Shown here piece by piece: positions 1-64,000 of a stretch of 64,000 nt of DNA; the stretch's first letter is position 1, and every line of letters begins with the position of its first letter. Below the pieces are notes generated by a model that made no database searches, was not told the DNA's origin, and saw only the letters and a list, made by a program, of their open reading frames with translations. The stretch is from Planctomycetota bacterium (GTDB lineage: Bacteria > Planctomycetota > Planctomycetia > Gemmatales > Gemmataceae), in the NCBI GenBank assembly GCA_029777335.1, contig JAKOSN010000169.1, positions 1-64,000 on the forward strand, written 5' to 3'. The position numbers were made by a program, and so were the translations under genes.

Positions 1-99
1 GCGGTGAAGGTGGACCCGGGCAAGGACGCTGCGTCCAAAGGGAAGCGTCTCCCGCCAAAGTTGTGGGCCGCGTTCGTGATCTCTGGAATCGGACAATAG
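1..99 (+). CDS. C-terminal end of an upstream TPR-CHAT protein (partial)
   Basis: The first 32 codons and a TAG stop encode exactly the last 32 residues of the full TPR-CHAT protein that follows (it ends WAAFVISGIGQ). The DNA is also near identical to 3162-3260, differing at the stop codon (TAG here, TAA there). The gene's body lies before the window. The next copy starts only 23 bases after this stop, so the two copies form a head-to-tail tandem pair. Function is inferred to be the same as its neighbour: a secreted or periplasmic caspase-like CHAT protease with TPRs. Confidence 0.85.
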   Translation, partial: AVKVDPGKDAASKGKRLPPKLWAAFVISGIGQ

Positions 100-139
100 C
101 CCTCTGCAAGGGAGAAAAAGCGATGAGCCGCACGGTGAC
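1..139 (+). repeat. Direct repeat, copy 1 (CHAT gene junction)
   Basis: This stretch covers the CHAT gene's 3' end, the short spacer with Shine-Dalgarno, and the first 17 bases of the next gene. It recurs at 3162-3301 with one substitution (stop codon) and one inserted A in the spacer. The repeat marks the junction between tandem gene copies. Confidence 0.9.
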
Positions 140-3100
140 GACATTCCTTCTCCTGGGGTTCAGCTGTCTGTGGCTGTCCACACCAGCCCGCGCGCAGACG
201 AAAGCCCCTCCGCAGTTGACCAGGGAGCAACGCGAAGCACTGCGCAAGGAGTATGTGAAAGCGAATACCGTGGGAATCAAGTACTACGAGGCTGGTCGAG
301 GTGTGGACGCGCTGAAGGCGTTTCGTAAAGGGCTGGAGATAGCGGAACAACTCTATCCCGAGGAGGATTACCCCAATGGACATCTCGAACTGGCTGCTAG
401 CCTGAACAACCTGGGCAGTGTGCTACAGGAACTGGGGGAAGCACGGAAGGCACTCCCCTATTACGAACGCGCCCTGGCCATGAAAGAGCGCTTGTACAAC
501 AAGAAGGATCACCCTGATCTGGCCGCTAGCCTGAACAGCATGGGGGCCGCGCTGAGGTCTGTGGGGGAAGCAGGGAAGGCACTCCCCTACTACGAACGCG
601 CTCTGGCCATGCGCGAGCGGTTATATCAGAGGAAAGATCACCCTGATCTGGCCGCTAGCTTGAACAACATGGGTGCAGTGCTGAGGTCTGTGGGGGAAGG
701 GCGTAAGGCCCTTTCCTACTACGAACGCGCCCTCGCCATGCGCGAGCGGTTGTATGACAGGAAGGATCACCCCGAACTCGCTGCCAGCCTGAACAACATC
801 GGCGGTGTGCTACTGGAACTGGGCGAAGGGCGCCAGGCCCTCTCCTACTACGAACGCGCCCTCGCCATGAAGGAGCGCTTGTACACCCGGAAGGATCACC
901 CCGATCTGGCTGCCAGCCTGAGCGGAATGGGAAGTGTGCTCCTGCAACTGGGAGAAGGTCGCAAAGCACTGCCGTACTATGAACGCGCCCTGGCCATGTG
1001 TGAGCGCTTGTTCGATACCAGGGATCACCCTTATTTCGCCAGTAGCCTGAACAACCTGGGTGGTGTTCTACAGGAGCTGGGGGAAGCACGGAAGGCACTC
1101 CCCTATTACGAACGCGCCCTGGCCATGTGCGAGCGGATGTACAACAGGAAGGATCACCCCGATCTGGCCGGCAGTCTGAACAATCTGGGCCTTGTGTTGC
1201 AGGAACTGGGGGAAGGTCGCAAGGCACTCCCCTACGTTGAAAGCGCTTTGCTCATGCATGAGCGTTTGTGCCATAAGAAGGATCACCCTGCTCTGGCCAC
1301 TAGCCTGAACAACGTGGGTTTTGTGCTGAGGTCTCTGGGGGAAGGGCGCAAGGCACTCCCCTATTACGAACGCGCCCTGGCCATGTACGAGCGCTTGTAT
1401 GACAAGAAGGATCACTCTCATCTGGCTACCAGCCTGGCCAACATGGGCGTGATACTGCAGGAACTGGGAGAAGGGCGCAAGGCACTGCCCTACCTGGAGC
1501 GGGCTCTGGCGATGCAGCGTGCCCTGATCGCTGAGCGCGCCCTTTCCGCGGCCGAAGCTGAATTGCTGGCGTACACCACGACCTTTCCACGCACCCGGGA
1601 TCTCTTTCTGAGTGCTTGCCTGGAGGTGGAGGGGAGCGACCAGCAAGCCTACGCACAGGTCTGGCAGGGGAAGGCAGCGCTGACACGTATCCTGCAGGCG
1701 CGTCATCTGGCGGCACGCTCGGCTCGTGATGCCAAGACCCAGGCGGCCTGGGAACAACTGGCACAGACGCGACGCGATCTGGCGCGTCTACTCAACACAC
1801 CCGGAATGGACCGAGAGCAGCGCGACAAGCAACTGCGTCAACTCAACGATGCCAAGGAGGGCCTGGAACGCCAACTGGTTGCCTTGTTGCCCGAGTATCA
1901 GCGTCTAACTCGGACTGACCAGCAGGGCGTCGATGACCTGCTCAAGGCGCTCCCCGCCAACGCCGTGTTTGTCGATCTGCTTCGCTATCACAAATTCGAT
2001 AAAGAGGGTGGTAAACTCCACTATGTAGCGTTTGTGCTGCGTCAAGGGAAGCCCATCGTTCGCGTTGAATTGGGGGCAGCCAAAGACATCGACCAAACGC
2101 TGGCGGCGTGGTTGCGTCACCTGAACGCCTGGAAACCGGGTCTGCCTCCGAAGGATGCCCGCGATCTCCAGGCAGAGACCGATCGTTTGGGCCAGAAGCT
2201 GAGCAAACGGGTGTGGACTCCGCTGGCCCCACACCTCCCCGCCCATGCGGGGCTGTATCTCTCCCCCGATGGCGATCTGAGCCGCCTGCCCTGGGCGGCC
2301 CTCCCCTTCGACGACGAAAGCGTGCTGGTGCAGAAACATCTGCTCTGCCAGGTCCCGCACGGTCCCTTTCTCCTCGAACGGCTGACCACGAAGAAGAAAG
2401 CCGCTGACCGCAAGGGGAGCGTGCTGGCGGTCGGCGGTGTTGACTACGGCACGCCCACCAGGAAGCCGGGTGCGCCTCATTACCCCGAACTGCCAGGAAC
2501 CAGGACCGAGTTGAAGCAGGTGCTGACACTGGCAGGTCAACGCGATCGCACCAGTCTGAGCGGCAAGGAAGCCTCGACGGCGCGCGTGCTGGCGGAACTG
2601 CTCAGGGCAAACTATGTGCATCTGGCCACTCATGGCGAGTTCAAGGAGGCCTTGTTAAGCGAGGAACGCCAGCGCATCCAGGAGCAGCTGCAACACTGGC
2701 AAGGACCCAGTGCGCTGGGGACCGACCGCCTCGGTCTGGGGATACGTAATCCGCTCAGTTATGTCGGCGTGGCACTGGCGCAGGCCAACGAACCAGCGCA
2801 GGCAGGTCCCGATGGGGGCATTCTGTCGGCCGAAACGATCGTGGAACAGCCGCTGGAGAAGGTGCGTCTGACGGTGCTCTCCGCCTGTGAAACGGGGCTG
2901 GGCGCTTACACGCAGGCGGAAGGAGTGCAGGGTCTGGTGCGCGCCTTTCACGTCGCGGGCTGTCCCAATGTTGTCGCCAGTTTGTGGAAGGTCAACGATG
3001 AGGCGACGGCGGCATTGATGGCCCGGTTCTATCGCGAGTTGTGGGAAGAGGGCAAAAGCCCGGCGGAGGCATTGCGTGCGGCGCAGTTGCTGCTGTACAC

Positions 3101-3260
3101 GCATCCGGAAGTGGTGGGCCCTCTGGCGCGTGGAGTGCGTGGGGCACCGGACTTTGACCGTGCGGTGAAGGTGGACCCGGGCAAGGACGCTGCGTCCAAA
3201 GGGAAGCGTCTCCCGCCAAAGTTGTGGGCCGCGTTCGTGATCTCTGGAATCGGACAATAA
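123..3260 (+). CDS. TPR-CHAT caspase-like protein, exported
   Basis: A protein of 1045 aa. The start at 123 follows GGGAG and gives a clean signal peptide (hydrophobic LLLGFSCLWL, then TPARAQ). Residues 91 to about 463 are 43-residue kinesin-light-chain-type TPRs, eight well-kept units and a degenerate ninth, with a divergent unit before them. A helical linker follows to about 600, then a C-terminal CHAT domain (about 620-1045). The caspase-like dyad is visible: His837 in LATHGEF and Cys922 in LSACETG. Known: CHAT is a clan CD cysteine-peptidase domain usually paired with TPRs that sense or bind a protein partner. Inference: a TPR-gated protease acting outside the cytoplasm. It sits in a tandem array with at least one upstream copy and a dead downstream copy. 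Substrate unknown. Confidence 0.92.
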   Translation: MSRTVTTFLLLGFSCLWLSTPARAQTKAPPQLTREQREALRKEYVKANTVGIKYYEAGRGVDALKAFRKGLEIAEQLYPEEDYPNGHLELAASLNNLGSVLQELGEARKALPYYERALAMKERLYNKKDHPDLAASLNSMGAALRSVGEAGKALPYYERALAMRERLYQRKDHPDLAASLNNMGAVLRSVGEGRKALSYYERALAMRERLYDRKDHPELAASLNNIGGVLLELGEGRQALSYYERALAMKERLYTRKDHPDLAASLSGMGSVLLQLGEGRKALPYYERALAMCERLFDTRDHPYFASSLNNLGGVLQELGEARKALPYYERALAMCERMYNRKDHPDLAGSLNNLGLVLQELGEGRKALPYVESALLMHERLCHKKDHPALATSLNNVGFVLRSLGEGRKALPYYERALAMYERLYDKKDHSHLATSLANMGVILQELGEGRKALPYLERALAMQRALIAERALSAAEAELLAYTTTFPRTRDLFLSACLEVEGSDQQAYAQVWQGKAALTRILQARHLAARSARDAKTQAAWEQLAQTRRDLARLLNTPGMDREQRDKQLRQLNDAKEGLERQLVALLPEYQRLTRTDQQGVDDLLKALPANAVFVDLLRYHKFDKEGGKLHYVAFVLRQGKPIVRVELGAAKDIDQTLAAWLRHLNAWKPGLPPKDARDLQAETDRLGQKLSKRVWTPLAPHLPAHAGLYLSPDGDLSRLPWAALPFDDESVLVQKHLLCQVPHGPFLLERLTTKKKAADRKGSVLAVGGVDYGTPTRKPGAPHYPELPGTRTELKQVLTLAGQRDRTSLSGKEASTARVLAELLRANYVHLATHGEFKEALLSEERQRIQEQLQHWQGPSALGTDRLGLGIRNPLSYVGVALAQANEPAQAGPDGGILSAETIVEQPLEKVRLTVLSACETGLGAYTQAEGVQGLVRAFHVAGCPNVVASLWKVNDEATAALMARFYRELWEEGKSPAEALRAAQLLLYTHPEVVGPLARGVRGAPDFDRAVKVDPGKDAASKGKRLPPKLWAAFVISGIGQ
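393..1514 (+). repeat. Tandem 129-bp repeats encoding TPR units
   Basis: About nine consecutive 129-bp units (43 codons) start at 393, 522, 651 and so on, each beginning with codons for A-[AST]-S-L. Identity is high at the DNA level, notably around the segment encoding KALPYYERALAM. The last unit is degenerate. The regular in-frame period with coding bias shows recent expansion of TPR units, not a CRISPR or a mobile element. Confidence 0.9.
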
Positions 3261-3301
3261 CCCTCTGCAAGGGAGAAAAAAGCGATGAGCCGCACGGTGA
3301 C
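3162..3301 (+). repeat. Direct repeat, copy 2 (CHAT gene junction)
   Basis: This is the second copy of the 1-139 repeat. It spans the last 33 codons of the full CHAT gene, the spacer and the first 17 bases of a third, broken copy. The spacer has one more A than copy 1. Confidence 0.9.
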
Positions 3302-3360
3302 AACCCTCCTGCTGCTGGGGTTTGGCGGCGTGTAGTTGCCCGCACCAGCCCCGCGCAGAT
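3285..3360 (+). pseudogene. Remnant of a third TPR-CHAT gene (signal peptide only)
   Basis: After the same Shine-Dalgarno and the same first codons (MSRTVTTLLLLGFGGV), an in-frame TAG at 3333-3335 ends the reading frame. Beyond it the DNA still resembles the signal-peptide region (a GCACCAGCCCCGCGCAGA stretch corresponding to TPARAQ) until about 3360, after which similarity stops. This is a gene start left by deletion or unequal crossover within the tandem array. Confidence 0.8.
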
Positions 3361-3413
3361 GGTAGACTCCCTGCCCACGGAAGAACCGGCTTGATTCGAG
3401 CTGGACTATTTAC

Positions 3414-3442
3414 TCGACCTGGTGGCGAGTGCGATCTATAAT
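3414..3442 (+). promoter_or_regulatory. Candidate sigma70-type promoter for the FHA gene
   Basis: A perfect TATAAT (3437-3442) lies 17 bases after TCGACC (3414-3419), a 4/6 match to TTGACA. This predicts transcription from about 3449 and a 5' leader of about 75 bases to the start at 3525. No transcript evidence; sequence match only. Confidence 0.45.
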
Positions 3443-3524
3443 CGATGAACAGGTTGTGAACGTTCCCACGACCAGCACTTGTCCTATCTATTATCTTTTC
3501 TGCTTCGAGGAGCGAGTCGCCATC

Positions 3525-3980
3525 ATGAGTCACGAACCACATGGAGAACTGGTCCCGGAAGGGGGCGGCGATGCGATCCCGTTGATTCGGGCCACGCTCA
3601 GCATCGGCCGCCGCGAATCATGCGATATCTGCATGCGCTTTCCTAACATCTCCGGACTGCACTGCGAACTGAACTTTCGCAACGGCTACTGGTACATCAA
3701 GGATCTGAATAGTACCAATGGGGTGAAGGTGAATGGAACGCGCGTGCAGGAAAAACTGCTGCATCCGAAGGATCGGTTGACGATCGGCAAACGGCACTAC
3801 ACCATCAACTATGAACTGCCAGCGGGGCAGCGGGCCAAGGAGGAGGTCGAGGAGGACATCATGGCGCAATCGCTCCTTGAACGAGCGGGGTTGGAGCGAC
3901 GCAAAAAGCCAAGTCCGGAGGCGCGCAGCCTTGGTTTTGATCCCGCCGACTACCTGCTCAACGACGACGAGGACGATTAA
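3525..3980 (+). CDS. FHA-domain protein
   Basis: A protein of 151 aa with a single forkhead-associated domain at about residues 8-98. Key phosphothreonine-binding positions are present: Gly28-Arg29 (SIGRR), Ser43 and His46 (NISGLH), and Asn62/Asn65-Gly66 (LNSTNG). FHA domains read pThr marks left by Ser/Thr kinases, which planctomycetes have in large numbers. The C-terminal 50 residues are charged and end in an acidic NDDEDD tail. The start at 3525 is preceded by GAGGAGCGAG and fits the domain; an in-frame ATG further up at 3429 lacks support. It is a cytoplasmic, single-gene unit with promoter and terminator. Partner kinase is not in the window. Confidence 0.9.
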   Translation: MSHEPHGELVPEGGGDAIPLIRATLSIGRRESCDICMRFPNISGLHCELNFRNGYWYIKDLNSTNGVKVNGTRVQEKLLHPKDRLTIGKRHYTINYELPAGQRAKEEVEEDIMAQSLLERAGLERRKKPSPEARSLGFDPADYLLNDDEDD

Positions 3981-4005
3981 CGCCAGAGAGCGGTATCTCC
4001 TCTCC

Positions 4006-4031
4006 CGGCCCCGTGCTCCGGTGCGGGGCCG
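4006..4031. terminator. Hairpin terminator between convergent genes
   Basis: An 8-bp perfect GC stem (CGGCCCCG 4006-4013 with CGGGGCCG 4024-4031) and a 10-base loop sits between the FHA gene (plus) and the permease gene (minus). A pyrimidine-rich tract follows on the plus side, but no clean T-run, so it is probably a bidirectional terminator of moderate strength. Confidence 0.55.
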
Positions 4032-4071
4032 CTTCCTATCCCCCCCTTTGCCAGCCTCCGAGTGGTTGAGG

Positions 4072-5400
4072 TTAGCGCACCGCTTCGAGCGGACGCAGGC
4101 GCATCGCCGAGAGCGCTGGAATAAATCCGCCCACACAGCCCATGCCGAGTGAAAAGAGCAATCCGGTGAGCAGAATGTCGGCATCGACAATCAACTTGAG
4201 CACCACGCTCTTGCCGCCACCCTGTCCCCCGCTGATGATGCTGCTCGCCGTCCAACCATTGGCCAGCGAACCAATCGCACAGCCGAGCAGTCCGCCGACG
4301 AGGGCGATCAGCAGCGATTCCAGAAAGAACGAGACGAGGATCTGCCAGCGGGCAAATCCAATGATGCGCATCACGCCGATGTCACGAGTACGCTGACTGA
4401 TGGCGGCAAACATGGTGTTCATCACGCCAAAGACTCCGCCGACCGCCATGATGATGGCCACCACGATGATGGCTCCGAGAAACTGCTGATTGGTGGTGTT
4501 CAACTTCTCGTAGTAGTCGGTCTCTACCTGGGCCTGGACCGCCGATTTTTTGAAGTTTGCGGTCAGATCCTGGGCCGTCTCGCGGGCAGCGGTGGCATCG
4601 GCGGTTCGCAGGACCACGGTGGTGTAGTTCTCCTTGCCGAACATCGGCCCGACAATCTGCCGCTTGGCCCAGATTTCTGAATCAAAGGTCGATCCGCTCG
4701 ATTGGAGAATGCCAACCACCACCCACTTGCGCGGCCCGACCTCGAAGAATTCGCCCACATGGAGCGAATCGCGGCCCTGATCCTTCCCTAACTCGCGTGC
4801 AATCCCTTCGCCAAGCACCGCCTGTATCGCCTGTTCACCGCCCACGTCGCCCCTGAGCGGCTGTACCCCGGCCGCCGAGAACCACGAGCCCCCCGGATGA
4901 AGCGGCAAGTTGTGCACTGCACCCGCGCGGGCCGGATCGTCCAGCCCACGAACCTGAAGGAAGCGGCGCTTGCGCTTGCCATCCCCGGCATTGGGGATCG
5001 GCTGATTAACGACAATGTAGACCTCCCAACTTGCCAGAGGACGTTCCTTGTCGTCGCGTAAGACCCCCGGATGCCGTTCCACATCGCTGGTGTCGCGATA
5101 GCCGAGATTGCTGAATAGTTCGTCGGTGGCGCCGTCAGCGAGAACGACAACATTGCCCGGTTGCCCACTCCCCAGCGTTAACCGATACATGCCATTGACA
5201 AAGGCGAGCATCACGGTCATGAGCGCCACCACCAGGGTGAACGCCAGCGCGGTCATCAAGGTAATGCGCCAGCGAACCAGGAGGTTGCGCACATTGTAAC
5301 TGATGGGAACCTTGCCCACGATGGCCAGCAGAACCATCAGCCCGGCAAAGAAGCCGAGCGGACCAAACAGCCTGGGAGAGATGGAGAAGGTTTCCGTCAT
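4072..5400 (-). CDS. ABC transporter permease, FtsX/MacB family
   Basis: A protein of 442 aa with the FtsX-type layout: N-terminal membrane segments (about 12-28 and 47-70), a long extracytoplasmic domain (about 75-305), then three C-terminal helices (about 310-440) that end ALSAMRLRPLEAVR, the typical terminal motif. Residues such as TRDIGVMRIIGF match the conserved cytoplasmic coupling region. It is the last gene of the TetR-controlled operon, 18 bases after the first permease gene, so the two permeases probably pair as a heterodimer with the ATPase at 6826-7527. Exported substrate unknown; families of this type extract lipids or lipoproteins, or export drugs. Confidence 0.9.
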   Translation of the reverse strand: MTETFSISPRLFGPLGFFAGLMVLLAIVGKVPISYNVRNLLVRWRITLMTALAFTLVVALMTVMLAFVNGMYRLTLGSGQPGNVVVLADGATDELFSNLGYRDTSDVERHPGVLRDDKERPLASWEVYIVVNQPIPNAGDGKRKRRFLQVRGLDDPARAGAVHNLPLHPGGSWFSAAGVQPLRGDVGGEQAIQAVLGEGIARELGKDQGRDSLHVGEFFEVGPRKWVVVGILQSSGSTFDSEIWAKRQIVGPMFGKENYTTVVLRTADATAARETAQDLTANFKKSAVQAQVETDYYEKLNTTNQQFLGAIIVVAIIMAVGGVFGVMNTMFAAISQRTRDIGVMRIIGFARWQILVSFFLESLLIALVGGLLGCAIGSLANGWTASSIISGGQGGGKSVVLKLIVDADILLTGLLFSLGMGCVGGFIPALSAMRLRPLEAVR

Positions 5401-5418
5401 GGTCTGGCTTCTGCTCGC

Positions 5419-6786
5419 TCAGGAGATCTTGCTAAAGACGTCCGAAACCTTGACAGTGCGCGCCGACCAGGCCGGGAAGAAACTTCCGGCGACGGCGGTC
5501 CCAATGCCGATCATCGGTCCCCACCACAACGCGTCTTCCGGGATGAGAAAGGCGGGGAAGAAGGCGATCGGGAATTTCAAGCCACCCGCCACCTGGTTAA
5601 TCAGCACATAGGTGGCCCCAGAACTGAACGCTCCGCTCAATCCGCCAATCAGGATCGCCTCTCCCAGAACGAGGGCCATGATCTGTCCGGGGCTGAAACC
5701 GAGCACCTTGAGAACCGCCATCTCCACCCGGCGTTCGCGCACGCTAATGCTGATGGCGTTGGCGATCACCAGCGACATCGTGACCAGAATGGAGGGCACA
5801 AGGAGCCAGCGCATCCCCCATAAGAGATCGCGATAGGCGTCCAGAAAGCTGGAGATTCCCGAGGACGCTGTTTCGCACTTGACCGCTGGACTGCTGTACA
5901 AACTCGACGACATGATCTGATCGGCGACGCGCTGGTAAGCGTCGGTGTCCGGCACCCGCAGCCACACCAGGTTGAGACTCTTCATCGTCAAGGGATGGGT
6001 GGGCAGTCCCTTGGCCTTCTGCTTGGCGTTGTAGTCGTCCATGGCATCGTTGAGATAGTCGCGGTTCATGATGGCGCTCTGGTTGTAGCGCCCATCGGGA
6101 AACTCGGCGATGATCTCGACTTCCAGATCGATGTCCTTGTAATTCAGGCTGGTGACCTTGATGCGTTCGCCCACGCGTTTCTTCATCGCGGCCAGGCGAT
6201 CCTTGCCGATGACCACCTTGCGCTTGTCCTTGACCATGACATCGATGGCGTGGTCCAGGTCCGAGCGTTCCTGGAGAGTGAGCTCGTCCAGGCCATCCAT
6301 CATGGTGAGCAGTTTGCGCGGGTCCATGCAGAAGAAGAAGACGGTGTTCTCCCGGGTGCGTTTGCCCGGATCAATGGTGCCGCCGTAGAACTGCCAGGTC
6401 ATGTTGTCGTCCGGCCGGACATCGGTGGGCCGCGCGGCCGCGCCTTCCGAGAGACTGGCGGCATAGGCAAAGGGCATCTGGCTGGGGATTTGCCAGCGTT
6501 CGGTCACAATTGCCTTGAGATCCTTGGCCTTCTCCGAGGTCGCCTTGTCCAGGAAGTACAGGATCGACCAGACGAGAGTCACCACCAGGACCAGCACCAC
6601 CGTGGCCAGGCTGGTGAGAATCGAGCGAAGCAGGTTGCGGCGCAGGCTCTTGAGCATGAACCACATCTGCTTGCGATACACCCCCATGGTGTAGACCACC
6701 AGGAGCGCCAGCATTGCCGCCAGGACGTACAGCGGCTGGCTGGTAAAACGCTCCCACCACAAAGCTCCACGTTCGAGCGGACTCAT
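5419..6786 (-). CDS. ABC transporter permease, FtsX/MacB family
   Basis: A protein of 455 aa with two N-terminal membrane segments (about 18-36 and 52-78), a large extracytoplasmic region (about 80-320) and three C-terminal helices. RERRVEMAVLKVLGFSPGQI is the conserved FtsX-type cytoplasmic loop. It follows the ATPase gene by 39 bases and precedes the second permease by 18, consistent with one transcript. It differs from its partner in sequence, which suggests a heterodimeric transporter rather than a recent duplication. Confidence 0.9.
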   Translation of the reverse strand: MSPLERGALWWERFTSQPLYVLAAMLALLVVYTMGVYRKQMWFMLKSLRRNLLRSILTSLATVVLVLVVTLVWSILYFLDKATSEKAKDLKAIVTERWQIPSQMPFAYAASLSEGAAARPTDVRPDDNMTWQFYGGTIDPGKRTRENTVFFFCMDPRKLLTMMDGLDELTLQERSDLDHAIDVMVKDKRKVVIGKDRLAAMKKRVGERIKVTSLNYKDIDLEVEIIAEFPDGRYNQSAIMNRDYLNDAMDDYNAKQKAKGLPTHPLTMKSLNLVWLRVPDTDAYQRVADQIMSSSLYSSPAVKCETASSGISSFLDAYRDLLWGMRWLLVPSILVTMSLVIANAISISVRERRVEMAVLKVLGFSPGQIMALVLGEAILIGGLSGAFSSGATYVLINQVAGGLKFPIAFFPAFLIPEDALWWGPMIGIGTAVAGSFFPAWSARTVKVSDVFSKIS

Positions 6787-6825
6787 CGGCTCTCTCTCCT
6801 CGCCAGAGGCAGAGGCATACCCTCG

Positions 6826-7527
6826 CTACCAGGAAGCATGGGCAGTATCGTGCACCAGCTGCCCCTTCTCCAGGTGCAGCACCCGTTCGGCACGGCTGGC
6901 GGCGCGCGGATCGTGGGTTACCATGATGATCGTCTTCTTCAGGCCGTCTTTCAGTTCCACCAGCAAATTCAAAATATCCTCGGCGGAGCGGGCATCGAGG
7001 TCGCCGGTCGGCTCATCGGCGACGATCAGGGTGGGATCGGTCACGATGGCGCGGGCAATGCCCACGCGCTGTTGCTGACCCCCGGAAAGCTGCCCGGGAC
7101 GATGACTGAGCCGATTCGAGAGCCCAACGAGGTCCAGCGCGGTGAGGACCTGGCGCTTGCGTTCGGCGCTGGAGAGTGGCAACAGCAGCAACGGCAGTTC
7201 CACGTTTTCATAGGCGGTCAGCACCGGCAGTAGATTGTAGAACTGGAAGACAAAGCCGACGTGGCGCGTTCGCCAGCGCGCCAGTTGCGCCTCACTCATT
7301 CCGCTGATGAGGTGTTCGCCGACCCAGATCTCTCCCTCGCTCGGTTGATCCAGCCCCGCGATGAGGTTGAGAAGCGTCGTTTTGCCGCTGCCGCTCGGTC
7401 CCATCAACGCGAGGAACTCCGCTTCAGGCACATTGAGACTGAGATCGTTGAGCACATCGATCTGTTCACTGCCGCGCAGAAAGTACTTGTGCAGATTGCG
7501 CACACGGACAATTGGTTCAAGCCCCAT
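6826..7527 (-). CDS. ABC transporter ATPase, LolD/MacB-type
   Basis: A protein of 233 aa with all ABC ATPase motifs: Walker A GPSGSGKTT, Q-loop FVFQFYNLLP, signature [14 protein letters not shown], Walker B LIVADEPTGDLD and the H-loop MVTHD. The length and motif wording match the LolD/MacB/FtsE group that powers FtsX-type permeases. The start at 7527 (MGLEPIVRVRNL) was chosen because the reading frame before it overlaps the adaptor gene and lacks family similarity. It sits 19 bases after the adaptor gene in the operon. Confidence 0.93.
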   Translation of the reverse strand: MGLEPIVRVRNLHKYFLRGSEQIDVLNDLSLNVPEAEFLALMGPSGSGKTTLLNLIAGLDQPSEGEIWVGEHLISGMSEAQLARWRTRHVGFVFQFYNLLPVLTAYENVELPLLLLPLSSAERKRQVLTALDLVGLSNRLSHRPGQLSGGQQQRVGIARAIVTDPTLIVADEPTGDLDARSAEDILNLLVELKDGLKKTIIMVTHDPRAASRAERVLHLEKGQLVHDTAHASW

Positions 7528-7546
7528 GGTTCTCCTCGCGGCAAGA

Positions 7547-8812
7547 TCACTGATTGCCCGACTGGGGTTTGGCTCCCTCGGTAGCGGTGTTGACCTTCTT
7601 GAAGGATACAATCACGCCCATGTCGGGTTTGAGGTAAACGCCTTCCTCCTCGCGGGGGACGTTGGTCACCTTGACGCGGACTGGAATGGCCCCCTTGGCG
7701 CGATCGGCGATCGGCATCAGGCGCGAAACGACTCCCTCGTAGCCGTTCGGGTATTTCTTGCGAAAAGCGTTGTTGTTTTGAAACGCCTCGGGCATGATGT
7801 TGCACCGCTGGCCGACCACCACGTTGGCAATGTCGCGTTCCTGAATCGTCAGATCGACCTCAATGTCGGACAGGTCGGCGAGGTCACAAAGGCTGGCGGA
7901 TACGTTGAAGGCCACGGGGTTGACAATGTTCCAGATTTCCGCCTTCTTGGTCAGCACCGTGCCGTCCAGCGGGGCACGAACGATGCAGTTATCCAGGCGC
8001 CACTTGGCCTTGTCCAGGTCCGCCTGGGCCTGAGATACCTCGGCGCGGATCGCCTCGGTACGTTGGCGCTGGGGGGTCACATCCAGCACGCGCAGCTGTT
8101 CTTTCTGGGAGACCACCTGAGCGCCTGCCGAGACCTTGTTGGCAACTGCCACGTCGAGATCCTGCTGCGTGACCGCGCCTCGACGAAAGAGTTTATCGGT
8201 ACGATCAAGTTCCTGAACGCGCAGGTGAAGCATTGCCTCGGCGGCGGCCAGGTCGGCACGCGCCTTGTCTTTCTGGCGTTCCCACACCTGCTGCTCTGTT
8301 TTGATCGCCTCCGCAAGACGCTCCTGCGCATTCTTGAACGCAGCCAGGGCGCGATCATATTCGGCCCGGTAGTCAATATCCTCGATCCGAGCGAGGACAT
8401 CGCCTTTCTTGACGCGTTTGCCTTCCTCGATGTTCAGTTCCACGACCATTCCGCCGACACGCGGGCTGATCATGATTTGATGCGCGGGGATAATGTAGCC
8501 CTTGGCTTCGAGAACCACATCGCCGGACCCGGCGGAGTTCTCCTCCAGGGTGGGAGTCACCGGCCGCCCGCCGCCCGTTTTGGGATCGCTTCCCTCCCGC
8601 CCCATCACAAACGCGCGATACCCAAAGGCAGCGGTACTCAGAAGGAAGACGGCGCACAGCACCCAGGGGAGCCACGAGCCCTTGCTGCCGCCTCGTTCGG
8701 GCAGTCGGAGCGACTGGACACGATCACTGAGGGTGCCCTGGCCACTGCGCCCATCCTGGTTGGCGGTGCCACTCGCCACAGTCCGCACCGGATTTTCACT
8801 GGGGGTCATCAT
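7547..8812 (-). CDS. HlyD/RND-type periplasmic adaptor (membrane fusion protein)
   Basis: A protein of 421 aa. A cytoplasmic N-terminus of about 45 residues precedes one membrane helix (about 47-65). Next come a lipoyl/barrel-sandwich half (VVELNIEEGKRVKKGDVLARI), a coiled-coil hairpin (about 160-270), the second half motif (IVRAPLDGTVLTKKAEI) and a beta-barrel domain. This is the adaptor that links an inner-membrane ABC pump to the outer envelope. Its ATG overlaps the TetR stop codon by four bases (ATGA), showing translational coupling with the repressor gene. Confidence 0.92.
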   Translation of the reverse strand: MMTPSENPVRTVASGTANQDGRSGQGTLSDRVQSLRLPERGGSKGSWLPWVLCAVFLLSTAAFGYRAFVMGREGSDPKTGGGRPVTPTLEENSAGSGDVVLEAKGYIIPAHQIMISPRVGGMVVELNIEEGKRVKKGDVLARIEDIDYRAEYDRALAAFKNAQERLAEAIKTEQQVWERQKDKARADLAAAEAMLHLRVQELDRTDKLFRRGAVTQQDLDVAVANKVSAGAQVVSQKEQLRVLDVTPQRQRTEAIRAEVSQAQADLDKAKWRLDNCIVRAPLDGTVLTKKAEIWNIVNPVAFNVSASLCDLADLSDIEVDLTIQERDIANVVVGQRCNIMPEAFQNNNAFRKKYPNGYEGVVSRLMPIADRAKGAIPVRVKVTNVPREEEGVYLKPDMGVIVSFKKVNTATEGAKPQSGNQ

Positions 8813-9540
8813 GATTCACTCGTGCCTGAAGATTCCAGCGGGTGCCTCGGTGAACGCTCTGACCGGCGCCTTGCCGGCTTCCGGGCAGTCCGCTGGCGCG
8901 ATTGTAGTTCAGACGGTCCCTTCAGATGCAGAAAGTTGCTCAGCAAATCCAGACAGAGGGCGAGCATCTCCTCGCCCTCGAAAGCCAGGGGATCGACGGC
9001 ACGCTGCATCGCCAGCCCATGGAACAACGCCTGCACCAGCGAAGCCATGGCCCGTCCCGATGCCCGCGGGGCGTCCGCCACCCCCGCCAGATCACGCTCC
9101 AGATCGGCCGCCATGTGAGTGCGCCACAGGTCGTAGAGGCTGGCCAGCCGTTGCCGGAAATCCTCGCGGTGCCCCATCTCGGCCAGGAAAGTGTATTGCA
9201 ACGACCCAAACTCAGGGTTGAGCGGCGGTTGGGTGAGGATTCGTTGCAATAACAGCCGGATCAAGGTCCATGCGTCCTGCTTCCCCGGGCGACAGCGCAT
9301 CTGTTCCTGCGTGGCCGACACACTCTCGTGCATGCGCTGCACGACGCGGTCAAAAACCGCGAGCAGTATTTCTTCCTTCGTCTTGAAGTAATAGGTGAGC
9401 TGCCCGCGACTCATTCCAGCTTTTTTTTCGATGGCCGAGAGGGAGAGATTCTGAATCCCCTGGTCCGCGATGATGCTCATGGCGGCCGCAACAATTTGCT
9501 CACGGCGCAAAGTCCGGATATCAATGCGGCCATTCTTCAT
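8809..9540 (-). CDS. TetR-family transcriptional repressor
   Basis: A protein of 243 aa. The N-terminal helix-turn-helix is clear (LSLSAIEKKAGMSRGQ then LTYYFKTKEEIL, about residues 30-60), followed by a helical ligand-binding domain. The start at 9540 (MKNGRIDI) is the first that fits the family. It is the first gene of the export operon, and the promoter upstream holds two palindromes of TetR-operator type, so autorepression of repressor plus pump is the simplest reading. Inducer unknown. Confidence 0.93.
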   Translation of the reverse strand: MKNGRIDIRTLRREQIVAAAMSIIADQGIQNLSLSAIEKKAGMSRGQLTYYFKTKEEILLAVFDRVVQRMHESVSATQEQMRCRPGKQDAWTLIRLLLQRILTQPPLNPEFGSLQYTFLAEMGHREDFRQRLASLYDLWRTHMAADLERDLAGVADAPRASGRAMASLVQALFHGLAMQRAVDPLAFEGEEMLALCLDLLSNFLHLKGPSELQSRQRTARKPARRRSERSPRHPLESSGTSES

Positions 9541-9632
9541 CGAGACACATCCCGTTAACCGTACTTCTTCCCAGGGAACGGTCGTCTCTCCACGAAACAA
9601 CCCAGTTACAAGAAAGGCGATGTGCGCACCGC

Positions 9633-9648
9633 TAGACCGATCGATCTA
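9633..9648. promoter_or_regulatory. TetR operator O1
   Basis: A 16-bp near-perfect palindrome, TAGACCGATCGATCTA, that covers the predicted transcription start of the TetR operon. It matches O2 (9653-9668) in layout TAGnCnGATCnnnCTA. Both sites lie 20 bp apart, about two helical turns, on the same DNA face. Confidence 0.75.
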
Positions 9649-9678
9649 ATTGTAGTCTGATCGGTCTAGTTTCGTCAA
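9649..9678 (-). promoter_or_regulatory. Promoter of the TetR-ABC export operon
   Basis: On the minus strand TTGACG (9678-9673) is separated by 18 bases from TACAAT (9654-9649), five of six matches to each sigma70-type consensus. Operator O2 fills the spacer and O1 begins directly after the -10 box, the classic geometry for repression. The predicted start is near 9642, leaving a leader of about 100 bases before the TetR ATG. Confidence 0.75.
9653..9668. promoter_or_regulatory. TetR operator O2
   Basis: TAGTCTGATCGGTCTA, a 16-bp imperfect palindrome between the -35 and -10 boxes. Together with O1 it also makes an exact 11-bp inverted repeat (CTAGACCGATC at 9632-9642 and GATCGGTCTAG at 9659-9669). 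Confidence 0.75.
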
Positions 9679-9818
9679 CCGTAAAGTGAAGTTGGGCAAA
9701 AGCGGAGGAACACAACCGTTCTCTGGGGAAGGCGAGTGGCCCCCAGGAACGACTGTGCAGGGCAAGTGGCGCTGGCGCCCCGTTGACGGCGCGGATCAGG
9801 GCTCTCCCGGACGGCGGA

Positions 9819-11051
9819 TTACTGTCCGACTCGCACCAGCTCCCCACCGCCGGCGGAAAGATCGAGTTGCACCATTCCCTCGGTCGCTTTTAACTCCTCC
9901 CATTTTCCAGTCTTGCGATTGAAAAGGCTTACGGGACCCTGGTGCCTCAGTTTGAGCACCACCTTCTGCTCGGCGTAGGCATTGTGGTTGGCCAGGAAGA
10001 GGACATCCCGTTTGGCGTCGTCCTTGAACACCCCGACAACGAACTCTCCCGCGACGGGTTGTACCCAGAAGTCCTTCGGAAAGGCGTTATTGTCCAGTCC
10101 TGGCGGCAGCACTGCTTTTTTGCCTTCGGGAACCGGGGTGTTGTTTGGCGTTCGTGTGATGGCGGTGCTGTAAACCGCCGTGGGCACGCCGAGACGGGGG
10201 ATTTCCTGGCTCAGAGGCATGATTTCCTTGTTGACCTTGAGGATGTCGCGGCCGCCGTCGGTCCACTCCTCATTCTTCATCATGTCGGTCGCCAGAAACC
10301 AGAGCACTCCCTTGAGTCCGCAGGCCATCCCAGTATTGGCCGAATAGAGACTGCAATTAAAATTCCCTTTGCCTGGCTGTCCCGAGGTACTCGAAAGCCA
10401 GGTGTAGAACCAGGCATCGCGTTCCAGCGCCCATTTGCGAAACGCCATCAGATGGCCAAAATGGGAGTTGATGCCGCGTGTCCAGTGGAAATCGTAATAG
10501 CCCATGATATCGGCGTTGACCAGGTGGCTCATCCCCGCGGTGCGATAGGTCCCCGAGAAGGCCGGATGGGTGGGGTCCCATTTGCGTACGGTGTTGATGT
10601 CGCGTCGTCGGCCTTCTCCGGTCTTGGCGAAGGTATCGTTCCAGATGTTGTACCCCCACACGTCTGGGTTGTTCCGCAACTTCTCGCACACTGCCTGGGC
10701 CTTGTCGGCGCTCTTGTACACATGGTGTTCCGGCGCCAGCAGATCGATCATCATCTTGATGCCGTGTTTCTTGCACAGTTCCAGACGGCGAGGCGTATAG
10801 GTGCAGTGAATCGTGTTGAAGCCACCTTCCTTGATGGTCACCAGGAGGTGTTCAAACTTCGTATCGTCCCTGGGCATCTGATCGCCGGCATACCCAAAAG
10901 AGAAGACGTTGGCGAATTCCTTCGGTTTGGAGCAGCGTTGTTTTTCCAGCTTCGCCACCTCGGGATCGGCCGGCTGAGCCCGCCCTGCGCCCACGACGCC
11001 CAGAATGAAAATCAACATCGCCGCCAGCCGTCCCACCTTCCGCGCGTGCAT
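9819..11051 (-). CDS. Secreted TIM-barrel glycosidase-like protein
   Basis: A protein of 410 aa. The start at 11051 is set by GGAGAGG just before it and gives a signal peptide (MHARKVGRLAAMLIFILGVV, cleavage near GRAQ). Residues about 50-290 read like a glycoside-hydrolase TIM barrel: a strand and helix rhythm, GFNTIHCTYTPRRLELCKKHGIKMM, and WGYNIWNDTF followed by a DPTHP segment that resembles GH42/GH5-like proteins. The usual Asn-Glu acid/base pair reads Asn-Asp here. A beta-sandwich-like C-terminus follows (LFLANHNAYAEQKVVLKL). Family not assigned; secreted carbohydrate-active enzyme or binding protein is inference. It is divergent from the MEMO gene. Confidence 0.7.
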   Translation of the reverse strand: MHARKVGRLAAMLIFILGVVGAGRAQPADPEVAKLEKQRCSKPKEFANVFSFGYAGDQMPRDDTKFEHLLVTIKEGGFNTIHCTYTPRRLELCKKHGIKMMIDLLAPEHHVYKSADKAQAVCEKLRNNPDVWGYNIWNDTFAKTGEGRRRDINTVRKWDPTHPAFSGTYRTAGMSHLVNADIMGYYDFHWTRGINSHFGHLMAFRKWALERDAWFYTWLSSTSGQPGKGNFNCSLYSANTGMACGLKGVLWFLATDMMKNEEWTDGGRDILKVNKEIMPLSQEIPRLGVPTAVYSTAITRTPNNTPVPEGKKAVLPPGLDNNAFPKDFWVQPVAGEFVVGVFKDDAKRDVLFLANHNAYAEQKVVLKLRHQGPVSLFNRKTGKWEELKATEGMVQLDLSAGGGELVRVGQ

Positions 11052-11291
11052 GGACCTCTCCTGCATGGATTCGTTGCCAGGACCAGCACTGCACTCTCCG
11101 CAGCGCCAATCGACCTGAGTAGAGGCTGCCCACGATCCCCTGTCAACGAAATCTCGTGCTCGCTGGACGAAAGGCATTCAGGAAGGTACGATGAAACCAC
11201 TGGTGGCGCAGACACGAGCGCTCAATTCTGTGACCACCACCCCCTGTCCGCGGCTTCGCTTTCGAGAACCGACCCGCTCGTGAGTCCTGGC

Positions 11292-12503
11292 ATGTTACCG
11301 CACCAAGAACGTCCCTCGCTCCGTCCCGGGCTGGCGGCCGACCTCGACAGTAGCCCTGAGTCGGTCCTTCTCTGGGATCGCTATCGCCTTGTTCGCCAGG
11401 CGCTGCGACTGAGTTACGTGGAACTCGACATTGTGCGTCGATTCGACGGTTCACTCACCCTGGAGGATCTCCACCAGCGCCTCCACCACGAATTCAACGG
11501 TCAGACGATCCCCTTCGCCGACCTGGCCGGGCTGGTGGAGAAACTCGACGAGGCGCACTTCCTTGCGGGGCCGCGTTTTGCCGCACTCCTCAATACCCCG
11601 GTTCGTGCTCCGTCCTGTATAGGTTGCTACAGTGGCGATCCGCACGAACTGCGCAACCAGTTGAAAAGCCTCTTTACCCACCCGCGCGGCGCCGGATTGC
11701 CCGACAAGCCCGCTACTGACAACCGGCTGACAGCTGCCTTGCTTCCGCACATTGACTATGCCCGGGGCGGCCTGACCTATACCTGGGGGTTTCGCGAACT
11801 CTTCGAGCAAACCACCGCCTCGCTCTTTGTGATCATCGCCACCTCGCACTACAGTCGCCAGCGCTTCACTCTGACTCGACAGAATTTCCAGACTCCCCTG
11901 GGGACGGTGCCGACCGATCAACACTTTGTCGATGAACTGGTCGCCAACTATGGCGAGGGATTGTTTGACGACCCGGTCGCACATCTGCCGGAACATTCCA
12001 TCGAACTGGAGGTGGTCTTCCTTCAGTATCTGTTCGAGAACCGGCGGCCCATTCGCATCGTTCCGCTTCTGGTCGGCTCGTTTCAGGATTGCGTGGGGCG
12101 TCAGACCGATCCAGCTGAACAGGACAACATCGACCGCATGGTGAGTACGCTGCGGTTGCTGGAACGCGAAAGTGCCGAACCGATTTGCTACCTGATCAGC
12201 GGGGATCTTGCTCATCTGGGAGCGAAATTTGGAGATCGGCGCTCGCTGAGCCAGGACTGGCTGGCGCACAGTCGCGCCCAGGATGAACGGTTGCTCCAGG
12301 CCGCCGCCGCGGGCGATTGGGCGGGGTATTACCAGGTGATTGCCGAGGAGAGGGATGCACGCCGCATCTGCGGCTTCCCCCCGACCTACACCACCCTGGC
12401 GGTGGCGCGCCCGGCGTCGGGGCGCGTGTTGCACTACGACCAGTTTGTCGCCGCGAATGGTTCGGAAAGCGTGAGTTTTGCCAGCATGGCGTTCTATCAC
12501 TAA
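11292..12503 (+). CDS. MEMO1-family protein (AmmeMemoRadiSam protein B-like)
   Basis: A protein of 403 aa. Residues about 145-400 are a MEMO domain, a fold related to extradiol dioxygenases: His153 (LLPHIDYARGG), His186 (ATSHYS), His235-Ser-Ile-Glu (EHSIELEVVFL) and SGDLAHLG. The first 100 residues (LSYVELDIVRRFDG and TLEDLHQRLHHEF) look like a PqqD/winged-helix-like extra domain. Known: in many prokaryotes MEMO occurs with an AMMECR1 protein and a radical SAM enzyme, but neither is nearby. The start at 11292 is the first ATG matching this domain; the long frame before it is antisense to the glycosidase-like gene. Exact activity unknown. Confidence 0.85.
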   Translation: MLPHQERPSLRPGLAADLDSSPESVLLWDRYRLVRQALRLSYVELDIVRRFDGSLTLEDLHQRLHHEFNGQTIPFADLAGLVEKLDEAHFLAGPRFAALLNTPVRAPSCIGCYSGDPHELRNQLKSLFTHPRGAGLPDKPATDNRLTAALLPHIDYARGGLTYTWGFRELFEQTTASLFVIIATSHYSRQRFTLTRQNFQTPLGTVPTDQHFVDELVANYGEGLFDDPVAHLPEHSIELEVVFLQYLFENRRPIRIVPLLVGSFQDCVGRQTDPAEQDNIDRMVSTLRLLERESAEPICYLISGDLAHLGAKFGDRRSLSQDWLAHSRAQDERLLQAAAAGDWAGYYQVIAEERDARRICGFPPTYTTLAVARPASGRVLHYDQFVAANGSESVSFASMAFYH

Positions 12504-12526
12504 CGCGCCACCGAGGATCGAGCACG

Positions 12527-14311
12527 ATGGCCTCGCGAAAGACCGAGTTAACGCTGGCGGACTATGTGGTGCTTGCGCTCTCGCCCGCGCTGATCATGGC
12601 GCTGGTGGGGAGTCTGGTTTTCTTTCTGCTGGAGATCCTCTACGCCGGCAGCTACAGCGGACGCTTGCAGTGGATTCTGTTCTTCTTTGTGTTCGGCGCG
12701 GTGCTGATTGCGCGCGTCTCGATGACCCAGGAAATTGCCGGCCGTGCCTGGCTCTACGGGGGGATCCTGGGGGGACTGGTCTATCTCGCCTTGCTTCGTT
12801 ACGTCGAATTTGCCAACGACAGTCTTGCCGCCTCGTTTAGCTGGGCGATCAATCTTGGGCTCATGGGATTGATCTGGTGGTGCGCCCATCAAATCACCTG
12901 GGATTGCACCTATGTCGATGAATCGGTGGGGGCCTCGGGGGAGGGGGTTCTGCAAGCGGCCGGGTTGGAGTCACAGGGGAAGGCGGCTCTCCCCGAACCC
13001 AACGGGACGGAGGCGGAACCGGTCAAGGAGCGGTCAGGGCTGGGCGGATGGCTGGCACGTTGGCAGCGCTATCGTGAACAACGGAAAAAGAAACGCACTG
13101 CCGGAGTCTGGGTGATTTACTTTTCGCTCGCCGCACTCCCTCTGTTTGGCCTGGGGCAAGCGCTGATTCCTCCCGATGAAACTGCCCGGCGCCAGTACAC
13201 CTTCTGGCTGATGGTGAGCTACGTTGGCAGCGGCCTGGGGCTGTTGCTCACCACCAGTTTTGTCGGCTTGCGCAACTATCTCCGGCAGAAAAAGCTCGAA
13301 ATGCCGCTGGCGATGACCGGCACCTGGCTCACCGTGGGCGCCCTTCTCATTGCCCTCTTTCTCGTCGTGGGAGCGTTTCTGCCCCGCCCCAGCGCCGAGT
13401 ATCCTCTTATCCGATTCACGCCGGTCGGCTCCCAGCAGCGGCAGGCTTCGCGGGTCGCGCCTTCCGATGACAGCGAAGGGGAAGGCGAGGGGCAGGCTGG
13501 CCAGAAAGGACGAACCGGCAAGGACGGCCGCGAGGGACGCCAGCAACGCGAGGGCCAACCGAGCAGTTCCGACAAGGGGACCGCCGCGGGCGGCAAGAAG
13601 GAGGGCAAGAATGGCCAGCGTGACCGGAGCGGACAGACCGGTCAAAAGGGCGGACAGTCGGGGCAGAAAAGCCAGCAGGGTCGCGAGCGCCGTTCGGACG
13701 ACAAGGAGGGAAACACGCGCGAGGAGGATGCGGAGAGTTCCCCGCCGTCGACACCTCCTGCCATCGCGACGTGGCTGCAACAGCTGGCTCCGATTCTCAA
13801 GTGGATCGTTTTTGGCCTGCTGGCGTTGATTGTTGGGTATTTTGTCCTGCGCGGTTTGCTGCAATTCCTGGCCAACTTCACGCACTGGGCGCAGCGACTA
13901 CTCGACTGGTGGAATGGCCTCTGGGGGGTGACAGGGAGCCGTCAGGAGCCAGGCGCGGAGACGGGCGACGACGAAAGTCAGGCCGTCCCTTTCTCCGCCT
14001 TTTCGGATCCGTTTCAGGACGGCCGTGCGAGCCGAATGTCTTCGCGCCAGCTCGTTCGCTACACCTTTGCCGCACTTGAAGCCTGGGCGCGCGAACGCCA
14101 CCTGGAGCGCCGCAAGGGGGAAACTCCGCTCGAATTTGTTGAACGACTGAGCGAGGATCTCCCCGCCCTGGAAGCCGACGTCCAGCGCCTGGCCCAGTTG
14201 CACGCTCGCGCCGAGTATGCCCCGGGAGGGATGCCAAACGCCACCGCGGACATCGTTCGACGCTTCTGGGAACGGCTCGAGACCGTTGCCGAGCAACCGC
14301 TGTCCGCCTGA
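12527..14311 (+). CDS. Multi-pass membrane protein with DUF4129-like C-terminus
   Basis: A protein of 594 aa that starts after GAGGATCG. Four membrane helices lie in the first 125 residues, three more at about 190-300, and one at about 425-445. Between them is a 90-residue hydrophilic linker rich in Gly, Gln, Lys, Arg and Asp with Gly-X-Y-like steps (GQKGRTGKDGREG). The C-terminal cytoplasmic region (SSRQLVRYTFAALEAWARERH ending in a helical domain with RFWERLE) resembles DUF4129, which is common beside transglutaminase and DUF58/MoxR genes. None of those is here; it follows the MEMO gene by 23 bases, so the two may be co-transcribed. Function unknown. Confidence 0.75.
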   Translation: MASRKTELTLADYVVLALSPALIMALVGSLVFFLLEILYAGSYSGRLQWILFFFVFGAVLIARVSMTQEIAGRAWLYGGILGGLVYLALLRYVEFANDSLAASFSWAINLGLMGLIWWCAHQITWDCTYVDESVGASGEGVLQAAGLESQGKAALPEPNGTEAEPVKERSGLGGWLARWQRYREQRKKKRTAGVWVIYFSLAALPLFGLGQALIPPDETARRQYTFWLMVSYVGSGLGLLLTTSFVGLRNYLRQKKLEMPLAMTGTWLTVGALLIALFLVVGAFLPRPSAEYPLIRFTPVGSQQRQASRVAPSDDSEGEGEGQAGQKGRTGKDGREGRQQREGQPSSSDKGTAAGGKKEGKNGQRDRSGQTGQKGGQSGQKSQQGRERRSDDKEGNTREEDAESSPPSTPPAIATWLQQLAPILKWIVFGLLALIVGYFVLRGLLQFLANFTHWAQRLLDWWNGLWGVTGSRQEPGAETGDDESQAVPFSAFSDPFQDGRASRMSSRQLVRYTFAALEAWARERHLERRKGETPLEFVERLSEDLPALEADVQRLAQLHARAEYAPGGMPNATADIVRRFWERLETVAEQPLSA

Positions 14312-14321
14312 TCCCAGCGGG

Positions 14322-15700
<1,379 letters not shown>

Positions 15701-15704
<4 letters not shown>

Positions 15705-16441
15705 GGCGCGTTCTGGGGGAGTGCAGTCAAAGGTTGGATCGCCGTGGGAGTGTGCACGTCACGGACATCGTTGCGGATCAGGCCATCCTGCATCAGAATG
15801 ATGCGCTGGGCGTGGTTGGCCACGGTTTGATCATGGGTGACCAGGATGATCGTCAATCCGGAGCGATTGAGTTGTTGAAAGAGGGCGAGAATATCCTGGC
15901 TGGTGCGCGAATCGAGGTTGCCGGTTGGCTCGTCGGCCAGCAACAAGACCGGATTGTTAATCAACGAGCGGGCAATGGCGACACGTTGTTGCTGCCCGCC
16001 GGACATTCGCGCTGGCTCATGATAGATGCGGCTGCTGAGCCCGACCTGATCGAGCAAGTGCAGCGCTCGCTTGCGCCCCTCGCGTTCGGACAGGGCGGAG
16101 TGGGCGTATTCCATCGGCATCAGCACGTTGTCCAGCGCCGTGGTGCGAGGCAACAGGTTGAAGTTTTGAAAGACAAAGCCGATCTTTCGACTCCGCAACA
16201 AGGCCTGTTGATCGCTGGACAGGATGGTGACCTCCTCGCCATCGAGCAGGTACGAACCGGAGGTAGGGCGATCGAGGCAGCCGAGGAGGTTCATCAACGT
16301 CGTTTTGCCCGATCCGCTGGCCCCCATCAGGGCGACCAGTTCTCCCCGCTGAATGGTCAACGAAACGCCCTTGAGGACACACAGTTCGGCATCCCCTTCG
16401 CCGTAGTTTTTGCGAATATCGGTCAGGTGAATCAGTTCCAT
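15701..16441 (-). CDS. MacB-type ABC transporter ATPase
   Basis: A protein of 246 aa with Walker [11 protein letters not shown]-loop [11 protein letters not shown], signature [14 protein letters not shown], Walker [13 protein letters not shown] and H-loop VTHDQ. The start at 16441 ([16 protein letters not shown]) is typical for this family; the longer frame before it overlaps the adaptor gene. The stop overlaps the permease ATG (ATGA), and the gene begins 13 bases after the adaptor stop, so the three genes are tightly coupled. Confidence 0.94.
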
Positions 16442-16454
16442 GGACGGATCTCGC

Positions 16455-17750
16455 TTACTTCTCCTGTCCACGGGTGGAGTTAAACAGCCGCGGGGCAAAG
16501 GGATTGACCGTGCCCGACTGCTGCCCGCGTGCTTCCCCGACCACGATCTTGCTGCCGGCCTCGACTTCCCCCTCGCGAATCTCGGTCCGACTGCCATCGG
16601 TCAAGCCCAGGCGCACGGGCACGGGTTTGAGCAACCCATCCTCATTCTCGACCCACAGAATCGCGCGATCCCGCTGGGTACGCTCGTTCCCCAGCGCTCC
16701 CTTGGCGCCATCCCCGTTGCCGCGTTTGGGAGGCTGGCCATTGGTGCGAAACTCGGGGGAGATCAGATCCGGACGTGGTTTCCAGCGCAGGGCGGCGTTG
16801 GGAACAAGCAGAACATCCTTGCGCCGACTCACCTCGAATTGCAGATTGGCGGTCAGATAGGGCAGGAGCTTACCGTCCTTGTTGTCGGCGCTGACCACCA
16901 CCGTGTAGTTCACGACGTTTTGTGTCATGCTGGCGTTGAGCCGAATCTGAGCGGTCTCCCCCTGGAAGACTGTCTCGGGGTAGGCATCGACGGTGAAGCG
17001 AACTGTTTGGCCGACTCGAATCTGCCCGATGTCGGCCTCGTTTACCGACGCCCAGACCTGCACGCGGCGCAGATCCTTGGCGAGGAGAAAGAGGCTGGGG
17101 GCGTTCAGGCTGGCCACCACCGTTTGCCCAATGTTCACCCGGCGATCGATTACCACCCCTTTCACCGGGGAGCGGATGGTGGTGTAACCGAGGTTGATCT
17201 GGGCTTCGCTCAGGGTGGCTTCTGCCTCGGCCAGTGCGCCAGCGCCAACCCCCAGCGCCGCCTTGGCGGTCTCATAGTTGCTTCGGGCCAACTCGTAGTC
17301 GGTGTCTGAAACCGCGCGGGTGGGGTAGAGGCGCTGCACACGGTTCCATTCGCGTTCTGCCTGATTGAACCTGGCCTGCATCTGCAGCAGATCTGCCTCC
17401 GCGCGGCGTTTGCTCGCCTCGGCCAGCTTTACCCGGCTCTCAAACAGGCTCTTGTCCAGTTGCGCCAGGATGGTTCCTTCCTCAACCTCGCTGCCGTAGT
17501 CGATGTTGCGATCGGAGCGGCGTGGATCCACGCCAAAATTCTGGATCTTGCCCGCAACCTGGGCGCCCACGTCGACCACCTCTTCGGGTTCGACGGTGCC
17601 GGTGGAGTTGACCGCGGCCACCACCTCGCCACGTTGAATCTCGACGGTGCGAAAGGAAGGAGTGTTTGGGCCGGAGGCTTGCCAGTACCAGAATGCCAGG
17701 CCCCCGCCGATCAGTCCCAGAAGGACGATCCCAGCCAGGAAGGTCTTCAT
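16455..17750 (-). CDS. macA: MacA-like periplasmic adaptor protein
   Basis: A protein of 431 aa with an N-terminal membrane anchor (about 4-24). The barrel-sandwich halves (VVAAVNSTGTVEPEEVVDVGAQ and GYTTIRSPVKGVVIDRRVNIGQ) flank a long alpha-hairpin (about 100-190), followed by beta-barrel and membrane-proximal domains. TVEPEEVVDVGAQVAGKI is close to MacA. It is the first gene of the three-gene export operon and probably pairs with an outer-membrane channel encoded elsewhere. Symbol by family only. Confidence 0.92.
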   Translation of the reverse strand: MKTFLAGIVLLGLIGGGLAFWYWQASGPNTPSFRTVEIQRGEVVAAVNSTGTVEPEEVVDVGAQVAGKIQNFGVDPRRSDRNIDYGSEVEEGTILAQLDKSLFESRVKLAEASKRRAEADLLQMQARFNQAEREWNRVQRLYPTRAVSDTDYELARSNYETAKAALGVGAGALAEAEATLSEAQINLGYTTIRSPVKGVVIDRRVNIGQTVVASLNAPSLFLLAKDLRRVQVWASVNEADIGQIRVGQTVRFTVDAYPETVFQGETAQIRLNASMTQNVVNYTVVVSADNKDGKLLPYLTANLQFEVSRRKDVLLVPNAALRWKPRPDLISPEFRTNGQPPKRGNGDGAKGALGNERTQRDRAILWVENEDGLLKPVPVRLGLTDGSRTEIREGEVEAGSKIVVGEARGQQSGTVNPFAPRLFNSTRGQEK

Positions 17751-17887
17751 ACGAGGGATACTCCTCGACCACTGTCAGTTCGACGCGGTCCCCTACTAAC
17801 TAATACGCATTATCTCAGGCAGTTGCGCGGATGACAACGAATTCCTCGTGGAGATTCCCTGCGAAGACAGTTCTGGGAGCGCAAAGA

Positions 17888-17931
17888 AACCGAGGGCGCC
17901 ACACGACAGGTCTGCGGTGGCGCCCTCGGTT
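17888..17931 (-). terminator. Intrinsic terminator of the PARP gene
   Basis: A perfect 15-bp inverted repeat (17888-17902 with 17917-17931) and a 14-base loop lies 22 bases past the PARP stop codon. Read on the minus strand the stem is followed by TTCTTTGC, a short U-rich tail. It separates the PARP gene from the MacAB operon promoter region. Confidence 0.8.
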
Positions 17932-17953
17932 CGTTTGTCGCCTGGGGCGAGTG

Positions 17954-19564
17954 TTACTTGGTGGTAAACTCGGCCAGGTAGCGCAGCCGATTCTGGTGCG
18001 GCTTGAAGACGATGTACTCGTTGTTCTGCACCCCCGATTGCCCCGCCTTGCCGAAGATGCTGTGATGCCCCGTTGGGGGAGCCGTGTAGCCGTGCGCGTG
18101 AGGAGCCACAAAAGGATTCCCCAGAGCCACATCGGCGGCGAACATGAACGCCTCTCGCCCCTTGACCGCGCCAGCCCCCTGCGACCAGTACGACCCGCGC
18201 AAGCTGGTGTATCCGGCGGATTTCTTCCAGTCGTCGGCGAAGTAGATCCCGGGTCCAAACATCGCCCCGGTAATCACCACACCCACCAGCGTCTTGGGCA
18301 TGCGCAGTGCCTCGCGCAGAATACCGCTGACGTTCACCGACCGTGTCCCATGGAAGAGGAGGGCCGTGTTGGTGGCGTTGAATTTCTTGATCTCGGCGGC
18401 TTTCAGATCGGCGCGTTTTTCCGGTTGGAAGAGGGCGCGTTCCCCGATCTTGGGTTTGTCGGCGAGGATCTCTTCCTGCGCCTGAGGGATCTTCCCCGCG
18501 TCGTCGTGCCGCTCCACCCGCCAGACATTCTTGATCACCATCGTGCCGATGCCGTGATGCCGATTCGCCGTCGCCTTGGGCCACCACTCGTACAGGAACT
18601 TCCCTTCCTTGCTGTCGGGGGGCAGATACTCCATGGTCAGCTTCATGCCCTCGAACGGATCAAACTCTGGCTCGTGTTCAATGTCGGTGGCGTACAGCGC
18701 GCTCTCGAAGGCATCCAGATCGTTCTGCCAGGTAAGGACGTTGTCCTTGCTGAGAATCCACGTTTCCGCAGCGGCTCCAATCGGTTTCTTGCGCGGAATG
18801 CGCTTGTACATGAAGGCAGTCAGTTCGACGAGATCCTTGTCCTTGACCTGGTCGGCAACGCTATCGCCCACAACCAGAAGGCGCTTTTGCGCCTCGGCGA
18901 GGATGGTCCGCGCCTCGTCGATCGCCATCTGGGTCGGCAAACTGGCGTCGGCCATGCTCCCGCGCGTATAGGCCACGGTGGCGACGGTGAGATCGCGCAT
19001 CAGCGCCAGCGTCTGCGGATCACAGGTGGGCGCCTTCTTGGTCGGTTTGGCCTTGCCATTGGGCTCGGTCCCACTGGCCGCGGCTGGTTCGGGTTTCGGT
19101 TTTGCGCCTTCGTTGGTTTTGATACTGCGTGCATCGGGCAGGCCAGTACTCCGCGTCGCCATTGGCCGGACGAGGTAGCAATCCTTCCCCGGTTTGGCCC
19201 GCAGGGTGCGAATCCCCGCGATCGTCACCCATTCGCCTCGTTTATCATTCTTGGAGTGCAGCTGGCTGGCGAACTCCGCCTGGGCATCGGCCTCGGAACT
19301 GCAGGCGACAAACTGGAAGGAGGGATTGGAGGCTCCAGTCCGTCCCCACTCGAAGTAGACATACCACTTCTTCGATTTCTTTTCCTGAACGATGGCGCCG
19401 TGATAGTATTTGTTGCTATCCTTGCCATCCTGGGTAAAACAACCCATATCGCAGATCTTTACATTCTCAAATTCACCATCGCGAGTGGCGGGCGGTCCAA
19501 AACACTGGAAATCGTCACGACCGGTTCCGGCAGGAAATGAGTCCTTGGCGAGTTTTGTGCCCAT
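17954..19564 (-). CDS. Eukaryote-like poly(ADP-ribose) polymerase (WGR-regulatory-ART)
   Basis: A protein of 536 aa with the domain order of eukaryotic PARP2/3. A WGR domain spans about residues 30-115 with the defining Trp73-Gly74-Arg75. A low-complexity Lys/Pro/Ala linker (about 148-180) follows. A helical regulatory domain (about 185-300) aligns by eye with the PARP1 autoinhibitory domain (LPTQMAIDEARTILAEAQ; LTAFMYKRIPR). The catalytic ADP-ribosyltransferase (about 300-536) keeps the H-Y-E triad: His405 (LFHGTRS), Tyr441 (GIYFAD), Glu516 (NNEYIVF), and ALGNPF. The Glu is the residue needed for chain elongation in PARP1. The expected role is NAD-dependent ADP-ribosylation triggered by DNA breaks through WGR; cytoplasmic, no signal peptide. 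Single-gene unit with AAGGAG before the start. No macrodomain or glycohydrolase gene is nearby. Confidence 0.93.
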   Translation of the reverse strand: MGTKLAKDSFPAGTGRDDFQCFGPPATRDGEFENVKICDMGCFTQDGKDSNKYYHGAIVQEKKSKKWYVYFEWGRTGASNPSFQFVACSSEADAQAEFASQLHSKNDKRGEWVTIAGIRTLRAKPGKDCYLVRPMATRSTGLPDARSIKTNEGAKPKPEPAAASGTEPNGKAKPTKKAPTCDPQTLALMRDLTVATVAYTRGSMADASLPTQMAIDEARTILAEAQKRLLVVGDSVADQVKDKDLVELTAFMYKRIPRKKPIGAAAETWILSKDNVLTWQNDLDAFESALYATDIEHEPEFDPFEGMKLTMEYLPPDSKEGKFLYEWWPKATANRHHGIGTMVIKNVWRVERHDDAGKIPQAQEEILADKPKIGERALFQPEKRADLKAAEIKKFNATNTALLFHGTRSVNVSGILREALRMPKTLVGVVITGAMFGPGIYFADDWKKSAGYTSLRGSYWSQGAGAVKGREAFMFAADVALGNPFVAPHAHGYTAPPTGHHSIFGKAGQSGVQNNEYIVFKPHQNRLRYLAEFTTK

Positions 19565-19891
19565 GGTCGTTCAAGCTCCTTGAGGTCGAGGATACGGCGC
19601 ACCTCGTCCGTGTGAAGAAAATATTCACAACCGATGCGGGAAGGATGATCATTGTCGACTGGGCGATTGACTTTGATGATGGTGGCAAGGATACACGAGC
19701 TTTTCGAGCGAGGGAAGGATGGTTGTGCGAATTTTTTGCCAGGCGCAGCGTCTGCCGAAAAAGACTTGCATGAGGCGCGTTCTCTCCGCAACACTTGATC
19801 CTGGGAAAAACCAGGTATGAGCCCCTCGTTCGTGCGCTCGTTGATCGCGCCGAGGCAGGGAGCGATTCTGCGATGGAAGGGGAGACGTTTG
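19565..19891. other. Divergent intergenic region, PARP and propeller genes
   Basis: A 327-bp gap between two divergent starts. Apart from the inverted repeat at 19611-19629 and the Shine-Dalgarno sequences of each gene, I see nothing: short ORFs here lack coding character. It should hold both promoters, but I could not pick a convincing -35/-10 pair. Confidence 0.5.
19611..19629. promoter_or_regulatory. Inverted repeat upstream of the PARP gene
   Basis: TGTGAA-N7-TTCACA, perfect 6-bp arms in a locally AT-rich patch, 47-65 bases before the PARP start. The arms resemble CRP/FNR-family half sites (TGTGA and TCACA), but the spacing is N9 between those pentamers rather than N6, so the regulator cannot be named. 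Confidence 0.4.
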
Positions 19892-21148
19892 ATGAATCGG
19901 CTGGTGCTCGTGATGGCGTGGGTCACACTGGGGGGGACAGTCTGGGGCGAGGACTGGCCGGGTTTCCGTGGACCGACGGGACAGGGCCATACCAGTGCCT
20001 CCGGTTTGCCCCTGCGCTGGAGCACCACGGAGAATGTGCGCTGGAAAAGGCCGATTCCTGGGGAGGGCTGGTCCTCGCCGATTGTGCACGGGGACCGCGT
20101 TTTTATCACCTGTGCGACCGAAAAGGGCACTGTCTGCCGGGTGCTCTGCCTTGATCGCAAGACGGGATCGGTGCTCTGGAATCGCGAACTCTTCAAGCAG
20201 GTGCCGATTCGGTCTCGGGAGAAGAACTCGCCGGCCACCCCGACCCCGGTGACCGATGGCGAACATGTCTATGCAGTCTTTGGCGACGGAAGCGTGGCGG
20301 CGCTCAAGATGACCGGCGAGGTGGCGTGGACCAACCGTGAGATCAAGTTTACCAGTGTGCACGGCCTGGGGGCCTCGCCGATCCTGTACGGCGATCTGCT
20401 GATCATGCCCTACGACGGGAGCAGCGGCGGATCCGACAAGACGGTGGGGTGGCAGAAACCATGGGACCAGGCGATCATCCTGGCTCTGGACAAGCACACG
20501 GGGAAGGAGAAATGGCGCGCCTCGCGTGGCCTGTCGCGCATTGGCCATGTTAGCCCCCTGATCATTCGAGCTGGGCAACAGGACATGCTCATCAGCAACG
20601 CGGGCGATGTGATTCAGGGGTTCGACCCCAAAACCGGCAAACGGCTCTGGTCCTTGCGGAGCGAGGGCGAAGGAGTGGTACCCACGCCCGTGCACGCAGA
20701 GGGGCTCCTCTTTTGCATCTCGGGGTTTGGTAAACCGACTCTGCGCGCCGTTCGTCCAGGGAGCAGCGATGGCGAAACTCCGCCCACGATCGCCTGGGAG
20801 CTGAACAAGAATGTGCCGATGATTCCCTCGGTCGTTTATGTGAAACCCTACGTCTTTGCGATCTCGGAGAAGGGGTTTGCCATCTGTCTGGAGGCGAGCA
20901 CGGGCAAGGTGCAGTGGCAACAGCGCGTGGGTGGCACTTTCAGTGCCTCACCGGTCGCGACAGCGGATGGAAAAATCTATCTGCTCTCCGAAGAGGGGGA
21001 AACCACGATCCTCGAGGCGAAGCCGATCTACAAGGAACTCGCACGCAACAAACTCGAGGAACGCACACAGGCATCCATGGCGGTGGCGGGCAAGGATCTC
21101 TTCATCCGCACTCAGAACAACCTGTACTGCATTGGTGCAACCAGGTGA
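19892..21148 (+). CDS. Secreted PQQ-like beta-propeller protein
   Basis: A protein of 418 aa. The start at 19892 follows GGGGAG and gives a signal peptide (MNRLVLVMAWVTLGGTVWG). The mature part begins EDWPGFRGPTGQGH, the hallmark opening of planctomycete outer-membrane-assembly-like PQQ propellers. Repeated blades carry GxxLWxxxL-type strands (CLDRKTGSVLWNREL, ALDKHTGKEKWRAS, GFDPKTGKRLWSLR, CLEASTGKVQWQQR). Probably a BamB-like scaffold or a binding protein; the residues for PQQ cofactor chemistry are not evident. It is a stand-alone gene, divergent from PARP. Confidence 0.87.
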   Translation: MNRLVLVMAWVTLGGTVWGEDWPGFRGPTGQGHTSASGLPLRWSTTENVRWKRPIPGEGWSSPIVHGDRVFITCATEKGTVCRVLCLDRKTGSVLWNRELFKQVPIRSREKNSPATPTPVTDGEHVYAVFGDGSVAALKMTGEVAWTNREIKFTSVHGLGASPILYGDLLIMPYDGSSGGSDKTVGWQKPWDQAIILALDKHTGKEKWRASRGLSRIGHVSPLIIRAGQQDMLISNAGDVIQGFDPKTGKRLWSLRSEGEGVVPTPVHAEGLLFCISGFGKPTLRAVRPGSSDGETPPTIAWELNKNVPMIPSVVYVKPYVFAISEKGFAICLEASTGKVQWQQRVGGTFSASPVATADGKIYLLSEEGETTILEAKPIYKELARNKLEERTQASMAVAGKDLFIRTQNNLYCIGATR

Positions 21149-21235
21149 TGGGTGCGCCTTCGGCCGGAGAGGTGCAAGGAGGAATCCCTGCTCCTCTCTG
21201 GTCGCACGAATGACACCAAGGGGTCACTCCCGATC

Positions 21236-22690
21236 CTAGATTTCTCCCATGCTGTGCCAGGTGCGATTCTCGATGCGCGAGACCGCAAGGGGAGGAGGCT
21301 CCAGCCCCAGCATCTCCTCGTGATTGGCCCACGCCTTGACGCGCCGACCAATCATCGTCGCCTGGCGGCTGTGCACTGGAGGTAAGGGTTGCCCCGGCAC
21401 CAGCCCCATGTCGACATGGAGGCGCCGCTGCACCACGTCGGCGGTCGCGAGCGCAATCTCGCGATTGGGAAGCCGAGCAAGATCGCGGAGGGCGGTGATC
21501 GCCTCCGGGGCCTCGCTTTCGCCCAGCAGGGATTCGACAGCAATCAACCGCAGGGGGGCTGGATTGGCCGGATCGAGCAATTTGCGGAGCCCCTCCTCGT
21601 TCAACGCATTGCTACTCTGCAGAAGGCGAGCCAGTTCGATGCGCAGAACCGCCGGAGTATGAGGATTGTCCAGCTGAGCACGCAGGGAGTCGATCAACTC
21701 CGCATCCGGCGCTTCCCCGAGGGCCTGGGCATAGTAAATGCCCAGGGTGAGAGCGGCCCGCAACCCGAGCAGACCCTTCTCGGCCGCCCACGCGGTCAGA
21801 TCGTCGACGGCCTCCTGGGTGAGCAGATTGCCTTCCGGACGCAGCGGGCCATCGTCCTGACAGAGCGGATCGCCCAGGGAGCGTCGCACGGCATGACGAA
21901 TCCAGGACCAGCGATGGTGGGCATCCCACAGGACGGCCTGAGTGGCAGCTCTCCGCACCTGGGGCGAGGGATCGCGCAAAAACTCTGCGAGTGATTCGAT
22001 GAGAACGCGATCTTCAATGTTGGCCAGTGCGCTCAGCGCCGCCGCTCGAACCGCAGGTTCCTCGGCCCGGAGCGCCACCTGCATGACCAGTTCAGCCTGT
22101 CCGGGGCCCCAGTTCTTGCGAAAATCGAGCGCGGCCAGGGCCGCGATCTGTACTTGCGGACGCGGGTGCTGCAACAATCCCAGCGCGGGGCGTGCATCGA
22201 GGTGCAGTGCTTCGCGCAGAGCCTTGACCTCGGGGAGCGTTCGACACGCATCCAGATCGGAGGGCCAATCCTTTCGATCTGCCAGGCGCTGGGCGAGCAC
22301 GCGCGCTCGACGCAGCGCCGGCGCCCCAATATCCCCGAGCATCCCCAGCGCAAAAGCGCCGAGGGGCACAACCAGCATGACCGCCTGCGACAGATGCACA
22401 TACCAGTCGTTGTCCATCTCCTGGGTGGCCAGCACCAGCCAGCCCAGCCCCAGGCCGTAAAAGAAGATGAACGCCGTGTCCAGTTCACGCCGGCGAAGCA
22501 GCCCCGCCAGCATCGCGACCACGCTCAACCCAGCGAGAAAGACAGTGCCAAACCACAGCGGTTGCTGGTGTTCCACCGGGGCGCGCAGACTCGCCCCCAG
22601 GAGCAGGGCGCTGGGGAGTAGCAACAATGCCGCTTGCCCCACGAACGTCGCCGGCATCAAGACCGGACGCGCTGCGAATCGTGCTTGCAT
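21236..22690 (-). CDS. Membrane protein with C-terminal HEAT repeats
   Basis: A protein of 484 aa. The start at 22690 follows GAGGTGTATCC. Four hydrophobic segments (about 12-33, 44-64, 70-90, 99-118) form an N-terminal membrane domain. The rest is alpha-helical with HEAT-like units (VQIAALAALDFRKNWG; VRAAALSALANIEDRVLIESLAEFL; VRRAATQAVLWDA). HEAT arrays bind proteins, so this may be an envelope scaffold. No catalytic motif seen. Divergent from the hydrolase gene; convergent with the propeller gene. Confidence 0.75.
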   Translation of the reverse strand: MQARFAARPVLMPATFVGQAALLLLPSALLLGASLRAPVEHQQPLWFGTVFLAGLSVVAMLAGLLRRRELDTAFIFFYGLGLGWLVLATQEMDNDWYVHLSQAVMLVVPLGAFALGMLGDIGAPALRRARVLAQRLADRKDWPSDLDACRTLPEVKALREALHLDARPALGLLQHPRPQVQIAALAALDFRKNWGPGQAELVMQVALRAEEPAVRAAALSALANIEDRVLIESLAEFLRDPSPQVRRAATQAVLWDAHHRWSWIRHAVRRSLGDPLCQDDGPLRPEGNLLTQEAVDDLTAWAAEKGLLGLRAALTLGIYYAQALGEAPDAELIDSLRAQLDNPHTPAVLRIELARLLQSSNALNEEGLRKLLDPANPAPLRLIAVESLLGESEAPEAITALRDLARLPNREIALATADVVQRRLHVDMGLVPGQPLPPVHSRQATMIGRRVKAWANHEEMLGLEPPPLAVSRIENRTWHSMGEI

Positions 22691-22967
22691 GGATACACCT
22701 CGAGCGCTCAACTCGCAATTCTCGTTCTGTGCTTCGACAGGAAGAGGCCATGGAGTGCCCCGTCAAGTATGGCTTACGCAGCGGGCAAATGCCAACTCCA
22801 GGCGGCAGAATCTGTCTCTTCGCTCCAAACCCTCTCTTCGACCCGGTGGGTTCAGAAGCGCGCCGCGCGGACTTTTTCAGAGAGTGGTTGCACCGCGCGG
22901 GAATCGTGGTATCTATGGAAGCCGAGGGCACTCACTCGCCGAATCGCCTCACTCCAGGATCTCCACC

Positions 22968-25076
22968 ATGATCAGGACTGCAGCGTGTTTTCTTTCTCTC
23001 GTGATTCTTGCTCCGGCCTGTGGGGCGGATCGAGAACCCTGGCAGGTACTCGCGCCGGGCGAAAAATCGCAGGACGCCCGCCTGGGCAAACCGCGCACCC
23101 TCGACGATTATTTCCCCATGACCGTCCCTGCCAGCAAGGAAGCCTGGGAGAAACGGCGCACCGCTGTGCGCGAACAACTCCTGGTCGCACACGGTCTCTG
23201 GCCGATGCCACCGAAACCGCCGCTGAACGCGGTCATCCACGGCAAGATCAATCGTGATGAGTACACCGTGGAGAAGGTCTATTTTGCCAGCCTGCCGGGG
23301 CATTACGTCACCGGGAATCTCTATCGACCCAAGAAAATGAGCGGAAAGCTCCCCGGGGTGCTCTGTCCCCATGGCCACTGGAATAATGGCCGCTTCTACG
23401 ATGCCGGCGAGGCCGGTGGCATGGCGCAGATCAAACAGGGCGCCGAGAAGACAATCGAAGGCGCCCGCTATCCCCTCCAGGCTCGGTGCGCACAACTGGC
23501 ACGCATGGGATGTGTGGTCTTCCATTATGACATGGTCGGCTATGCCGACAGCCAGGGAATCGCACATCGCACGGGATTCACCGATGCCGAGGCGGACCTG
23601 CGTTTGCAGAGTTTCATGGGACTGCAAACCTGGAACAGCATCCGCGCCCTGGATTTCCTCCTCAGTTTGCCCGAGATCGATAGCAAGCGCATCGGCATGA
23701 CTGGTGCTTCGGGAGGGGGAACGCAGACCTTTACCCTGTGCGCCATCGACGATCGCCCCGCTGTTGCCTTCCCGGCCGTCATGGTGTCCACCGCGATGCA
23801 GGGCGGGTGCATCTGCGAAAACTGCTCGGGGATGCGTCTCGGGGCGGGGAATATCGACTTTGCAGCTCTTTTTGCTCCCAAACCTCTCGGGATGACCGGC
23901 GCCGACGACTGGACCAAGGAGATCGAGACCAAGGGCTACCCCGAGTTGAAAGCGGTCTATCGGCTCTATGGCGCCGAGGACAAGGTGCTGGCGAAGTGCT
24001 TCCCCCAGTTCAAGCACAACTACAACCAGGTGAGCCGCGAGGTGATGTACAACTGGTTCAACACCCACCTCAATCTCGGCCAGAAAACCCCCGTTACCGA
24101 GAAGCCGTTTCAGCCCATTCCCCCGAAGGAACTGTCAGTCTTTGACAGGGAGCATCCGCAGCCCAGGGACTTCGCCTCTGCCCCGGACGTGCGCAAGTAC
24201 CTGACCGCCACCGCCGAGAAACAGATCGCCCAACTTCAACCGAAGGATGCCAGGGGGCTCGCCGAGTATCGGCGTGTGATGAGTACCGCGCTGCGCAACC
24301 TCGTTCACTCCGAGTTACCCAGCGCCGACGAGGTGGAAGCGAAGGAGATGGGCGACAAGACCGAGGCCGACGGCGTGCTCTGGCGCCGCTATCTCCTGGG
24401 CCGGAAAGGCAAGGGGGAGCAGGTCCCGGCCATTGGCATGATGGGTAAGGAGTTCAATGGCACCGTGGTGGTGTGGATTCATCCCCGGGGCAAGGCAAGC
24501 CTCTTCAACAACGGCAAACTGATTCCCGAGGCGCGCAGTATCCTGGAGAGCAAGGCGGGCATCCTCGCCATCGACGCCTTCCAGACCGGCGAACTCCGTG
24601 GCCCGCTCATGCCGGTCGACAAGCGCTACGATGGCTACACCTTTGGCTATAACCGCCCCCTGCTGGCGCAGCGTGTCCACGATATCCTGACCGCCGTTGC
24701 CTTTGTCCGCACTCATGAGAAGACGAAGGAAGTCCACCTCGTGGGTTTCGAAGAGGCTGGCCCGTGGGTGTTGCTGGCACGCGGACTCTGTGGCAATCAG
24801 GTGGTCCGGACCGCCGCCGATCTCGATGGGTTCCGCTTCGAGAAGGTGCGCGAAACCAGCGATCCGATGATGCTCCCCGGGGGACTGAAGTATGGCGGAA
24901 TCATGGGGCTCGCCTCACTGGCCGCTCCGGGTGAGTTGTGGGTGCACAATCACCGCGGGACCGGGTCGGGGCCGTGGGTGAAATCGGTTTATGCCGCGGC
25001 TGGAGCAACCGAGCGCTTGCAGCTTACCCCCAACCGCGTGGGCGCCGACAAGGTGATTGCCTGGTTGCTCCGCTGA
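22968..25076 (+). CDS. Secreted alpha/beta hydrolase with a second degenerate hydrolase half
   Basis: A protein of 702 aa. The start at 22968 follows AGGATC; the signal peptide is MIRTAACFLSLVILAPACG. The first half (about 40-390) is an acetylxylan-esterase-like alpha/beta hydrolase: oxyanion-side PGVLCPHGHW, a nucleophile elbow GASGGG (Ser), an acid candidate in YGAEDKVLAKCF and a His in FKHNYN. A CxCxxC-like patch (GGCICENCSG) follows the nucleophile. The second half (about 430-702) repeats a hydrolase-like core with GFEEAGPW in place of a nucleophile elbow, so it is probably inactive. Role inferred: de-esterification of polysaccharide or another secreted substrate. Confidence 0.82.
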   Translation: MIRTAACFLSLVILAPACGADREPWQVLAPGEKSQDARLGKPRTLDDYFPMTVPASKEAWEKRRTAVREQLLVAHGLWPMPPKPPLNAVIHGKINRDEYTVEKVYFASLPGHYVTGNLYRPKKMSGKLPGVLCPHGHWNNGRFYDAGEAGGMAQIKQGAEKTIEGARYPLQARCAQLARMGCVVFHYDMVGYADSQGIAHRTGFTDAEADLRLQSFMGLQTWNSIRALDFLLSLPEIDSKRIGMTGASGGGTQTFTLCAIDDRPAVAFPAVMVSTAMQGGCICENCSGMRLGAGNIDFAALFAPKPLGMTGADDWTKEIETKGYPELKAVYRLYGAEDKVLAKCFPQFKHNYNQVSREVMYNWFNTHLNLGQKTPVTEKPFQPIPPKELSVFDREHPQPRDFASAPDVRKYLTATAEKQIAQLQPKDARGLAEYRRVMSTALRNLVHSELPSADEVEAKEMGDKTEADGVLWRRYLLGRKGKGEQVPAIGMMGKEFNGTVVVWIHPRGKASLFNNGKLIPEARSILESKAGILAIDAFQTGELRGPLMPVDKRYDGYTFGYNRPLLAQRVHDILTAVAFVRTHEKTKEVHLVGFEEAGPWVLLARGLCGNQVVRTAADLDGFRFEKVRETSDPMMLPGGLKYGGIMGLASLAAPGELWVHNHRGTGSGPWVKSVYAAAGATERLQLTPNRVGADKVIAWLLR

Positions 25077-25095
25077 GGGATGGTTTCGTCAGAGA

Positions 25096-25139
25096 ACAGA
25101 GTCCAGGAGAGCGGCTTTCCTCCCGGACTCTGTTTTTTT
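25096..25139 (+). terminator. Rho-independent terminator after the hydrolase gene
   Basis: A 9-bp perfect stem (ACAGAGTCC 25096-25104 with GGACTCTGT 25125-25133) runs straight into seven T residues. It begins 19 bases after the stop codon. This is the strongest textbook terminator in the window. Confidence 0.88.
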
Positions 25140-25148
25140 GACCCGAGG

Positions 25149-26237
25149 TCAGCGCGGGATGGCGTTTAGATCGACTGCGGTTTCTCGCAGATAGAGCGCG
25201 GCCTGCTCCGGAGGAACGGGGTTGATGTAGAAGCCCGTGCCCCACTCAAAGCCCGCCACACGAGTCAAGCGCGGGATGACCTCGATATGCCAGTGATAGT
25301 GGGGGAGCAACTGGGTGTCGAACGGAGCGGTGTGGATGATGTAGTTGTACGCGGGCCTGTCGAGCGCTGATTCCAGCTTGAGCAGAATCGTCTTCAGCAC
25401 TCCACCCAGTTCATCGACCTCGTTCTTCTGGATGTTCTCAAAGTGACTGCTGTGGATCTTGGGCAAGATCCAGGTTTCAAAGGGAAAGCGGCTGGCATAG
25501 GGCGAGAAGGCGAGGAAGTTGGTGGTATCGAGCACCACGCGCTTCTCCTGCGCCATCTCCTGGTGGATCATGTCGCAGTAGATGCATCGGCCGCGGTAGT
25601 TGAAGAACTCCAGCGATCCGGACATCTCCTCCCAGACGTTGATGGGCACAATGGGAGTGACAATCAGCTGGGAATGCGTGTGCTCCAGCGAGGCTCCCGC
25701 GGCCGCGCCCACATTCTTGAAGACCATCCCGTAAACCAGGCGCGGATCCTTTTTCAGATCAACCAGCCGATCGCGATAAACCCACAGCACCTCACGAATG
25801 TTGTCCTCGGACAGGGTGGCCATGGTCACTTCATGGTGGGGACACTCGATGATCACCTCATGAGCGCCGATCCCGTTCATCTTGTCGTAGATGCCCTCGC
25901 CGCGCTTTTGCAGATCCCCTTCGATCTGCAAGGCGGGGAACTTGTTGGGCACCACGCGAACGCGCCACCCTTTCTGGTTGGGAGCGCTACCCCGGTCGCG
26001 ATAGGAGAGAATCTCCTGAGGCGTTTGATGCTCGCTCCCCTCGCAGAAAGGACAGGACTCGGCCCCGTCGCGTAAGGCGGGTTCAAACTTTGGGGTGATC
26101 GGTCGTTTCGCCCGGTCCGTGGCGATGATTACCCAGCGCCCGACGATGGGATCCTTGCGCAATTCCGGCATCGGCAAATCTCGTATATATTTGCTGCTGG
26201 AGAAGAGAACCGAGAGGTCCATCTGGTTGAGGCTCAT
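25149..26237 (-). CDS. galT: Galactose-1-phosphate uridylyltransferase
   Basis: A protein of 362 aa, near the family's usual length. It carries the HIT-superfamily catalytic motif His186-Thr-His188-Ser-Gln190 (LEHTHSQ), with zinc-site cysteines CPFC (62-65) and a second CIYC pair (219-222). It swaps UMP between UDP-glucose and galactose-1-phosphate in the Leloir pathway; cytoplasmic. An alternative start at 26171 (MPELRKDP) is the more usual family N-terminus, but the longer start has a weak AGGGAT upstream. It follows glgA by 48 bases, so galactose use and glycogen synthesis appear linked. Confidence 0.9.
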
Positions 26238-26285
26238 TGTCGGGAGATCCCTGCCAGGCGCAGTCCGAGAACCGTGGAGAAGCCC

Positions 26286-27827
26286 CTACGCATCGTAATC
26301 CCGCAGCCGGCCATACAGTTTTTCATATTCCGCAGCGCTGCGTTGCCAGGACCAGTCCTGTCGCATCCCGGTGAGCAACAGTTGCATCCAGGCTGTGGGC
26401 TGATGCTGGTACAGCGCCACCGCCCGGTGAGTCGCCTCCAGAAAGGCATCGGTGGTCAGGGCAACGAAGCGGAAACCGGTTGCCTCCCCCTGGGAGAGGG
26501 TCTGGGGAGTACAATCCACCACGGTGTCGGCCAGTCCTCCGGTCGCACGCACGACCGGCACCGTCCCATATTTCATACTATACAACTGATTGAGTCCAGA
26601 CGGCTCATACTCGCTCGGCATGAGAAAGATATCCGCACCCGCCTCGATCCGATGGGCCAGGGGCTCATCGAATCCCAGAAAGACACCGAGTCTTCGTGGC
26701 GCTGCCTGTTGCAAGGCGGTCAGCTGGTCGTGATAGCGCCCCTCGCCCTCACCCAGGACAACCACCTGACAGTCCTTCAGCAAGGTGGGCAACCCGGCGA
26801 CAAGAAAAGGAATCCCCTTCTGCTCAACCAGCCGTGCCACCACCCCCAGCAACGGGATGCGCGGCTCCTCAGCCAACCCAAAACGCTTCTGGAGAGCCGC
26901 CTTGCAGATCCCTTTTCCGGGTTGAACCTGATCCACCGAGTAGTTGGCCGGCAAATGGACATCGGTTGCGGGATCCCATTGACTGTAGTCCACCCCGTTG
27001 ACGATGCCGAAAAGCCGCCCCCCGCGTTCGCGCAGGCAATCCTGCATCCCCCAGCCGAAGTAGGGAGTCTGGATCTCGCGGGCGTAGGTCGGGCTCACCG
27101 TGTTGAGTAGATCGCTAAAAACGATCCCTGCCTTGAGACAGTTAAGATGGTTGTGAAATTCCAGCTGGTGATAGTTGAAGAGCCGCCAATCCAGCCCCAG
27201 GCCCGCGAACTCCCCGGGCGGAAAAAGCCCTTGATAAGCGATATTGTGGATCGTTAACAGAGTACGTATGCGCCGATAATGCTCGCGCAACCGGGCGTCG
27301 GAATGATGGCGGTACATCTCTCGGAGATAGACCGGGATCAAGCCGGTCTGCCAGTCGTTCAGATGCACGATCTCGGGCCAGAGATCCAGCACGCGCATCG
27401 ATTCGAGAACCGCCCGGCAGAAAAAGGCAAAGCGCAGACAGTTATCGCGGTAATCCCGTTTCTCGCCAGCGGTCGCCGAGAACTGGTACAATCCATGACC
27501 AAACCGGCGCTCGTCGCGATCGAAGAGTTCATTTTGCTCCACGAGGTAGACCGGGACGCGCGACTCGGGCAAGGTGGAACGCCACAGACGTCCCGCCAGA
27601 CGCCGTCCCCCCAGCGGAATGCTCAGCGTGTGTTCGGTGGGAGCTACCGGGATCGCCCCGGTGCGGGCACAGCGGTAAAGGGGAAGAAGGATCGTGCAGT
27701 CGTGGCCGCGCTCCGCCAGGGCATGCGGAAGGGAAGCGGCCACATCGGCCAGCCCGCCTGTCTTGGCATAGCCCATCACCTCCGACGCCGCCAGCAGGAT
27801 CTTGAACTTTGTCTCCGTACTTGGCAC
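26286..27827 (-). CDS. glgA: Glycogen (starch) synthase, GT5
   Basis: A protein of about 513 aa. The glucose-donor-binding motif KTGGLADV is near the N-terminus; HLNDWQTGLIPV, TIHNIAYQG, NGVDYSQWDP and EPSGLNQLYSMKYGTVP are all GT5 hallmarks. It extends alpha-1,4-glucan chains from ADP- or UDP-glucose; cytoplasmic. The start is uncertain: GTG at 27827 has AGGAG four bases before it, while a TTG at 27866 would extend the protein by 13 residues. It lies between a propeller gene upstream and galT downstream on the same strand. Confidence 0.92.
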   Translation of the reverse strand: MPSTETKFKILLAASEVMGYAKTGGLADVAASLPHALAERGHDCTILLPLYRCARTGAIPVAPTEHTLSIPLGGRRLAGRLWRSTLPESRVPVYLVEQNELFDRDERRFGHGLYQFSATAGEKRDYRDNCLRFAFFCRAVLESMRVLDLWPEIVHLNDWQTGLIPVYLREMYRHHSDARLREHYRRIRTLLTIHNIAYQGLFPPGEFAGLGLDWRLFNYHQLEFHNHLNCLKAGIVFSDLLNTVSPTYAREIQTPYFGWGMQDCLRERGGRLFGIVNGVDYSQWDPATDVHLPANYSVDQVQPGKGICKAALQKRFGLAEEPRIPLLGVVARLVEQKGIPFLVAGLPTLLKDCQVVVLGEGEGRYHDQLTALQQAAPRRLGVFLGFDEPLAHRIEAGADIFLMPSEYEPSGLNQLYSMKYGTVPVVRATGGLADTVVDCTPQTLSQGEATGFRFVALTTDAFLEATHRAVALYQHQPTAWMQLLLTGMRQDWSWQRSAAEYEKLYGRLRDYDA

Positions 27828-27876
27828 CACGCTCCTCGCTCTTCCCTGGGCTCTGCTGGCTGACAAAGGCTTGCCC

Positions 27877-29292
27877 CTACTTCGCCATCGGGTTCTTGTT
27901 CCCTTTCTTGGGAACGGGGGTAAGCGATTCAGGAATCGATTTCATGAGCACCGGTTCCACATAGTCGCGATCGTGCAGACAGATGATCAAGCCATCGTGG
28001 GCTCCCAGATAGAGCCGATCCGTGAGTTCGTTGATGATTGGGTGAGGAAACTCGCGGGCATCGGTGTAACGGCTCAGCTCCTTGCCACTGGTGCGGCTGA
28101 TGATCATCAAGCGCCCACTGCGATCAAAAGCATAGACAAACTTCGGGTTCACGGAAAGCACCCGATCGGCATCGCGGTTTTGCCACACGGACGCCCCTGC
28201 ACGCCAGACCAGGGCCAGACGTTGATTCTCCGTCAAATAGTTTTTCTTCTGGGCCGCCTGTAAGACCTCGTTGGCATCGGCGGCGCGCGGGCCCAGTTCC
28301 ATGGTCACCGCCTGAAGTTGATTGGCGGTCAGATAGCCGCGTTTGATGAGCATCTGCCCGAGTTGCGCCCCGGTGAGTCCGCGGCGATACAACCGGAACA
28401 ATCCGCTCTTCTCGGCGATGGGGAAGACATCGTCGTCGTTCACAAAGGGAGTGCGAATGATCGATTCGCCCGCGGTGAACCGCCAGGGGCGCAGGGTGGT
28501 CACATCCTCAACGCGCTCCGCGTAGAGGTTGGCATCCTCGGAGCCAATGTAAATAAAGCCGTCCTTTTCATGAATCCCCGGTCGCGCCCGAAGTTTCCCA
28601 TCGGTCTTGTAGCGCAGATATGGTCGCGGCACCTCCTTGAACATCACCTGCACTTCCCCCTTGGAACTGGGAAGCACCAGGAAGTTCTTGGTCATCACCG
28701 GCTGCAGATCGAGAGGGAGGAACGGAGTGTAGTCCCAGTCCTTGTGCGGGGATTTCTCATCCAGCCGCGGCAGGGTGTAAGCCACCACGGAGTTGTTGCT
28801 GCTCTGGCTGACGAAGAGATGCTCGTAGTCGATCACCGGCGCTGACTCGACGGTGCTGTTCAAGAGTAACCGCCAACGGGTCTGCCCCGTGAAGCGATCG
28901 ATCCCATAAATCTCCGTTCCGCGCAGCACGGCAACAGCATTGCGGTTGAAGCCGACCATCTGAGTGACCGCGTAGGGCCGACCCACCAGCGTGCGCCAGA
29001 GTTGTTTGCCTGTCTCGGCGTCGAGGCAGACCACCAGCCCGCTGCGATTCTGCACGATCAGATGCATCCCCAGTTTCTTATCCAGGTAATAGGGCGCGAT
29101 CTGCACCGAAAACAGCCCATCGCGTTTGCTGTCCATCGGCACGTAGGCTTTCCACGCCTGCTTCATGTGCAGGCGCTCGAGAATGATCTCGTCGGGAGGA
29201 GTAGGATGACTGTGCAGTCGCCGGGTATCGACCTGGGCGTGGACCAGCGCGGAGACGATCAGGAGCAGAAAGACGGCACCAAGGGATTTCAT
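27877..29292 (-). CDS. Secreted PQQ-like beta-propeller protein
   Basis: A protein of 471 aa. The start at 29292 follows AGGA and gives a signal peptide (MKSLGAVFLLLIVSALVHA). Blade motifs are spread across the length (CLDAETGKQLWRTL, GIDRFTGQTRWRLL, AFDRSGRLMIISRTSGKELSRY). Around residues 310-380 an inserted helical stretch (TGAQLGQMLIKRGYLTANQLQAV and LTENQRLALVW) looks like a duplicated GspE-N-like helical motif within the propeller. Ends in a basic tail. Its stop is about 50 bases before glgA on the same strand, so co-transcription is likely, but a link to glycogen is not shown. Confidence 0.82.
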   Translation of the reverse strand: MKSLGAVFLLLIVSALVHAQVDTRRLHSHPTPPDEIILERLHMKQAWKAYVPMDSKRDGLFSVQIAPYYLDKKLGMHLIVQNRSGLVVCLDAETGKQLWRTLVGRPYAVTQMVGFNRNAVAVLRGTEIYGIDRFTGQTRWRLLLNSTVESAPVIDYEHLFVSQSSNNSVVAYTLPRLDEKSPHKDWDYTPFLPLDLQPVMTKNFLVLPSSKGEVQVMFKEVPRPYLRYKTDGKLRARPGIHEKDGFIYIGSEDANLYAERVEDVTTLRPWRFTAGESIIRTPFVNDDDVFPIAEKSGLFRLYRRGLTGAQLGQMLIKRGYLTANQLQAVTMELGPRAADANEVLQAAQKKNYLTENQRLALVWRAGASVWQNRDADRVLSVNPKFVYAFDRSGRLMIISRTSGKELSRYTDAREFPHPIINELTDRLYLGAHDGLIICLHDRDYVEPVLMKSIPESLTPVPKKGNKNPMAK

Positions 29293-29463
29293 GATCAGGT
29301 ATCCTGCGGAGAGGCCAGTCACCAGGGACGGATCAAGAAAGGCTCTCCTGTAATCCTACCATAGAGGAGCCGGTATCATTCGCCAGGGAGAATCTCGACC
29401 GCCCCGGGAATCGAGTTCGTCAGGCGGATCATGCCGGAAGTGGCATCTGCACCGGCGTGGCTT

Positions 29464-29973
29464 TCAGCTTTTTCGCAGTTGTCGTCTCAAAGCGAAGAAG
29501 TTGGTAAGGACCGCGCCACAGCGCTCGGCCAGAACACCCCCGAGCAGTCGCGCCCGATGGTTCAGGCGCCCGTCTGCCGGAATCTGATAGAGACTCTCGC
29601 AGGCACCGGCCTTGGGGTCCGTGCATCCGTACACCACCAGGGGAAGGCGCGCCAGCACAATCGCCCCGGCGCACATGGGACAGGGCTCCAGGGTAACGTA
29701 GAGCGCACAATTGTCCAGTCGCCAGGTCCCCAGTGCCTGGGCTGCCTGGGTGATGGCGAGCATCTCCGCGTGAGCAGTCGGATCAGCCAGGCGTTCGCGC
29801 TGGTTATGCGCCCGGCCAATGATCCCCTGCTCCCAGTGAACGACCACCGCGCCGACCGGAACCTCGTCCTCGGCGGCGGCGAGGTCGGCCTCCTCCAGTG
29901 CCATCTCCATGTGGGCCACGTGCACTGGATGGCGCGGATCGCTGAGCGGAAGGTCGAGGAAGGCAAAATCCAT
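29464..29973 (-). CDS. tadA: tRNA-specific adenosine deaminase
   Basis: A protein of 169 aa with the zinc deaminase motifs HAE (AHAEMLA) and PCPMC ([11 protein letters not shown]). It makes inosine-34 in tRNA-Arg(ACG); cytoplasmic, normally essential. The start at 29973 follows AGGATCG at good spacing; the longer frame has none. It is divergent from the acylphosphatase gene, with 52 bases between starts. The C-terminus ([13 protein letters not shown]) matches TadA length. Confidence 0.92.
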
Positions 29974-30025
29974 AACGGCGATCCTGTTCAACAAGGGCAA
30001 GGGGCGAATCGTGGGAGAGGGGCAG

Positions 30026-30319
30026 ATGACGGATCCATTGGCAACTGCGGTCGTGGCACGTCGGGTGCATTATGCCGGTCGGGTGCAGGGCGTGGGGTTT
30101 CGCGCGACCACCGTCCTGATGGCGAGCAACTTTCCGGTGGGCGGCTGGGTGCGCAATCTCCCGGATGGCCGGGTTGAGCTTCACGTCGAGGGACTCGAGG
30201 CGGAGGTGATGCGCTTCCTCCGGGCGATTCGGGACTTCTGGGGGGACTCCATCAGCGAGGAACAAATCGCCGTGGGGGAGCCGAGCGGCCAGCACACGCG
30301 TTTCCAGGTCGTGCACTAG
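30026..30319 (+). CDS. acyP: Acylphosphatase
   Basis: A protein of 97 aa that starts after GAGAGGGG. The two active-site segments are present: GRVQGVGFR, with the phosphate-binding loop and catalytic Arg, and [13 protein letters not shown], with the catalytic Asn. It hydrolyses the carboxyl-phosphate bond of acylphosphates. Its stop is five bases from the end of the convergent ubiquitin-like cluster. Confidence 0.93.
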
Positions 30320-30323
30320 CTGG

Positions 30324-31565
30324 CTAGTCCTGCCGTCCTCCGCGCGCATCAAGAAGCCGGTTGAGCCGTTCGAGCATCTCTTCCTCGGCGGCCGGCGACC
30401 AGGTGTACTCGGGGGGAGGTTTGAATCCGCCCTCGGCATTGAAGGCGGCGCTGGGGGCGGGACACAGGGGCAACAACCCCAGCGATTTCCCCTTGAGAGT
30501 GACCTCGAACCCCGTGACCTGTTCCAGGTCGTTGGCATCGAGCGTGCCCGGTGCCACCATCGTCGGCCCATCCGTGATCAGCACCTCCTGTTCAAGCAGG
30601 AGGGGGGGCTGGACCGCCCCGGGGACCTGAGCCGACACCTGCAGCGTGCACAGACCCGCCATCGCTGCCTCGCTGCTGGCAATCAGAAAACACGGTCCAA
30701 CACGTCCCGAGCGTTCTCCGGGGGGCACCTGACGCGCCAGTTGGACTTCGCCCTTGTCGCTCTGGAGGACAAAGCGCGAATCGGAGATGCGCAAGGAACG
30801 CTCAAAATGACGCTGTGAAATTCCCGTCACGCGCTGGCTCGCGAGCACTCGGTCCCCCACGCGCCAGGTGGCCGTCCAGGTGCCCAGGTGGCGCGGGTAT
30901 TTGCGAGGTACTACCGTGATTAGCGCCTGGCGGCTCACCATCTGCGAACTGGACAGCCGCACCGGCACCAGTTGGGTGGTTCCGCTGCGCTCACAGCGAA
31001 ATTCGACATGAAGATCCATGTCCGCCAGGGGGGCCAGACTGGTTGGGCTGGTCAGGACTGCACTGGCGAGCAGGCCACGACACTGGTTGGAGACAAACGT
31101 CTGGCAAGCCACGCTCTCCTGCCCCAGCCGAACCAGGAGCGTGGGCATCTGGAGTTTGAGCTGATCGAGAAACTCGTCGCGGGGGAGGGTGGGGATGACA
31201 ATCTGCCCCATGGCCCTGGTGCGCCAGGAGAGGTCGTAGGTGGTCGCGGTGGAGGGCGGGGGCAGACGAAAACGAACACAATAGCGATCTTCGTTCTCAA
31301 GTTTGCGGAGGGAATCCGCCCCGATCGGTTCGCCCTCGCCTTGCTGCAGATGAAAGTCGTTTTTGCGACGCATCACCGCCATGGGCAAGCGCAGATTGGC
31401 CTCGATCAGCAGCGTTTCCGCATTCCAGGGCACAGGCTGATCGTGCACCACCAGGCCTGCCTTCTCATAGCTGAAGTGCAGAGCCTGGGGCTGAAAACCA
31501 ATCCGGTAGGTGGGCCAGAGGTCATTCATCAGCCAGTCGTGCCAGCGCTTGATCCAGGGCCACAT
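30324..31565 (-). CDS. 413-aa protein of the ubiquitin-like cassette, ending ARGG-RQD
   Basis: A protein of 413 aa with no family I recognise. The start at 31565 is fixed by a consensus GGAGGA; it overlaps the end of the E1-like gene by 44 bases, so translation is coupled. No signal peptide or membrane helix is seen. The sequence is beta-rich from about 15 to 360 (LVVHDQPVPW, LLIEANLRLP, VRFRLPPP, MDLHVEFRCERS), suggesting several sandwich or grasp-like domains, then a Pro-rich stretch and a helical tail. The last residues are LLDARGGRQD: a Gly-Gly with a three-residue extension, as in ubiquitin-like precursors that need trimming. Candidate modifier, substrate or adaptor; unproven. Confidence 0.8.
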   Translation of the reverse strand: MWPWIKRWHDWLMNDLWPTYRIGFQPQALHFSYEKAGLVVHDQPVPWNAETLLIEANLRLPMAVMRRKNDFHLQQGEGEPIGADSLRKLENEDRYCVRFRLPPPSTATTYDLSWRTRAMGQIVIPTLPRDEFLDQLKLQMPTLLVRLGQESVACQTFVSNQCRGLLASAVLTSPTSLAPLADMDLHVEFRCERSGTTQLVPVRLSSSQMVSRQALITVVPRKYPRHLGTWTATWRVGDRVLASQRVTGISQRHFERSLRISDSRFVLQSDKGEVQLARQVPPGERSGRVGPCFLIASSEAAMAGLCTLQVSAQVPGAVQPPLLLEQEVLITDGPTMVAPGTLDANDLEQVTGFEVTLKGKSLGLLPLCPAPSAAFNAEGGFKPPPEYTWSPAAEEEMLERLNRLLDARGGRQD

Positions 31566-32340
31566 CGAGTTCCTCCGAAGACGCGGCTGCCTTCCCTGGT
31601 TGACAGATCAAACAGGTGGGCGAGCGGTTGACCCGAAGGCGATAGGTCCGATAGGCCTCCTCGAACACTTCCGGCACGCGGTGCAGCGTGAAGAGCAGGC
31701 TGGTGAACCCCGGCTGGTAGGCCGAGCCCTGCTCCAGCAACTGCAGAGTCACGTGCGCGTGCAGCGACGCAATCGTATGAATGGCGGTGATGCTTGCCGG
31801 AACGGTGGTCTCCGCTACGGGGCCGCCCGGGTTCGAATAATCCGGAGCCACCGGCTTCTCCACGGTGACACTGCGTTGCAGATGACTGGCGACACATCCA
31901 TAGCACGGCCCGCCTGGCACAAACCAGTGGACAAAGCCGCCAATTCCCCCACTGAGAACCTCTCCGAGGGTCCAGGGCTTTCCGTGGCGGCGCATCAGGG
32001 CGTCCCAGTGGTACTTCGCCGGTTCATTGTCGACCGCACAGATCCCGAGCGTGCAGGTGCGGACGACTTCTTCCAGCGCGGGTTGAGCCTCGGGGGCCAT
32101 CAGATCGCAGAGCATCACCTGGACGTGCACATCGGGGCGCCGATCGAGGAGCCATTGTCGGGCCACCTCGGCCTTCGCCTCGCCGATGGCACTGATGGCG
32201 AAAAGATGCCGCTCCACATTGTGCGGTTTGTACAGATCCGGCTCGATCAGAGTGATCTGGGTAATGCGCGGGTCGCGGCTGACCATGTCCAGCACCGGCA
32301 TCCCGCCGCTCCCGGCTCCCACCTGGATCAGATGTGCCAT
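31522..32340 (-). CDS. E1-like ThiF-family adenylating enzyme
   Basis: A protein of 272 aa with the Rossmann-type E1 core: nucleotide loop GAGSGG (8-13), acidic IEPD (32-35), Asn41 and Arg44 (HNVERHLF), and Lys56 in GEAKAEVA. Two CxxC pairs (Cys146/Cys149 and Cys243/Cys246) form the zinc site seen in MoeB/ThiF/E1 enzymes. It would adenylate the C-terminal glycine of a ubiquitin-like partner. I cannot single out a catalytic thiol-transfer Cys. The start has a clear GGGAGG; it follows the E2-like gene by 19 bases. Confidence 0.88.
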   Translation of the reverse strand: MAHLIQVGAGSGGMPVLDMVSRDPRITQITLIEPDLYKPHNVERHLFAISAIGEAKAEVARQWLLDRRPDVHVQVMLCDLMAPEAQPALEEVVRTCTLGICAVDNEPAKYHWDALMRRHGKPWTLGEVLSGGIGGFVHWFVPGGPCYGCVASHLQRSVTVEKPVAPDYSNPGGPVAETTVPASITAIHTIASLHAHVTLQLLEQGSAYQPGFTSLLFTLHRVPEVFEEAYRTYRLRVNRSPTCLICQPGKAAASSEELDVALDQALARLADE

Positions 32341-32359
32341 CGGTTCCCTCCCGGAGAAG

Positions 32360-32791
32360 TTACTTGGCCTCGGGCAGGGGCCATTCGCCTGTTTCGTGCC
32401 AGACCTCGTAGCAAGCCAGCCAGCGCCAGGCTGCCTGGATGGCGAACACGCAGGTGAAACGGGCGGGATCCCAGCGACTGCTGGCGCGGGTGGAACCCTG
32501 TCGCCATAAACAAAGTGTCTGTCCTTCGAGCAGGTGCGGGCAGTGGTTGAGCGGGGTCACCACGCGCGTCTCGGGGGGGACGGTGGGATAGCTCGCCGGC
32601 AACCGGGTCTCCAGCTCGTAGACATTGTGACACGGTTTGAGGCGGTAGCGCAGCACCAGCGCTCCGTTCTGCTTGCTGATACGGATCTTGTAGGCGTCGG
32701 CACGAGCTTCGTTGTAGCGTTCGATGACCGGAATCTCGATGCTGAGCAGCCGACGTTTTCCGGTTTCGCTATCGAGCAGACCCATAGGCAT
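32360..32791 (-). CDS. E2-like ubiquitin-conjugating-fold protein
   Basis: A protein of 143 aa (137 aa if the second ATG at 32785 is used). The layout matches the UBC fold: N-terminal helix, meander ending ETRLPASYPTVPPETRVV (the YPxxPP turn), then NHCPHLLEGQTLCLW, where Cys94 occupies the position of the E2 catalytic cysteine after an HPN-like segment, then Trp-rich C-terminal helices (AIQAAWRWLACYEVW). It should accept the activated modifier from the E1 protein. Neither start has a Shine-Dalgarno; an 11-bp hairpin lies just upstream. Confidence 0.82.
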   Translation of the reverse strand: MPMGLLDSETGKRRLLSIEIPVIERYNEARADAYKIRISKQNGALVLRYRLKPCHNVYELETRLPASYPTVPPETRVVTPLNHCPHLLEGQTLCLWRQGSTRASSRWDPARFTCVFAIQAAWRWLACYEVWHETGEWPLPEAK

Positions 32792-32809
32792 ACTTCGGGC
32801 ACCCAGCGG

Positions 32810-32839
32810 TGAGCGGTGCGCCCCAGAGCGCACCGCTCA
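32810..32839 (-). other. Intra-operon hairpin before the E2-like gene
   Basis: A perfect 11-bp inverted repeat (TGAGCGGTGCG 32810-32820 with CGCACCGCTCA 32829-32839) and 8-base loop lies between the stop of the 60-aa gene and the E2-like start. There is no following U-run, so it is not a standard terminator. It may stabilise an mRNA end or tune E2 translation. Confidence 0.75.
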
Positions 32840-32850
32840 ACCGGGACAGT

Positions 32851-33033
32851 TCAATAGTGACAGGGGACAGACTTGATTGCGGAGATCACTTCCTCGTCGG
32901 TCACCTCTTCGGCGCTCCCCAGAAAACTGGTGTCACGACGATCCATGAGGATGGCGCGATCACTTTCGGCATTGCCGCGCAAGGCGTTGACCAGCTGACG
33001 GCGTTCCGCATCGTTCAGAGGACGGAAATCCAT
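32851..33033 (-). CDS. 60-aa protein of the ubiquitin-like cassette
   Basis: A protein of 60 aa whose reality is supported by an ideal Shine-Dalgarno (AAGGAG, 7-base spacing) and its place inside the cassette between the JAMM and E2-like genes. The N-terminal third is helical and charged (DFRPLNDAERRQLVNAL); the C-terminus (SAEEVTDEEVISAIKSV) also looks helical and ends PCHY. It is too short and too helical to be a standard beta-grasp modifier and has no terminal Gly-Gly. Unknown; candidates are a regulator, a leader-type substrate or an adaptor. Confidence 0.75.
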   Translation of the reverse strand: MDFRPLNDAERRQLVNALRGNAESDRAILMDRRDTSFLGSAEEVTDEEVISAIKSVPCHY

Positions 33034-33095
33034 CGTCGAACTCCTTCGTGAAAGAAAAAAGACCTGCAACTCTGTCCGGGCAGAGCATGCGTGTG

Positions 33096-34073
33096 TCAGG
33101 CCTGGGCGGCCAGCTCCGCTAGCAGGAGATAGACTGCCTGATCGAGCATGGCAGACGGGCAGTCCACAGCGAACACATCTCCGTCGCGGACCACAAAATA
33201 ACGCACTTCCTTGGGCAAGAGCAGCACGCGCAGTGCCGTTCCCGGCTCCGCCAGAGGAACGGTCAGCAGCAACGCCTGACCTCCGCCACTGTCCACCACG
33301 TCACCTTTCATCCCGACCTGCTGGCGATAGAGCCGATCGAGACGATCTGCATGCGCTTCCACAATCGGCCAGACCCCATGCAGGGGCAGCGCCAGGTCCG
33401 GACCGAGTGTCCATTCCACCGGAATCTTGCGATAGGCACGATCTCCCTCCCCCAGGGCATACCAGCAAAAGCACAGCGACCCGAGCACCTGCATGTGCGG
33501 ATGTGGCTGCTGCACGAAGACCGTATCGCCATTCAGCCGGGGATCCGCGGTCCCAATCCCGAACACCCCTTCGCGACCGCGCAGATGCCTTACCCAGAGA
33601 CTGTCTCCCTCGTAGTCCCCCGAACTCGGATGGCGCAGCGTACCCGGATGGGTGTGCACCACGCCGAGGATGGTTAACCGGCGATCGCGCTGGCGGATCA
33701 GGCGACTGCCCAGCGCCTGGGCGGTGGTATTGAACTGCACATGAGCCACTCCCGCATCGCGTTCGGCACCCGCGGGCAAGGTGGCCAGGATGATCGCCTC
33801 GTCGTGTTCGCGTAGACCAAGCAAGATCCAGCCGGTTTCCTCATCGCCGCGCTCGGCGGCCCGATGGGCGGTATATTCCTCGAACAACGTGTGCCCCACG
33901 CCATCGGTCAGGATAACACGCCGCAGGGGGGCATACGGCCCAGGGGTCGGTCCCGGGGGTTCCGGGGGCGACTCCCCGTGCGCCGGGAGTCCGAACAGAA
34001 ACTGGTGCAGGGCTGTCTGGAGTTGCCTGACCAGCAAGGATAAGGGGTGGTGTTTTCTGCCTCGTGCTGGCAT
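33096..34073 (-). CDS. JAMM (MPN+) metalloprotease, deubiquitinase-like
   Basis: A protein of 325 aa. A Pro-rich N-terminus (about 30-48) precedes a complete JAMM site at about 65-200: Glu79 (EETGWILLG), His140 and His142 (VVHTHP), Ser150 and Asp153 (SSGD), with the same His-Pro-to-Ser spacing as in AMSH-type peptidases. A further 120 residues follow, beta-rich with VRYFVVRDGDVFAVDC. In cassettes with E1 and E2 proteins this enzyme trims modifier precursors or removes them from targets. It is upstream of the 60-aa gene by 62 bases; Shine-Dalgarno is weak (GGAG two bases before ATG). Confidence 0.88.
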   Translation of the reverse strand: MPARGRKHHPLSLLVRQLQTALHQFLFGLPAHGESPPEPPGPTPGPYAPLRRVILTDGVGHTLFEEYTAHRAAERGDEETGWILLGLREHDEAIILATLPAGAERDAGVAHVQFNTTAQALGSRLIRQRDRRLTILGVVHTHPGTLRHPSSGDYEGDSLWVRHLRGREGVFGIGTADPRLNGDTVFVQQPHPHMQVLGSLCFCWYALGEGDRAYRKIPVEWTLGPDLALPLHGVWPIVEAHADRLDRLYRQQVGMKGDVVDSGGGQALLLTVPLAEPGTALRVLLLPKEVRYFVVRDGDVFAVDCPSAMLDQAVYLLLAELAAQA

Positions 34074-34342
34074 TACTCCACCGTGGGGTCAATTCCGTCG
34101 GCTTCCTGAGAACACCACCTCTCTCACATCATACCCAGATGGCGCAGGCGAGTCAAAAGATCCCTGCCCATGAGTCGCGCGCGCTCGTCCCAATCCGGCG
34201 TTTGCCCTTCCCCGCTCTGGGCCCTGGTTGTCGGGTCGCACTGCACCGGTTGCCTGCGGTGCGGCGCCAAACGCTCCGTTTGCAGGCCGCTGCACGAGAA
34301 TTTTTCTCTATTGAGGATCTTCGATATGGTTTTTGAAGAGGC

Positions 34343-34846
34343 TCAGACCACCCCATGGACCAGCGCGGCGGCGAGGAGCACCATGCGCACAAAGGGACTC
34401 GGCGCCTGTTCGGTGAAACGCAGCCAGTGTCCCTCGGCGGCGATGTGCACCCGGGCCAGTTCGCCCTGTTCCGCGCTGCCGATGACGCCGGATTTTCGAT
34501 CCCCGGACCAGCGCCATTTCCCCATCGGGCGGTCGTAGGGATCGAGCAAGAGACTGCCGTGCACACGCCCCACCGTTTCGCCCTCGGCATCGCACACTTC
34601 CCAGCTGGGGCGCCAGTTCCAGCCCTTGTGCAGCGACATCAACAAGGGTTCGTCGTCCATCTCGTGAACGGTAAGGACCGGACGCTCCACGAGTCGTTGC
34701 AGCCACGATTGGTCGGGGGTGGGCTGCCAGTGGGCAAAGCCAAGCGTGGGCCCCGCGTCCTCCGCATCAATGAAGATGCGCGGGGCGTGCCCCTCGCCAG
34801 CGGGGTTACTCCAGGGACGCAACACAAGGACCGATTGCTCAAGCAT
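34343..34846 (-). CDS. 167-aa protein, possible LURP-one/tubby-like fold
   Basis: A protein of 167 aa, first gene of the cassette. Strand-rich, with WRPSWEVCDAEGETVGRVHGSLL, a pattern of the kind seen in LURP-one/scramblase/tubby C-terminal folds (a residue about D-x-x-G-x-x-V-G), and a final hydrophobic helix (MVLLAAALVHGVV) where those families have theirs. This family call is by eye and weak. The start at 34846 has AGG six bases before it; the frame remains open to 34930. It is separated from the JAMM gene by 269 bases that hold no convincing gene. Confidence 0.55.
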   Translation of the reverse strand: MLEQSVLVLRPWSNPAGEGHAPRIFIDAEDAGPTLGFAHWQPTPDQSWLQRLVERPVLTVHEMDDEPLLMSLHKGWNWRPSWEVCDAEGETVGRVHGSLLLDPYDRPMGKWRWSGDRKSGVIGSAEQGELARVHIAAEGHWLRFTEQAPSPFVRMVLLAAALVHGVV

Positions 34847-34920
34847 GGCGGCCTGGCGAAGAGAGGCGAGGCATCCGGGCCCAAGGTGGCGAGCAGCGCA
34901 GGGGTGGAGAAGAAAGCGGC

Positions 34921-34957
34921 GCCAGCGCAACGATCCCGAGGGTGTCGTCGCGCTGGC
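34921..34957 (-). terminator. Terminator between NIPSNAP gene and ubiquitin-like cassette
   Basis: An 8-bp perfect stem (GCCAGCGC 34921-34928 with GCGCTGGC 34950-34957) extends inward to 13 pairs with one G-T wobble. It lies 13 bases past the NIPSNAP stop and is followed on the minus strand by a CTTTCTTCTC pyrimidine tract. It makes the cassette downstream a separate transcription unit. Confidence 0.7.
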
Positions 34958-34970
34958 AGCCCGAGGGCGC

Positions 34971-35753
34971 TTACTTGATCGGCGAATAATCGGTCGCCTT
35001 CAGGTAGGTGGATTTCACGCCACCCTTCACCGTAAGCGGACCGCCTGCCTTCGCCTCCGATCCCTTGAGAGCCTTGGTCCAGGCGGCATCCTTGCGGAAC
35101 CCGTCGAATGAGGCCTTGGCGTCATCCACACTCTTGTGCGCCAGGATATAAATGAGGGTAACATCGGCACCCTTCTCCCCCTTGAGCAGATTCCAGTAGC
35201 CGATGTTCGTCATGCCATGCTTCTCAAACAGCTTGCAGGTGTGATCGCGAAAGCGGGCATTGAGGTTGTCCAGGTTGCCAGGGCTGGCGGTATATTCACG
35301 CAGCTCGAAGATTCGTTCGCCGCTACTCGGTTTGAGGGCAGGCGAGTAATCGGTGGTGTGCAGAAACTTCACTTCGACCTTCGCCACCAGCGTTCCATCC
35401 TTCTCGGAGTCGTTCTTGGCCTTGACCCAGGCGGGATCGGCGGCAAACGCCTTCCACGACCGGTCACGGGCTTCACGGCTGGGATAGGCGAGCAGATAGA
35501 TCAGGCGGGTATCCTTGGGATCGAGCGGGGTCCAGTAGCCGATGTTGGTCATGCCGTGCTTCTCGAACAGTTTGCAGGTGTGATCGCGAAAGCGGGCATT
35601 GAGCGCATCGAGTTTGCCGGGAGCGGCATGGTAGATGCGCATTTCATAGACCCGTTGATCCTTGTCGGCGGCCTGAGCCGTGCTCGGCGTGGCCAACGTG
35701 CTCGCACCCGCGAGCAGGAAAAGAGCGAGAACAAAGATCGTTTTACTCAGCAT
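34971..35753 (-). CDS. Secreted protein with two tandem NIPSNAP domains
   Basis: A protein of 260 aa. The start at 35753 has GAGAGGG before it; signal peptide MLSKTIFVLALFLLAGAST to about AQA. Two NIPSNAP ferredoxin-like domains (about 33-145 and 150-260) both begin YEMRIY or FELREY and share the segment LNARFRDHTCKLFEKHGMTN. The DNA of the two segments is also close to identical, so the duplication is recent or under conversion. Role of NIPSNAP proteins in bacteria is unclear; stress or small-molecule binding is inference. Confidence 0.9.
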   Translation of the reverse strand: MLSKTIFVLALFLLAGASTLATPSTAQAADKDQRVYEMRIYHAAPGKLDALNARFRDHTCKLFEKHGMTNIGYWTPLDPKDTRLIYLLAYPSREARDRSWKAFAADPAWVKAKNDSEKDGTLVAKVEVKFLHTTDYSPALKPSSGERIFELREYTASPGNLDNLNARFRDHTCKLFEKHGMTNIGYWNLLKGEKGADVTLIYILAHKSVDDAKASFDGFRKDAAWTKALKGSEAKAGGPLTVKGGVKSTYLKATDYSPIK

Positions 35754-35901
35754 TGAAACCCTCTCCAGCAAACAGACCCAGGTGGGAAAACCAGAAGTGA
35801 GGCTGATCTTACCGGCGCAGTGCGGCGCAATGCCACTTTTTTCCGAGGGCTGCGTCTTTTCGGAGCCACGACCAGGGTTCGTCTGGACCGTGCCCCGCGT
35901 T

Positions 35902-37572
35902 TCAGCGTCGGCTCACGAACCAGGGACGAAAATTGGGGCTCTCTGCCTTGCGCTCCCAGACAACCTTGCCCGCGCGGTCCAGTTCCACCACGCGCGCCGG
36001 GGAGTGACAGGCTACCAGGGTGTGACCGTTTGGCAAACGCTGCGCCGAGAACGAGGAAGGCAACTCCACCTCCCAGACGACCTTCCCCTCCGCACTGTAT
36101 TCGGTCAGCTTGCCATTGAAGAAGTGGGGCACCAGTAGATGCCCATTGGGAAGCACGTCCAGACAGTTGTTGCTGATGCTGCCCACCGAAAAGCGACGCC
36201 TTTCCTTGCCGCGAGCATCCAGACGCAGACAGGTGCCGTCGCTTTCCACCACAAGGTAATCGCCGGTGCGCAGGCGACGAGCGGCCACGAGCGAACTTCC
36301 CTTGCCACTCCGCGCGTAAAGCGTGTGATCGTCGCCCTGTGCATCCACTTCCAGCAAGCGATCCACCGTGACGATCATCGTTTTGCCCCCGGGCAACCGT
36401 TGACATTGCACCGGCAGAGCAACCTGTTTCTCCCAGAGGATTTCGCCCTTGGTATTCCGTTCGGTAACGCGGCCCGCATATTCAGCGGTCAGGATTCGCT
36501 CGCCAGGGAGGACCTGGGCAAAGAAGGGGGACCGCAACCCGCGCATCTCCCAGCGTGGTTTTCCAGTGCGATCCAGTTCGACAATGCTCCCCGCATCGGG
36601 GGTGACAATCAAGGTGTAGCCTAGCAGCGCCCGCTCCTCTGTTAGTGAGCCCAACTTGAGGCTGCCACCGTGATCGTGCCACCATCGCGCCCAGGCGGTG
36701 CGGCATTTCTGACGACTGTCGGCATCGGTGCCCAGAGCGACCTGGGGCGACCGGTCCTGGGCCACGCGCTGCAATAACTCCTCGATTGCCTGGGCGGACT
36801 CGGGCGCAAGTTCCCCGAGCAGGTCGATCAACACGGGGATCGCTTCTTTTTCCCCCGTGTGCGTCAGAGCCAGTCCCACGCGCAGGCGTACCTCGGGGCT
36901 GGGATCTTTCAGGAGTTTGCGGATCGTCGTTCTCTGATTCTGGCCGCCCGCTCGCGCCAGAGCTGCCCCCGCGCTGGCGCGTACCGGAGCTTCGGGAGCG
37001 GTCAACGCCCTGAGCAACGCCGGATCGGGCTTCCCTTCGCGGAATGCAACGGTTCCCAGGGTGCGGCTGATTTCCTCCCGGACCGATTCCTCGGCCGCGA
37101 AGGGGACATGGGCGAGCAACACCTCGACCGCACCTGCCGGTCTGCGCACTGCTATGAGACGAGCCGTCGCGAGCAGTAACTCGGTTTCACTCACTCCGCG
37201 TCGGGCTTCAGCGCTCTCCAGTTGACGCAGACAGTCCCGCGCCCGGCGCACCACCTCGGGATCGCGATCCTTGAGAGCCTCACGTAAGAGCGGAACGGCG
37301 CGAGGACCAAACGCCACCAGCTCCGCACTCGCCTTTTCGCGTGCCCGGAAGGAAGACACTCCCAGTTGCTTGACGAGGAGAGAGAGACGCCTGCGATCGT
37401 CAGGTTGTGGCGTCGCCTGGCGAAAAGAATCGAGCAGGGCCGCCCCCTCTGTGCTCCGTTTGAAATTTTTCAGGAGGAGTTCATCTTCTGCCACACGATC
37501 GGGATCAGCAGCATAGAGGAATGTGGTGGTCAGTCCCGAGAAGAGGATGAGGGAGAGGAACAAGGCGCGCAT
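35902..37572 (-). CDS. Secreted HEAT-repeat plus beta-propeller protein
   Basis: A protein of 556 aa. The start at 37572 follows GAGGA; signal peptide MRALFLSLILFSGLTTTFLYAA. Residues about 55-270 are HEAT-like helical pairs (LSLLVKQLGVSSFRAREKASAELVAFG; VRASAGAALARAG). A WxxWWHDHG hinge leads to a propeller (about 300-556) whose blades carry VELDRTGKxxWE, ERNTKGEILWEKQ, EYSAEGKVVWEVELP and RLPNGHTLVA. It is paralogous to the gene at 59638-61287. Probably a periplasmic binding scaffold. It is last in a same-strand run from the redox module. Confidence 0.87.
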   Translation of the reverse strand: MRALFLSLILFSGLTTTFLYAADPDRVAEDELLLKNFKRSTEGAALLDSFRQATPQPDDRRRLSLLVKQLGVSSFRAREKASAELVAFGPRAVPLLREALKDRDPEVVRRARDCLRQLESAEARRGVSETELLLATARLIAVRRPAGAVEVLLAHVPFAAEESVREEISRTLGTVAFREGKPDPALLRALTAPEAPVRASAGAALARAGGQNQRTTIRKLLKDPSPEVRLRVGLALTHTGEKEAIPVLIDLLGELAPESAQAIEELLQRVAQDRSPQVALGTDADSRQKCRTAWARWWHDHGGSLKLGSLTEERALLGYTLIVTPDAGSIVELDRTGKPRWEMRGLRSPFFAQVLPGERILTAEYAGRVTERNTKGEILWEKQVALPVQCQRLPGGKTMIVTVDRLLEVDAQGDDHTLYARSGKGSSLVAARRLRTGDYLVVESDGTCLRLDARGKERRRFSVGSISNNCLDVLPNGHLLVPHFFNGKLTEYSAEGKVVWEVELPSSFSAQRLPNGHTLVACHSPARVVELDRAGKVVWERKAESPNFRPWFVSRR

Positions 37573-37684
37573 GAGCGAATCCTCGTTGGATTGGAGAGCG
37601 AGGTTTGTCTGTGCGACCCTCACGCCTGCGAACAGACCCGAGGAGTAGGTTTTCAAGCCCCCCCTTTGCTTCCTGTGACGCGCT

Positions 37685-38041
37685 TTATTTGGCAACTTCT
37701 TTTCGCCAGACGACCCGGGGATTGGGACCGCGCGGGCCCTGGAGGACCCCATCTTTCAGCAGGTACCAGGGGCGAAAGATGACGCCCTTGTGATGGATCT
37801 CTCCCGTGATCTTTCCTTTCGCGTCAATTGTGTACTTCCCTGTCACCAGCACCCATTCGCCATTCTTCATTTCATAGCCATATTTGAAAGTCCCGTTGGC
37901 CTCAAAAACCAGGGGATGTTTCTCCTGGTTCTGTGACACCCACTTGCCAGCAAGTCCTTCTGGTTTCTCCTCTGCCCCGACACGGGAGACGCAGATGAAC
38001 AACACCAGAGATCCCAAAAGCAGAGTCGCAAATCGTGACAC
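37685..38041 (-). CDS. Small secreted lipocalin-like protein
   Basis: A protein of 118 aa. A GTG start at 38041 is preferred because GGAGGA lies eight bases before it; the upstream ATG at 38086 would overlap the neighbouring gene. Signal peptide (FATLLLGSLVLFICVSRVGA). The mature part (LAGKWVSQNQEKHPLVFEANGTFKYGYE then GKYTIDAKGKITGEI) follows the WxxxxxxxxxxLxFxxNGTF pattern of small lipocalin-like planctomycete proteins. It begins 25 bases after the cNMP-ferredoxin gene, so it may share its transcript. Ligand unknown. Confidence 0.78.
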   Translation of the reverse strand: MSRFATLLLGSLVLFICVSRVGAEEKPEGLAGKWVSQNQEKHPLVFEANGTFKYGYEMKNGEWVLVTGKYTIDAKGKITGEIHHKGVIFRPWYLLKDGVLQGPRGPNPRVVWRKEVAK

Positions 38042-38066
38042 GGATGGTTCCTCCAGGTATCCACGC

Positions 38067-40727
38067 TCAACGCAGGGGAAATTCAAAACGGGAATTCACG
38101 CGCATCGCAGCATCATGGGGACACGCCTGGACACACGCTGGTTTCTGAGCGGGGAGCGTGCTGCACAGGTCGCACACGACGGCACGCTGCGTCACCAGTT
38201 TCTCGGTAATCTCGTCGGCCACCTTGGCATCGAGATTCTCGGGGAGATTGGGCTTGTGGATCTCATCCACACGAAGCTGAAACACCACCTCGCCCGGCTT
38301 GATGTTCGAGGATACCTGGGCCGCCACCACATTGCGCCCGGGCCGGAGAAAATGGTGGACCGTGAGCGGAGGAGGGGCTGCAACTGGAGCAGCCGCGGCC
38401 AACTCGGCTCCCTTCTCCGGTTTTTTCGGTGCCGGGGGCCGAGGGGGAATACTGTATTCGCGGCGTCCCCGTTTGGGTTTGTCGTCGGCGGTCAATTCCT
38501 GACCATTCAGCCACACGCGCACCACCGACCCCAGCGCCAGCACTTCCAAACGAAACTCTGCTTCAGGGCCGAGTTGTTCCTTGCCAAGCTGAAATTCATG
38601 GCGGAAGTTGACCAGAGAGGCGGTCGTGGGATCTCCGACTGAGAGGAACTTTTTCATCAGGTCGCGAAAATCCCGATTACAGGGGAAGGGCGCTTTGCCA
38701 GGCAACCACTTGCTATCGTGAAAGGCTGGCTCGAACCACTTCGTCGATTGAACCATTGACGCGGGCAGATAGCGCCACCCGCGTGAGTTCTCGGGCAAGA
38801 TCCCCAGATCGTGCATCTGGATGGAACCATACGGGCACGAATCCGCACACAGCCCACAACCAATGCACCAGTCCTCGATGTTGATCTCGCGGTTGTCGCC
38901 TCGGTGAATCGATCCCACCGGACAGCCGATCAAGCACACCGGATCCAGACAGGAGCGACAGGCGGTTGGCACCAGGTATTTGTCGAAGCGGGGGCCATCG
39001 AGAAAGAGACGGCTATGCCCATCGTCGTGCGTGTTCACACAGGCCTTGACACATTCATCGCACCGGGTGCAGCGATCAAGATCGATCAGCATCAACATCT
39101 GCCCCTGGATCAGTCCGAGTTCCTCGAAGCGATCCGAGTAGAGCACCTGGTTGCTCTCGTCGAAAATGGGTGTTGCGAGGCGCGTGATGGTATGTGCCCG
39201 GCGCCGGGTGATCTCCTCGTTGACCTTGGCCGCGATCGTGGGAGAGGATTCCACCAGCCGACGAAAAACATCGCGTGGAATTTTCACGAGTTCCACCACG
39301 CCATGATCGTTAGGATGACCGTAGGCCTGGCAGGTGGCGCTCCGTGGTTGATCGAGCATCACCCCAATTTCGCCAAAGAAATCCCCCGGGGAGCAGTAGG
39401 AGAGGATCGTTTCAGGCCCAGGCAAGCGCTGATGCCGCCGCACCGCCTTGGGGTAGAGCATCTCCATGAAGATGCGGTTGTGGTAGCGATGATCCAGTTG
39501 AGTCCACTTCTTCACATCCTCGGGCAGCCGTTTCACCTGTTCCTTGAATGCCGGGCTCCCCGTTAGATGGGTGAACTCGGGGATATTCACCAGTTCAGTG
39601 GATTTGAGCAGATCGTTCATTGCCAGGACAATGCGCCGGCGTTCAGCTCCTTGTGCCTTGGTGAGATCCGGATTGGTGCGAATAATCTCCTGCACATCCG
39701 CCGGGAGCATGGCAAAGAATTTCCCCAGCGGTGTGGTGGGATGATTGGCGCCAATCAGGAACGCCTTGCCGAGTTCGATCCAGTCGGTGATATCGCTTGG
39801 TTGCAACAGATGCGAAACATTTTTCATCACCTTGACCAGTCCCGTGCGCACAATGTAAATCGCATCGGAACGATCGTGTTCATCGCAAATCAGATCCCCG
39901 GGTTCATAACTAACGAGTTCCACCTTGTTGCGGATGGAATCAAATTCCTCCTGGGTCAACTCGCTAAAAATGGTGAGCTTGCGAAGTTGCATCCCGAGTA
40001 CACGTGCCTTGTAAACCTCGTCCATCCGCGCCTTGTAGACGGGGTCGCGCTGAATCTGATCGAGCACATTGCGCAAGATCTCCAGCATGTAGCAATCGCG
40101 CCTGGCCACCACCGTGGCAGAGCGCGGCGTGCGATACATGCAGCTCATCTCTCCAAAGAGTTCTCCTTCTTGCATGGGAGCACTGAAGCTGTCCATGCTG
40201 AAATTCAGCTGCCCACCCACCGGGATGTACAGCGTCTGTAACTTTTCATTCCGGACCGGGCCCGTAAAGGTTTGATTGCTAAAGCCAATCAATCGATTTG
40301 CCAGCCCCTTGGCGGTGCTCGGCGAGTTGCGCGCCACGGCAATATAAACCTTCGCCGCAGTGCGCAGTTCGTCTTCCTGGGGCACCTCTTTGAGTTGTTC
40401 CAGTCGTTCGCGCAGCAGGTTGATTTCAAGTTGCAAACGATGCTGCTCATTTTCCTTCCAGGCGGCTTCCAACCGTGCTTCCCAGACGTGAAGCAGATCC
40501 TCGGTCGTGAGGATGTAAAAGGCGGTCCACCCTGCTTCGCCCTGGCGGAACACCACCTCGCCCTTGCGATAGCGGCGCAGCACCATCGCCCCCGGATAGC
40601 GGTCCAGACTCGGCTTGCGTTTCAGCTGGGAAAACAGGCCAATCTTCAGAAACTGATCCTCGGTCAGTGCCACGTCGCTGTCACGCTGTTCCAGCCGTGC
40701 TTCCGGCATCAATTGTTTCGCAGCCAT
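38067..40727 (-). CDS. Two cNMP-binding domains fused to a four-cluster ferredoxin
   Basis: A protein of 886 aa. Two cyclic-nucleotide-binding folds are each split by an insertion: strands at 44-75 with phosphate cassette 188-208 (GELFGEMSCMYRTPRSAT), and 268-300 with 448-468 (GDFFGEIGVMLDQPRSAT). Both cassettes keep the Glu and Arg that bind cAMP or cGMP. From 550 a DmsB-like ferredoxin has Cys553/556/559/563, Cys590/593/598/602, Cys621/624/627/631 and a fourth group near the C-terminus (CDLC...CVQACP). Between groups three and four is a 190-residue insertion resembling a galactose-binding jelly roll (VWLNGQEL; LRPGRNVVAAQV). No signal peptide. It is probably the cytoplasmic electron-transfer subunit of the redox module, gated by a cyclic nucleotide. 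Confidence 0.9.
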   Translation of the reverse strand: MAAKQLMPEARLEQRDSDVALTEDQFLKIGLFSQLKRKPSLDRYPGAMVLRRYRKGEVVFRQGEAGWTAFYILTTEDLLHVWEARLEAAWKENEQHRLQLEINLLRERLEQLKEVPQEDELRTAAKVYIAVARNSPSTAKGLANRLIGFSNQTFTGPVRNEKLQTLYIPVGGQLNFSMDSFSAPMQEGELFGEMSCMYRTPRSATVVARRDCYMLEILRNVLDQIQRDPVYKARMDEVYKARVLGMQLRKLTIFSELTQEEFDSIRNKVELVSYEPGDLICDEHDRSDAIYIVRTGLVKVMKNVSHLLQPSDITDWIELGKAFLIGANHPTTPLGKFFAMLPADVQEIIRTNPDLTKAQGAERRRIVLAMNDLLKSTELVNIPEFTHLTGSPAFKEQVKRLPEDVKKWTQLDHRYHNRIFMEMLYPKAVRRHQRLPGPETILSYCSPGDFFGEIGVMLDQPRSATCQAYGHPNDHGVVELVKIPRDVFRRLVESSPTIAAKVNEEITRRRAHTITRLATPIFDESNQVLYSDRFEELGLIQGQMLMLIDLDRCTRCDECVKACVNTHDDGHSRLFLDGPRFDKYLVPTACRSCLDPVCLIGCPVGSIHRGDNREINIEDWCIGCGLCADSCPYGSIQMHDLGILPENSRGWRYLPASMVQSTKWFEPAFHDSKWLPGKAPFPCNRDFRDLMKKFLSVGDPTTASLVNFRHEFQLGKEQLGPEAEFRLEVLALGSVVRVWLNGQELTADDKPKRGRREYSIPPRPPAPKKPEKGAELAAAAPVAAPPPLTVHHFLRPGRNVVAAQVSSNIKPGEVVFQLRVDEIHKPNLPENLDAKVADEITEKLVTQRAVVCDLCSTLPAQKPACVQACPHDAAMRVNSRFEFPLR

Positions 40728-40826
40728 CGGTCTCTCCTCGGCGGGCGGAAATCGAACAGCGAGGGATCCGCTCTCTGAATAGCGGCTGGATCGGCTCGTG
40801 CTCGCGCTGGGTCGTCTGCCAGGCGG

Positions 40827-42239
40827 TTAGTGCTTTGCCTTGTGCAGGAATCCTTCAATGGTGTTCAGTTTGTGCAATTCGTGCCTGGCGCCACGATCGT
40901 GGTAATCGTGGCAGGTGTTACAATCGTAAGCGGCCTTGACCCTGGAATTGTGACATTGCGCACACGTTTCTGCCCTGGGGAGTAACACCTCGCGGGTCAG
41001 ACTGCTCTCCCGGGCGGAATGGCATTCAGTACAGTTGAGCATCTGGTGGCTTTGATGGCTGAACCGGCTGTGCTCGAACCAGCGTGCGCGGATGTTGGTC
41101 TGGGCGTAGCGCGGAAGATCACTCAATCCCTCGGCCTCGGTTCCTGCCTGGCGGGACTTTTCAACATGACAGAAACGACAGCCGGCGGCGTTCTGGAAGA
41201 GGACGCGCTCGTTCACCTCCAGCTGCACATGCGGGAAAAGCAGCCGTTCCATGTCGTTGAGTTGCCCCAGGGTCCATTTCCACTGCGCGGGGGTGGCCAT
41301 CTCCAGCGGGCGACTTCTGGGCACGGAACGATCGAGGGTCTGAGGATTGTCCCCCTGCAACTTGAGCGGTTGCGTGCGGACAAATTCCAGCAGGCGATCA
41401 CGCAACACCGCCCGGACAAGCGCTGGTTCCCGGTGTGGGGCGGGGATCTTGTTGAAGGCGCTGACGGCCTGTTCCACGCGCGGATCGCCTTTCACCTCGC
41501 CAACGATCTGCACCGAAAGCGGATGGCAACTGGCACAATGGTTCTCGTACTTGATCGGTTGAATGTAACGCCCCGCCGAATCGGGGACGTGGCAGTCCAC
41601 GCATTGCAAGACGCGTTTCTGCCCCGTGGGAGTCAGGAGACCGCCGGCAGCCAGATGGGCCTTGTGGTTGAAATGTAACTGCCCTGGATCGCTCTCCTGG
41701 CGTCGCCACAGACCAAACTCGGGATGCCCCGAGGGGAAACTGGTCACATTCTCCACCTGGGACGGCGCGCCTCCCTGGCGATGCGGTTCCAGATTGGCAT
41801 GACAACTGGTGCAGTGCGAATCACGAACGGCGACCAGTTCGGTTCGCCCTCGGTGCTCTCGGTGACAACTTGAACAACTGGGTTCGCTGACCTGGCGCGC
41901 ACTGTGCCGCGCTCCCTCGTGGCACTGCTGACAGGCCTGGTCGGAGACGGCCCGGACCGACTCATTCCAGGGCAAGAAACGCCGCACCGTTTGAAAACTC
42001 TCGGTGTGACAGCGTTGGCAGTCCTCGTTGAACATGGAATGCGCATCGGAGACGGGCCCCGCCTGGAAGAGCGTGCTCGCTCCCGGGAAGGCAAAGGCTG
42101 CTACCACCACGAGGAGCGGAAGCACCAGGGAACCCCAGATGATCCAGCGGCGCCAGCGCCGGAGAGGGCTGGGACGCCTGAAGTAATCCAGCTCGATCCA
42201 GTTGGCGAGATTCTTGGGATCGCGAAACTCCGACGGCAT
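40827..42239 (-). CDS. Membrane-anchored decaheme cytochrome c
   Basis: A protein of 470 aa with an N-terminal anchor helix (about 33-53) and ten CxxCH heme sites (CQRCH, CQQCH, CSSCH, CTSCH, CVDCH, CASCH, CRFCH, CTECH, CAQCH, CNTCH). Many extra His residues are available as distal ligands (HFNHKAH, HQSHQ). It has a multiheme electron conduit layout rather than a known nitrite or sulfite reductase. The start follows AAAGG and begins 12 bases after the cytochrome b-like gene. Exported with its heme sites outside the cytoplasm. Confidence 0.92.
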   Translation of the reverse strand: MPSEFRDPKNLANWIELDYFRRPSPLRRWRRWIIWGSLVLPLLVVVAAFAFPGASTLFQAGPVSDAHSMFNEDCQRCHTESFQTVRRFLPWNESVRAVSDQACQQCHEGARHSARQVSEPSCSSCHREHRGRTELVAVRDSHCTSCHANLEPHRQGGAPSQVENVTSFPSGHPEFGLWRRQESDPGQLHFNHKAHLAAGGLLTPTGQKRVLQCVDCHVPDSAGRYIQPIKYENHCASCHPLSVQIVGEVKGDPRVEQAVSAFNKIPAPHREPALVRAVLRDRLLEFVRTQPLKLQGDNPQTLDRSVPRSRPLEMATPAQWKWTLGQLNDMERLLFPHVQLEVNERVLFQNAAGCRFCHVEKSRQAGTEAEGLSDLPRYAQTNIRARWFEHSRFSHQSHQMLNCTECHSARESSLTREVLLPRAETCAQCHNSRVKAAYDCNTCHDYHDRGARHELHKLNTIEGFLHKAKH

Positions 42240-42251
42240 AAACGACCTTTC

Positions 42252-43130
42252 CTAGTAGAACAGCGCCGTCACGACGTGCGCCACCCCCAGAACCAGCAGC
42301 GCCACCGAGAGGGGGATGTGAACCAGTAGCCAGGAATGCAGCCAGAAATAAAGGCGCGTCTGGATCGCCAGCGAGCGGCGTTCCTCGCACAGGCGGGCCA
42401 GCTCGCCAATGGAGTCGCGCGCATCGACGAGATCCGGCAAAGCACGGACCTTGCTAAAGCGGGATTCAGCAATCAGCGGGTTGAGCAAGGGCGCCTCTCG
42501 GGGCACCCTCGGATCGAGAAAGGGACGCACATCGCGCTCATAGAACTCGCGCAACTGGAGCTTTCCACTGGTCGCGAACTGAACGGCACCCATCGTGTTT
42601 TCTGGCTGGGCAGCGCCCGGATCGTGCGGACCGCAGATGGCATCGACCAGATCGTCCGCCTTCTGCCGCATCACCAGGCAGATGTGGGGAATCTGTTCAT
42701 AGGGGGCTTCACAGGGAACGCGTACAGTGATCATCCGGGGCATCAGCCACTGCATGAACAGGCCGTAGATGCCAGTCACCAGTACCAGCAGGTAGATGAT
42801 CCAGAGGGAGAACTCCAGCGGTCCGCCCAGATGAAAGCCGCTGTGGCAAAGGAGGAAGACACAGGAGAGCAGTCCGAGCCAGATATGGCCACGGAGCCAG
42901 GTCTTGCGCGCTCCCAGCCAGGTCCAGCGCGGCACCTTGCGCAGCGCCGAGAGCATGCCAGCGTAGACCATCAGCGCGGAGCCGAGGACCCCGTACCAGA
43001 GGCCAAGGAAACTCCCCCCGGTCAGTCCTCCCGGGGTGCGCGCTGCCCAGAGGAGGTAAACAGCGAGCGCCAGGCTCCCCACAATAGCAGTCCCAAGGAA
43101 CCATTTGCGATGCGTCGAATCGATCAACAC
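42252..43130 (-). CDS. Cytochrome b-like membrane protein
   Basis: A protein of about 292 aa with five to six membrane helices. Paired histidines suit heme b: GHIWLGLLSCVFLLCHSGFH, and LHSWLLVHIPLSVALLVLGVAH at the C-terminus. It resembles b561/NapC-neighbour quinol-oxidising subunits. The start is uncertain: a GTG at 43130 with AGG eight bases before it is chosen, because the longer frame from 43232 lacks a membrane-protein-like N-terminus. It is the first gene of the redox module (cyt b, decaheme c, cNMP-ferredoxin). Quinone to multiheme electron flow is the likely role. Confidence 0.75.
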   Translation of the reverse strand: MLIDSTHRKWFLGTAIVGSLALAVYLLWAARTPGGLTGGSFLGLWYGVLGSALMVYAGMLSALRKVPRWTWLGARKTWLRGHIWLGLLSCVFLLCHSGFHLGGPLEFSLWIIYLLVLVTGIYGLFMQWLMPRMITVRVPCEAPYEQIPHICLVMRQKADDLVDAICGPHDPGAAQPENTMGAVQFATSGKLQLREFYERDVRPFLDPRVPREAPLLNPLIAESRFSKVRALPDLVDARDSIGELARLCEERRSLAIQTRLYFWLHSWLLVHIPLSVALLVLGVAHVVTALFY

Positions 43131-43276
43131 TGCGAAGACCTGCCTACAAGTTCCCTCGTCCCAGCCAGGTGTGCGGAACGGCAAGAGTGGATTTCCTAAA
43201 CCAGTATGGTACGCGCCTCTTCGAAGGGGCACAAGCCACTGCGCGACAAAGAGTCGCTTTTTTCAGGATAAACGCC

Positions 43277-44518
43277 ATGGAAACCCTTCACTTCATCGGC
43301 GGCACCATTGTACTTCCCCACGAGACGATCGCGCAGGGACAGGTGACGATCTCTCGGGATCGAATCGCGGCCATCCACCACCACCCCGTTCGGATCCGCT
43401 CAGGCGAGGCGATCGTCAATCTGCAAGGGGGGTATCTTGTCCCGGGGTATGTCGATCTCCATGTTCATGGTGGCGCAGGAGCCGACTTCATGGATGGCAC
43501 GCCAGAGGCTTTTCGGACCGTCTGCCAAGCGCATGCGCGTCACGGCACCACGAGCCTGTTGCCCACCACCACCGTGGCTCGTCCGGAGCAAATTCTCGCG
43601 GTGCTCGATCTGTGCCGGCGCTTCCAGGAGGAGGACACGGGCGGAAGCCGCGTCCTGGGGGCGCATTTCTACGGTCCGTACTTTGGTCCCGAGGCACGGG
43701 GGTGTCATCCCGCGGACCCATTGTGTGCGCCCCAGCCCGAGGAGTATCGCCCCTATCTGGACCGGTCCGCGAGCATCGTGACCGCGACGGTTGCTCCTGA
43801 ACTCCCTGGTGCCGAGGAGTTTGTGCGTGCCTGTCGAGATCGGGGTATTCGCTGCAATGCTGGCCACAGCCACGCCACCTTCGCCCAGGTGGAGGCGGCG
43901 GTGCAGTGGGGGATTCGCCATGTGGATCATCTCTTCTGCGCCATGTCGGATCGTGCGCGCCTCCGTCAAACGCAAGCGTACCCCATGCGTGGCGGATTGC
44001 TGGAGGCAACACTCTATTTTGACGAATTGACGACCGAGGTGATCGCGGACGGCAAGCATCTGAGCCGCGAACTCCTCTTGCTCGCCCACAAGATCAAGGG
44101 TTCGGACAAACTGGCGCTGGTCACCGATTGTAACCGCGCGCTGGACATGCCCGATGGGGAATATCTCTTCGGTCCGCTGGAGGGTGGGGAGCGGATTCGC
44201 CGGCAGGATGGCGTGGGAGTGATGCTGGATGGCAAGGCGCTGGCTTCCGGGGTGACGGGGATGGATCACGCGGTGCGGACGTTCCAGCAGTTGACCGGCG
44301 CTGCGCTGGTCGACGTGGTTCGGATGGCGACGTTAACGCCGGCCCGGATCGCGGGGGTGGATCAGGAACTGGGCAGTCTCAGCGTGGGCAAACGGGCCGA
44401 TCTGGTGTGCCTGAGTGCGCAGCTGGAAGTTCAGCAGGTTTACGTGGATGGCACAAGGGTGTACGATGGTGCGATCTCGGAAGGCACTCAGGTCGCCTCT
44501 TCTCCCTCGCCACGCTAG
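43277..44518 (+). CDS. NagA-like amidohydrolase (N-acetylglucosamine-6-phosphate deacetylase family)
   Basis: A protein of 413 aa that starts after AGGATAA. Amidohydrolase barrel motifs of NagA: His62-x-His64 (DLHVHGG), His197/His199 (AGHSHA), His218 (DHLFCAM), His261 (ADGKH) and the catalytic Asp284 (LVTDC). NagA removes acetate from GlcNAc-6-P in amino-sugar recycling. The usual metal-ligand Glu of the HLEGPF motif is Tyr132 here (HFYGPYFGPEARG), and the usual Asn in HLFNAM is Cys. Either the metal site differs or the substrate does. Divergent from the redox module. Confidence 0.82.
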   Translation: METLHFIGGTIVLPHETIAQGQVTISRDRIAAIHHHPVRIRSGEAIVNLQGGYLVPGYVDLHVHGGAGADFMDGTPEAFRTVCQAHARHGTTSLLPTTTVARPEQILAVLDLCRRFQEEDTGGSRVLGAHFYGPYFGPEARGCHPADPLCAPQPEEYRPYLDRSASIVTATVAPELPGAEEFVRACRDRGIRCNAGHSHATFAQVEAAVQWGIRHVDHLFCAMSDRARLRQTQAYPMRGGLLEATLYFDELTTEVIADGKHLSRELLLLAHKIKGSDKLALVTDCNRALDMPDGEYLFGPLEGGERIRRQDGVGVMLDGKALASGVTGMDHAVRTFQQLTGAALVDVVRMATLTPARIAGVDQELGSLSVGKRADLVCLSAQLEVQQVYVDGTRVYDGAISEGTQVASSPSPR

Positions 44519-44601
44519 ATTCCCTGCAAGTCGCCAAAGCCCCCTGCCGATGATCACGACGGTACCGCTCAGTTCGAGAGACCGGCGAGGAGGATAGGCG
44601 C

Positions 44602-45156
44602 ATGACGCGATCGAAGTGGCGACAGCCCCTGACGGCTGTGATCCTGAGCCTGGGGATGGTCACGGGGCTGGCACGCGCCCAGCAACCGCCCGCGGTGGTG
44701 TCAACCCCTCCCACGGAGGGAGAAGTTGTCGAGGTGGGGGAAGGAATGGGTGCTCCCGTCGAGGTTTCAACAGGGAAGGGGGGGTGGATCTGGCAACGTC
44801 CCCTGTTCCCCAGAATCGCGCAGCATCGTCCGTTCTGTTGCTATGGTAACATTAACGACTTCAGCTGCGGTTCATTCAATTCGGAGTGTGTCTTCCTATT
44901 CGGTGGTTGCCGGGGCTTTTTCGGCGAAACCTGTGTCAAGGGTGCGCCGGCGATGCCGCCGCCCTACCCGGACAAGGGACGTCCGTCGGCCTATCAGGTC
45001 AGCGATCACAATCTGTTGATCAAGAAACGTCGGGGTTTCTTTGGCAACACCGCGCCGGGCGCTCCGCCCGGGCCAGGAGGGACCCCTGTCGGTCCGGGGT
45101 ATGGTGCATCGTTCAACGGAACTGTCTATACTGGCAGTGGGTGTGGTTGTCGCTAG
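44602..45156 (+). CDS. Secreted Cys- and Gly/Pro-rich protein
   Basis: A protein of 184 aa preceded by GAGGAGGA, with signal peptide MTRSKWRQPLTAVILSLGMVTGLARAQ. The mature part is Pro/Val/Glu-rich, then has clustered cysteines (FCCYG, FSCGSF, SECVF, GGCRGFF, ETCVKG) and a Gly/Pro-rich end that closes TGSGCGCR. No domain recognised. The Cys content points to a disulfide-stabilised envelope or surface component, which is inference. Stand-alone gene. Confidence 0.72.
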   Translation: MTRSKWRQPLTAVILSLGMVTGLARAQQPPAVVSTPPTEGEVVEVGEGMGAPVEVSTGKGGWIWQRPLFPRIAQHRPFCCYGNINDFSCGSFNSECVFLFGGCRGFFGETCVKGAPAMPPPYPDKGRPSAYQVSDHNLLIKKRRGFFGNTAPGAPPGPGGTPVGPGYGASFNGTVYTGSGCGCR

Positions 45157-45270
45157 GACACTGTTCGGAATCCCTCTGCGGTGCTCGTTGGACCTCCCGC
45201 TGGGTCGAACGAGCACTTTTGTTTGCGCGAGGAATTGGGGAGCAGAGGCTCGGGAGCCCCTCCGGCGAAG

Positions 45271-45525
45271 TCAAACACCGGGGGAGCGGGCAGGTTTGAG
45301 TCGACGCCAATCTGAAATGGCCGCCTTTGCGTCGCCACGACGATGGCGCCGGACCGGGGTTGCAAAGACCTCTCTGGCAACCCCCTCAGAAACCAGGCGC
45401 AAGGTATATCCTTCGCAATGAGGGCAGGGCCGCGACATCAGTTCCATTTCAAGATAGGTAGTTTCATCCACCGGCGCGGGCCAACGGCGACCACAATGGG
45501 CACACTCGATCCAACGCTCGTTCAT
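45271..45525 (-). CDS. Small zinc-ribbon-like protein
   Basis: A protein of 84 aa. The start at 45525 has AAGGA before it. Two CxxC pairs (CAHCGRRW and CPHCEGYT) separated by about 24 residues form a predicted zinc ribbon. The C-terminal half is basic (RRHRRGD, DWRRLK). DNA- or RNA-binding or an enzyme-associated ribbon is possible, but no partner is suggested by neighbours. Confidence 0.6.
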   Translation of the reverse strand: MNERWIECAHCGRRWPAPVDETTYLEMELMSRPCPHCEGYTLRLVSEGVAREVFATPVRRHRRGDAKAAISDWRRLKPARSPGV

Positions 45526-45958
45526 ATATCCTTCCCATGGCCAAGCGGGCGATCCTGGCAAGAGTCTCTGCCTTCCCTGGCATGGGGCTCTCTCGCCATG
45601 ATTCCTCCGAGTGTTCCTCCTGAATTGAACCAGGTCACATGGTAACTCGGTCGCTGAACGGTTCAGGGGGGGAGGAATCAGGGGTTGAGTAACGTGATTA
45701 TTCTACTCGAAACCCACCCCCTGGCAACCATTCTCTTCACAAAAAGTTCACAGCAAACAACAGCATGGCTGGAACGCCTTCCCGACCCATCTTGACTGCA
45801 TCCGCGGATCGTTCAAAAGAGTAGGATCGGCACACTTCCCCACGTGTCCTGAGAGAAAATCCGTTCAAGGGTACAACCCGGGGCGCAGGAGAACCGATGA
45901 GTGACAGCGTGGCCCCCCACGGATGCTCTGGCGTTTCCAGGAGCGGAGACTCCGAACC
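45526..45958. other. Intergenic region with no gene found
   Basis: 433 bases between the zinc-ribbon gene and the Nudix gene. It includes an AT-richer patch at about 45690-45760 that stands out from the GC-rich surroundings and may hold promoters. The only long frame (minus strand, 45737-46270) runs antisense through the Nudix gene and has no coding character. Confidence 0.5.
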
Positions 45959-46372
45959 ATGAACGACGATACCCCCCCTGTCCTTCAGGCCGGTGCCCTC
46001 GCCTTTCGCCCCGATGGCCGGCTTTGCCTCGTCACGTCGCGCCGTGGCAAACACTGGGTGATTCCCAAGGGCTGCGTGGAAGAGGGAAAATCGCAGGAAG
46101 AGATCGTCCTTCTCGAAGCCTGGGAAGAGGCCGGACTTCTGGGCTTGCTTCAACCGGAGCCACTCGGTAGTTACACCTACCGCAAACACGGCCGCTGGCA
46201 CCGGGTCGTCCTTTATCTCCTTCACGTCATTCAAGCGGAGGACGACTATCCCGAACGCCATCGTCGACAACGGTGCTGGCTGCGCCCAGCCAAGGCGAGC
46301 TTACGTCTCCGTGAGGTGGGTCTGCGCGAACTGATCGCCAGCCATGCCCAGAAGGAGGTGCTCGCCGCCTGA
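45959..46372 (+). CDS. Nudix hydrolase
   Basis: A protein of 137 aa with a Nudix fold; the box runs from Gly38 (PKGCVEEGKSQEE then LLEAWEEAGL). Glu53, Glu56, Glu57 and Gly59 of the metal-binding helix are kept, but the first Glu of the consensus is Lys44 and the Arg before Glu53 is Leu. Such variants occur in diphosphoinositol/diadenosine-polyphosphate hydrolase-like members. Substrate not predictable. It precedes the glycosyltransferase gene by 32 bases. Confidence 0.85.
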   Translation: MNDDTPPVLQAGALAFRPDGRLCLVTSRRGKHWVIPKGCVEEGKSQEEIVLLEAWEEAGLLGLLQPEPLGSYTYRKHGRWHRVVLYLLHVIQAEDDYPERHRRQRCWLRPAKASLRLREVGLRELIASHAQKEVLAA

Positions 46373-46404
46373 GATTCCGGATTCTGTCATCAAGGAGGAC
46401 TGCC

Positions 46405-47751
46405 ATGTCGGACGAGGCTCCCACCGTCCACACCTCCGGATTGCCCTGGTTAACAAGGGGAGGTCTGCTCGCCGTCCTGGTCCTGGGGGCGATCTTTCGC
46501 CTGATCTGGGTGGAAGACATTGAATACAAGCTCGACGAGGCCTTCACGTTCGCCCAGGTGCGACGGGTTCTCCAGGGAGAAGGCTGGCCATGGGTGGGGA
46601 TGCCCTCAAGCCAGGAGGTCGCCAACCCGGGGCTGAGTCTCTGGGTCTTCGTGGGGTTGGGGGCGCTGAACCCGGGCGACGAACCCACCAGCCTGGCGCG
46701 CGTGATTCAGATCGGCAATGTCCTTGCTCTCGTTGGCCTGGTTCTCTTTGCGCGCTATGTCGTCCCGGCGCGCGAACGGGAAGCGTGGTACTGGGCGGTG
46801 GCGCTGGCGGCGGTCAATCCCTTGACGGTGCTCTGTCATCGCAAGATCTGGCCTCCCTGTGTGCTCCCTCCCTTGCTGCTTTTGCTCTGGCTCGGCTGGT
46901 GGTATCGCGAGCGGCGCTGGGGAGCCTTCCTGTGGGGCGCGATGGTTCTGGTGATTGGTCAGATCCACATGTTCGGCTTTTTCCTGGCCGTGGCCCTGGT
47001 GGTGACCGCCTGGTTCTATCAACGACGCCAGGTGCGCTGGGGCTGGTGGGGGGCGGGGAGTTTCCTTGGTGCCTTGCCCATGGTGCCGTGGGTGTACTAT
47101 CTGCTCACCGAGGCCCCACCCCATGTGAGCAAGCACGCCAGCTGGGGACAGTTGCTCCTGTGTCGCTTCTGGCTGTACTGGATCAGTGATCCCCTCGGGT
47201 ACACCGTGGAGCACAACCTTGGCAATCGGATGGGCGATTTTCTGGCCTCCCCCTACCTCTGGGGCAAACCAACCTATTTGATGCTGCTCTGCCATGCCGC
47301 GCTCCTGTCGCTGGGAGCCTTTCTTCTCGTGCGTGGCATTCGCCGCTGGTGGGTGCAGCGTGGCGAGCCGCTTGCTCCCGCCGACGCCTCCTCGCCCACC
47401 AAACGGACCCTGGTGGCCGCCATGGGGGTTTGCGGGGTGATTCTGATGCTGGGCCGTTTACCGATCCATCGCCATTATCTGCTCGTGGTCTTTCCCCTGG
47501 TTAATGTGTGGTTGGCTCGGCTCGCCCTGGGGACGAAGGCGGTTCCCTCGGTACAGCGCCTCGGTCGCCTGGCCTTGCTCGGTCTGGTGTTGCTGCAGGC
47601 GCTGATGACAACGCAGATGATGTGTTATCTGCACCAGCATGGGGGTGCCGATGTGCACGGTTTCGGGGTAAGTTATGGAGTTCAGGCGCGGACAGGGCAG
47701 GTGACCCAGGCGCCTCCCGAGTGGCTCAATCTCCGCCAGCGCTCGCGCTGA
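46405..47751 (+). CDS. GT-C type membrane glycosyltransferase-like protein
   Basis: A protein of 448 aa after a strong GGAGG. About 9-11 membrane helices. After the first helix (about 18-36) comes YKLDEAFTF, the acidic Asp-Glu motif of the first periplasmic loop in PMT/ArnT-type GT-C enzymes, which use polyprenyl-phosphate sugars. A C-terminal cytosolic or periplasmic tail is short, so it lacks the extra domain of ArnT. It likely glycosylates an envelope lipid or protein; substrate unknown. Confidence 0.78.
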   Translation: MSDEAPTVHTSGLPWLTRGGLLAVLVLGAIFRLIWVEDIEYKLDEAFTFAQVRRVLQGEGWPWVGMPSSQEVANPGLSLWVFVGLGALNPGDEPTSLARVIQIGNVLALVGLVLFARYVVPAREREAWYWAVALAAVNPLTVLCHRKIWPPCVLPPLLLLLWLGWWYRERRWGAFLWGAMVLVIGQIHMFGFFLAVALVVTAWFYQRRQVRWGWWGAGSFLGALPMVPWVYYLLTEAPPHVSKHASWGQLLLCRFWLYWISDPLGYTVEHNLGNRMGDFLASPYLWGKPTYLMLLCHAALLSLGAFLLVRGIRRWWVQRGEPLAPADASSPTKRTLVAAMGVCGVILMLGRLPIHRHYLLVVFPLVNVWLARLALGTKAVPSVQRLGRLALLGLVLLQALMTTQMMCYLHQHGGADVHGFGVSYGVQARTGQVTQAPPEWLNLRQRSR

Positions 47752-47787
47752 CCGAGGTGGATCGCTTCCCTCTCCACGCCAACCAGC

Positions 47788-47793
47788 TATAAT
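47788..47793 (+). promoter_or_regulatory. Candidate -10 box for the NrnA-like gene
   Basis: A TATAAT hexamer 40 bases before the start at 47833. The matching -35 position reads CTTCCC, a poor match, so it is only a weak promoter candidate; the gene may also be read from upstream. Confidence 0.3.
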
Positions 47794-47832
47794 CAGAGGA
47801 ATACTGTCCCCCCGCCAAGCGAAAGGCGCATC

Positions 47833-48816
47833 ATGCCTGTGGATTGGACTCCCCTGGTTGAGCTGGTCAATCGTCATCAGCGTTTCCTTCTGACCACGCA
47901 CGTCCGCCCGGATGGCGATGGCCTGGGATCGATGCTGGCGTTGACCGATACCCTGCGTGCCCGCGGCAAGGAAGTGCATCTGACCGTCGCCAGCGTGATT
48001 CCTCCGCGCTACGACTTTCTCGACCCAGACCGGCTAGTGGAACGCTTCACACCTCCGGGAGAGAAATTCGCCCAGGCCGAGGTGGCGATGGTTCTTGACA
48101 CAGGCACGTGGAACCAGCTGGGTGACCTTGGGCCGTTTCTGCAAGCGCTGCAGGTGCCGAAGGTGGTGATCGATCATCACCTTACCCAGGACGATCTGGG
48201 TGGGGTGCAGCTGGTCGATACCAGTGCCGAGGCAACCGGCCGGCTGATTCACGAGGCAATTGTGGCGCTGGGAGGTCCGCTCACTCCGCGCGCAGCCTCC
48301 GCACTCTTTGTTGCGCTGGCCATGGATACCGGCTGGTTTCGACACAGCAACACTACCTCGGCAACGATGCAGCTCGGGGCCGCCCTGATCGAAGCTGGCG
48401 CTCAGCCATCGCTGCTCTACGATCTGTTATTTGAACAGAACACCCCGGCCCGCCTCCGATTGATGGGGCGGGTTCTGAGCCGCCTGGAATTGACGCACCA
48501 GGGAGAGATTGCCTACTCTTCCATTGAACGCGGCGATTACGAGCGGACTGGCGCCACCCCCCAGGACTCCGAGGATCTGGTCAACTTCATGCGCGGGATC
48601 ATCGGTGTGGAGGTGGGGTTGTTCTTCATGGAACAGCCACGCGGCGGGATCAAGGTGAGTTTCCGGTCGCGGTCGCGCATCGATGTGGCTCGCCTTGCAG
48701 AACGCTTCGGTGGCGGAGGTCATCGCCTGGCCTCGGGCGCCATCCTGGCCACCGACATGGACGACGCCCGCCGCCAGGTTCTTCACGCCGTCTCCGCCGC
48801 TCTGGACGCTGTTTGA
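47833..48816 (+). CDS. nrnA: NrnA-like DHH-DHHA1 phosphoesterase
   Basis: A protein of 327 aa. The DHH domain has HVRPDGDGLGS (motif I), LDTG, the name-giving DHH (VIDHHL) and ALAMDTGWFR; the DHHA1 domain ends GGGGHRLASG. Known: NrnA-type enzymes degrade 2-5 nt nanoRNAs, pAp or pApA, completing RNA turnover and cyclic dinucleotide decay; cytoplasmic, Mn-dependent. Between pAp phosphatase and nanoRNase I cannot decide. It is followed after 24 bases by the membrane cytochrome gene. Confidence 0.9.
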   Translation: MPVDWTPLVELVNRHQRFLLTTHVRPDGDGLGSMLALTDTLRARGKEVHLTVASVIPPRYDFLDPDRLVERFTPPGEKFAQAEVAMVLDTGTWNQLGDLGPFLQALQVPKVVIDHHLTQDDLGGVQLVDTSAEATGRLIHEAIVALGGPLTPRAASALFVALAMDTGWFRHSNTTSATMQLGAALIEAGAQPSLLYDLLFEQNTPARLRLMGRVLSRLELTHQGEIAYSSIERGDYERTGATPQDSEDLVNFMRGIIGVEVGLFFMEQPRGGIKVSFRSRSRIDVARLAERFGGGGHRLASGAILATDMDDARRQVLHAVSAALDAV

Positions 48817-48840
48817 CTAGTTTTTCTGAGGTCCCACCCC

Positions 48841-49944
48841 ATGAGCACCACTCCCACCCCCGCTGCTCCGCCTCGCCTCACCCTGCGCGCTCTCCCTCTG
48901 AGTGCTCGCTTGACACTAACAGCCTTCCTGATCTCCGTTGGGCTTGGCTACCTGGCCGCACTCACCCAGCTGCACTTCCAGCATGCGTCGGCCGGTTCGC
49001 TGTTGCCGACCGTCGACGATGCGGCCCGGGTTTATCACGGGAACACTGCGAAGGATGGCAAACCCAAAAGCAAGATCGAGATCTTGCTCGAAGCCGATGA
49101 ATCCCTGAAGTTCAATGGCTCCGGACAGATGCGGACGGCGTTCACTACCAATAGTTCCGGGTGGAAGTCCGAGTTGAAACGCCGCACCAAGTCCGCCGAG
49201 GGCAACGCGGAGAAGGCCGAAAAGGAGTTGCGCACCGAACGCGATGGCGAACGCCAGGCCATTCTCGCCTGGATTCGCGCAGGGGCCAGCAAGGAAGCCT
49301 ATGAAAAGGACAGCTTTGCTCTCCCCGCGGGCCAGGAGAAGCTGACGGTAACCGAGGATTTTGTCGAGGCCGGCCCGCCACGCACCGTGAAGATCAAGAC
49401 GATTCTCGATGAACGGTGCAAGCGTTGCCACGAGGAGAACGCCGAGGCAGAGAAATATCCGCTCACCAAGTTCGAGCAGATCGAGCCGTATACCAAGGTC
49501 GAGGAAAAGGCCGACGCGGGCTCAGGAGGGATGTCGCTCAACAAGCTCGCACAGACCACTCACGTCCATCTCCTTGGATTCTCGGTGCTTTATGGGTTCA
49601 CAGGTCTGATTTTTGCCTTTAGCAGCTATCCTGGTCCGCTGCGCGCCGTTCTCAGTCCGTTGCCCCTGGTGGCACAGGTGCTTGAGATCAGCTGCTGGTG
49701 GCTGGCTCGCCTCGATCCGGTCTTTGCCCAGGTGATTGTCATCGGGGGAGGCATTGTCGCCCTGGGGTTGCTCCTCCACATTGTATTAAGCATCTTCGAC
49801 ATGTATGGCGTGATCGGAAAGTCGCTCTGGGGACTCGTCCTGCTCGCCGCGATGGGCGGCGGCTTCTTCGCCAAGACTCAGTACCTCGATCCGTTTTTGG
49901 CAAAGGAAAAGGCGCCCGCCGCGGCGGCTCCCGACAAGCATTAA
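48841..49944 (+). CDS. Membrane protein with a single CxxCH heme site
   Basis: A protein of 367 aa. An N-terminal helix (about 23-43) precedes a hydrophilic, charged region (about 55-235) with Cys193-Lys-Arg-Cys-His (ERCKRCHEEN), one c-type heme motif. Four helices follow (about 240-262, 275-292, 298-318, 327-345) with histidines in the first (THVHLLGF) that could bind heme b. The C-terminus is Ala-rich. Looks like a planctomycete cytochrome-containing membrane protein, possibly linked to electron transfer. Specific role unknown. Confidence 0.78.
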   Translation: MSTTPTPAAPPRLTLRALPLSARLTLTAFLISVGLGYLAALTQLHFQHASAGSLLPTVDDAARVYHGNTAKDGKPKSKIEILLEADESLKFNGSGQMRTAFTTNSSGWKSELKRRTKSAEGNAEKAEKELRTERDGERQAILAWIRAGASKEAYEKDSFALPAGQEKLTVTEDFVEAGPPRTVKIKTILDERCKRCHEENAEAEKYPLTKFEQIEPYTKVEEKADAGSGGMSLNKLAQTTHVHLLGFSVLYGFTGLIFAFSSYPGPLRAVLSPLPLVAQVLEISCWWLARLDPVFAQVIVIGGGIVALGLLLHIVLSIFDMYGVIGKSLWGLVLLAAMGGGFFAKTQYLDPFLAKEKAPAAAAPDKH

Positions 49945-49986
49945 CCGTTGTCGAAATCGCACTCCAGCGATGCCTGGGGGGATCGT

Positions 49987-50030
49987 ACAGGCGTCTCGAC
50001 TTCCTGGTTTTCCAGGGGCGTGACGCCTGT
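49987..50030. terminator. Nested hairpin terminator between convergent genes
   Basis: An outer perfect 9-bp stem (ACAGGCGTC 49987-49995 with GACGCCTGT 50022-50030) encloses an inner stem (CCTGG 50003-50007 with CCAGG 50012-50016) capped by TTTT. It lies 42 bases past the plus-strand stop and 67 bases before the convergent minus-strand stop, as expected for a bidirectional terminator. T-run is short. Confidence 0.6.
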
Positions 50031-50097
50031 TCTCCTGATGCAAAGCCAGGGTGCTCGGTGTGAACCTTCTCCACGCGCACGAGCACCTGGTCAGCGG

Positions 50098-50985
50098 TTA
50101 TTCCTTTGTCTTGATGGTCGTGCTTCTCTCGCCTTCAAACTGGCTCTCGCCCTCGAAACGGAACACGGCCCCCTCTGCTTCCACACGGGCCCGCACTCGG
50201 TACTTGCCTTCGACTCTGGTGCGTCCCCCCAGGGCGTGCCCCAGCACCACTTCCACCGTCCCTCTGGAAGTCAGGGCGCTCCCGGGGAGCACTGTTCCCC
50301 GGTCGAGCGTTTTCACCGGCAGATTGATGCTCACCTCCAGCGTCACCCACTGGTGCCTGTCCTTCCTGTCGACCCGAGCCAACTTCACCGTGGCCTTGAC
50401 CTTTTCGGCGTCGAAGGCGGTGTTTGGGGTGAGGTTCATGGCCCCAGCAAGCTTGCTCGGGTCCGGGACCCAACTATCGCCGAGCCGTACTTTCTTCCCT
50501 GGCTCCAGAACCTGATGGAGTCTGGCCAACCCTTCCTCGTTGGCCTCGCGCTCCAGTTCGATCGTCTCTTCTTCACTGAGCGCTGGTCCGTCCCCGGGGC
50601 GCAGGACGTAGCGACCGCCCTTACGCTCAAAGGTCAGAACGCGGCCGATGTAGGACGCCTGCCACTTCATCTTTTCATCGACGAAGTTGGCCCGGGTGTA
50701 TTTGCGGGTGAACCTCGTTACCTGGTCGTCCTCGAGGTCGATGATCGTCTGCGCAAATTCCAGATCCTTGATGTCCACGCACTTCCGTTGTGAGACGAGA
50801 AGGCCCTTGTCGTCGAAGTACCTGAGGATCCCCACGTTCTTCAAGGACCGCTGTTCGACGGTGACCAGCCCGAGGTGCGGTTGAACGGTCAGCTTGACCT
50901 CGTGGCGCGTGTCAGGAACGGGGGCGGCGGCGGCGTGCCCCGAGAGCAAGAGGATGATTGGTAGGACGAGACAAAGGCGAAACAT
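50098..50985 (-). CDS. Secreted protein of unknown function
   Basis: A protein of 295 aa. The start at 50985 has GGAGG six bases before it; signal peptide MFRLCLVLPIILLLSGHAAAA. The mature part is beta-rich with a repeated KVxLxRVDRKDRH/QWVTLEVSINLPVKT pattern, GPALSEEETIELEREANEEG (helical) and a final charged strand (RFEGESQFEGERSTT). It resembles a family of planctomycete secreted proteins with a 'DUF'-like sandwich but I do not recognise it. Stand-alone. Confidence 0.72.
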   Translation of the reverse strand: MFRLCLVLPIILLLSGHAAAAPVPDTRHEVKLTVQPHLGLVTVEQRSLKNVGILRYFDDKGLLVSQRKCVDIKDLEFAQTIIDLEDDQVTRFTRKYTRANFVDEKMKWQASYIGRVLTFERKGGRYVLRPGDGPALSEEETIELEREANEEGLARLHQVLEPGKKVRLGDSWVPDPSKLAGAMNLTPNTAFDAEKVKATVKLARVDRKDRHQWVTLEVSINLPVKTLDRGTVLPGSALTSRGTVEVVLGHALGGRTRVEGKYRVRARVEAEGAVFRFEGESQFEGERSTTIKTKE

Positions 50986-51188
50986 GCGGCCTCCACAAGT
51001 GGGAATCGCACCCGTTCGCAGGTCGCAACCGCCAACGAGATCGCTCCGCTGCCTGTTGCTTTCCCACGATCTCCTCCCCCACAGAAAGACGAGAGTGTCC
51101 TCCTTTCTCAACGCACGCACGGGTGATTTCCCACCCACGGAAAGGGTGGGCGAACCATCGTCAGTTGAAACCCTGCGCAGGATGTCGG

Positions 51189-52040
51189 CTAACGGGAGTT
51201 CGAGCCCTGCGCGGGGTGGTGCGCCTGCAGGAAGGCCAGCGCACGCCGGGCGGTTTCGACCGCATTGTGACTGTGCCGGCTGAGTTCGACATGGACTCCG
51301 CCCTGATAGGCAATCTCGTCGAGCGTCTGCAATATCGGGGCGAAATCGATCTCGCCCTCACCAAACATCAGATGATCATGGACACCCTGGCGCATATCTT
51401 CCAGGTGAATATTCCACAATAAGGGTTGCCATTGTCTGATATGGGAGGTGATCGGCACCTCGCCCAGGCAGTGCAGATGGCCGATATCGAGCGTCAATCC
51501 CAGCAGGGGATGTCCGACCGCCTGCACCAGCTGGCCGAACTGGCTCATCCTCTCGATCAGCATGCCGGGTTCCGGCTCGAACGCGAGGCGCACTCCCGAG
51601 GTTTCGGCGTAATGACAGAGCGCATGACACTCGGCGACCAGGCGGGAAAAAAGCACCGTCGCTGGCTCCTCCGCGAGAGCGGTTCCCGACCAGAAACTGA
51701 CCGCGTCGGCCTCCAGTTCGGCAGCCAGGGTCACCGCGCGGGAGAGAAAATCCAGGCGGCAGGCACGCTCCTCTGCGCGGGGGCTGAGCAAGGTCGGCTG
51801 ATGTTTTCGCCAGGGATCGAGCAAAAAGCGCGCCCCGGTTTCGATCACGCAGCGCAGCCCCAGGCGACGTAACTGACTTTTCACCTGCGCGCACTGAGCC
51901 GCCAGATCAGCCGAGAACGGATCGAGCGCATGATGGTCGAGCGTGAGCGCGACACTCTGATAGCCCAGTTCCGCCAGGATTTCGAGCGCATCCTCCAGGC
52001 GATGGTGTGCAAAGCCGTTGGTGTTGTAGCCCAGGCGCAT
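51189..52040 (-). CDS. Sugar phosphate isomerase/epimerase-like TIM barrel
   Basis: A protein of 283 aa of the xylose-isomerase-like (AP endonuclease 2) superfamily. Putative metal ligands: Glu in LAFEPEPG, Asp and His in LTLDIGHLHC, His in NIHLEDM and Glu in VHVELSRHS. The N-terminus MRLGYNTNGFAHHRLEDAL is typical. Similar genes are found beside eboA/eboB-type clusters, but none is here. Substrate is probably a sugar or inositol derivative; uncertain. Divergent from the AtuA-like gene with a gap of about 95 bases. Confidence 0.82.
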   Translation of the reverse strand: MRLGYNTNGFAHHRLEDALEILAELGYQSVALTLDHHALDPFSADLAAQCAQVKSQLRRLGLRCVIETGARFLLDPWRKHQPTLLSPRAEERACRLDFLSRAVTLAAELEADAVSFWSGTALAEEPATVLFSRLVAECHALCHYAETSGVRLAFEPEPGMLIERMSQFGQLVQAVGHPLLGLTLDIGHLHCLGEVPITSHIRQWQPLLWNIHLEDMRQGVHDHLMFGEGEIDFAPILQTLDEIAYQGGVHVELSRHSHNAVETARRALAFLQAHHPAQGSNSR

Positions 52041-52134
52041 GGCGGAATTCCTGGCAGGATTGCGGTTGTCGTCGGTCCGATGTCACGATACGCTTTGCCT
52101 GCGGAGATCGCCAGGCCACAGGGCGCGACAGGCC

Positions 52135-53514
52135 ATGAAAACAGTTCGCATTGGCAATGGGTGCGGTTTCTGGGGCGACAACCTCGATGCCCCGATCCTC
52201 CTCGCCGAGCAGGGACAACTTGATTATCTCACCCTGGAATATCTGGCCGAATTGACGATGTCGATCCTGGCGTTGCAAAAACAGCGCCGACCCGAGACCG
52301 GCTACGCCACCGATTTTCTCGATGTTCTTGAACGGTTGTGTCCGCTGCTCCAGCGCCAGCCGCGGCTCAAAATTGTCACCAATGCGGGGGGGATGAATCC
52401 TCGCGCCTGTGCCCGGCAGGCGCGTCAAATTCTGAACAAGGCGGGGCTGGGCGAGCGGGCCGTCGCTGTGGTTCTGGGCGATGATGTCTCTCCGCACCTG
52501 GACTCTCTGCTGGAGCAGGGATATCGCCTCGCGCACCTTGATAACGGCGTGCCTCTGGCCTCGATCCGGGACCGGGTCGTGAGCGCCAACGTGTATCTTG
52601 GTGCCCAGCCGATTGTGGAGGCACTGCGCCAGGGGGCATCGGTGGTGATCACGGGGCGGGTCGCTGACGCTTCGTTGACACTGGGACCGGCTGTCCATGA
52701 ACTCGGCTGGGGGTGGGAGGAATGGAACCTCCTCGCAGCCGGAACAGTGGCGGGACATTTGATTGAGTGTGGGGCGCAGGTTACGGGCGGGTTGTGGTGC
52801 AACTGGCAGGAAGCGCCCGATCTCGCCAATGTGGGGTATCCGATCGCTGAGATTGATGCCGCGGGGACCGTGCGAATCACCAAGCCGCCGCACACCGGCG
52901 GGGTGGTCAACCACGAAACGGTCGGTGAGCAGCTGCTCTACGAGGTGGGCGATCCCGCCGCCTACCTCACACCCGATGTGATCGCCAACTTCACCACGGT
53001 GGGATTGCGTGAATCCGCGCCCAACGTCGTCGAAATCACCGGGGCACAGGGCGATCCGGCCCCGGAGACGTACAAGGTTTCGATCGCCTATCGCAATGGC
53101 TTCCTGTCAAGTGGTCAGCTGGTGCTCGCGGGTCCGCAGGCGGTTGCGAAAGCGCAGCAATGCGGAGAGATGATCCTGGCTCGTCTGCGTCGCGCCGGAG
53201 TGGTGCCAGAACGCAGTCACGTCGAATGCCTGGGGGCCGGGGCCTGTGGGCCCACAGTCGAGCAGACGCCGTCCGTCGCCCCGGAAATTGTGCTGCGGGT
53301 TGCGGTCCATGATTCACGCCGCGCGGTGGTCGAGCGGTTCACGCGTGAATTTGCTCCGCTGGTGACATCGGGTCCCCCCGGAGTCACCGGCTACGCCACG
53401 GGACGGCCCGCCGTTCGCGAGGTCTTTGCCTACTGGCCAACGCTGATCCCACGTAGAGCAGTCACCCCGGTGGTTCAGATGATCGACGAGAACGGGGGAG
53501 GTAACGACGGATGA
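52135..53514 (+). CDS. AtuA-like protein, N-terminal part (DUF1446)
   Basis: A protein of 459 aa matching the acyclic terpene utilisation AtuA/DUF1446 family: IGNGCGFWGDNLDAP, TNAGGMNPRACA, GRVADASLTLGPAVHE, THTGGVVNHETVGEQL, KVSIAYRNGF. The full AtuA family protein continues into a second domain, which here is a separate gene overlapping by four bases (ATGA at 53511). It is the first gene of a three-gene operon ending in an enoyl-CoA hydratase. Likely acyl-CoA or terpenoid catabolism; activity unknown. Confidence 0.85.
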   Translation: MKTVRIGNGCGFWGDNLDAPILLAEQGQLDYLTLEYLAELTMSILALQKQRRPETGYATDFLDVLERLCPLLQRQPRLKIVTNAGGMNPRACARQARQILNKAGLGERAVAVVLGDDVSPHLDSLLEQGYRLAHLDNGVPLASIRDRVVSANVYLGAQPIVEALRQGASVVITGRVADASLTLGPAVHELGWGWEEWNLLAAGTVAGHLIECGAQVTGGLWCNWQEAPDLANVGYPIAEIDAAGTVRITKPPHTGGVVNHETVGEQLLYEVGDPAAYLTPDVIANFTTVGLRESAPNVVEITGAQGDPAPETYKVSIAYRNGFLSSGQLVLAGPQAVAKAQQCGEMILARLRRAGVVPERSHVECLGAGACGPTVEQTPSVAPEIVLRVAVHDSRRAVVERFTREFAPLVTSGPPGVTGYATGRPAVREVFAYWPTLIPRRAVTPVVQMIDENGGGNDG

Positions 53515-53882
53515 GCACCACGGAACCACTGCGACTGCGTGATATTGCCCATGGGCGGAGCGGAGACAAGGGCAATCACGCCAATATTGCCATCCTCGCC
53601 TACACCGAGGCAGGTTATGCCTGGCTGCGTAAACATTTGACTGCGGAGATCGTCAAAAACTACTTTCGGCTGTTGAATCCCTCGGCGGTGTTGCGTTATG
53701 AGGCGGCCAATCTGAAGGCGCTCAACTTTGTGCTGCTGGACGTGCTTGGTGGAGGAGCGAGCCTTTCACTGCGCACCGATACCCAGGGAAAAACGCTGGC
53801 ACTGGCGCTGTTGCAAATGCCTCTCCAGCAGATGATTGCCGTGGAACCAATGGTGCGGGCTCCGGGGAGAACCGAGCGATGA
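53511..53882 (+). CDS. AtuA C-terminal domain protein
   Basis: A protein of 123 aa. DIAHGRSGDKGNHANIAILAYT and FVLLDVLGGGASLSLRTDTQGK are the marks of the AtuA C-terminal domain, usually fused to DUF1446. It begins inside the stop of the previous gene and its own stop overlaps the next start, both as ATGA. This suggests stoichiometric synthesis of a split protein. Confidence 0.88.
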   Translation: MSTTEPLRLRDIAHGRSGDKGNHANIAILAYTEAGYAWLRKHLTAEIVKNYFRLLNPSAVLRYEAANLKALNFVLLDVLGGGASLSLRTDTQGKTLALALLQMPLQQMIAVEPMVRAPGRTER

Positions 53883-54667
53883 GCGAACCTCTGGTGAATT
53901 ACGAACTGCAAGGCTCCGCGGCGGTTTTGACGCTTAATCGTGCCGACAAGCGCAACGCCCTGAGTCGAGGGCTGATTGAGGCACTCTACGAGGCGTTTAC
54001 CCGAGCGCTCACCGATCACGGGGCACGGTGTGTAATCCTCACGGCGGCGGGCACGGTATTCTGCGCGGGGATGGATCTGGCCGAATTGCAGGAATCCTTG
54101 CAGGCGAGGGTGGAGGAGACGCCGGTCTGGGAGGACGCCCTGCGCCTGGCGAAACTCTACGAGTTAATTTACACCTTGCCAAAGCCAACGATCGCCGCCA
54201 TCAACGGGGCGGCGGTCGCCGGGGGAGCAGGGCTGGTGACCGTCTGCGATCTCGCCCTCGCGGTGCCAACCGCGAAGTTCGGCTATCCCGAGGTGCGGCG
54301 TGGACTGGTGGCGGCCATGGTGATGCCGCATTTGCTTCGTCATGTGGGAGATCGCCTGGGACGCTACCTGCTGCTCACAGGAGAGTTGATCGACGCCGAG
54401 GAAGCCCGGCAAGGCGGACTGATCAACAAGATCGTGCCGGCTGATCAGCTCGTGCCCACGGCGCTGGCCTGGAGTCGTGCCCTGGCCGAGGGCGGGCCGA
54501 ACGCGCTGGCGCGGACCAAGGAGTTGCTCGGGATCTTTTCGCATCAGGCGCTCTCGATGGAAGAAGCGGCGCGGGCCAGTGCCGCTCCACGTCTGACCGA
54601 GGAATGCCGCGAAGGGCTAACTGCCTTCTTCAACAAACAACCCGTCCCGTGGGCGCCACGCGAGTAA
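53879..54667 (+). CDS. Enoyl-CoA hydratase/isomerase family protein
   Basis: A protein of 262 aa with crotonase fold motifs: LNRADKRNALSRGL, oxyanion-hole strand AGTVFCAGMDLAEL, AAINGAAVAGGAGLVTVCDLA and the trimerisation C-terminus. In the Atu pathway the comparable enzyme is isohexenylglutaconyl-CoA hydratase, and in leucine breakdown methylglutaconyl-CoA hydratase, so a branched glutaconyl-CoA is a plausible substrate. Overlaps the AtuA C-terminal gene by four bases. Confidence 0.9.
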   Translation: MSEPLVNYELQGSAAVLTLNRADKRNALSRGLIEALYEAFTRALTDHGARCVILTAAGTVFCAGMDLAELQESLQARVEETPVWEDALRLAKLYELIYTLPKPTIAAINGAAVAGGAGLVTVCDLALAVPTAKFGYPEVRRGLVAAMVMPHLLRHVGDRLGRYLLLTGELIDAEEARQGGLINKIVPADQLVPTALAWSRALAEGGPNALARTKELLGIFSHQALSMEEAARASAAPRLTEECREGLTAFFNKQPVPWAPRE

Positions 54668-54982
54668 GTCAGACGCATCCACGCGCGCAGCGAGTCTTTC
54701 TCGGACCCCGGAGCGACCTCCACCGACGCACGCGCCTCGTTGAGCATCACGTACTTCGCACCCCGGTTCTCAGGGGATGGTATGCGGCGGCATAACACAG
54801 CACCACGAGGAGCAACGTTCCCCAGGGTTTTTTGCCTGACGACGGCGCCTTGCTTTCTCGAGGGAGCAGGTCTTTTGGCAGTGGGAAGGGACGAGTTACT
54901 CTGCTTGCCGCAGAGCAACGCGGCCTGTCAAGAAAGGCAGAGGAGAAGGAAGGTCACAGCCTGCACGGGGGCGGAGGATCGT
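54668..54982. other. Intergenic region with no gene found
   Basis: 315 bases between the hydratase gene and the end of the minus-strand phosphatase gene (convergent). Frames on both strands are shadows or lack start signals. No clear hairpin terminator was found. Confidence 0.5.
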
Positions 54983-56299
54983 TCACGTCGCGGTCCGGCG
55001 AATCACGACGGCGGTCAGATCATCCACCTGGGGAGCGCCGTTGGCAAACTCGCGCGCGGCGCGGTAAATCGTTTGAATCAACTCCGAAGCGGGGAGATGA
55101 TGATTTTGCTCCAGCACCTCGAAGACGCGCTCGACCCCAAAGCGATCCCGTCGCGCATTCGGCCATTCCACAATCCCATCGGTCACAAACAGGAGTAAAT
55201 CGCCGGGTTCGAACACCATCTCCAGCGAAAGTTCGTAGCTCTTGCGCGGCAAAATGCCCAGGGGCAATCCGCTCGTGGGAAGTTCGCGCATCTTTCCCGT
55301 GCTCGCCGAGTAGTGAATCAGCGGTCCCTGGCCAGCGGAGATGTAGGCAAAGCGATGTTCGGAGGGGAGGAGCAGGCCAACGAAAGCGGTCACAAAGCGA
55401 TCATCGGGTAGATCGGTGAACAGCAGGTCGTTCACCAGCGCCAGCACCCGTTCGAGATGCTGGGTCAACGAGAGCGAAGCGCGCAACAGGGCGCGCGATT
55501 CGGCAGCGATCAACGCCGGGCCAATGCCATGCCCGCTGACATCGGCCAGGGTGAAGGCCAGTGCTCCACTTGAGAGCTCTTGAAAGTCGTAAAAATCCCC
55601 ACCGGTTTCGTCAGCGGGTCGATTCCAGCCGGCGATCTCGTAGCCAGGGATATTCGGGGGGCGTCGCGGGAGCAACCCTTGCTGGATCTTGCGGGCCGTC
55701 TCCAGATCCTGTTGCAAACGCCGTTTCTCCTCGCACTCCTCCAGCAGCAACTGTCGTTGCAAGGCCACTCCGGCCTGGGCGCTGAACGTTCGCACCAGTT
55801 CCTCGTCCCAGGCATCGAACTGGCCCGTGCGTTTGTTCAGAACCTGGAGCACGCCGACCACCACGCCGTTCAACCCGAGGAGCGGAGCGCTGAGCATGCT
55901 GCGCGTGCGGAACCCGGTGCGGCGATCGATATCGGGGTTGAAGCGCGGATCGGTGTAGGCATCCGGGACGTTGACGACCTCGCCGGTACGCAACACCTCG
56001 CCAGCGATCCCCCGATGCGCGGCAAAGCGAATCTCGGCATTCCCGGTCGCCACCCGGCTCACCAGTTCGTTGCTTTCCCGATCGTAGAGGAAGATGGTGG
56101 TTCGTTCACAATCAAGGACGCGCAGCGAGGCCTGTTCGATCGCCTGCAACAGGGGCCGCAACTCGGTGGTGGCGGTGAGCTGACAGGAGACCTCCACCAG
56201 GCAAAGCAGATCCGCAACGCGCCGAGCATCGGGATCGGCCAGCGCGGCCTGTACGAGAGGACCACAGAAAGGCGTATCGGCCATGATGGGAGGTCTCAT
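54983..56299 (-). CDS. GAF-domain PP2C (RsbU/SpoIIE-type) phosphatase
   Basis: A protein of 438 aa (433 if the second ATG at 56284 is used; neither has a good Shine-Dalgarno). GAF domain at about 30-185 (TTIFLYDRESNELVSRVATG; ARGIAGEVLRTGEVVNV). A helical linker follows. The C-terminal PPM phosphatase has metal-binding Asp residues in ETGGDFYDF, LADVSGHGIGPAL and FVTDGIVE. Known role of the type: dephosphorylates an anti-sigma antagonist in partner-switching; GAF senses a ligand. The partner genes are not here. Divergent from the Tat gene. Confidence 0.93.
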   Translation of the reverse strand: MRPPIMADTPFCGPLVQAALADPDARRVADLLCLVEVSCQLTATTELRPLLQAIEQASLRVLDCERTTIFLYDRESNELVSRVATGNAEIRFAAHRGIAGEVLRTGEVVNVPDAYTDPRFNPDIDRRTGFRTRSMLSAPLLGLNGVVVGVLQVLNKRTGQFDAWDEELVRTFSAQAGVALQRQLLLEECEEKRRLQQDLETARKIQQGLLPRRPPNIPGYEIAGWNRPADETGGDFYDFQELSSGALAFTLADVSGHGIGPALIAAESRALLRASLSLTQHLERVLALVNDLLFTDLPDDRFVTAFVGLLLPSEHRFAYISAGQGPLIHYSASTGKMRELPTSGLPLGILPRKSYELSLEMVFEPGDLLLFVTDGIVEWPNARRDRFGVERVFEVLEQNHHLPASELIQTIYRAAREFANGAPQVDDLTAVVIRRTAT

Positions 56300-56525
56300 C
56301 CAGAGGTCACTCTTCCGTCGGCGACAGTAGCCCGCCCCAAGGTCTTCGTCAAGTCTTCACGAATGGTTCTCTTTCATGTCTATGGCGCGGGAGGAGAAAT
56401 TCCAGGTAAGGCTCTGGAAGTCCCCTGGAGGACGTGGTATTTTCAGGGAAGACCCTGTGAAGTCGTGTTCCGAATGGCGATTCGGACGGGTCCCCGCCTC
56501 CGCGCCTGCTACACTGGACCGCACC

Positions 56526-57863
56526 ATGCACGATCGCTTCTACCGTCTGTCCCGGCGCAAATTTCTGGCCTCGGCTGCCTCGGCAGCTGCCCTGGGTCTT
56601 TCCTCGGGCGAGGCGAGTCTGGGCGAGGCCGCTCCGCCGAGTCTGAGTTTGACCCGTCCGCCTCGTCCCACCCCCATGGGACGCAAACCGTTGGCGGTCC
56701 TCGCCTCGGTGTATCGCCCTCTCTCGCACGCCTATCACATCGCGGGGCGCTTTCTGCATGGGTACATGTACCATGGCGAGATGCATGTGCCGAAGCATTA
56801 TGTCGCCAGCCTTTATGTCGATCAAAAACCCGATAACGATCTATCACGTGAGATTGGCCGCGAGTTCAAGGTCCACGTGACACGCACCATCGCCGAGGCG
56901 CTCACCGATGGCAGCGGCAAACTCAACGTGGAAGGGATTTTGCTGATCGGGGAGCATGGTAACTATCCGCGCAACGACAAGGGGCAGATCCTCTACCCGC
57001 GCCACGAGTTCATGCAGCAGATCGTCGAGGTCTTTCGCAAGACTGGACAAACCGTCCCCGTGTTCAACGACAAGCACCTGTCGTACAGCTGGGCGCGCGC
57101 CAGGGAAATGGTCGCCTGGTCGCGTGAGCTGAAATTCCCCTTCATGGCCGGATCAAGTTTGCCTGTCACCTGGCGCCGGCCAGAACTGGAGTTGAAACTC
57201 GACAGCCCCATTCAGGAAGGGCTGGTGGCCGCCTACGGTCCCATCGAGGTCTACGGCTTCCACGCCCTGGAGACGTTGCAGGTGATGCTGGAGCGCCGCA
57301 AGGGCGGGGAAACGGGTGTCAAGGCAGTCACCTGTTTGACCGGGAAGGATGTCTGGAAAGCCGGCGATGCGGGGCAATGGAGCTGGGATCTCCTGGAGGC
57401 CGCGCTGCGCCGAAGCGAAAGTGTCAACCCGGGCGATATCCGCAAAAATGTCGGCAGTATCCCCGTGGGGAAGATGCCGAGCACACCAGCGACCGCCTTC
57501 CTGATCGAGTATCGCGACGGCACTCGTGGCACGGTGCTGTTGCTCAACGGGCATCTGCAGGACTTTTGCTTTGCGGGACGTGTGCAGGGCGAGAGCAAGC
57601 CAGCCTCGTGCCTCTTCCATCTGCCACCGCCCCCCGGGGCGCGCTACTTCGATGCCCTGGTCGCCAACATCGAGAAGATGCTCGAAACGGGGAAGCCGCC
57701 TTACCCGGTGGAACGAACCTTGCTCACCAGCGGCCTCCTGGATTTTCTCATGGACAGCCATCATCGCCGGGGTGTCCGGCTCGAGACCCCCGACCTGGAG
57801 ATGCGCTACACCGCTCCCGCCGACAGCGGTTTCATCCGGGGGAGTGTAGCTGCCCATTCATGA
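56526..57863 (+). CDS. Tat-exported protein of unknown function
   Basis: A protein of 445 aa with a twin-arginine signal (SRRKFLASAASAAALG; residues about 8-24). The mature domain opens RKPLAVLASVYRPLSHAYHIAGRFLHGY and has IEGILLIGEHGNYPRNDKGQILYPRHEF and HALETLQVMLERRKGGETGVK. Some wording resembles NAD-type oxidoreductase or hydrolase relatives, but I do not assign a family. The stop overlaps the next gene's ATG. It folds before export, so it may carry a cofactor. Confidence 0.75.
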   Translation: MHDRFYRLSRRKFLASAASAAALGLSSGEASLGEAAPPSLSLTRPPRPTPMGRKPLAVLASVYRPLSHAYHIAGRFLHGYMYHGEMHVPKHYVASLYVDQKPDNDLSREIGREFKVHVTRTIAEALTDGSGKLNVEGILLIGEHGNYPRNDKGQILYPRHEFMQQIVEVFRKTGQTVPVFNDKHLSYSWARAREMVAWSRELKFPFMAGSSLPVTWRRPELELKLDSPIQEGLVAAYGPIEVYGFHALETLQVMLERRKGGETGVKAVTCLTGKDVWKAGDAGQWSWDLLEAALRRSESVNPGDIRKNVGSIPVGKMPSTPATAFLIEYRDGTRGTVLLLNGHLQDFCFAGRVQGESKPASCLFHLPPPPGARYFDALVANIEKMLETGKPPYPVERTLLTSGLLDFLMDSHHRRGVRLETPDLEMRYTAPADSGFIRGSVAAHS

Positions 57864-58342
57864 CCTCTTCTTTCTGGATTCTGTTGCGGCGATTCCTGGT
57901 GATGGCTGCTCTGGTTTTCTGGCAAGGCGGATTCACCTTCTATGCCGGGGTGGTGGTTCCCATTGGCCGTCGCTTGAATGTGGAACATCAGGCGCTGGTC
58001 ACGCAGCGAGTGACCCACTACCTGAACCTTGCGGGAGCCGTCACCCTGATCATCCTCGGCTGGGAGTTTCTCCGCAAAGGCGACCCTTCGTACCGCCGTC
58101 GCCGCTGGCTGTGGCTGCTGCAAGGCGTGATGTTCGCCTGTCTGCTCGGCCTGGTGTTTCTGCATCCTCGGCTGGATGCGCTGATGGCGGAAGTCTCCAA
58201 TCTCGCCGAGCAGCGCCGCGCCATTCGACCCTGGCACGTGGCTTATCTGTGGATCAGCACCGTGCAATGGGGGTGTGCGATCGTGACCGGGATTCTCCTG
58301 CTGGCATCGTGGCGTGCTGAAGATCAGCAACCATCCCAGTGA
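57860..58342 (+). CDS. Small four-helix membrane protein (DUF4149-like)
   Basis: A protein of 160 aa with four hydrophobic segments (about 8-28, 49-68, 83-103, 129-149). The first carries FWQGGFTFYAGVVVPIGRR and the last HVAYLWISTVQWGCAIVTG, a layout seen in DUF4149-like proteins. Starts inside the Tat gene's stop (ATGA), so coupled. Role unknown. Confidence 0.75.
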   Translation: MTSSFWILLRRFLVMAALVFWQGGFTFYAGVVVPIGRRLNVEHQALVTQRVTHYLNLAGAVTLIILGWEFLRKGDPSYRRRRWLWLLQGVMFACLLGLVFLHPRLDALMAEVSNLAEQRRAIRPWHVAYLWISTVQWGCAIVTGILLLASWRAEDQQPSQ

Positions 58343-58378
58343 GGCAGAACCAACAACTCTCGACAATGAGGTGTGGGA

Positions 58379-59488
58379 GTGGCCGATCAACCGGTCGAGG
58401 TGATACTGATCTCCGACAACGCCGACGAACCGCGTCGCCTGGCTGACTTGTTGAACTCTGGCGAACCTGGGCATTTCCACTGTACCTCGATCGCACCGCT
58501 GGAAACGCTGGCTGAACGAGCCCTGGATGCGCATGAGGTGGCGCTTGCCTCGTTTGCCCCCCTTCCTTCGCTGGAACAAACGCAGTCGCTGCGCCGAGTC
58601 GCTGCGGCTCTCCCCCTCGTGGTGCTTGCCGAGGCAGACGATCCGGGCGTAACTCCGCTGCTCCGCCAGCTGAATCTCCCCGCGGTTCTCCCCCGCCAGG
58701 ATGGGCGCTGGCTTCCCCATGCGCTGCGCTGGGCGATGGAGCGACGTCGTCTGGAAGATCGACTCGACCACGCCCAGGGAATGCAGGCGCTCGGACATCT
58801 CTCGCGCGGGCTCGCGCACGAGTTCAACAACCAACTGACCGGGATCATCGGGTATGTGGAGTTGCTGCAGCAAGGTCCGGCCACCGACGACATTCTGGAG
58901 ATGTGTCTGCCCGAAATCTCTCGGGCTTCGCAACGATTGGCCTTTCTCACGCAGGAACTTCGTCTGTTCGGTCGCCGGCAAGCGCGGCCGCGCCTCTTCG
59001 ATCTCAACGACGTGGTGCGTGACCTCGCTCCCGCCCTGACGCGCTGCCTGGAGCCTGCGATTGAGCTTCGGTTGGAACTCGCAGAGAGGCCGTGTCAGCT
59101 TCGCTGCGATCCGTCGTCGCTGGAGACAATCGTGCGTCAGCTGGTGCTGAACAGTCAGGAGGCGATCAACGACCAGGGACACATCCTGCTCCGCACCGAG
59201 ATCCATCAGATTGAAGCCGAACACATGGACCCGGATTTCCCAGGAGCGCCCGGCACCTACGTCGGCCTCCAGGTGAGCGATTCCGGACACGGGATGGAAC
59301 AGGCGGTCCAGCAAGAGATCTTCACCCCGTACTTCACCACCAAGGAACCAGGTTCCGGCGTGGGCCTGGGATTAACGCTGGTCCAAAGCATCGTTCGCCA
59401 GCTGAGTGGACACTTGCGGGTGACGAGTCGCCCAGACGCCGGAACCACCGTGATGCTCTATTTTCCCTCGCCCACCGGCTTGCGCTGA
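58379..59488 (+). CDS. Histidine kinase with degenerate receiver-like N-terminus
   Basis: A protein of 369 aa. GTG at 58379 is chosen over GTG at 58373 because GAGG is seven bases before it. Residues about 5-115 have a receiver-like fold (VEVILISDNADEPRRLADLL) but the phosphoacceptor position reads LASFAPL, with no Asp. The kinase core has the H-box (LAHEFNNQLTGIIGY), N-box (LVLNSQEAIND), G1 (VSDSGHGM) and G2 (GVGLGLTLV). No membrane helix, so a cytoplasmic kinase. A response regulator is not nearby. Confidence 0.9.
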   Translation: MADQPVEVILISDNADEPRRLADLLNSGEPGHFHCTSIAPLETLAERALDAHEVALASFAPLPSLEQTQSLRRVAAALPLVVLAEADDPGVTPLLRQLNLPAVLPRQDGRWLPHALRWAMERRRLEDRLDHAQGMQALGHLSRGLAHEFNNQLTGIIGYVELLQQGPATDDILEMCLPEISRASQRLAFLTQELRLFGRRQARPRLFDLNDVVRDLAPALTRCLEPAIELRLELAERPCQLRCDPSSLETIVRQLVLNSQEAINDQGHILLRTEIHQIEAEHMDPDFPGAPGTYVGLQVSDSGHGMEQAVQQEIFTPYFTTKEPGSGVGLGLTLVQSIVRQLSGHLRVTSRPDAGTTVMLYFPSPTGLR

Positions 59489-59637
59489 GCGGGGCGCCAC
59501 TCGGCATCAGGCAGGCGATACCCGGGAACAGGCTTGTTTCACGCCGCCGTCCAGAGGTTCGCCCCACGACCTGGCACTCTGTATGATGAGAAAATGACCT
59601 CGCGAGATGCTCGACGCTGTCCCTGGAGAGCAAAACC

Positions 59638-61287
59638 ATGCGCATCTGGATCGTTCCCCTCGTTTTGGTTCTGGTGAGTGGGTCAGCGAGGACGAGCGCC
59701 GCCGCAGAACCGAGCGAGTCCGAAAAGGTATTGCAGGCGGTCAAGATTGGCACCGACGGACCGGCGCTGGTGAACTACTTCCGCAAACGAATTCTTCCCG
59801 ATCGCGATCTCGATCGAGTGCATAAACTGATTCGCCAACTGGGCGACGACGACTTCCAGAAACGCGAGCAGGCCAGCGGCGCGCTGCTTGCTTTTGGCCC
59901 CTCGATTGCTCCCCTGCTGCGTCAGGCCGCGACCAGTGCCGATCCGGAGGTGGCCGCCCGGGCACGCGAATGTCTGGACCAGGCCGAACGGACCACCTCG
60001 GTCCCGGTGGTGACAGCCGCCATTCAGGTGCTCGCTCAGCGAAAACCCGAGGAGGCGGTCGAGGTGTTGCTCGGATTTGCACCGATGGCTGAGTCGGAGC
60101 CGGTGCTTGAAGCGCTGCGCGAAGGATTGGCGCAGCTGGCAATCAGCGATAAAAAACCGCATCCGCTTCTGGTGCAGGCATTGACCGATAAAGTACCGCT
60201 CAAACGCGCCCTGGCGAGCGAGGTGCTCTTCCGGGCCGGGGCGCTCGATGTGGCTTCTGCCCAGAAATTCCTCAAGGACAGCGATGTGTCCGTGCGCCTG
60301 CGCATGGCGCTCGCCCTGGTTGAGAGTGAACATCGGGAGACGGTTCCGGCCCTCATCGGTCTGCTCAGCGAGGTGCCTCTGGAACAGGCCTGGACGATCG
60401 AGGATCTGCTGGGGCGGATTGCCGGGGAGCAATCCCCTCCCACGGGGATGACCGCGGATGTCGCCACGCGCAAGCAGGCCCGGGACTTATGGGAGGCCTG
60501 GTGGCAAAAGAATGGGGCGACCGCCAACCTGGTGAAACTCAAGGATCGGGTAGCGAGCCTGGGATTGACGCTGGTCGCTTACAACGAGAACAACGGAACG
60601 AGCAAGGTGGTGGAACTCGGTCGCGATGGCAAGCAGCGCTGGGAACTGGCCAATCTGCAGGGGATTACCACCGCCGAGATGGTCCCTGGCGATCGCATCC
60701 TCATCACCGAGTCGTTCAACAACCGGGTCAGCGAGCGCAATCGCAAGGGGGAGATCGTCTGGCAGAAGCAGATCAATACGCAGCCGCTGGCCTGCCATCG
60801 AGTCCCGGGCAACCGCACCCTGATCGTTTGTCGCAACCAGTTGATCGAGGTGGACGCCAAGGGCGAACAGGTTTTCACGTACAATCGCCCCAACAACGAT
60901 CTGGTCGCGGCGCGCAAACTCAAGAACGGGGAGTACGTGGTGGTCACGCGGCTGGGTCGGATGATGCGCGTGGATGCCAAGGGGAAGGAGGTGAAAACGA
61001 TGACGATTGATCGCACCAATACCTCTTATGTCAACATTGACATCACCCCGACTGGCAATGTGCTCATTCCGACCACGCGCACCTCGCGGGTCGTGGAATA
61101 TGACCCCGATGGCAAGGAAGTCTGGTCAGTCAAGGTGACCTATCCCACCTCGGTGCAGCGCCTGCCCAACGGGCATACCATGATTACCAGCATGACGCAG
61201 CGCAAGTTGATCGAGGTCGACCGCAATGGAAAAACAGTGAACGAGATTACCATCCCTGGGACCCCGCTCTCGGCCCGGCGGCGCTGA
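59638..61287 (+). CDS. Secreted HEAT-repeat plus beta-propeller protein (paralogue)
   Basis: A protein of 549 aa after GGAGAGC; signal peptide MRIWIVPLVLVLVSGSART. HEAT-like helical pairs (about 60-290; LIRQLGDDDFQKREQASGALLAFG and VRLRMALALVES), a LWEAWWQKNG hinge, then a propeller with ERNRKGEIVWQKQ, EVDAKGEQVFTYNRP, EYDPDGKEVWSVK and RLPNGHTMIT. It matches the 35902-37572 protein in domain order, hinge and blade motifs. Followed after 30 bases by a small secreted protein gene. Confidence 0.88.
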   Translation: MRIWIVPLVLVLVSGSARTSAAAEPSESEKVLQAVKIGTDGPALVNYFRKRILPDRDLDRVHKLIRQLGDDDFQKREQASGALLAFGPSIAPLLRQAATSADPEVAARARECLDQAERTTSVPVVTAAIQVLAQRKPEEAVEVLLGFAPMAESEPVLEALREGLAQLAISDKKPHPLLVQALTDKVPLKRALASEVLFRAGALDVASAQKFLKDSDVSVRLRMALALVESEHRETVPALIGLLSEVPLEQAWTIEDLLGRIAGEQSPPTGMTADVATRKQARDLWEAWWQKNGATANLVKLKDRVASLGLTLVAYNENNGTSKVVELGRDGKQRWELANLQGITTAEMVPGDRILITESFNNRVSERNRKGEIVWQKQINTQPLACHRVPGNRTLIVCRNQLIEVDAKGEQVFTYNRPNNDLVAARKLKNGEYVVVTRLGRMMRVDAKGKEVKTMTIDRTNTSYVNIDITPTGNVLIPTTRTSRVVEYDPDGKEVWSVKVTYPTSVQRLPNGHTMITSMTQRKLIEVDRNGKTVNEITIPGTPLSARRR

Positions 61288-61317
61288 GCGCATCCCGATT
61301 CCTCCGAGGAGGCAACG

Positions 61318-61938
61318 ATGGCCCTGCGATTCCTGAGTGTGATGCTCCTGCTGGGGGTGGCATCCTTGCTCCATGCTGCCGACCCTAAAGAGCAGGCGAA
61401 GAAAGATCTGGCCGCGGTCCAGGCGTACCTGGCGAAGGAGTATCCGAAGAAGAAATGGGCGGTGGGCCCCGCGCGGCTCGACAGTCCCGTTTTGCAGCAG
61501 GCTTATCCCGACCGGCGCTTTTATTATGTCTACACTGCGGCCCCACTCCCTCCGGGAGCCTTCAACCGACAGCTGATCGATGCCTATCAAAAACGCATGC
61601 AGGATTTTCGCGACAACTACATCACGGTCACCCTGAGCTTGGATAATCAAGGTGCGATCAGTCCGCTCAAAACCCCCGGGGATTACAACAACGGCCTGAT
61701 CGCAGTGAAAACCGACGCCGCTGCCCGGATCGCCTGTGCGGCGATTCTCTCGCTCAGCGATGGGAGTAACACCTGTCCGGAGGCGCTGACCGCCGGCGAA
61801 ATCCAGCTGGAGAACAGCGCAAAAGGGTGGCAGGGCCGCATCATGAAACGCAACAAGTTTCAGGGGACCGTGCAGCTCAATCCCGAGGGGAAATGCATCG
61901 GAGTGACCAGGCTCAATCTGCGCCCGCTGCCGCCATGA
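61318..61938 (+). CDS. Small secreted protein of unknown function
   Basis: A protein of 206 aa after GAGGAGG; signal peptide MALRFLSVMLLLGVASLLHAA. Mature N-terminus is helical and Lys-rich; the rest is beta-strand rich (FYYVYTAAPLPPGAFN, ITVTLSLDNQG, GTVQLNPEGKCIG). No domain recognised. Probably co-transcribed with the HEAT/propeller gene. Three bases separate its stop from the convergent DUF403 gene's stop. Confidence 0.78.
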   Translation: MALRFLSVMLLLGVASLLHAADPKEQAKKDLAAVQAYLAKEYPKKKWAVGPARLDSPVLQQAYPDRRFYYVYTAAPLPPGAFNRQLIDAYQKRMQDFRDNYITVTLSLDNQGAISPLKTPGDYNNGLIAVKTDAAARIACAAILSLSDGSNTCPEALTAGEIQLENSAKGWQGRIMKRNKFQGTVQLNPEGKCIGVTRLNLRPLPP

Positions 61939-61941
61939 CCT

Positions 61942-62910
61942 TTAGCCTGCGGGGCTTTTGATCGCGGGCGTTTGAAACTGCACGTCGAAATAGGTGCGCA
62001 TGATGGCATCCCCGATGTCGTGAATCCGGTTGACCACATCGGTCAGCGCCTCATGCAGCCCGGCGCGCAAAAAATCTTCGATTTGCACGAGGTGAAGCCA
62101 GCCGACCAGCGAGTGGAGCGCACGCTCCGCCTCATTCTCCGGCTGCGAGAGGGGCCGTCCGGAAATGTTATGGGCGGCCTTCTGGCATTCGAGTAGACAG
62201 CGTCGCACGGAACGGGGAAAGAGGGGATCGAAGACGAGAAAATCCGGCACGCCGATCTCCGGATCCACGTGAGCACGCTGCTTGTGATAGGGTTCATAGC
62301 CCGAACAGCTCAGCAGAATGGCGGCCCAGTGGGCGGTGTCGATCTGCGCCCCAAGGTGTGAGGGGGTGGGGACCAGCATGTGGTATTTCACATCAAGAAT
62401 GCGCGCAGTCTGGGAAGCGCGTTCCAGGTAGCGGCCCAGTTGCAGAAAATCCCAGGCCTCGCCGTGCGACATGGTGCTGTCAGTGATCCCGTGCAACAGC
62501 TGGTTGATGCGCTTGATCTGGCTGTAGAATTCGCTGCGATTGTGCTGATAGCGACTGCGTGCGGCCGGACTCTGTATCCACAGATAGTAGTGATTCAAGC
62601 GCTCCCACATATCGACACTGATCACCTCGCGGATGATTCGTCCGTTCTCGCGCGCCATCTGCAACGAAGACCAGATGCTGCAGGGATTCGAGGCATCCCA
62701 GGTGAGGTGCTCCTGCACCTTTTCGCCATCATTGTGGTAGGGGAAATCATGGATGCCACTGATGATCAGGAGGGGGCGCCACTGCTGTTCCTGGGGCACC
62801 TGGAAGTCGAGCAACAGGGTCTGGTTGACCTCAAGAATGCGCGCGGTGTTCTCGGCCCGCTCCAGGTAGCGGCTCATCCAGAAACAATGCTCGGCCACGC
62901 GCGAGATCAT
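61942..62910 (-). CDS. Alpha-E domain protein (DUF403)
   Basis: A protein of 322 aa, helical throughout. [24 protein letters not shown] is the canonical N-terminus of the alpha-E family. It overlaps the upstream ATP-grasp gene by four bases (ATGA), the usual partner. Known: these pairs are often joined by transglutaminase-like genes and are thought to make or modify peptides. Biochemical role not settled. Confidence 0.92.
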
Positions 62911-64000
62911 CCGCCATTCTCCACCACCCAGGTGTCCTTGCTCCCGCCTCCCTGGCTGGAATTGACCACGAGCGAACCCTTCACCAGGGCAGTCCGGGTC
63001 AGGCCCCCGGGAAGAACCCAGATGGACTTGCCACTGACAATGTAGGGGCGCAGATCGACGTGGCGTGGCGCCAATCCCTCGTCGGTCCAGGTGGGACAGG
63101 TCGAGAGCGTGACAATCGGCTGGGCGATGTAATTGCGCGGGTGCGCCAGGATCTTGCAGCGAAACTCATCCAGCATCGCTGACGTGGCCGAGGGTCCCAT
63201 CAGCATCCCATAGCCGCCCGATTCATTGACGGCCTTCACCACCAATTTGTCCAGGTTCTCCAGGGTGTAGCGCCGATCATTCTCCCGCGCACAGATGTAG
63301 GTCGGGACATTGCGGAGCAGGGGTTCCTCACTGAGATAGTAACGAATCATGTCCTCGACAAAGGGATAGATGGCCTTGTCGTCGGCAATCCCGGTTCCGA
63401 CAGCGTTGGCCAGGGTGACATTCCCCGCCCGGTACGCCCGGAAAAGGTGAGGCACGCCGAGCAAGCTATCGGGACGAAAAACGGTGGGATCGAGAAAATC
63501 GTCGTCCAGGCGCCGGTAAATCACATCTACTCTTTGAGGTCCTCGCGTGGTCTTGAGGTAGACGCGGTCGTCATGGACAAAGAGATCCTGCCCCAGGACC
63601 AGTTCGATCCCCATGCGGCGAGCCAGATAACTATGCTCGAAATAGGCAGAATTGTATGGGCCGGGGGAGAGAAGCACGATGCAGGGAGAATCGCCGTTAC
63701 TCCGCGGGGCCACCGACAGGAGCGCTTCGCGCAGCCGCTGGGGATAGTCTTCCACGCGACGCACACGGCAATGCTGGAAAAGGTTGGGAAAGACGCGTTT
63801 CATCACCGCGCGATTTTCGAGCACATAACTCACTCCCGAGGGAGTGCGCCCGTTGTCTTCGAGCACCAGGAATTGACCGTGTTCATCGCGCACCAGGTCG
63901 GTTCCAACCACGTGAATATACTGTCCGCCGGGCGGATCGAAGCCAATCATCTCCCGGCGAAATCCCTTGGACTGCAGGGCGAGGTCCGCTGGGATCACCT
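62907..64000 (-). CDS. Circularly permuted ATP-grasp protein (partial, 5' end outside)
   Basis: At least 363 aa; the frame stays open to the window edge, and the family is usually about 470-500 aa, so the N-terminus is missing. [61 protein letters not shown], and [14 protein letters not shown] are hallmarks of the DUF407/circularly permuted ATP-grasp family. An amide-bond ligase activity is expected. Paired with DUF403. Confidence 0.92.

What the first reader, a model, noticed from the sequence alone, without database searches (positions are those of the whole stretch)
30324..34846. Compact ubiquitin-like conjugation cassette with no recognisable modifier
Six same-strand genes encode a JAMM peptidase (complete E, HxH, S, D site), an E2-like protein with Cys94 in the expected place, and an E1-like ThiF protein with nucleotide loop and zinc cysteines, plus three proteins I cannot place in a known cassette. 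Related bacterial E1-E2-JAB operons exist (Bil/Bub-type and others described by comparative genomics), but those carry an evident beta-grasp modifier. Here none is evident, so either the modifier is highly diverged or the system conjugates something different. Tight spacing (19-bp gap and 44-bp overlap around the E1 gene) and a terminator just upstream argue for one functional unit.
Basis: partly seen in the sequence, partly recalled or inferred. Interest (0 to 1): 0.92.

Follow-up and report, generated by a model that had tools for sequence, protein, structure and literature searches.

The report
Protein-tagging cassette with a non-ubiquitin tag
A group of planctomycete bacteria and some of their viruses carry a ubiquitin-style enzyme set (or, in the viruses, only its small partner) whose likely tag is a 60-residue protein that does not look like ubiquitin and ends in histidine-tyrosine, which would be a new kind of protein modifier if biochemistry confirms it.

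Summary
A minus-strand cassette at 30324-34073 encodes JAMM, a 60-aa protein (s60), an E2 with canonical active-site spacing, a single-domain ThiF/E1, and a three-Ig-domain protein. The sixth gene (34343-34846) is not part of it, and the claimed upstream terminator was not found.

The cassette is a stable trait of the order Gemmatales. s60 and E2 occur in exactly the same 70 of 149 genomes and the Ig protein in 69 of them; JAMM occurs in 52, only inside that set. In all 54 loci with s60 in the neighbourhood survey the order is s60-E2-E1-Ig.

The 'missing modifier' is most likely s60. It is the most tightly length-constrained product and carries SVPxHY at its end in every genome. It is predicted as alpha-beta-beta-alpha, not beta-grasp. 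Eleven genomes add 1-6 residues after HY, and all carry JAMM; all 18 JAMM-less genomes stop exactly at HY. At least five phage contigs, one a 595-kb huge phage, carry s60 with no E2 found and the same C-terminus, as expected of a stand-alone substrate.

Conjugation is inferred, not shown. Activating a C-terminal Tyr would be unusual, and the E1 has no conserved crossover-loop cysteine. The nearest precedent is type II CBASS, which conjugates a non-beta-grasp protein.

The parts
33096..34073 (-). JAMM/MPN+ metallopeptidase (325 aa), E-HxH-S-D site plus a C-terminal extension; predicted to mature and/or remove s60
   Evidence: Pfam Prok-JAB 2.2e-8; E78/E79, H140, H142, S150, D153 invariant in 19 relatives; present in 52 of the 70 cassette genomes and in none without the cassette
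32851..33033 (-). s60, 60-aa candidate modifier with C-terminus ...AIKSVPCHY
   Evidence: 65% mean column identity over 56 sequences; pN/pS 0.31 with pS near saturation; same 70 genomes as E2; AF2 alpha-beta-beta-alpha, pLDDT 80, pTM 0.47
32854..32871 (-). Codons of the SVPCHY C-terminal motif of s60
   Evidence: S55, V56, P57, H59, Y60 invariant in 56 sequences, with SVPxHY kept in five phage copies
32360..32785 (-). E2-like (UBC) protein, 141 aa, Cys92
   Evidence: PADLOC E2 1.8e-11; C82-P83-H84-x7-C92 invariant in 21 relatives; C92 aligns with the ICL cysteine position of UFC1 in a weak match (E 0.039)
31522..32340 (-). E1-like ThiF adenylation protein, 272 aa, CxxC...CxxC zinc site, no conserved crossover-loop cysteine
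   Evidence: Pfam ThiF 2e-17; G8/G10/G12/G13, D35, N41, R44, K56, D104 and C146/C149/C243/C246 invariant in 24 relatives; nearest solved relatives UBA5 1e-9 and MccB 7e-8; Cys census
30324..31565 (-). 413-aa protein: N-terminal helix, three Ig-like beta-sandwich domains, C-terminal helix; overlaps the E1 gene by 44 nt; predicted adaptor/scaffold
   Evidence: AF2 pLDDT 89, pTM 0.75; Foldseek hits to tandem Ig/filamin domains, best E 1e-4; 69 of the 70 s60 genomes
34128..34156 (-). Sigma-70-like promoter match (TTGACT-17-TATGAT) upstream of JAMM; possible start of the operon
   Evidence: 10 of 12 matches; consensus match only (0.6 expected by chance in the region)

Best explanation
The cassette is a chromosomal, vertically inherited conjugation system of Gemmatales in which s60 is the modifier. 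E1 adenylates the C-terminal tyrosine of s60 (inferred). Because E1 has no conserved transthiolation cysteine, the adenylate is passed directly, or through another residue, to E2 Cys92, which transfers s60 to an amine on a target (inferred). JAMM trims residues beyond HY where the gene encodes them and/or removes s60 from targets (inferred; supported by the tail pattern). The Ig-like protein, translationally coupled to E1, is an obligatory adaptor, target or E3-like scaffold (inferred). Phages carrying s60 alone feed their own modifier, or a decoy, into the host's enzymes (inferred). Shown by computation: intact E1, E2 and JAMM active sites, strict co-occurrence, conserved order, fixed s60 C-terminus, predicted non-beta-grasp fold, and phage copies without E2.
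For: (1) s60 and E2 sets identical (70 of 70) and Ig protein 69 of 70 over 149 genomes. (2) All 54 s60 loci read s60-E2-E1-Ig, 37 of them with JAMM directly before s60; in Limnoglobus roseus the split is JAMM-s60-E2 versus E1-Ig. (3) s60 and E2 are the only cassette proteins with fixed C-termini. (4) Tails after HY: 11 of 11 tailed genomes have JAMM, 18 of 18 JAMM-less genomes have none. (5) Phage-borne s60 without E2 in viral contigs; residues 47-60 are 86-100% identical to the nearest host copy while the middle part falls to 32-73%. (6) E1 relatives UBA5 and MccB both act on a polypeptide C-terminus (general knowledge). (7) Precedent: type II CBASS conjugates a non-beta-grasp protein by its C-terminal Gly/Ala, reversed by a JAB (PMC10097602; PMC11153139). 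(8) The three ThiS/MoaD-type genes found in this genome sit in other contexts: beside a threonine-synthase-like gene, fused to ThiG, and beside MoeB.
Against: No biochemistry. A bulky C-terminal Tyr is unusual for an E1: in CBASS replacing the terminal Gly by Ser, Val, Arg or Trp abolished conjugation (PMC10097602). E1 lacks a conserved crossover-loop Cys. The tail/JAMM pattern gives p=0.03 without regard to phylogeny and only 4 changes of each trait on the tree, so it has no power after correction. JAMM is dispensable in 18 genomes. s60 was not docked with E1 or E2. The absence of enzymes in the IMG/VR contigs may reflect fragments; the 595-kb phage has a distant ThiF and JAMM pair of its own elsewhere.
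Confidence: 0.55

Rival explanations
1. s60 is a regulatory or assembly subunit of the E1-E2 complex, docking by its C-terminal HY, and the true modifier is a beta-grasp protein encoded elsewhere.
For: s60 has no terminal Gly; the genome has three ThiS-family genes; E1 and the Ig protein can sit apart from s60 and E2.
Against: The three ThiS-family genes sit in other recognisable contexts, though PF02597 would miss very diverged beta-grasp proteins. Phages carry s60 without E2, odd for a bare subunit. A fixed terminal residue and tails limited to JAMM-bearing genomes are not predicted by docking alone.
Confidence: 0.22
2. A ribosomal-peptide pathway: s60 is a precursor whose C-terminal residues (PCHY) are activated by the ThiF protein and turned into a small molecule or redox cofactor, as MccB does with a heptapeptide, or as PQQ and mycofactocin arise from a conserved tyrosine.
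For: MccB is among the nearest solved relatives of E1; ThiF-like enzymes make several RiPPs (PMC12250964); the C-terminal Tyr is invariant.
Against: The N-terminal part is also conserved and a helix-strand-strand-helix fold is predicted; an intact E2 always accompanies s60 in the bacteria; the recurrent neighbours are CoaD, an M50 protease and an aminotransferase-like gene that look like plain synteny. Phages would gain little from a lone precursor.
Confidence: 0.1
3. A CBASS-like arrangement in which E1-E2 conjugate another cassette protein (for example the Ig-like protein) and s60 regulates or inhibits the process; phage s60 would then be an anti-defence protein.
For: Bacterial E1-E2-JAB systems with known function are largely antiphage (general knowledge); PADLOC E2 and E1-E2 models match; phages carry s60.
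Against: The C-termini of the Ig protein and JAMM are not conserved; the set is a genus-stable, apparently vertically inherited trait, not scattered as defence islands are; no cyclase or effector in the cassette.
Confidence: 0.1

Closest known systems
Type II CBASS Cap2 (E2-E1) / Cap3 (JAB) (PMC10097602, PMC11153139)
   Same: E1, E2 and JAB act on a protein without a beta-grasp fold through its conserved C-terminal residue
   Different: No CD-NTase; E1 and E2 are separate genes; the E1 has no conserved crossover Cys; the candidate modifier is a dedicated 60-aa protein ending in Tyr, not Gly/Ala; stable in one order rather than sporadic
BilABCD (ISG15-like; described in PMC11354881)
   Same: Separate E1, E2 and JAMM genes plus a small-protein gene
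   Different: BilA has two beta-grasp domains and a C-terminal Gly exposed by BilC; BilD has a pseudodimer and a Cys domain. Here no beta-grasp protein and a 272-aa single-domain E1
Iyer et al. 2006 class 6a-6e operons (PMC1779556)
   Same: E1-like, E2-like and JAB combination in one bacterial operon; class 6d has a small protein with a conserved C-terminus
   Different: Those small proteins are predicted beta-grasp with a terminal Gly, spread sporadically; planctomycetes are not named in the text
Pup / UBact (pupylation)
   Same: About 60-aa, non-beta-grasp modifier with a conserved C-terminus (from general knowledge)
   Different: Pup uses PafA (glutamine-synthetase-like) and a C-terminal Gln/Glu, with no E1, E2 or JAMM; s60 ends in Tyr and in the bacteria is always with E2
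MccB / microcin C7 and UBA5 / UFM1
   Same: Nearest solved relatives of the E1: minimal adenylation enzymes acting on a polypeptide C-terminus
   Different: MccB modifies a heptapeptide with AMP; UBA5 uses a beta-grasp modifier and a catalytic Cys

Membership tests
Bacterial E1-E2-JAB conjugation operons (general) | E1-like adenylation domain with nucleotide-binding and catalytic residues | tested here: met
   ThiF 2e-17; GxGSGG, D35, N41, R44, K56, D104 invariant
Bacterial E1-E2-JAB conjugation operons (general) | E2 fold with active-site Cys | tested here: met
   E2 models 1.8e-11, CPH-x7-C92 invariant; fold by profile only, not by structure
Bacterial E1-E2-JAB conjugation operons (general) | JAMM with E, HxH, S, D | tested here: met
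Bacterial E1-E2-JAB conjugation operons (general) | Thioester cysteine in the E1 crossover loop (common, not universal, among E1-like enzymes) | tested here: not met
   Invariant Cys are C101 (beside D104) and the four zinc ligands only
BilABCD | Tandem beta-grasp modifier BilA with C-terminal Gly | tested here: not met
   s60 predicted alpha-beta-beta-alpha; Ig-like protein has no beta-grasp domain; s60 ends HY
Type II CBASS | CD-NTase and effector in the operon | tested here: not met
   No such hit among the cassette proteins and none among the recurrent neighbours identified
Type II CBASS | Conjugated protein with C-terminal Gly or Ala | tested here: not met
   s60 ends in Tyr in most genomes; tails after HY vary
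Pup / UBact | C-terminal Gln or Glu and a PafA-type ligase in the locus | tested here: not met
   C-terminus HY; no such gene in the cassette
s60 as covalent modifier (proposed new family) | ATP-dependent activation and conjugation of s60 | not testable with these tools
   Needs biochemistry
s60 as covalent modifier (proposed new family) | Strict co-occurrence with E2 and constrained C-terminus | tested here: met
   70 of 70 genomes with E2; SVPxHY in all host copies and five phage copies

The most novel reading that the evidence does not exclude
s60 is the first dedicated, non-beta-grasp small modifier of an E1-E2-JAMM pathway. It is activated at a C-terminal tyrosine by an E1 without a transthiolation cysteine, is a core trait of Gemmatales, and is copied alone by their phages, including a huge phage, to hijack or jam the host pathway.
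Probability: 0.4. Interest if true: 0.92.

Novelty: new variant of a known kind. Interest (0 to 1): 0.8.

Why it matters
All dedicated modifiers of E1-E2 pathways known to me are beta-grasp proteins ending in Gly, and the one well-described exception, CBASS, conjugates an enzyme. A small E1-E2 modifier with another fold and a tyrosine end would separate the conjugation chemistry from the ubiquitin fold and widen what E1 enzymes can activate. It is stable in a whole order that includes cultivated strains (Limnoglobus roseus, Zavarzinella formosa), so it may be physiological rather than purely defensive. Phage copies of the tag alone give a direct handle on what the pathway does during infection.

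Tried and rejected
- Gene 34343-34846 as a cassette member: rejected, its relatives lie elsewhere.
- Terminator upstream: not found.
- Beta-grasp domain hidden in the 413-aa protein: rejected, three Ig-like domains.
- Beta-grasp modifier in trans among ThiS-family genes: all three sit in other contexts.
- Other proteins ending VPxHY in the genome: one further DNA match, which read in its frame is preceded by stops and looks like chance; the reversed control pattern gives 5 matches.
- Solved-fold match for s60: none (best E 0.8); the one low-E sequence match covers only a 16-residue stretch.
- Mobile element: no plasmid match for E2; neighbours look like plain synteny.
- s60 elsewhere in Planctomycetota: 0 of 391 further genomes drawn across the phylum.
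- Phylogeny-corrected test of the tail/JAMM pattern: no power.
- Pfam Prok-E2_B over the own genome: no hit anywhere, controls included, so uninformative.
- Junk call: 128 (a wrong reference).
Full report
OBSERVATION. On the minus strand the order is JAMM (34073-33096), a 60-aa gene (s60, 33033-32851), E2 (32785-32360), E1 (32340-31522) and a 413-aa gene (31565-30324). Gaps are 62, 65 and 19 nt, then a 44-nt overlap. JAMM and E1 exceed Pfam cut-offs; E2 is below the Pfam cut-off but clear with bacterial E2 models. s60, the 413-aa protein and the 167-aa upstream protein have no convincing family. The 167-aa gene belongs to a family found in 24 of 95 family genomes at other places, and was not found in the other cassette loci surveyed; I leave it out.

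CONSERVATION. Searches over the same 149 relatives gave the 413-aa protein in 70, s60 in 70 and E2 in 70 genomes plus one weak hit. The s60 and E2 sets are identical; the 413-aa set differs by one genome each way, one of which (G034) is a fragmented assembly with the cassette on a 5-kb contig. JAMM is in 52, all inside the set. All 54 loci in which s60 was found in the neighbourhood survey read s60-E2-E1-413aa, 37 of them with JAMM just before. In Limnoglobus roseus (NZ_CP042425) JAMM-s60-E2 lies far from E1-413aa. All hits lie in the window's family and its sister family; 391 further Planctomycetota genomes have no s60. A scan of 84,980 species' genomes with E2 returned 61 loci; nearly all titles are planctomycete, and the few others are on contigs that coincide with Gemmatales genomes here. 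Presence is nearly constant within genera and the cassette tree groups genera together, which suggests vertical inheritance.

ENZYMES. E2: C82-P83-H84-x7-C92 keeps the HPN-x7-C geometry of eukaryotic E2s (spacing read from the sequence; residues invariant), and C92 falls on the cysteine of the UFC1 'ICL' motif in a weak match. E1: all adenylation residues and two CxxC pairs are invariant, but the only other invariant cysteine, C101, sits beside D104; no cysteine is conserved in the crossover region. The nearest solved relatives are UBA5 and MccB. JAMM: E, HTHPG, S and D invariant.

S60. Sixty residues in nearly all Gemmataceae copies, starting MDFR and ending SVPxHY. pN/pS is 0.31 with synonymous sites near saturation, so it is a protein under purifying selection. 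AlphaFold2 with 56 sequences gives helix-strand-strand-helix at moderate confidence (pLDDT 80, pTM 0.47) and no solved fold resembles it. That is not the beta-grasp topology. Its C-terminus is fixed, unlike those of JAMM, E1 and the 413-aa protein. Eleven genomes carry 1-6 more residues after HY (A, G, AG, AGV, AGI, KL, GR, AVVSGQ); all eleven have JAMM, and all 18 JAMM-less genomes end at HY. This fits maturation by JAMM, as BilC does for BilA (PMC11354881). Fisher p is 0.03 ignoring phylogeny; with only 4 changes of each trait the tree-based test has no power, so this is suggestive only.

PHAGES. s60 relatives occur in the 595-kb phage LR756511.1 (60 aa, 70% identical, ends SVPVHY) and in four IMG/VR contigs of 235, 47, 42 and 33 kb. 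Neighbours on the IMG/VR contigs include RecT, a phage helicase, a Holliday-junction resolvase and homing/HNH endonuclease families. No E2 is present in the LR756511 record or in the 33-, 47- and 235-kb contigs, and the E2 scan of the whole viral collection found only one 9.8-kb contig, which is a host fragment with E2 and E1; for the 42-kb contig I searched only the 12 kb held. The last 14 residues are 86-100% identical to the nearest host sequence while the middle part falls to 32-73%. The contigs may be incomplete. LR756511 has a distant ThiF and a JAMM-like gene about 90 kb from its s60. A phage that keeps only the small protein, and above all its C-terminus, is what one expects if that protein is a substrate of host enzymes, either as a hijacked modifier or a decoy.

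413-AA PROTEIN. AF2 (pLDDT 89, pTM 0.75) shows beta-sandwich domains with N- and C-terminal helices; Foldseek finds tandem Ig and filamin repeats, and the strand pattern fits three Ig-like domains. It overlaps E1 in the window and is present throughout the set, so I propose adaptor, scaffold or target.

MECHANISM. Shown: intact enzyme sites, co-occurrence, order, conserved s60 end, phage copies. Inferred: E1 adenylates the s60 C-terminus, E2 Cys92 carries it, JAMM trims or removes it. The weak points are the terminal Tyr and the missing E1 Cys. In CBASS terminal Ser, Val, Arg or Trp blocked conjugation (PMC10097602), so this E1 would need another C-terminal pocket; MccB shows that the fold can accept a non-Gly end (a heptapeptide ending in Asn; PMC12250964).

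COMPARISON AND NOVELTY. It works like a bacterial E1-E2-JAB system but fails defining features of Bil (beta-grasp BilA), CBASS (CD-NTase, Gly/Ala end) and Pup (PafA, Gln/Glu). I found no description of it in the papers held, but most subscription papers, including the main E1-like superfamily survey, are not held. Verdict: new variant of a known kind, with a realistic chance that s60 founds a new modifier class.

Noticed in passing
LR756511.1 280616-281269 and 282065-282541 (L279:3617-4270 and 5066-5542, minus strand): The 595-kb phage encodes its own ThiF-like protein and a small JAMM-like protein (FIHTHPN...S..D) in one cluster about 90 kb from its s60; whether they act on s60 or on another modifier is unknown.
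   Followed up: partly
L278:6001-6207 (IMG/VR 3300044625_000495) and L267:4001-4189: Two phage s60 copies have tails after HY (ADGARA, GSV); as in host copies, nearly all tails begin with Ala or Gly (KL in one genus).
   Followed up: partly
window 34343-34846: 167-aa protein of an unnamed family present in 24 of 95 family genomes at unrelated places; no Pfam hit.
   Followed up: partly
L164, L200, L206: Public MAG records titled Bacteroidales and Candidatus Kuenenia hold Gemmatales cassettes on contigs shared with Gemmatales genomes here; probably mislabelled or contaminated bins.
   Followed up: no
L264 (IMG/VR 3300047160_030190): A 9.8-kb contig filed as a virus holds s60-E2-E1 and looks like a host fragment.
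   Followed up: partly
L061-L065 downstream of the cassette: The most divergent lineage keeps an M50-type membrane protease gene (opposite strand) and coaD directly downstream of the cassette, as several distant genera do; probably ancestral synteny.
   Followed up: partly
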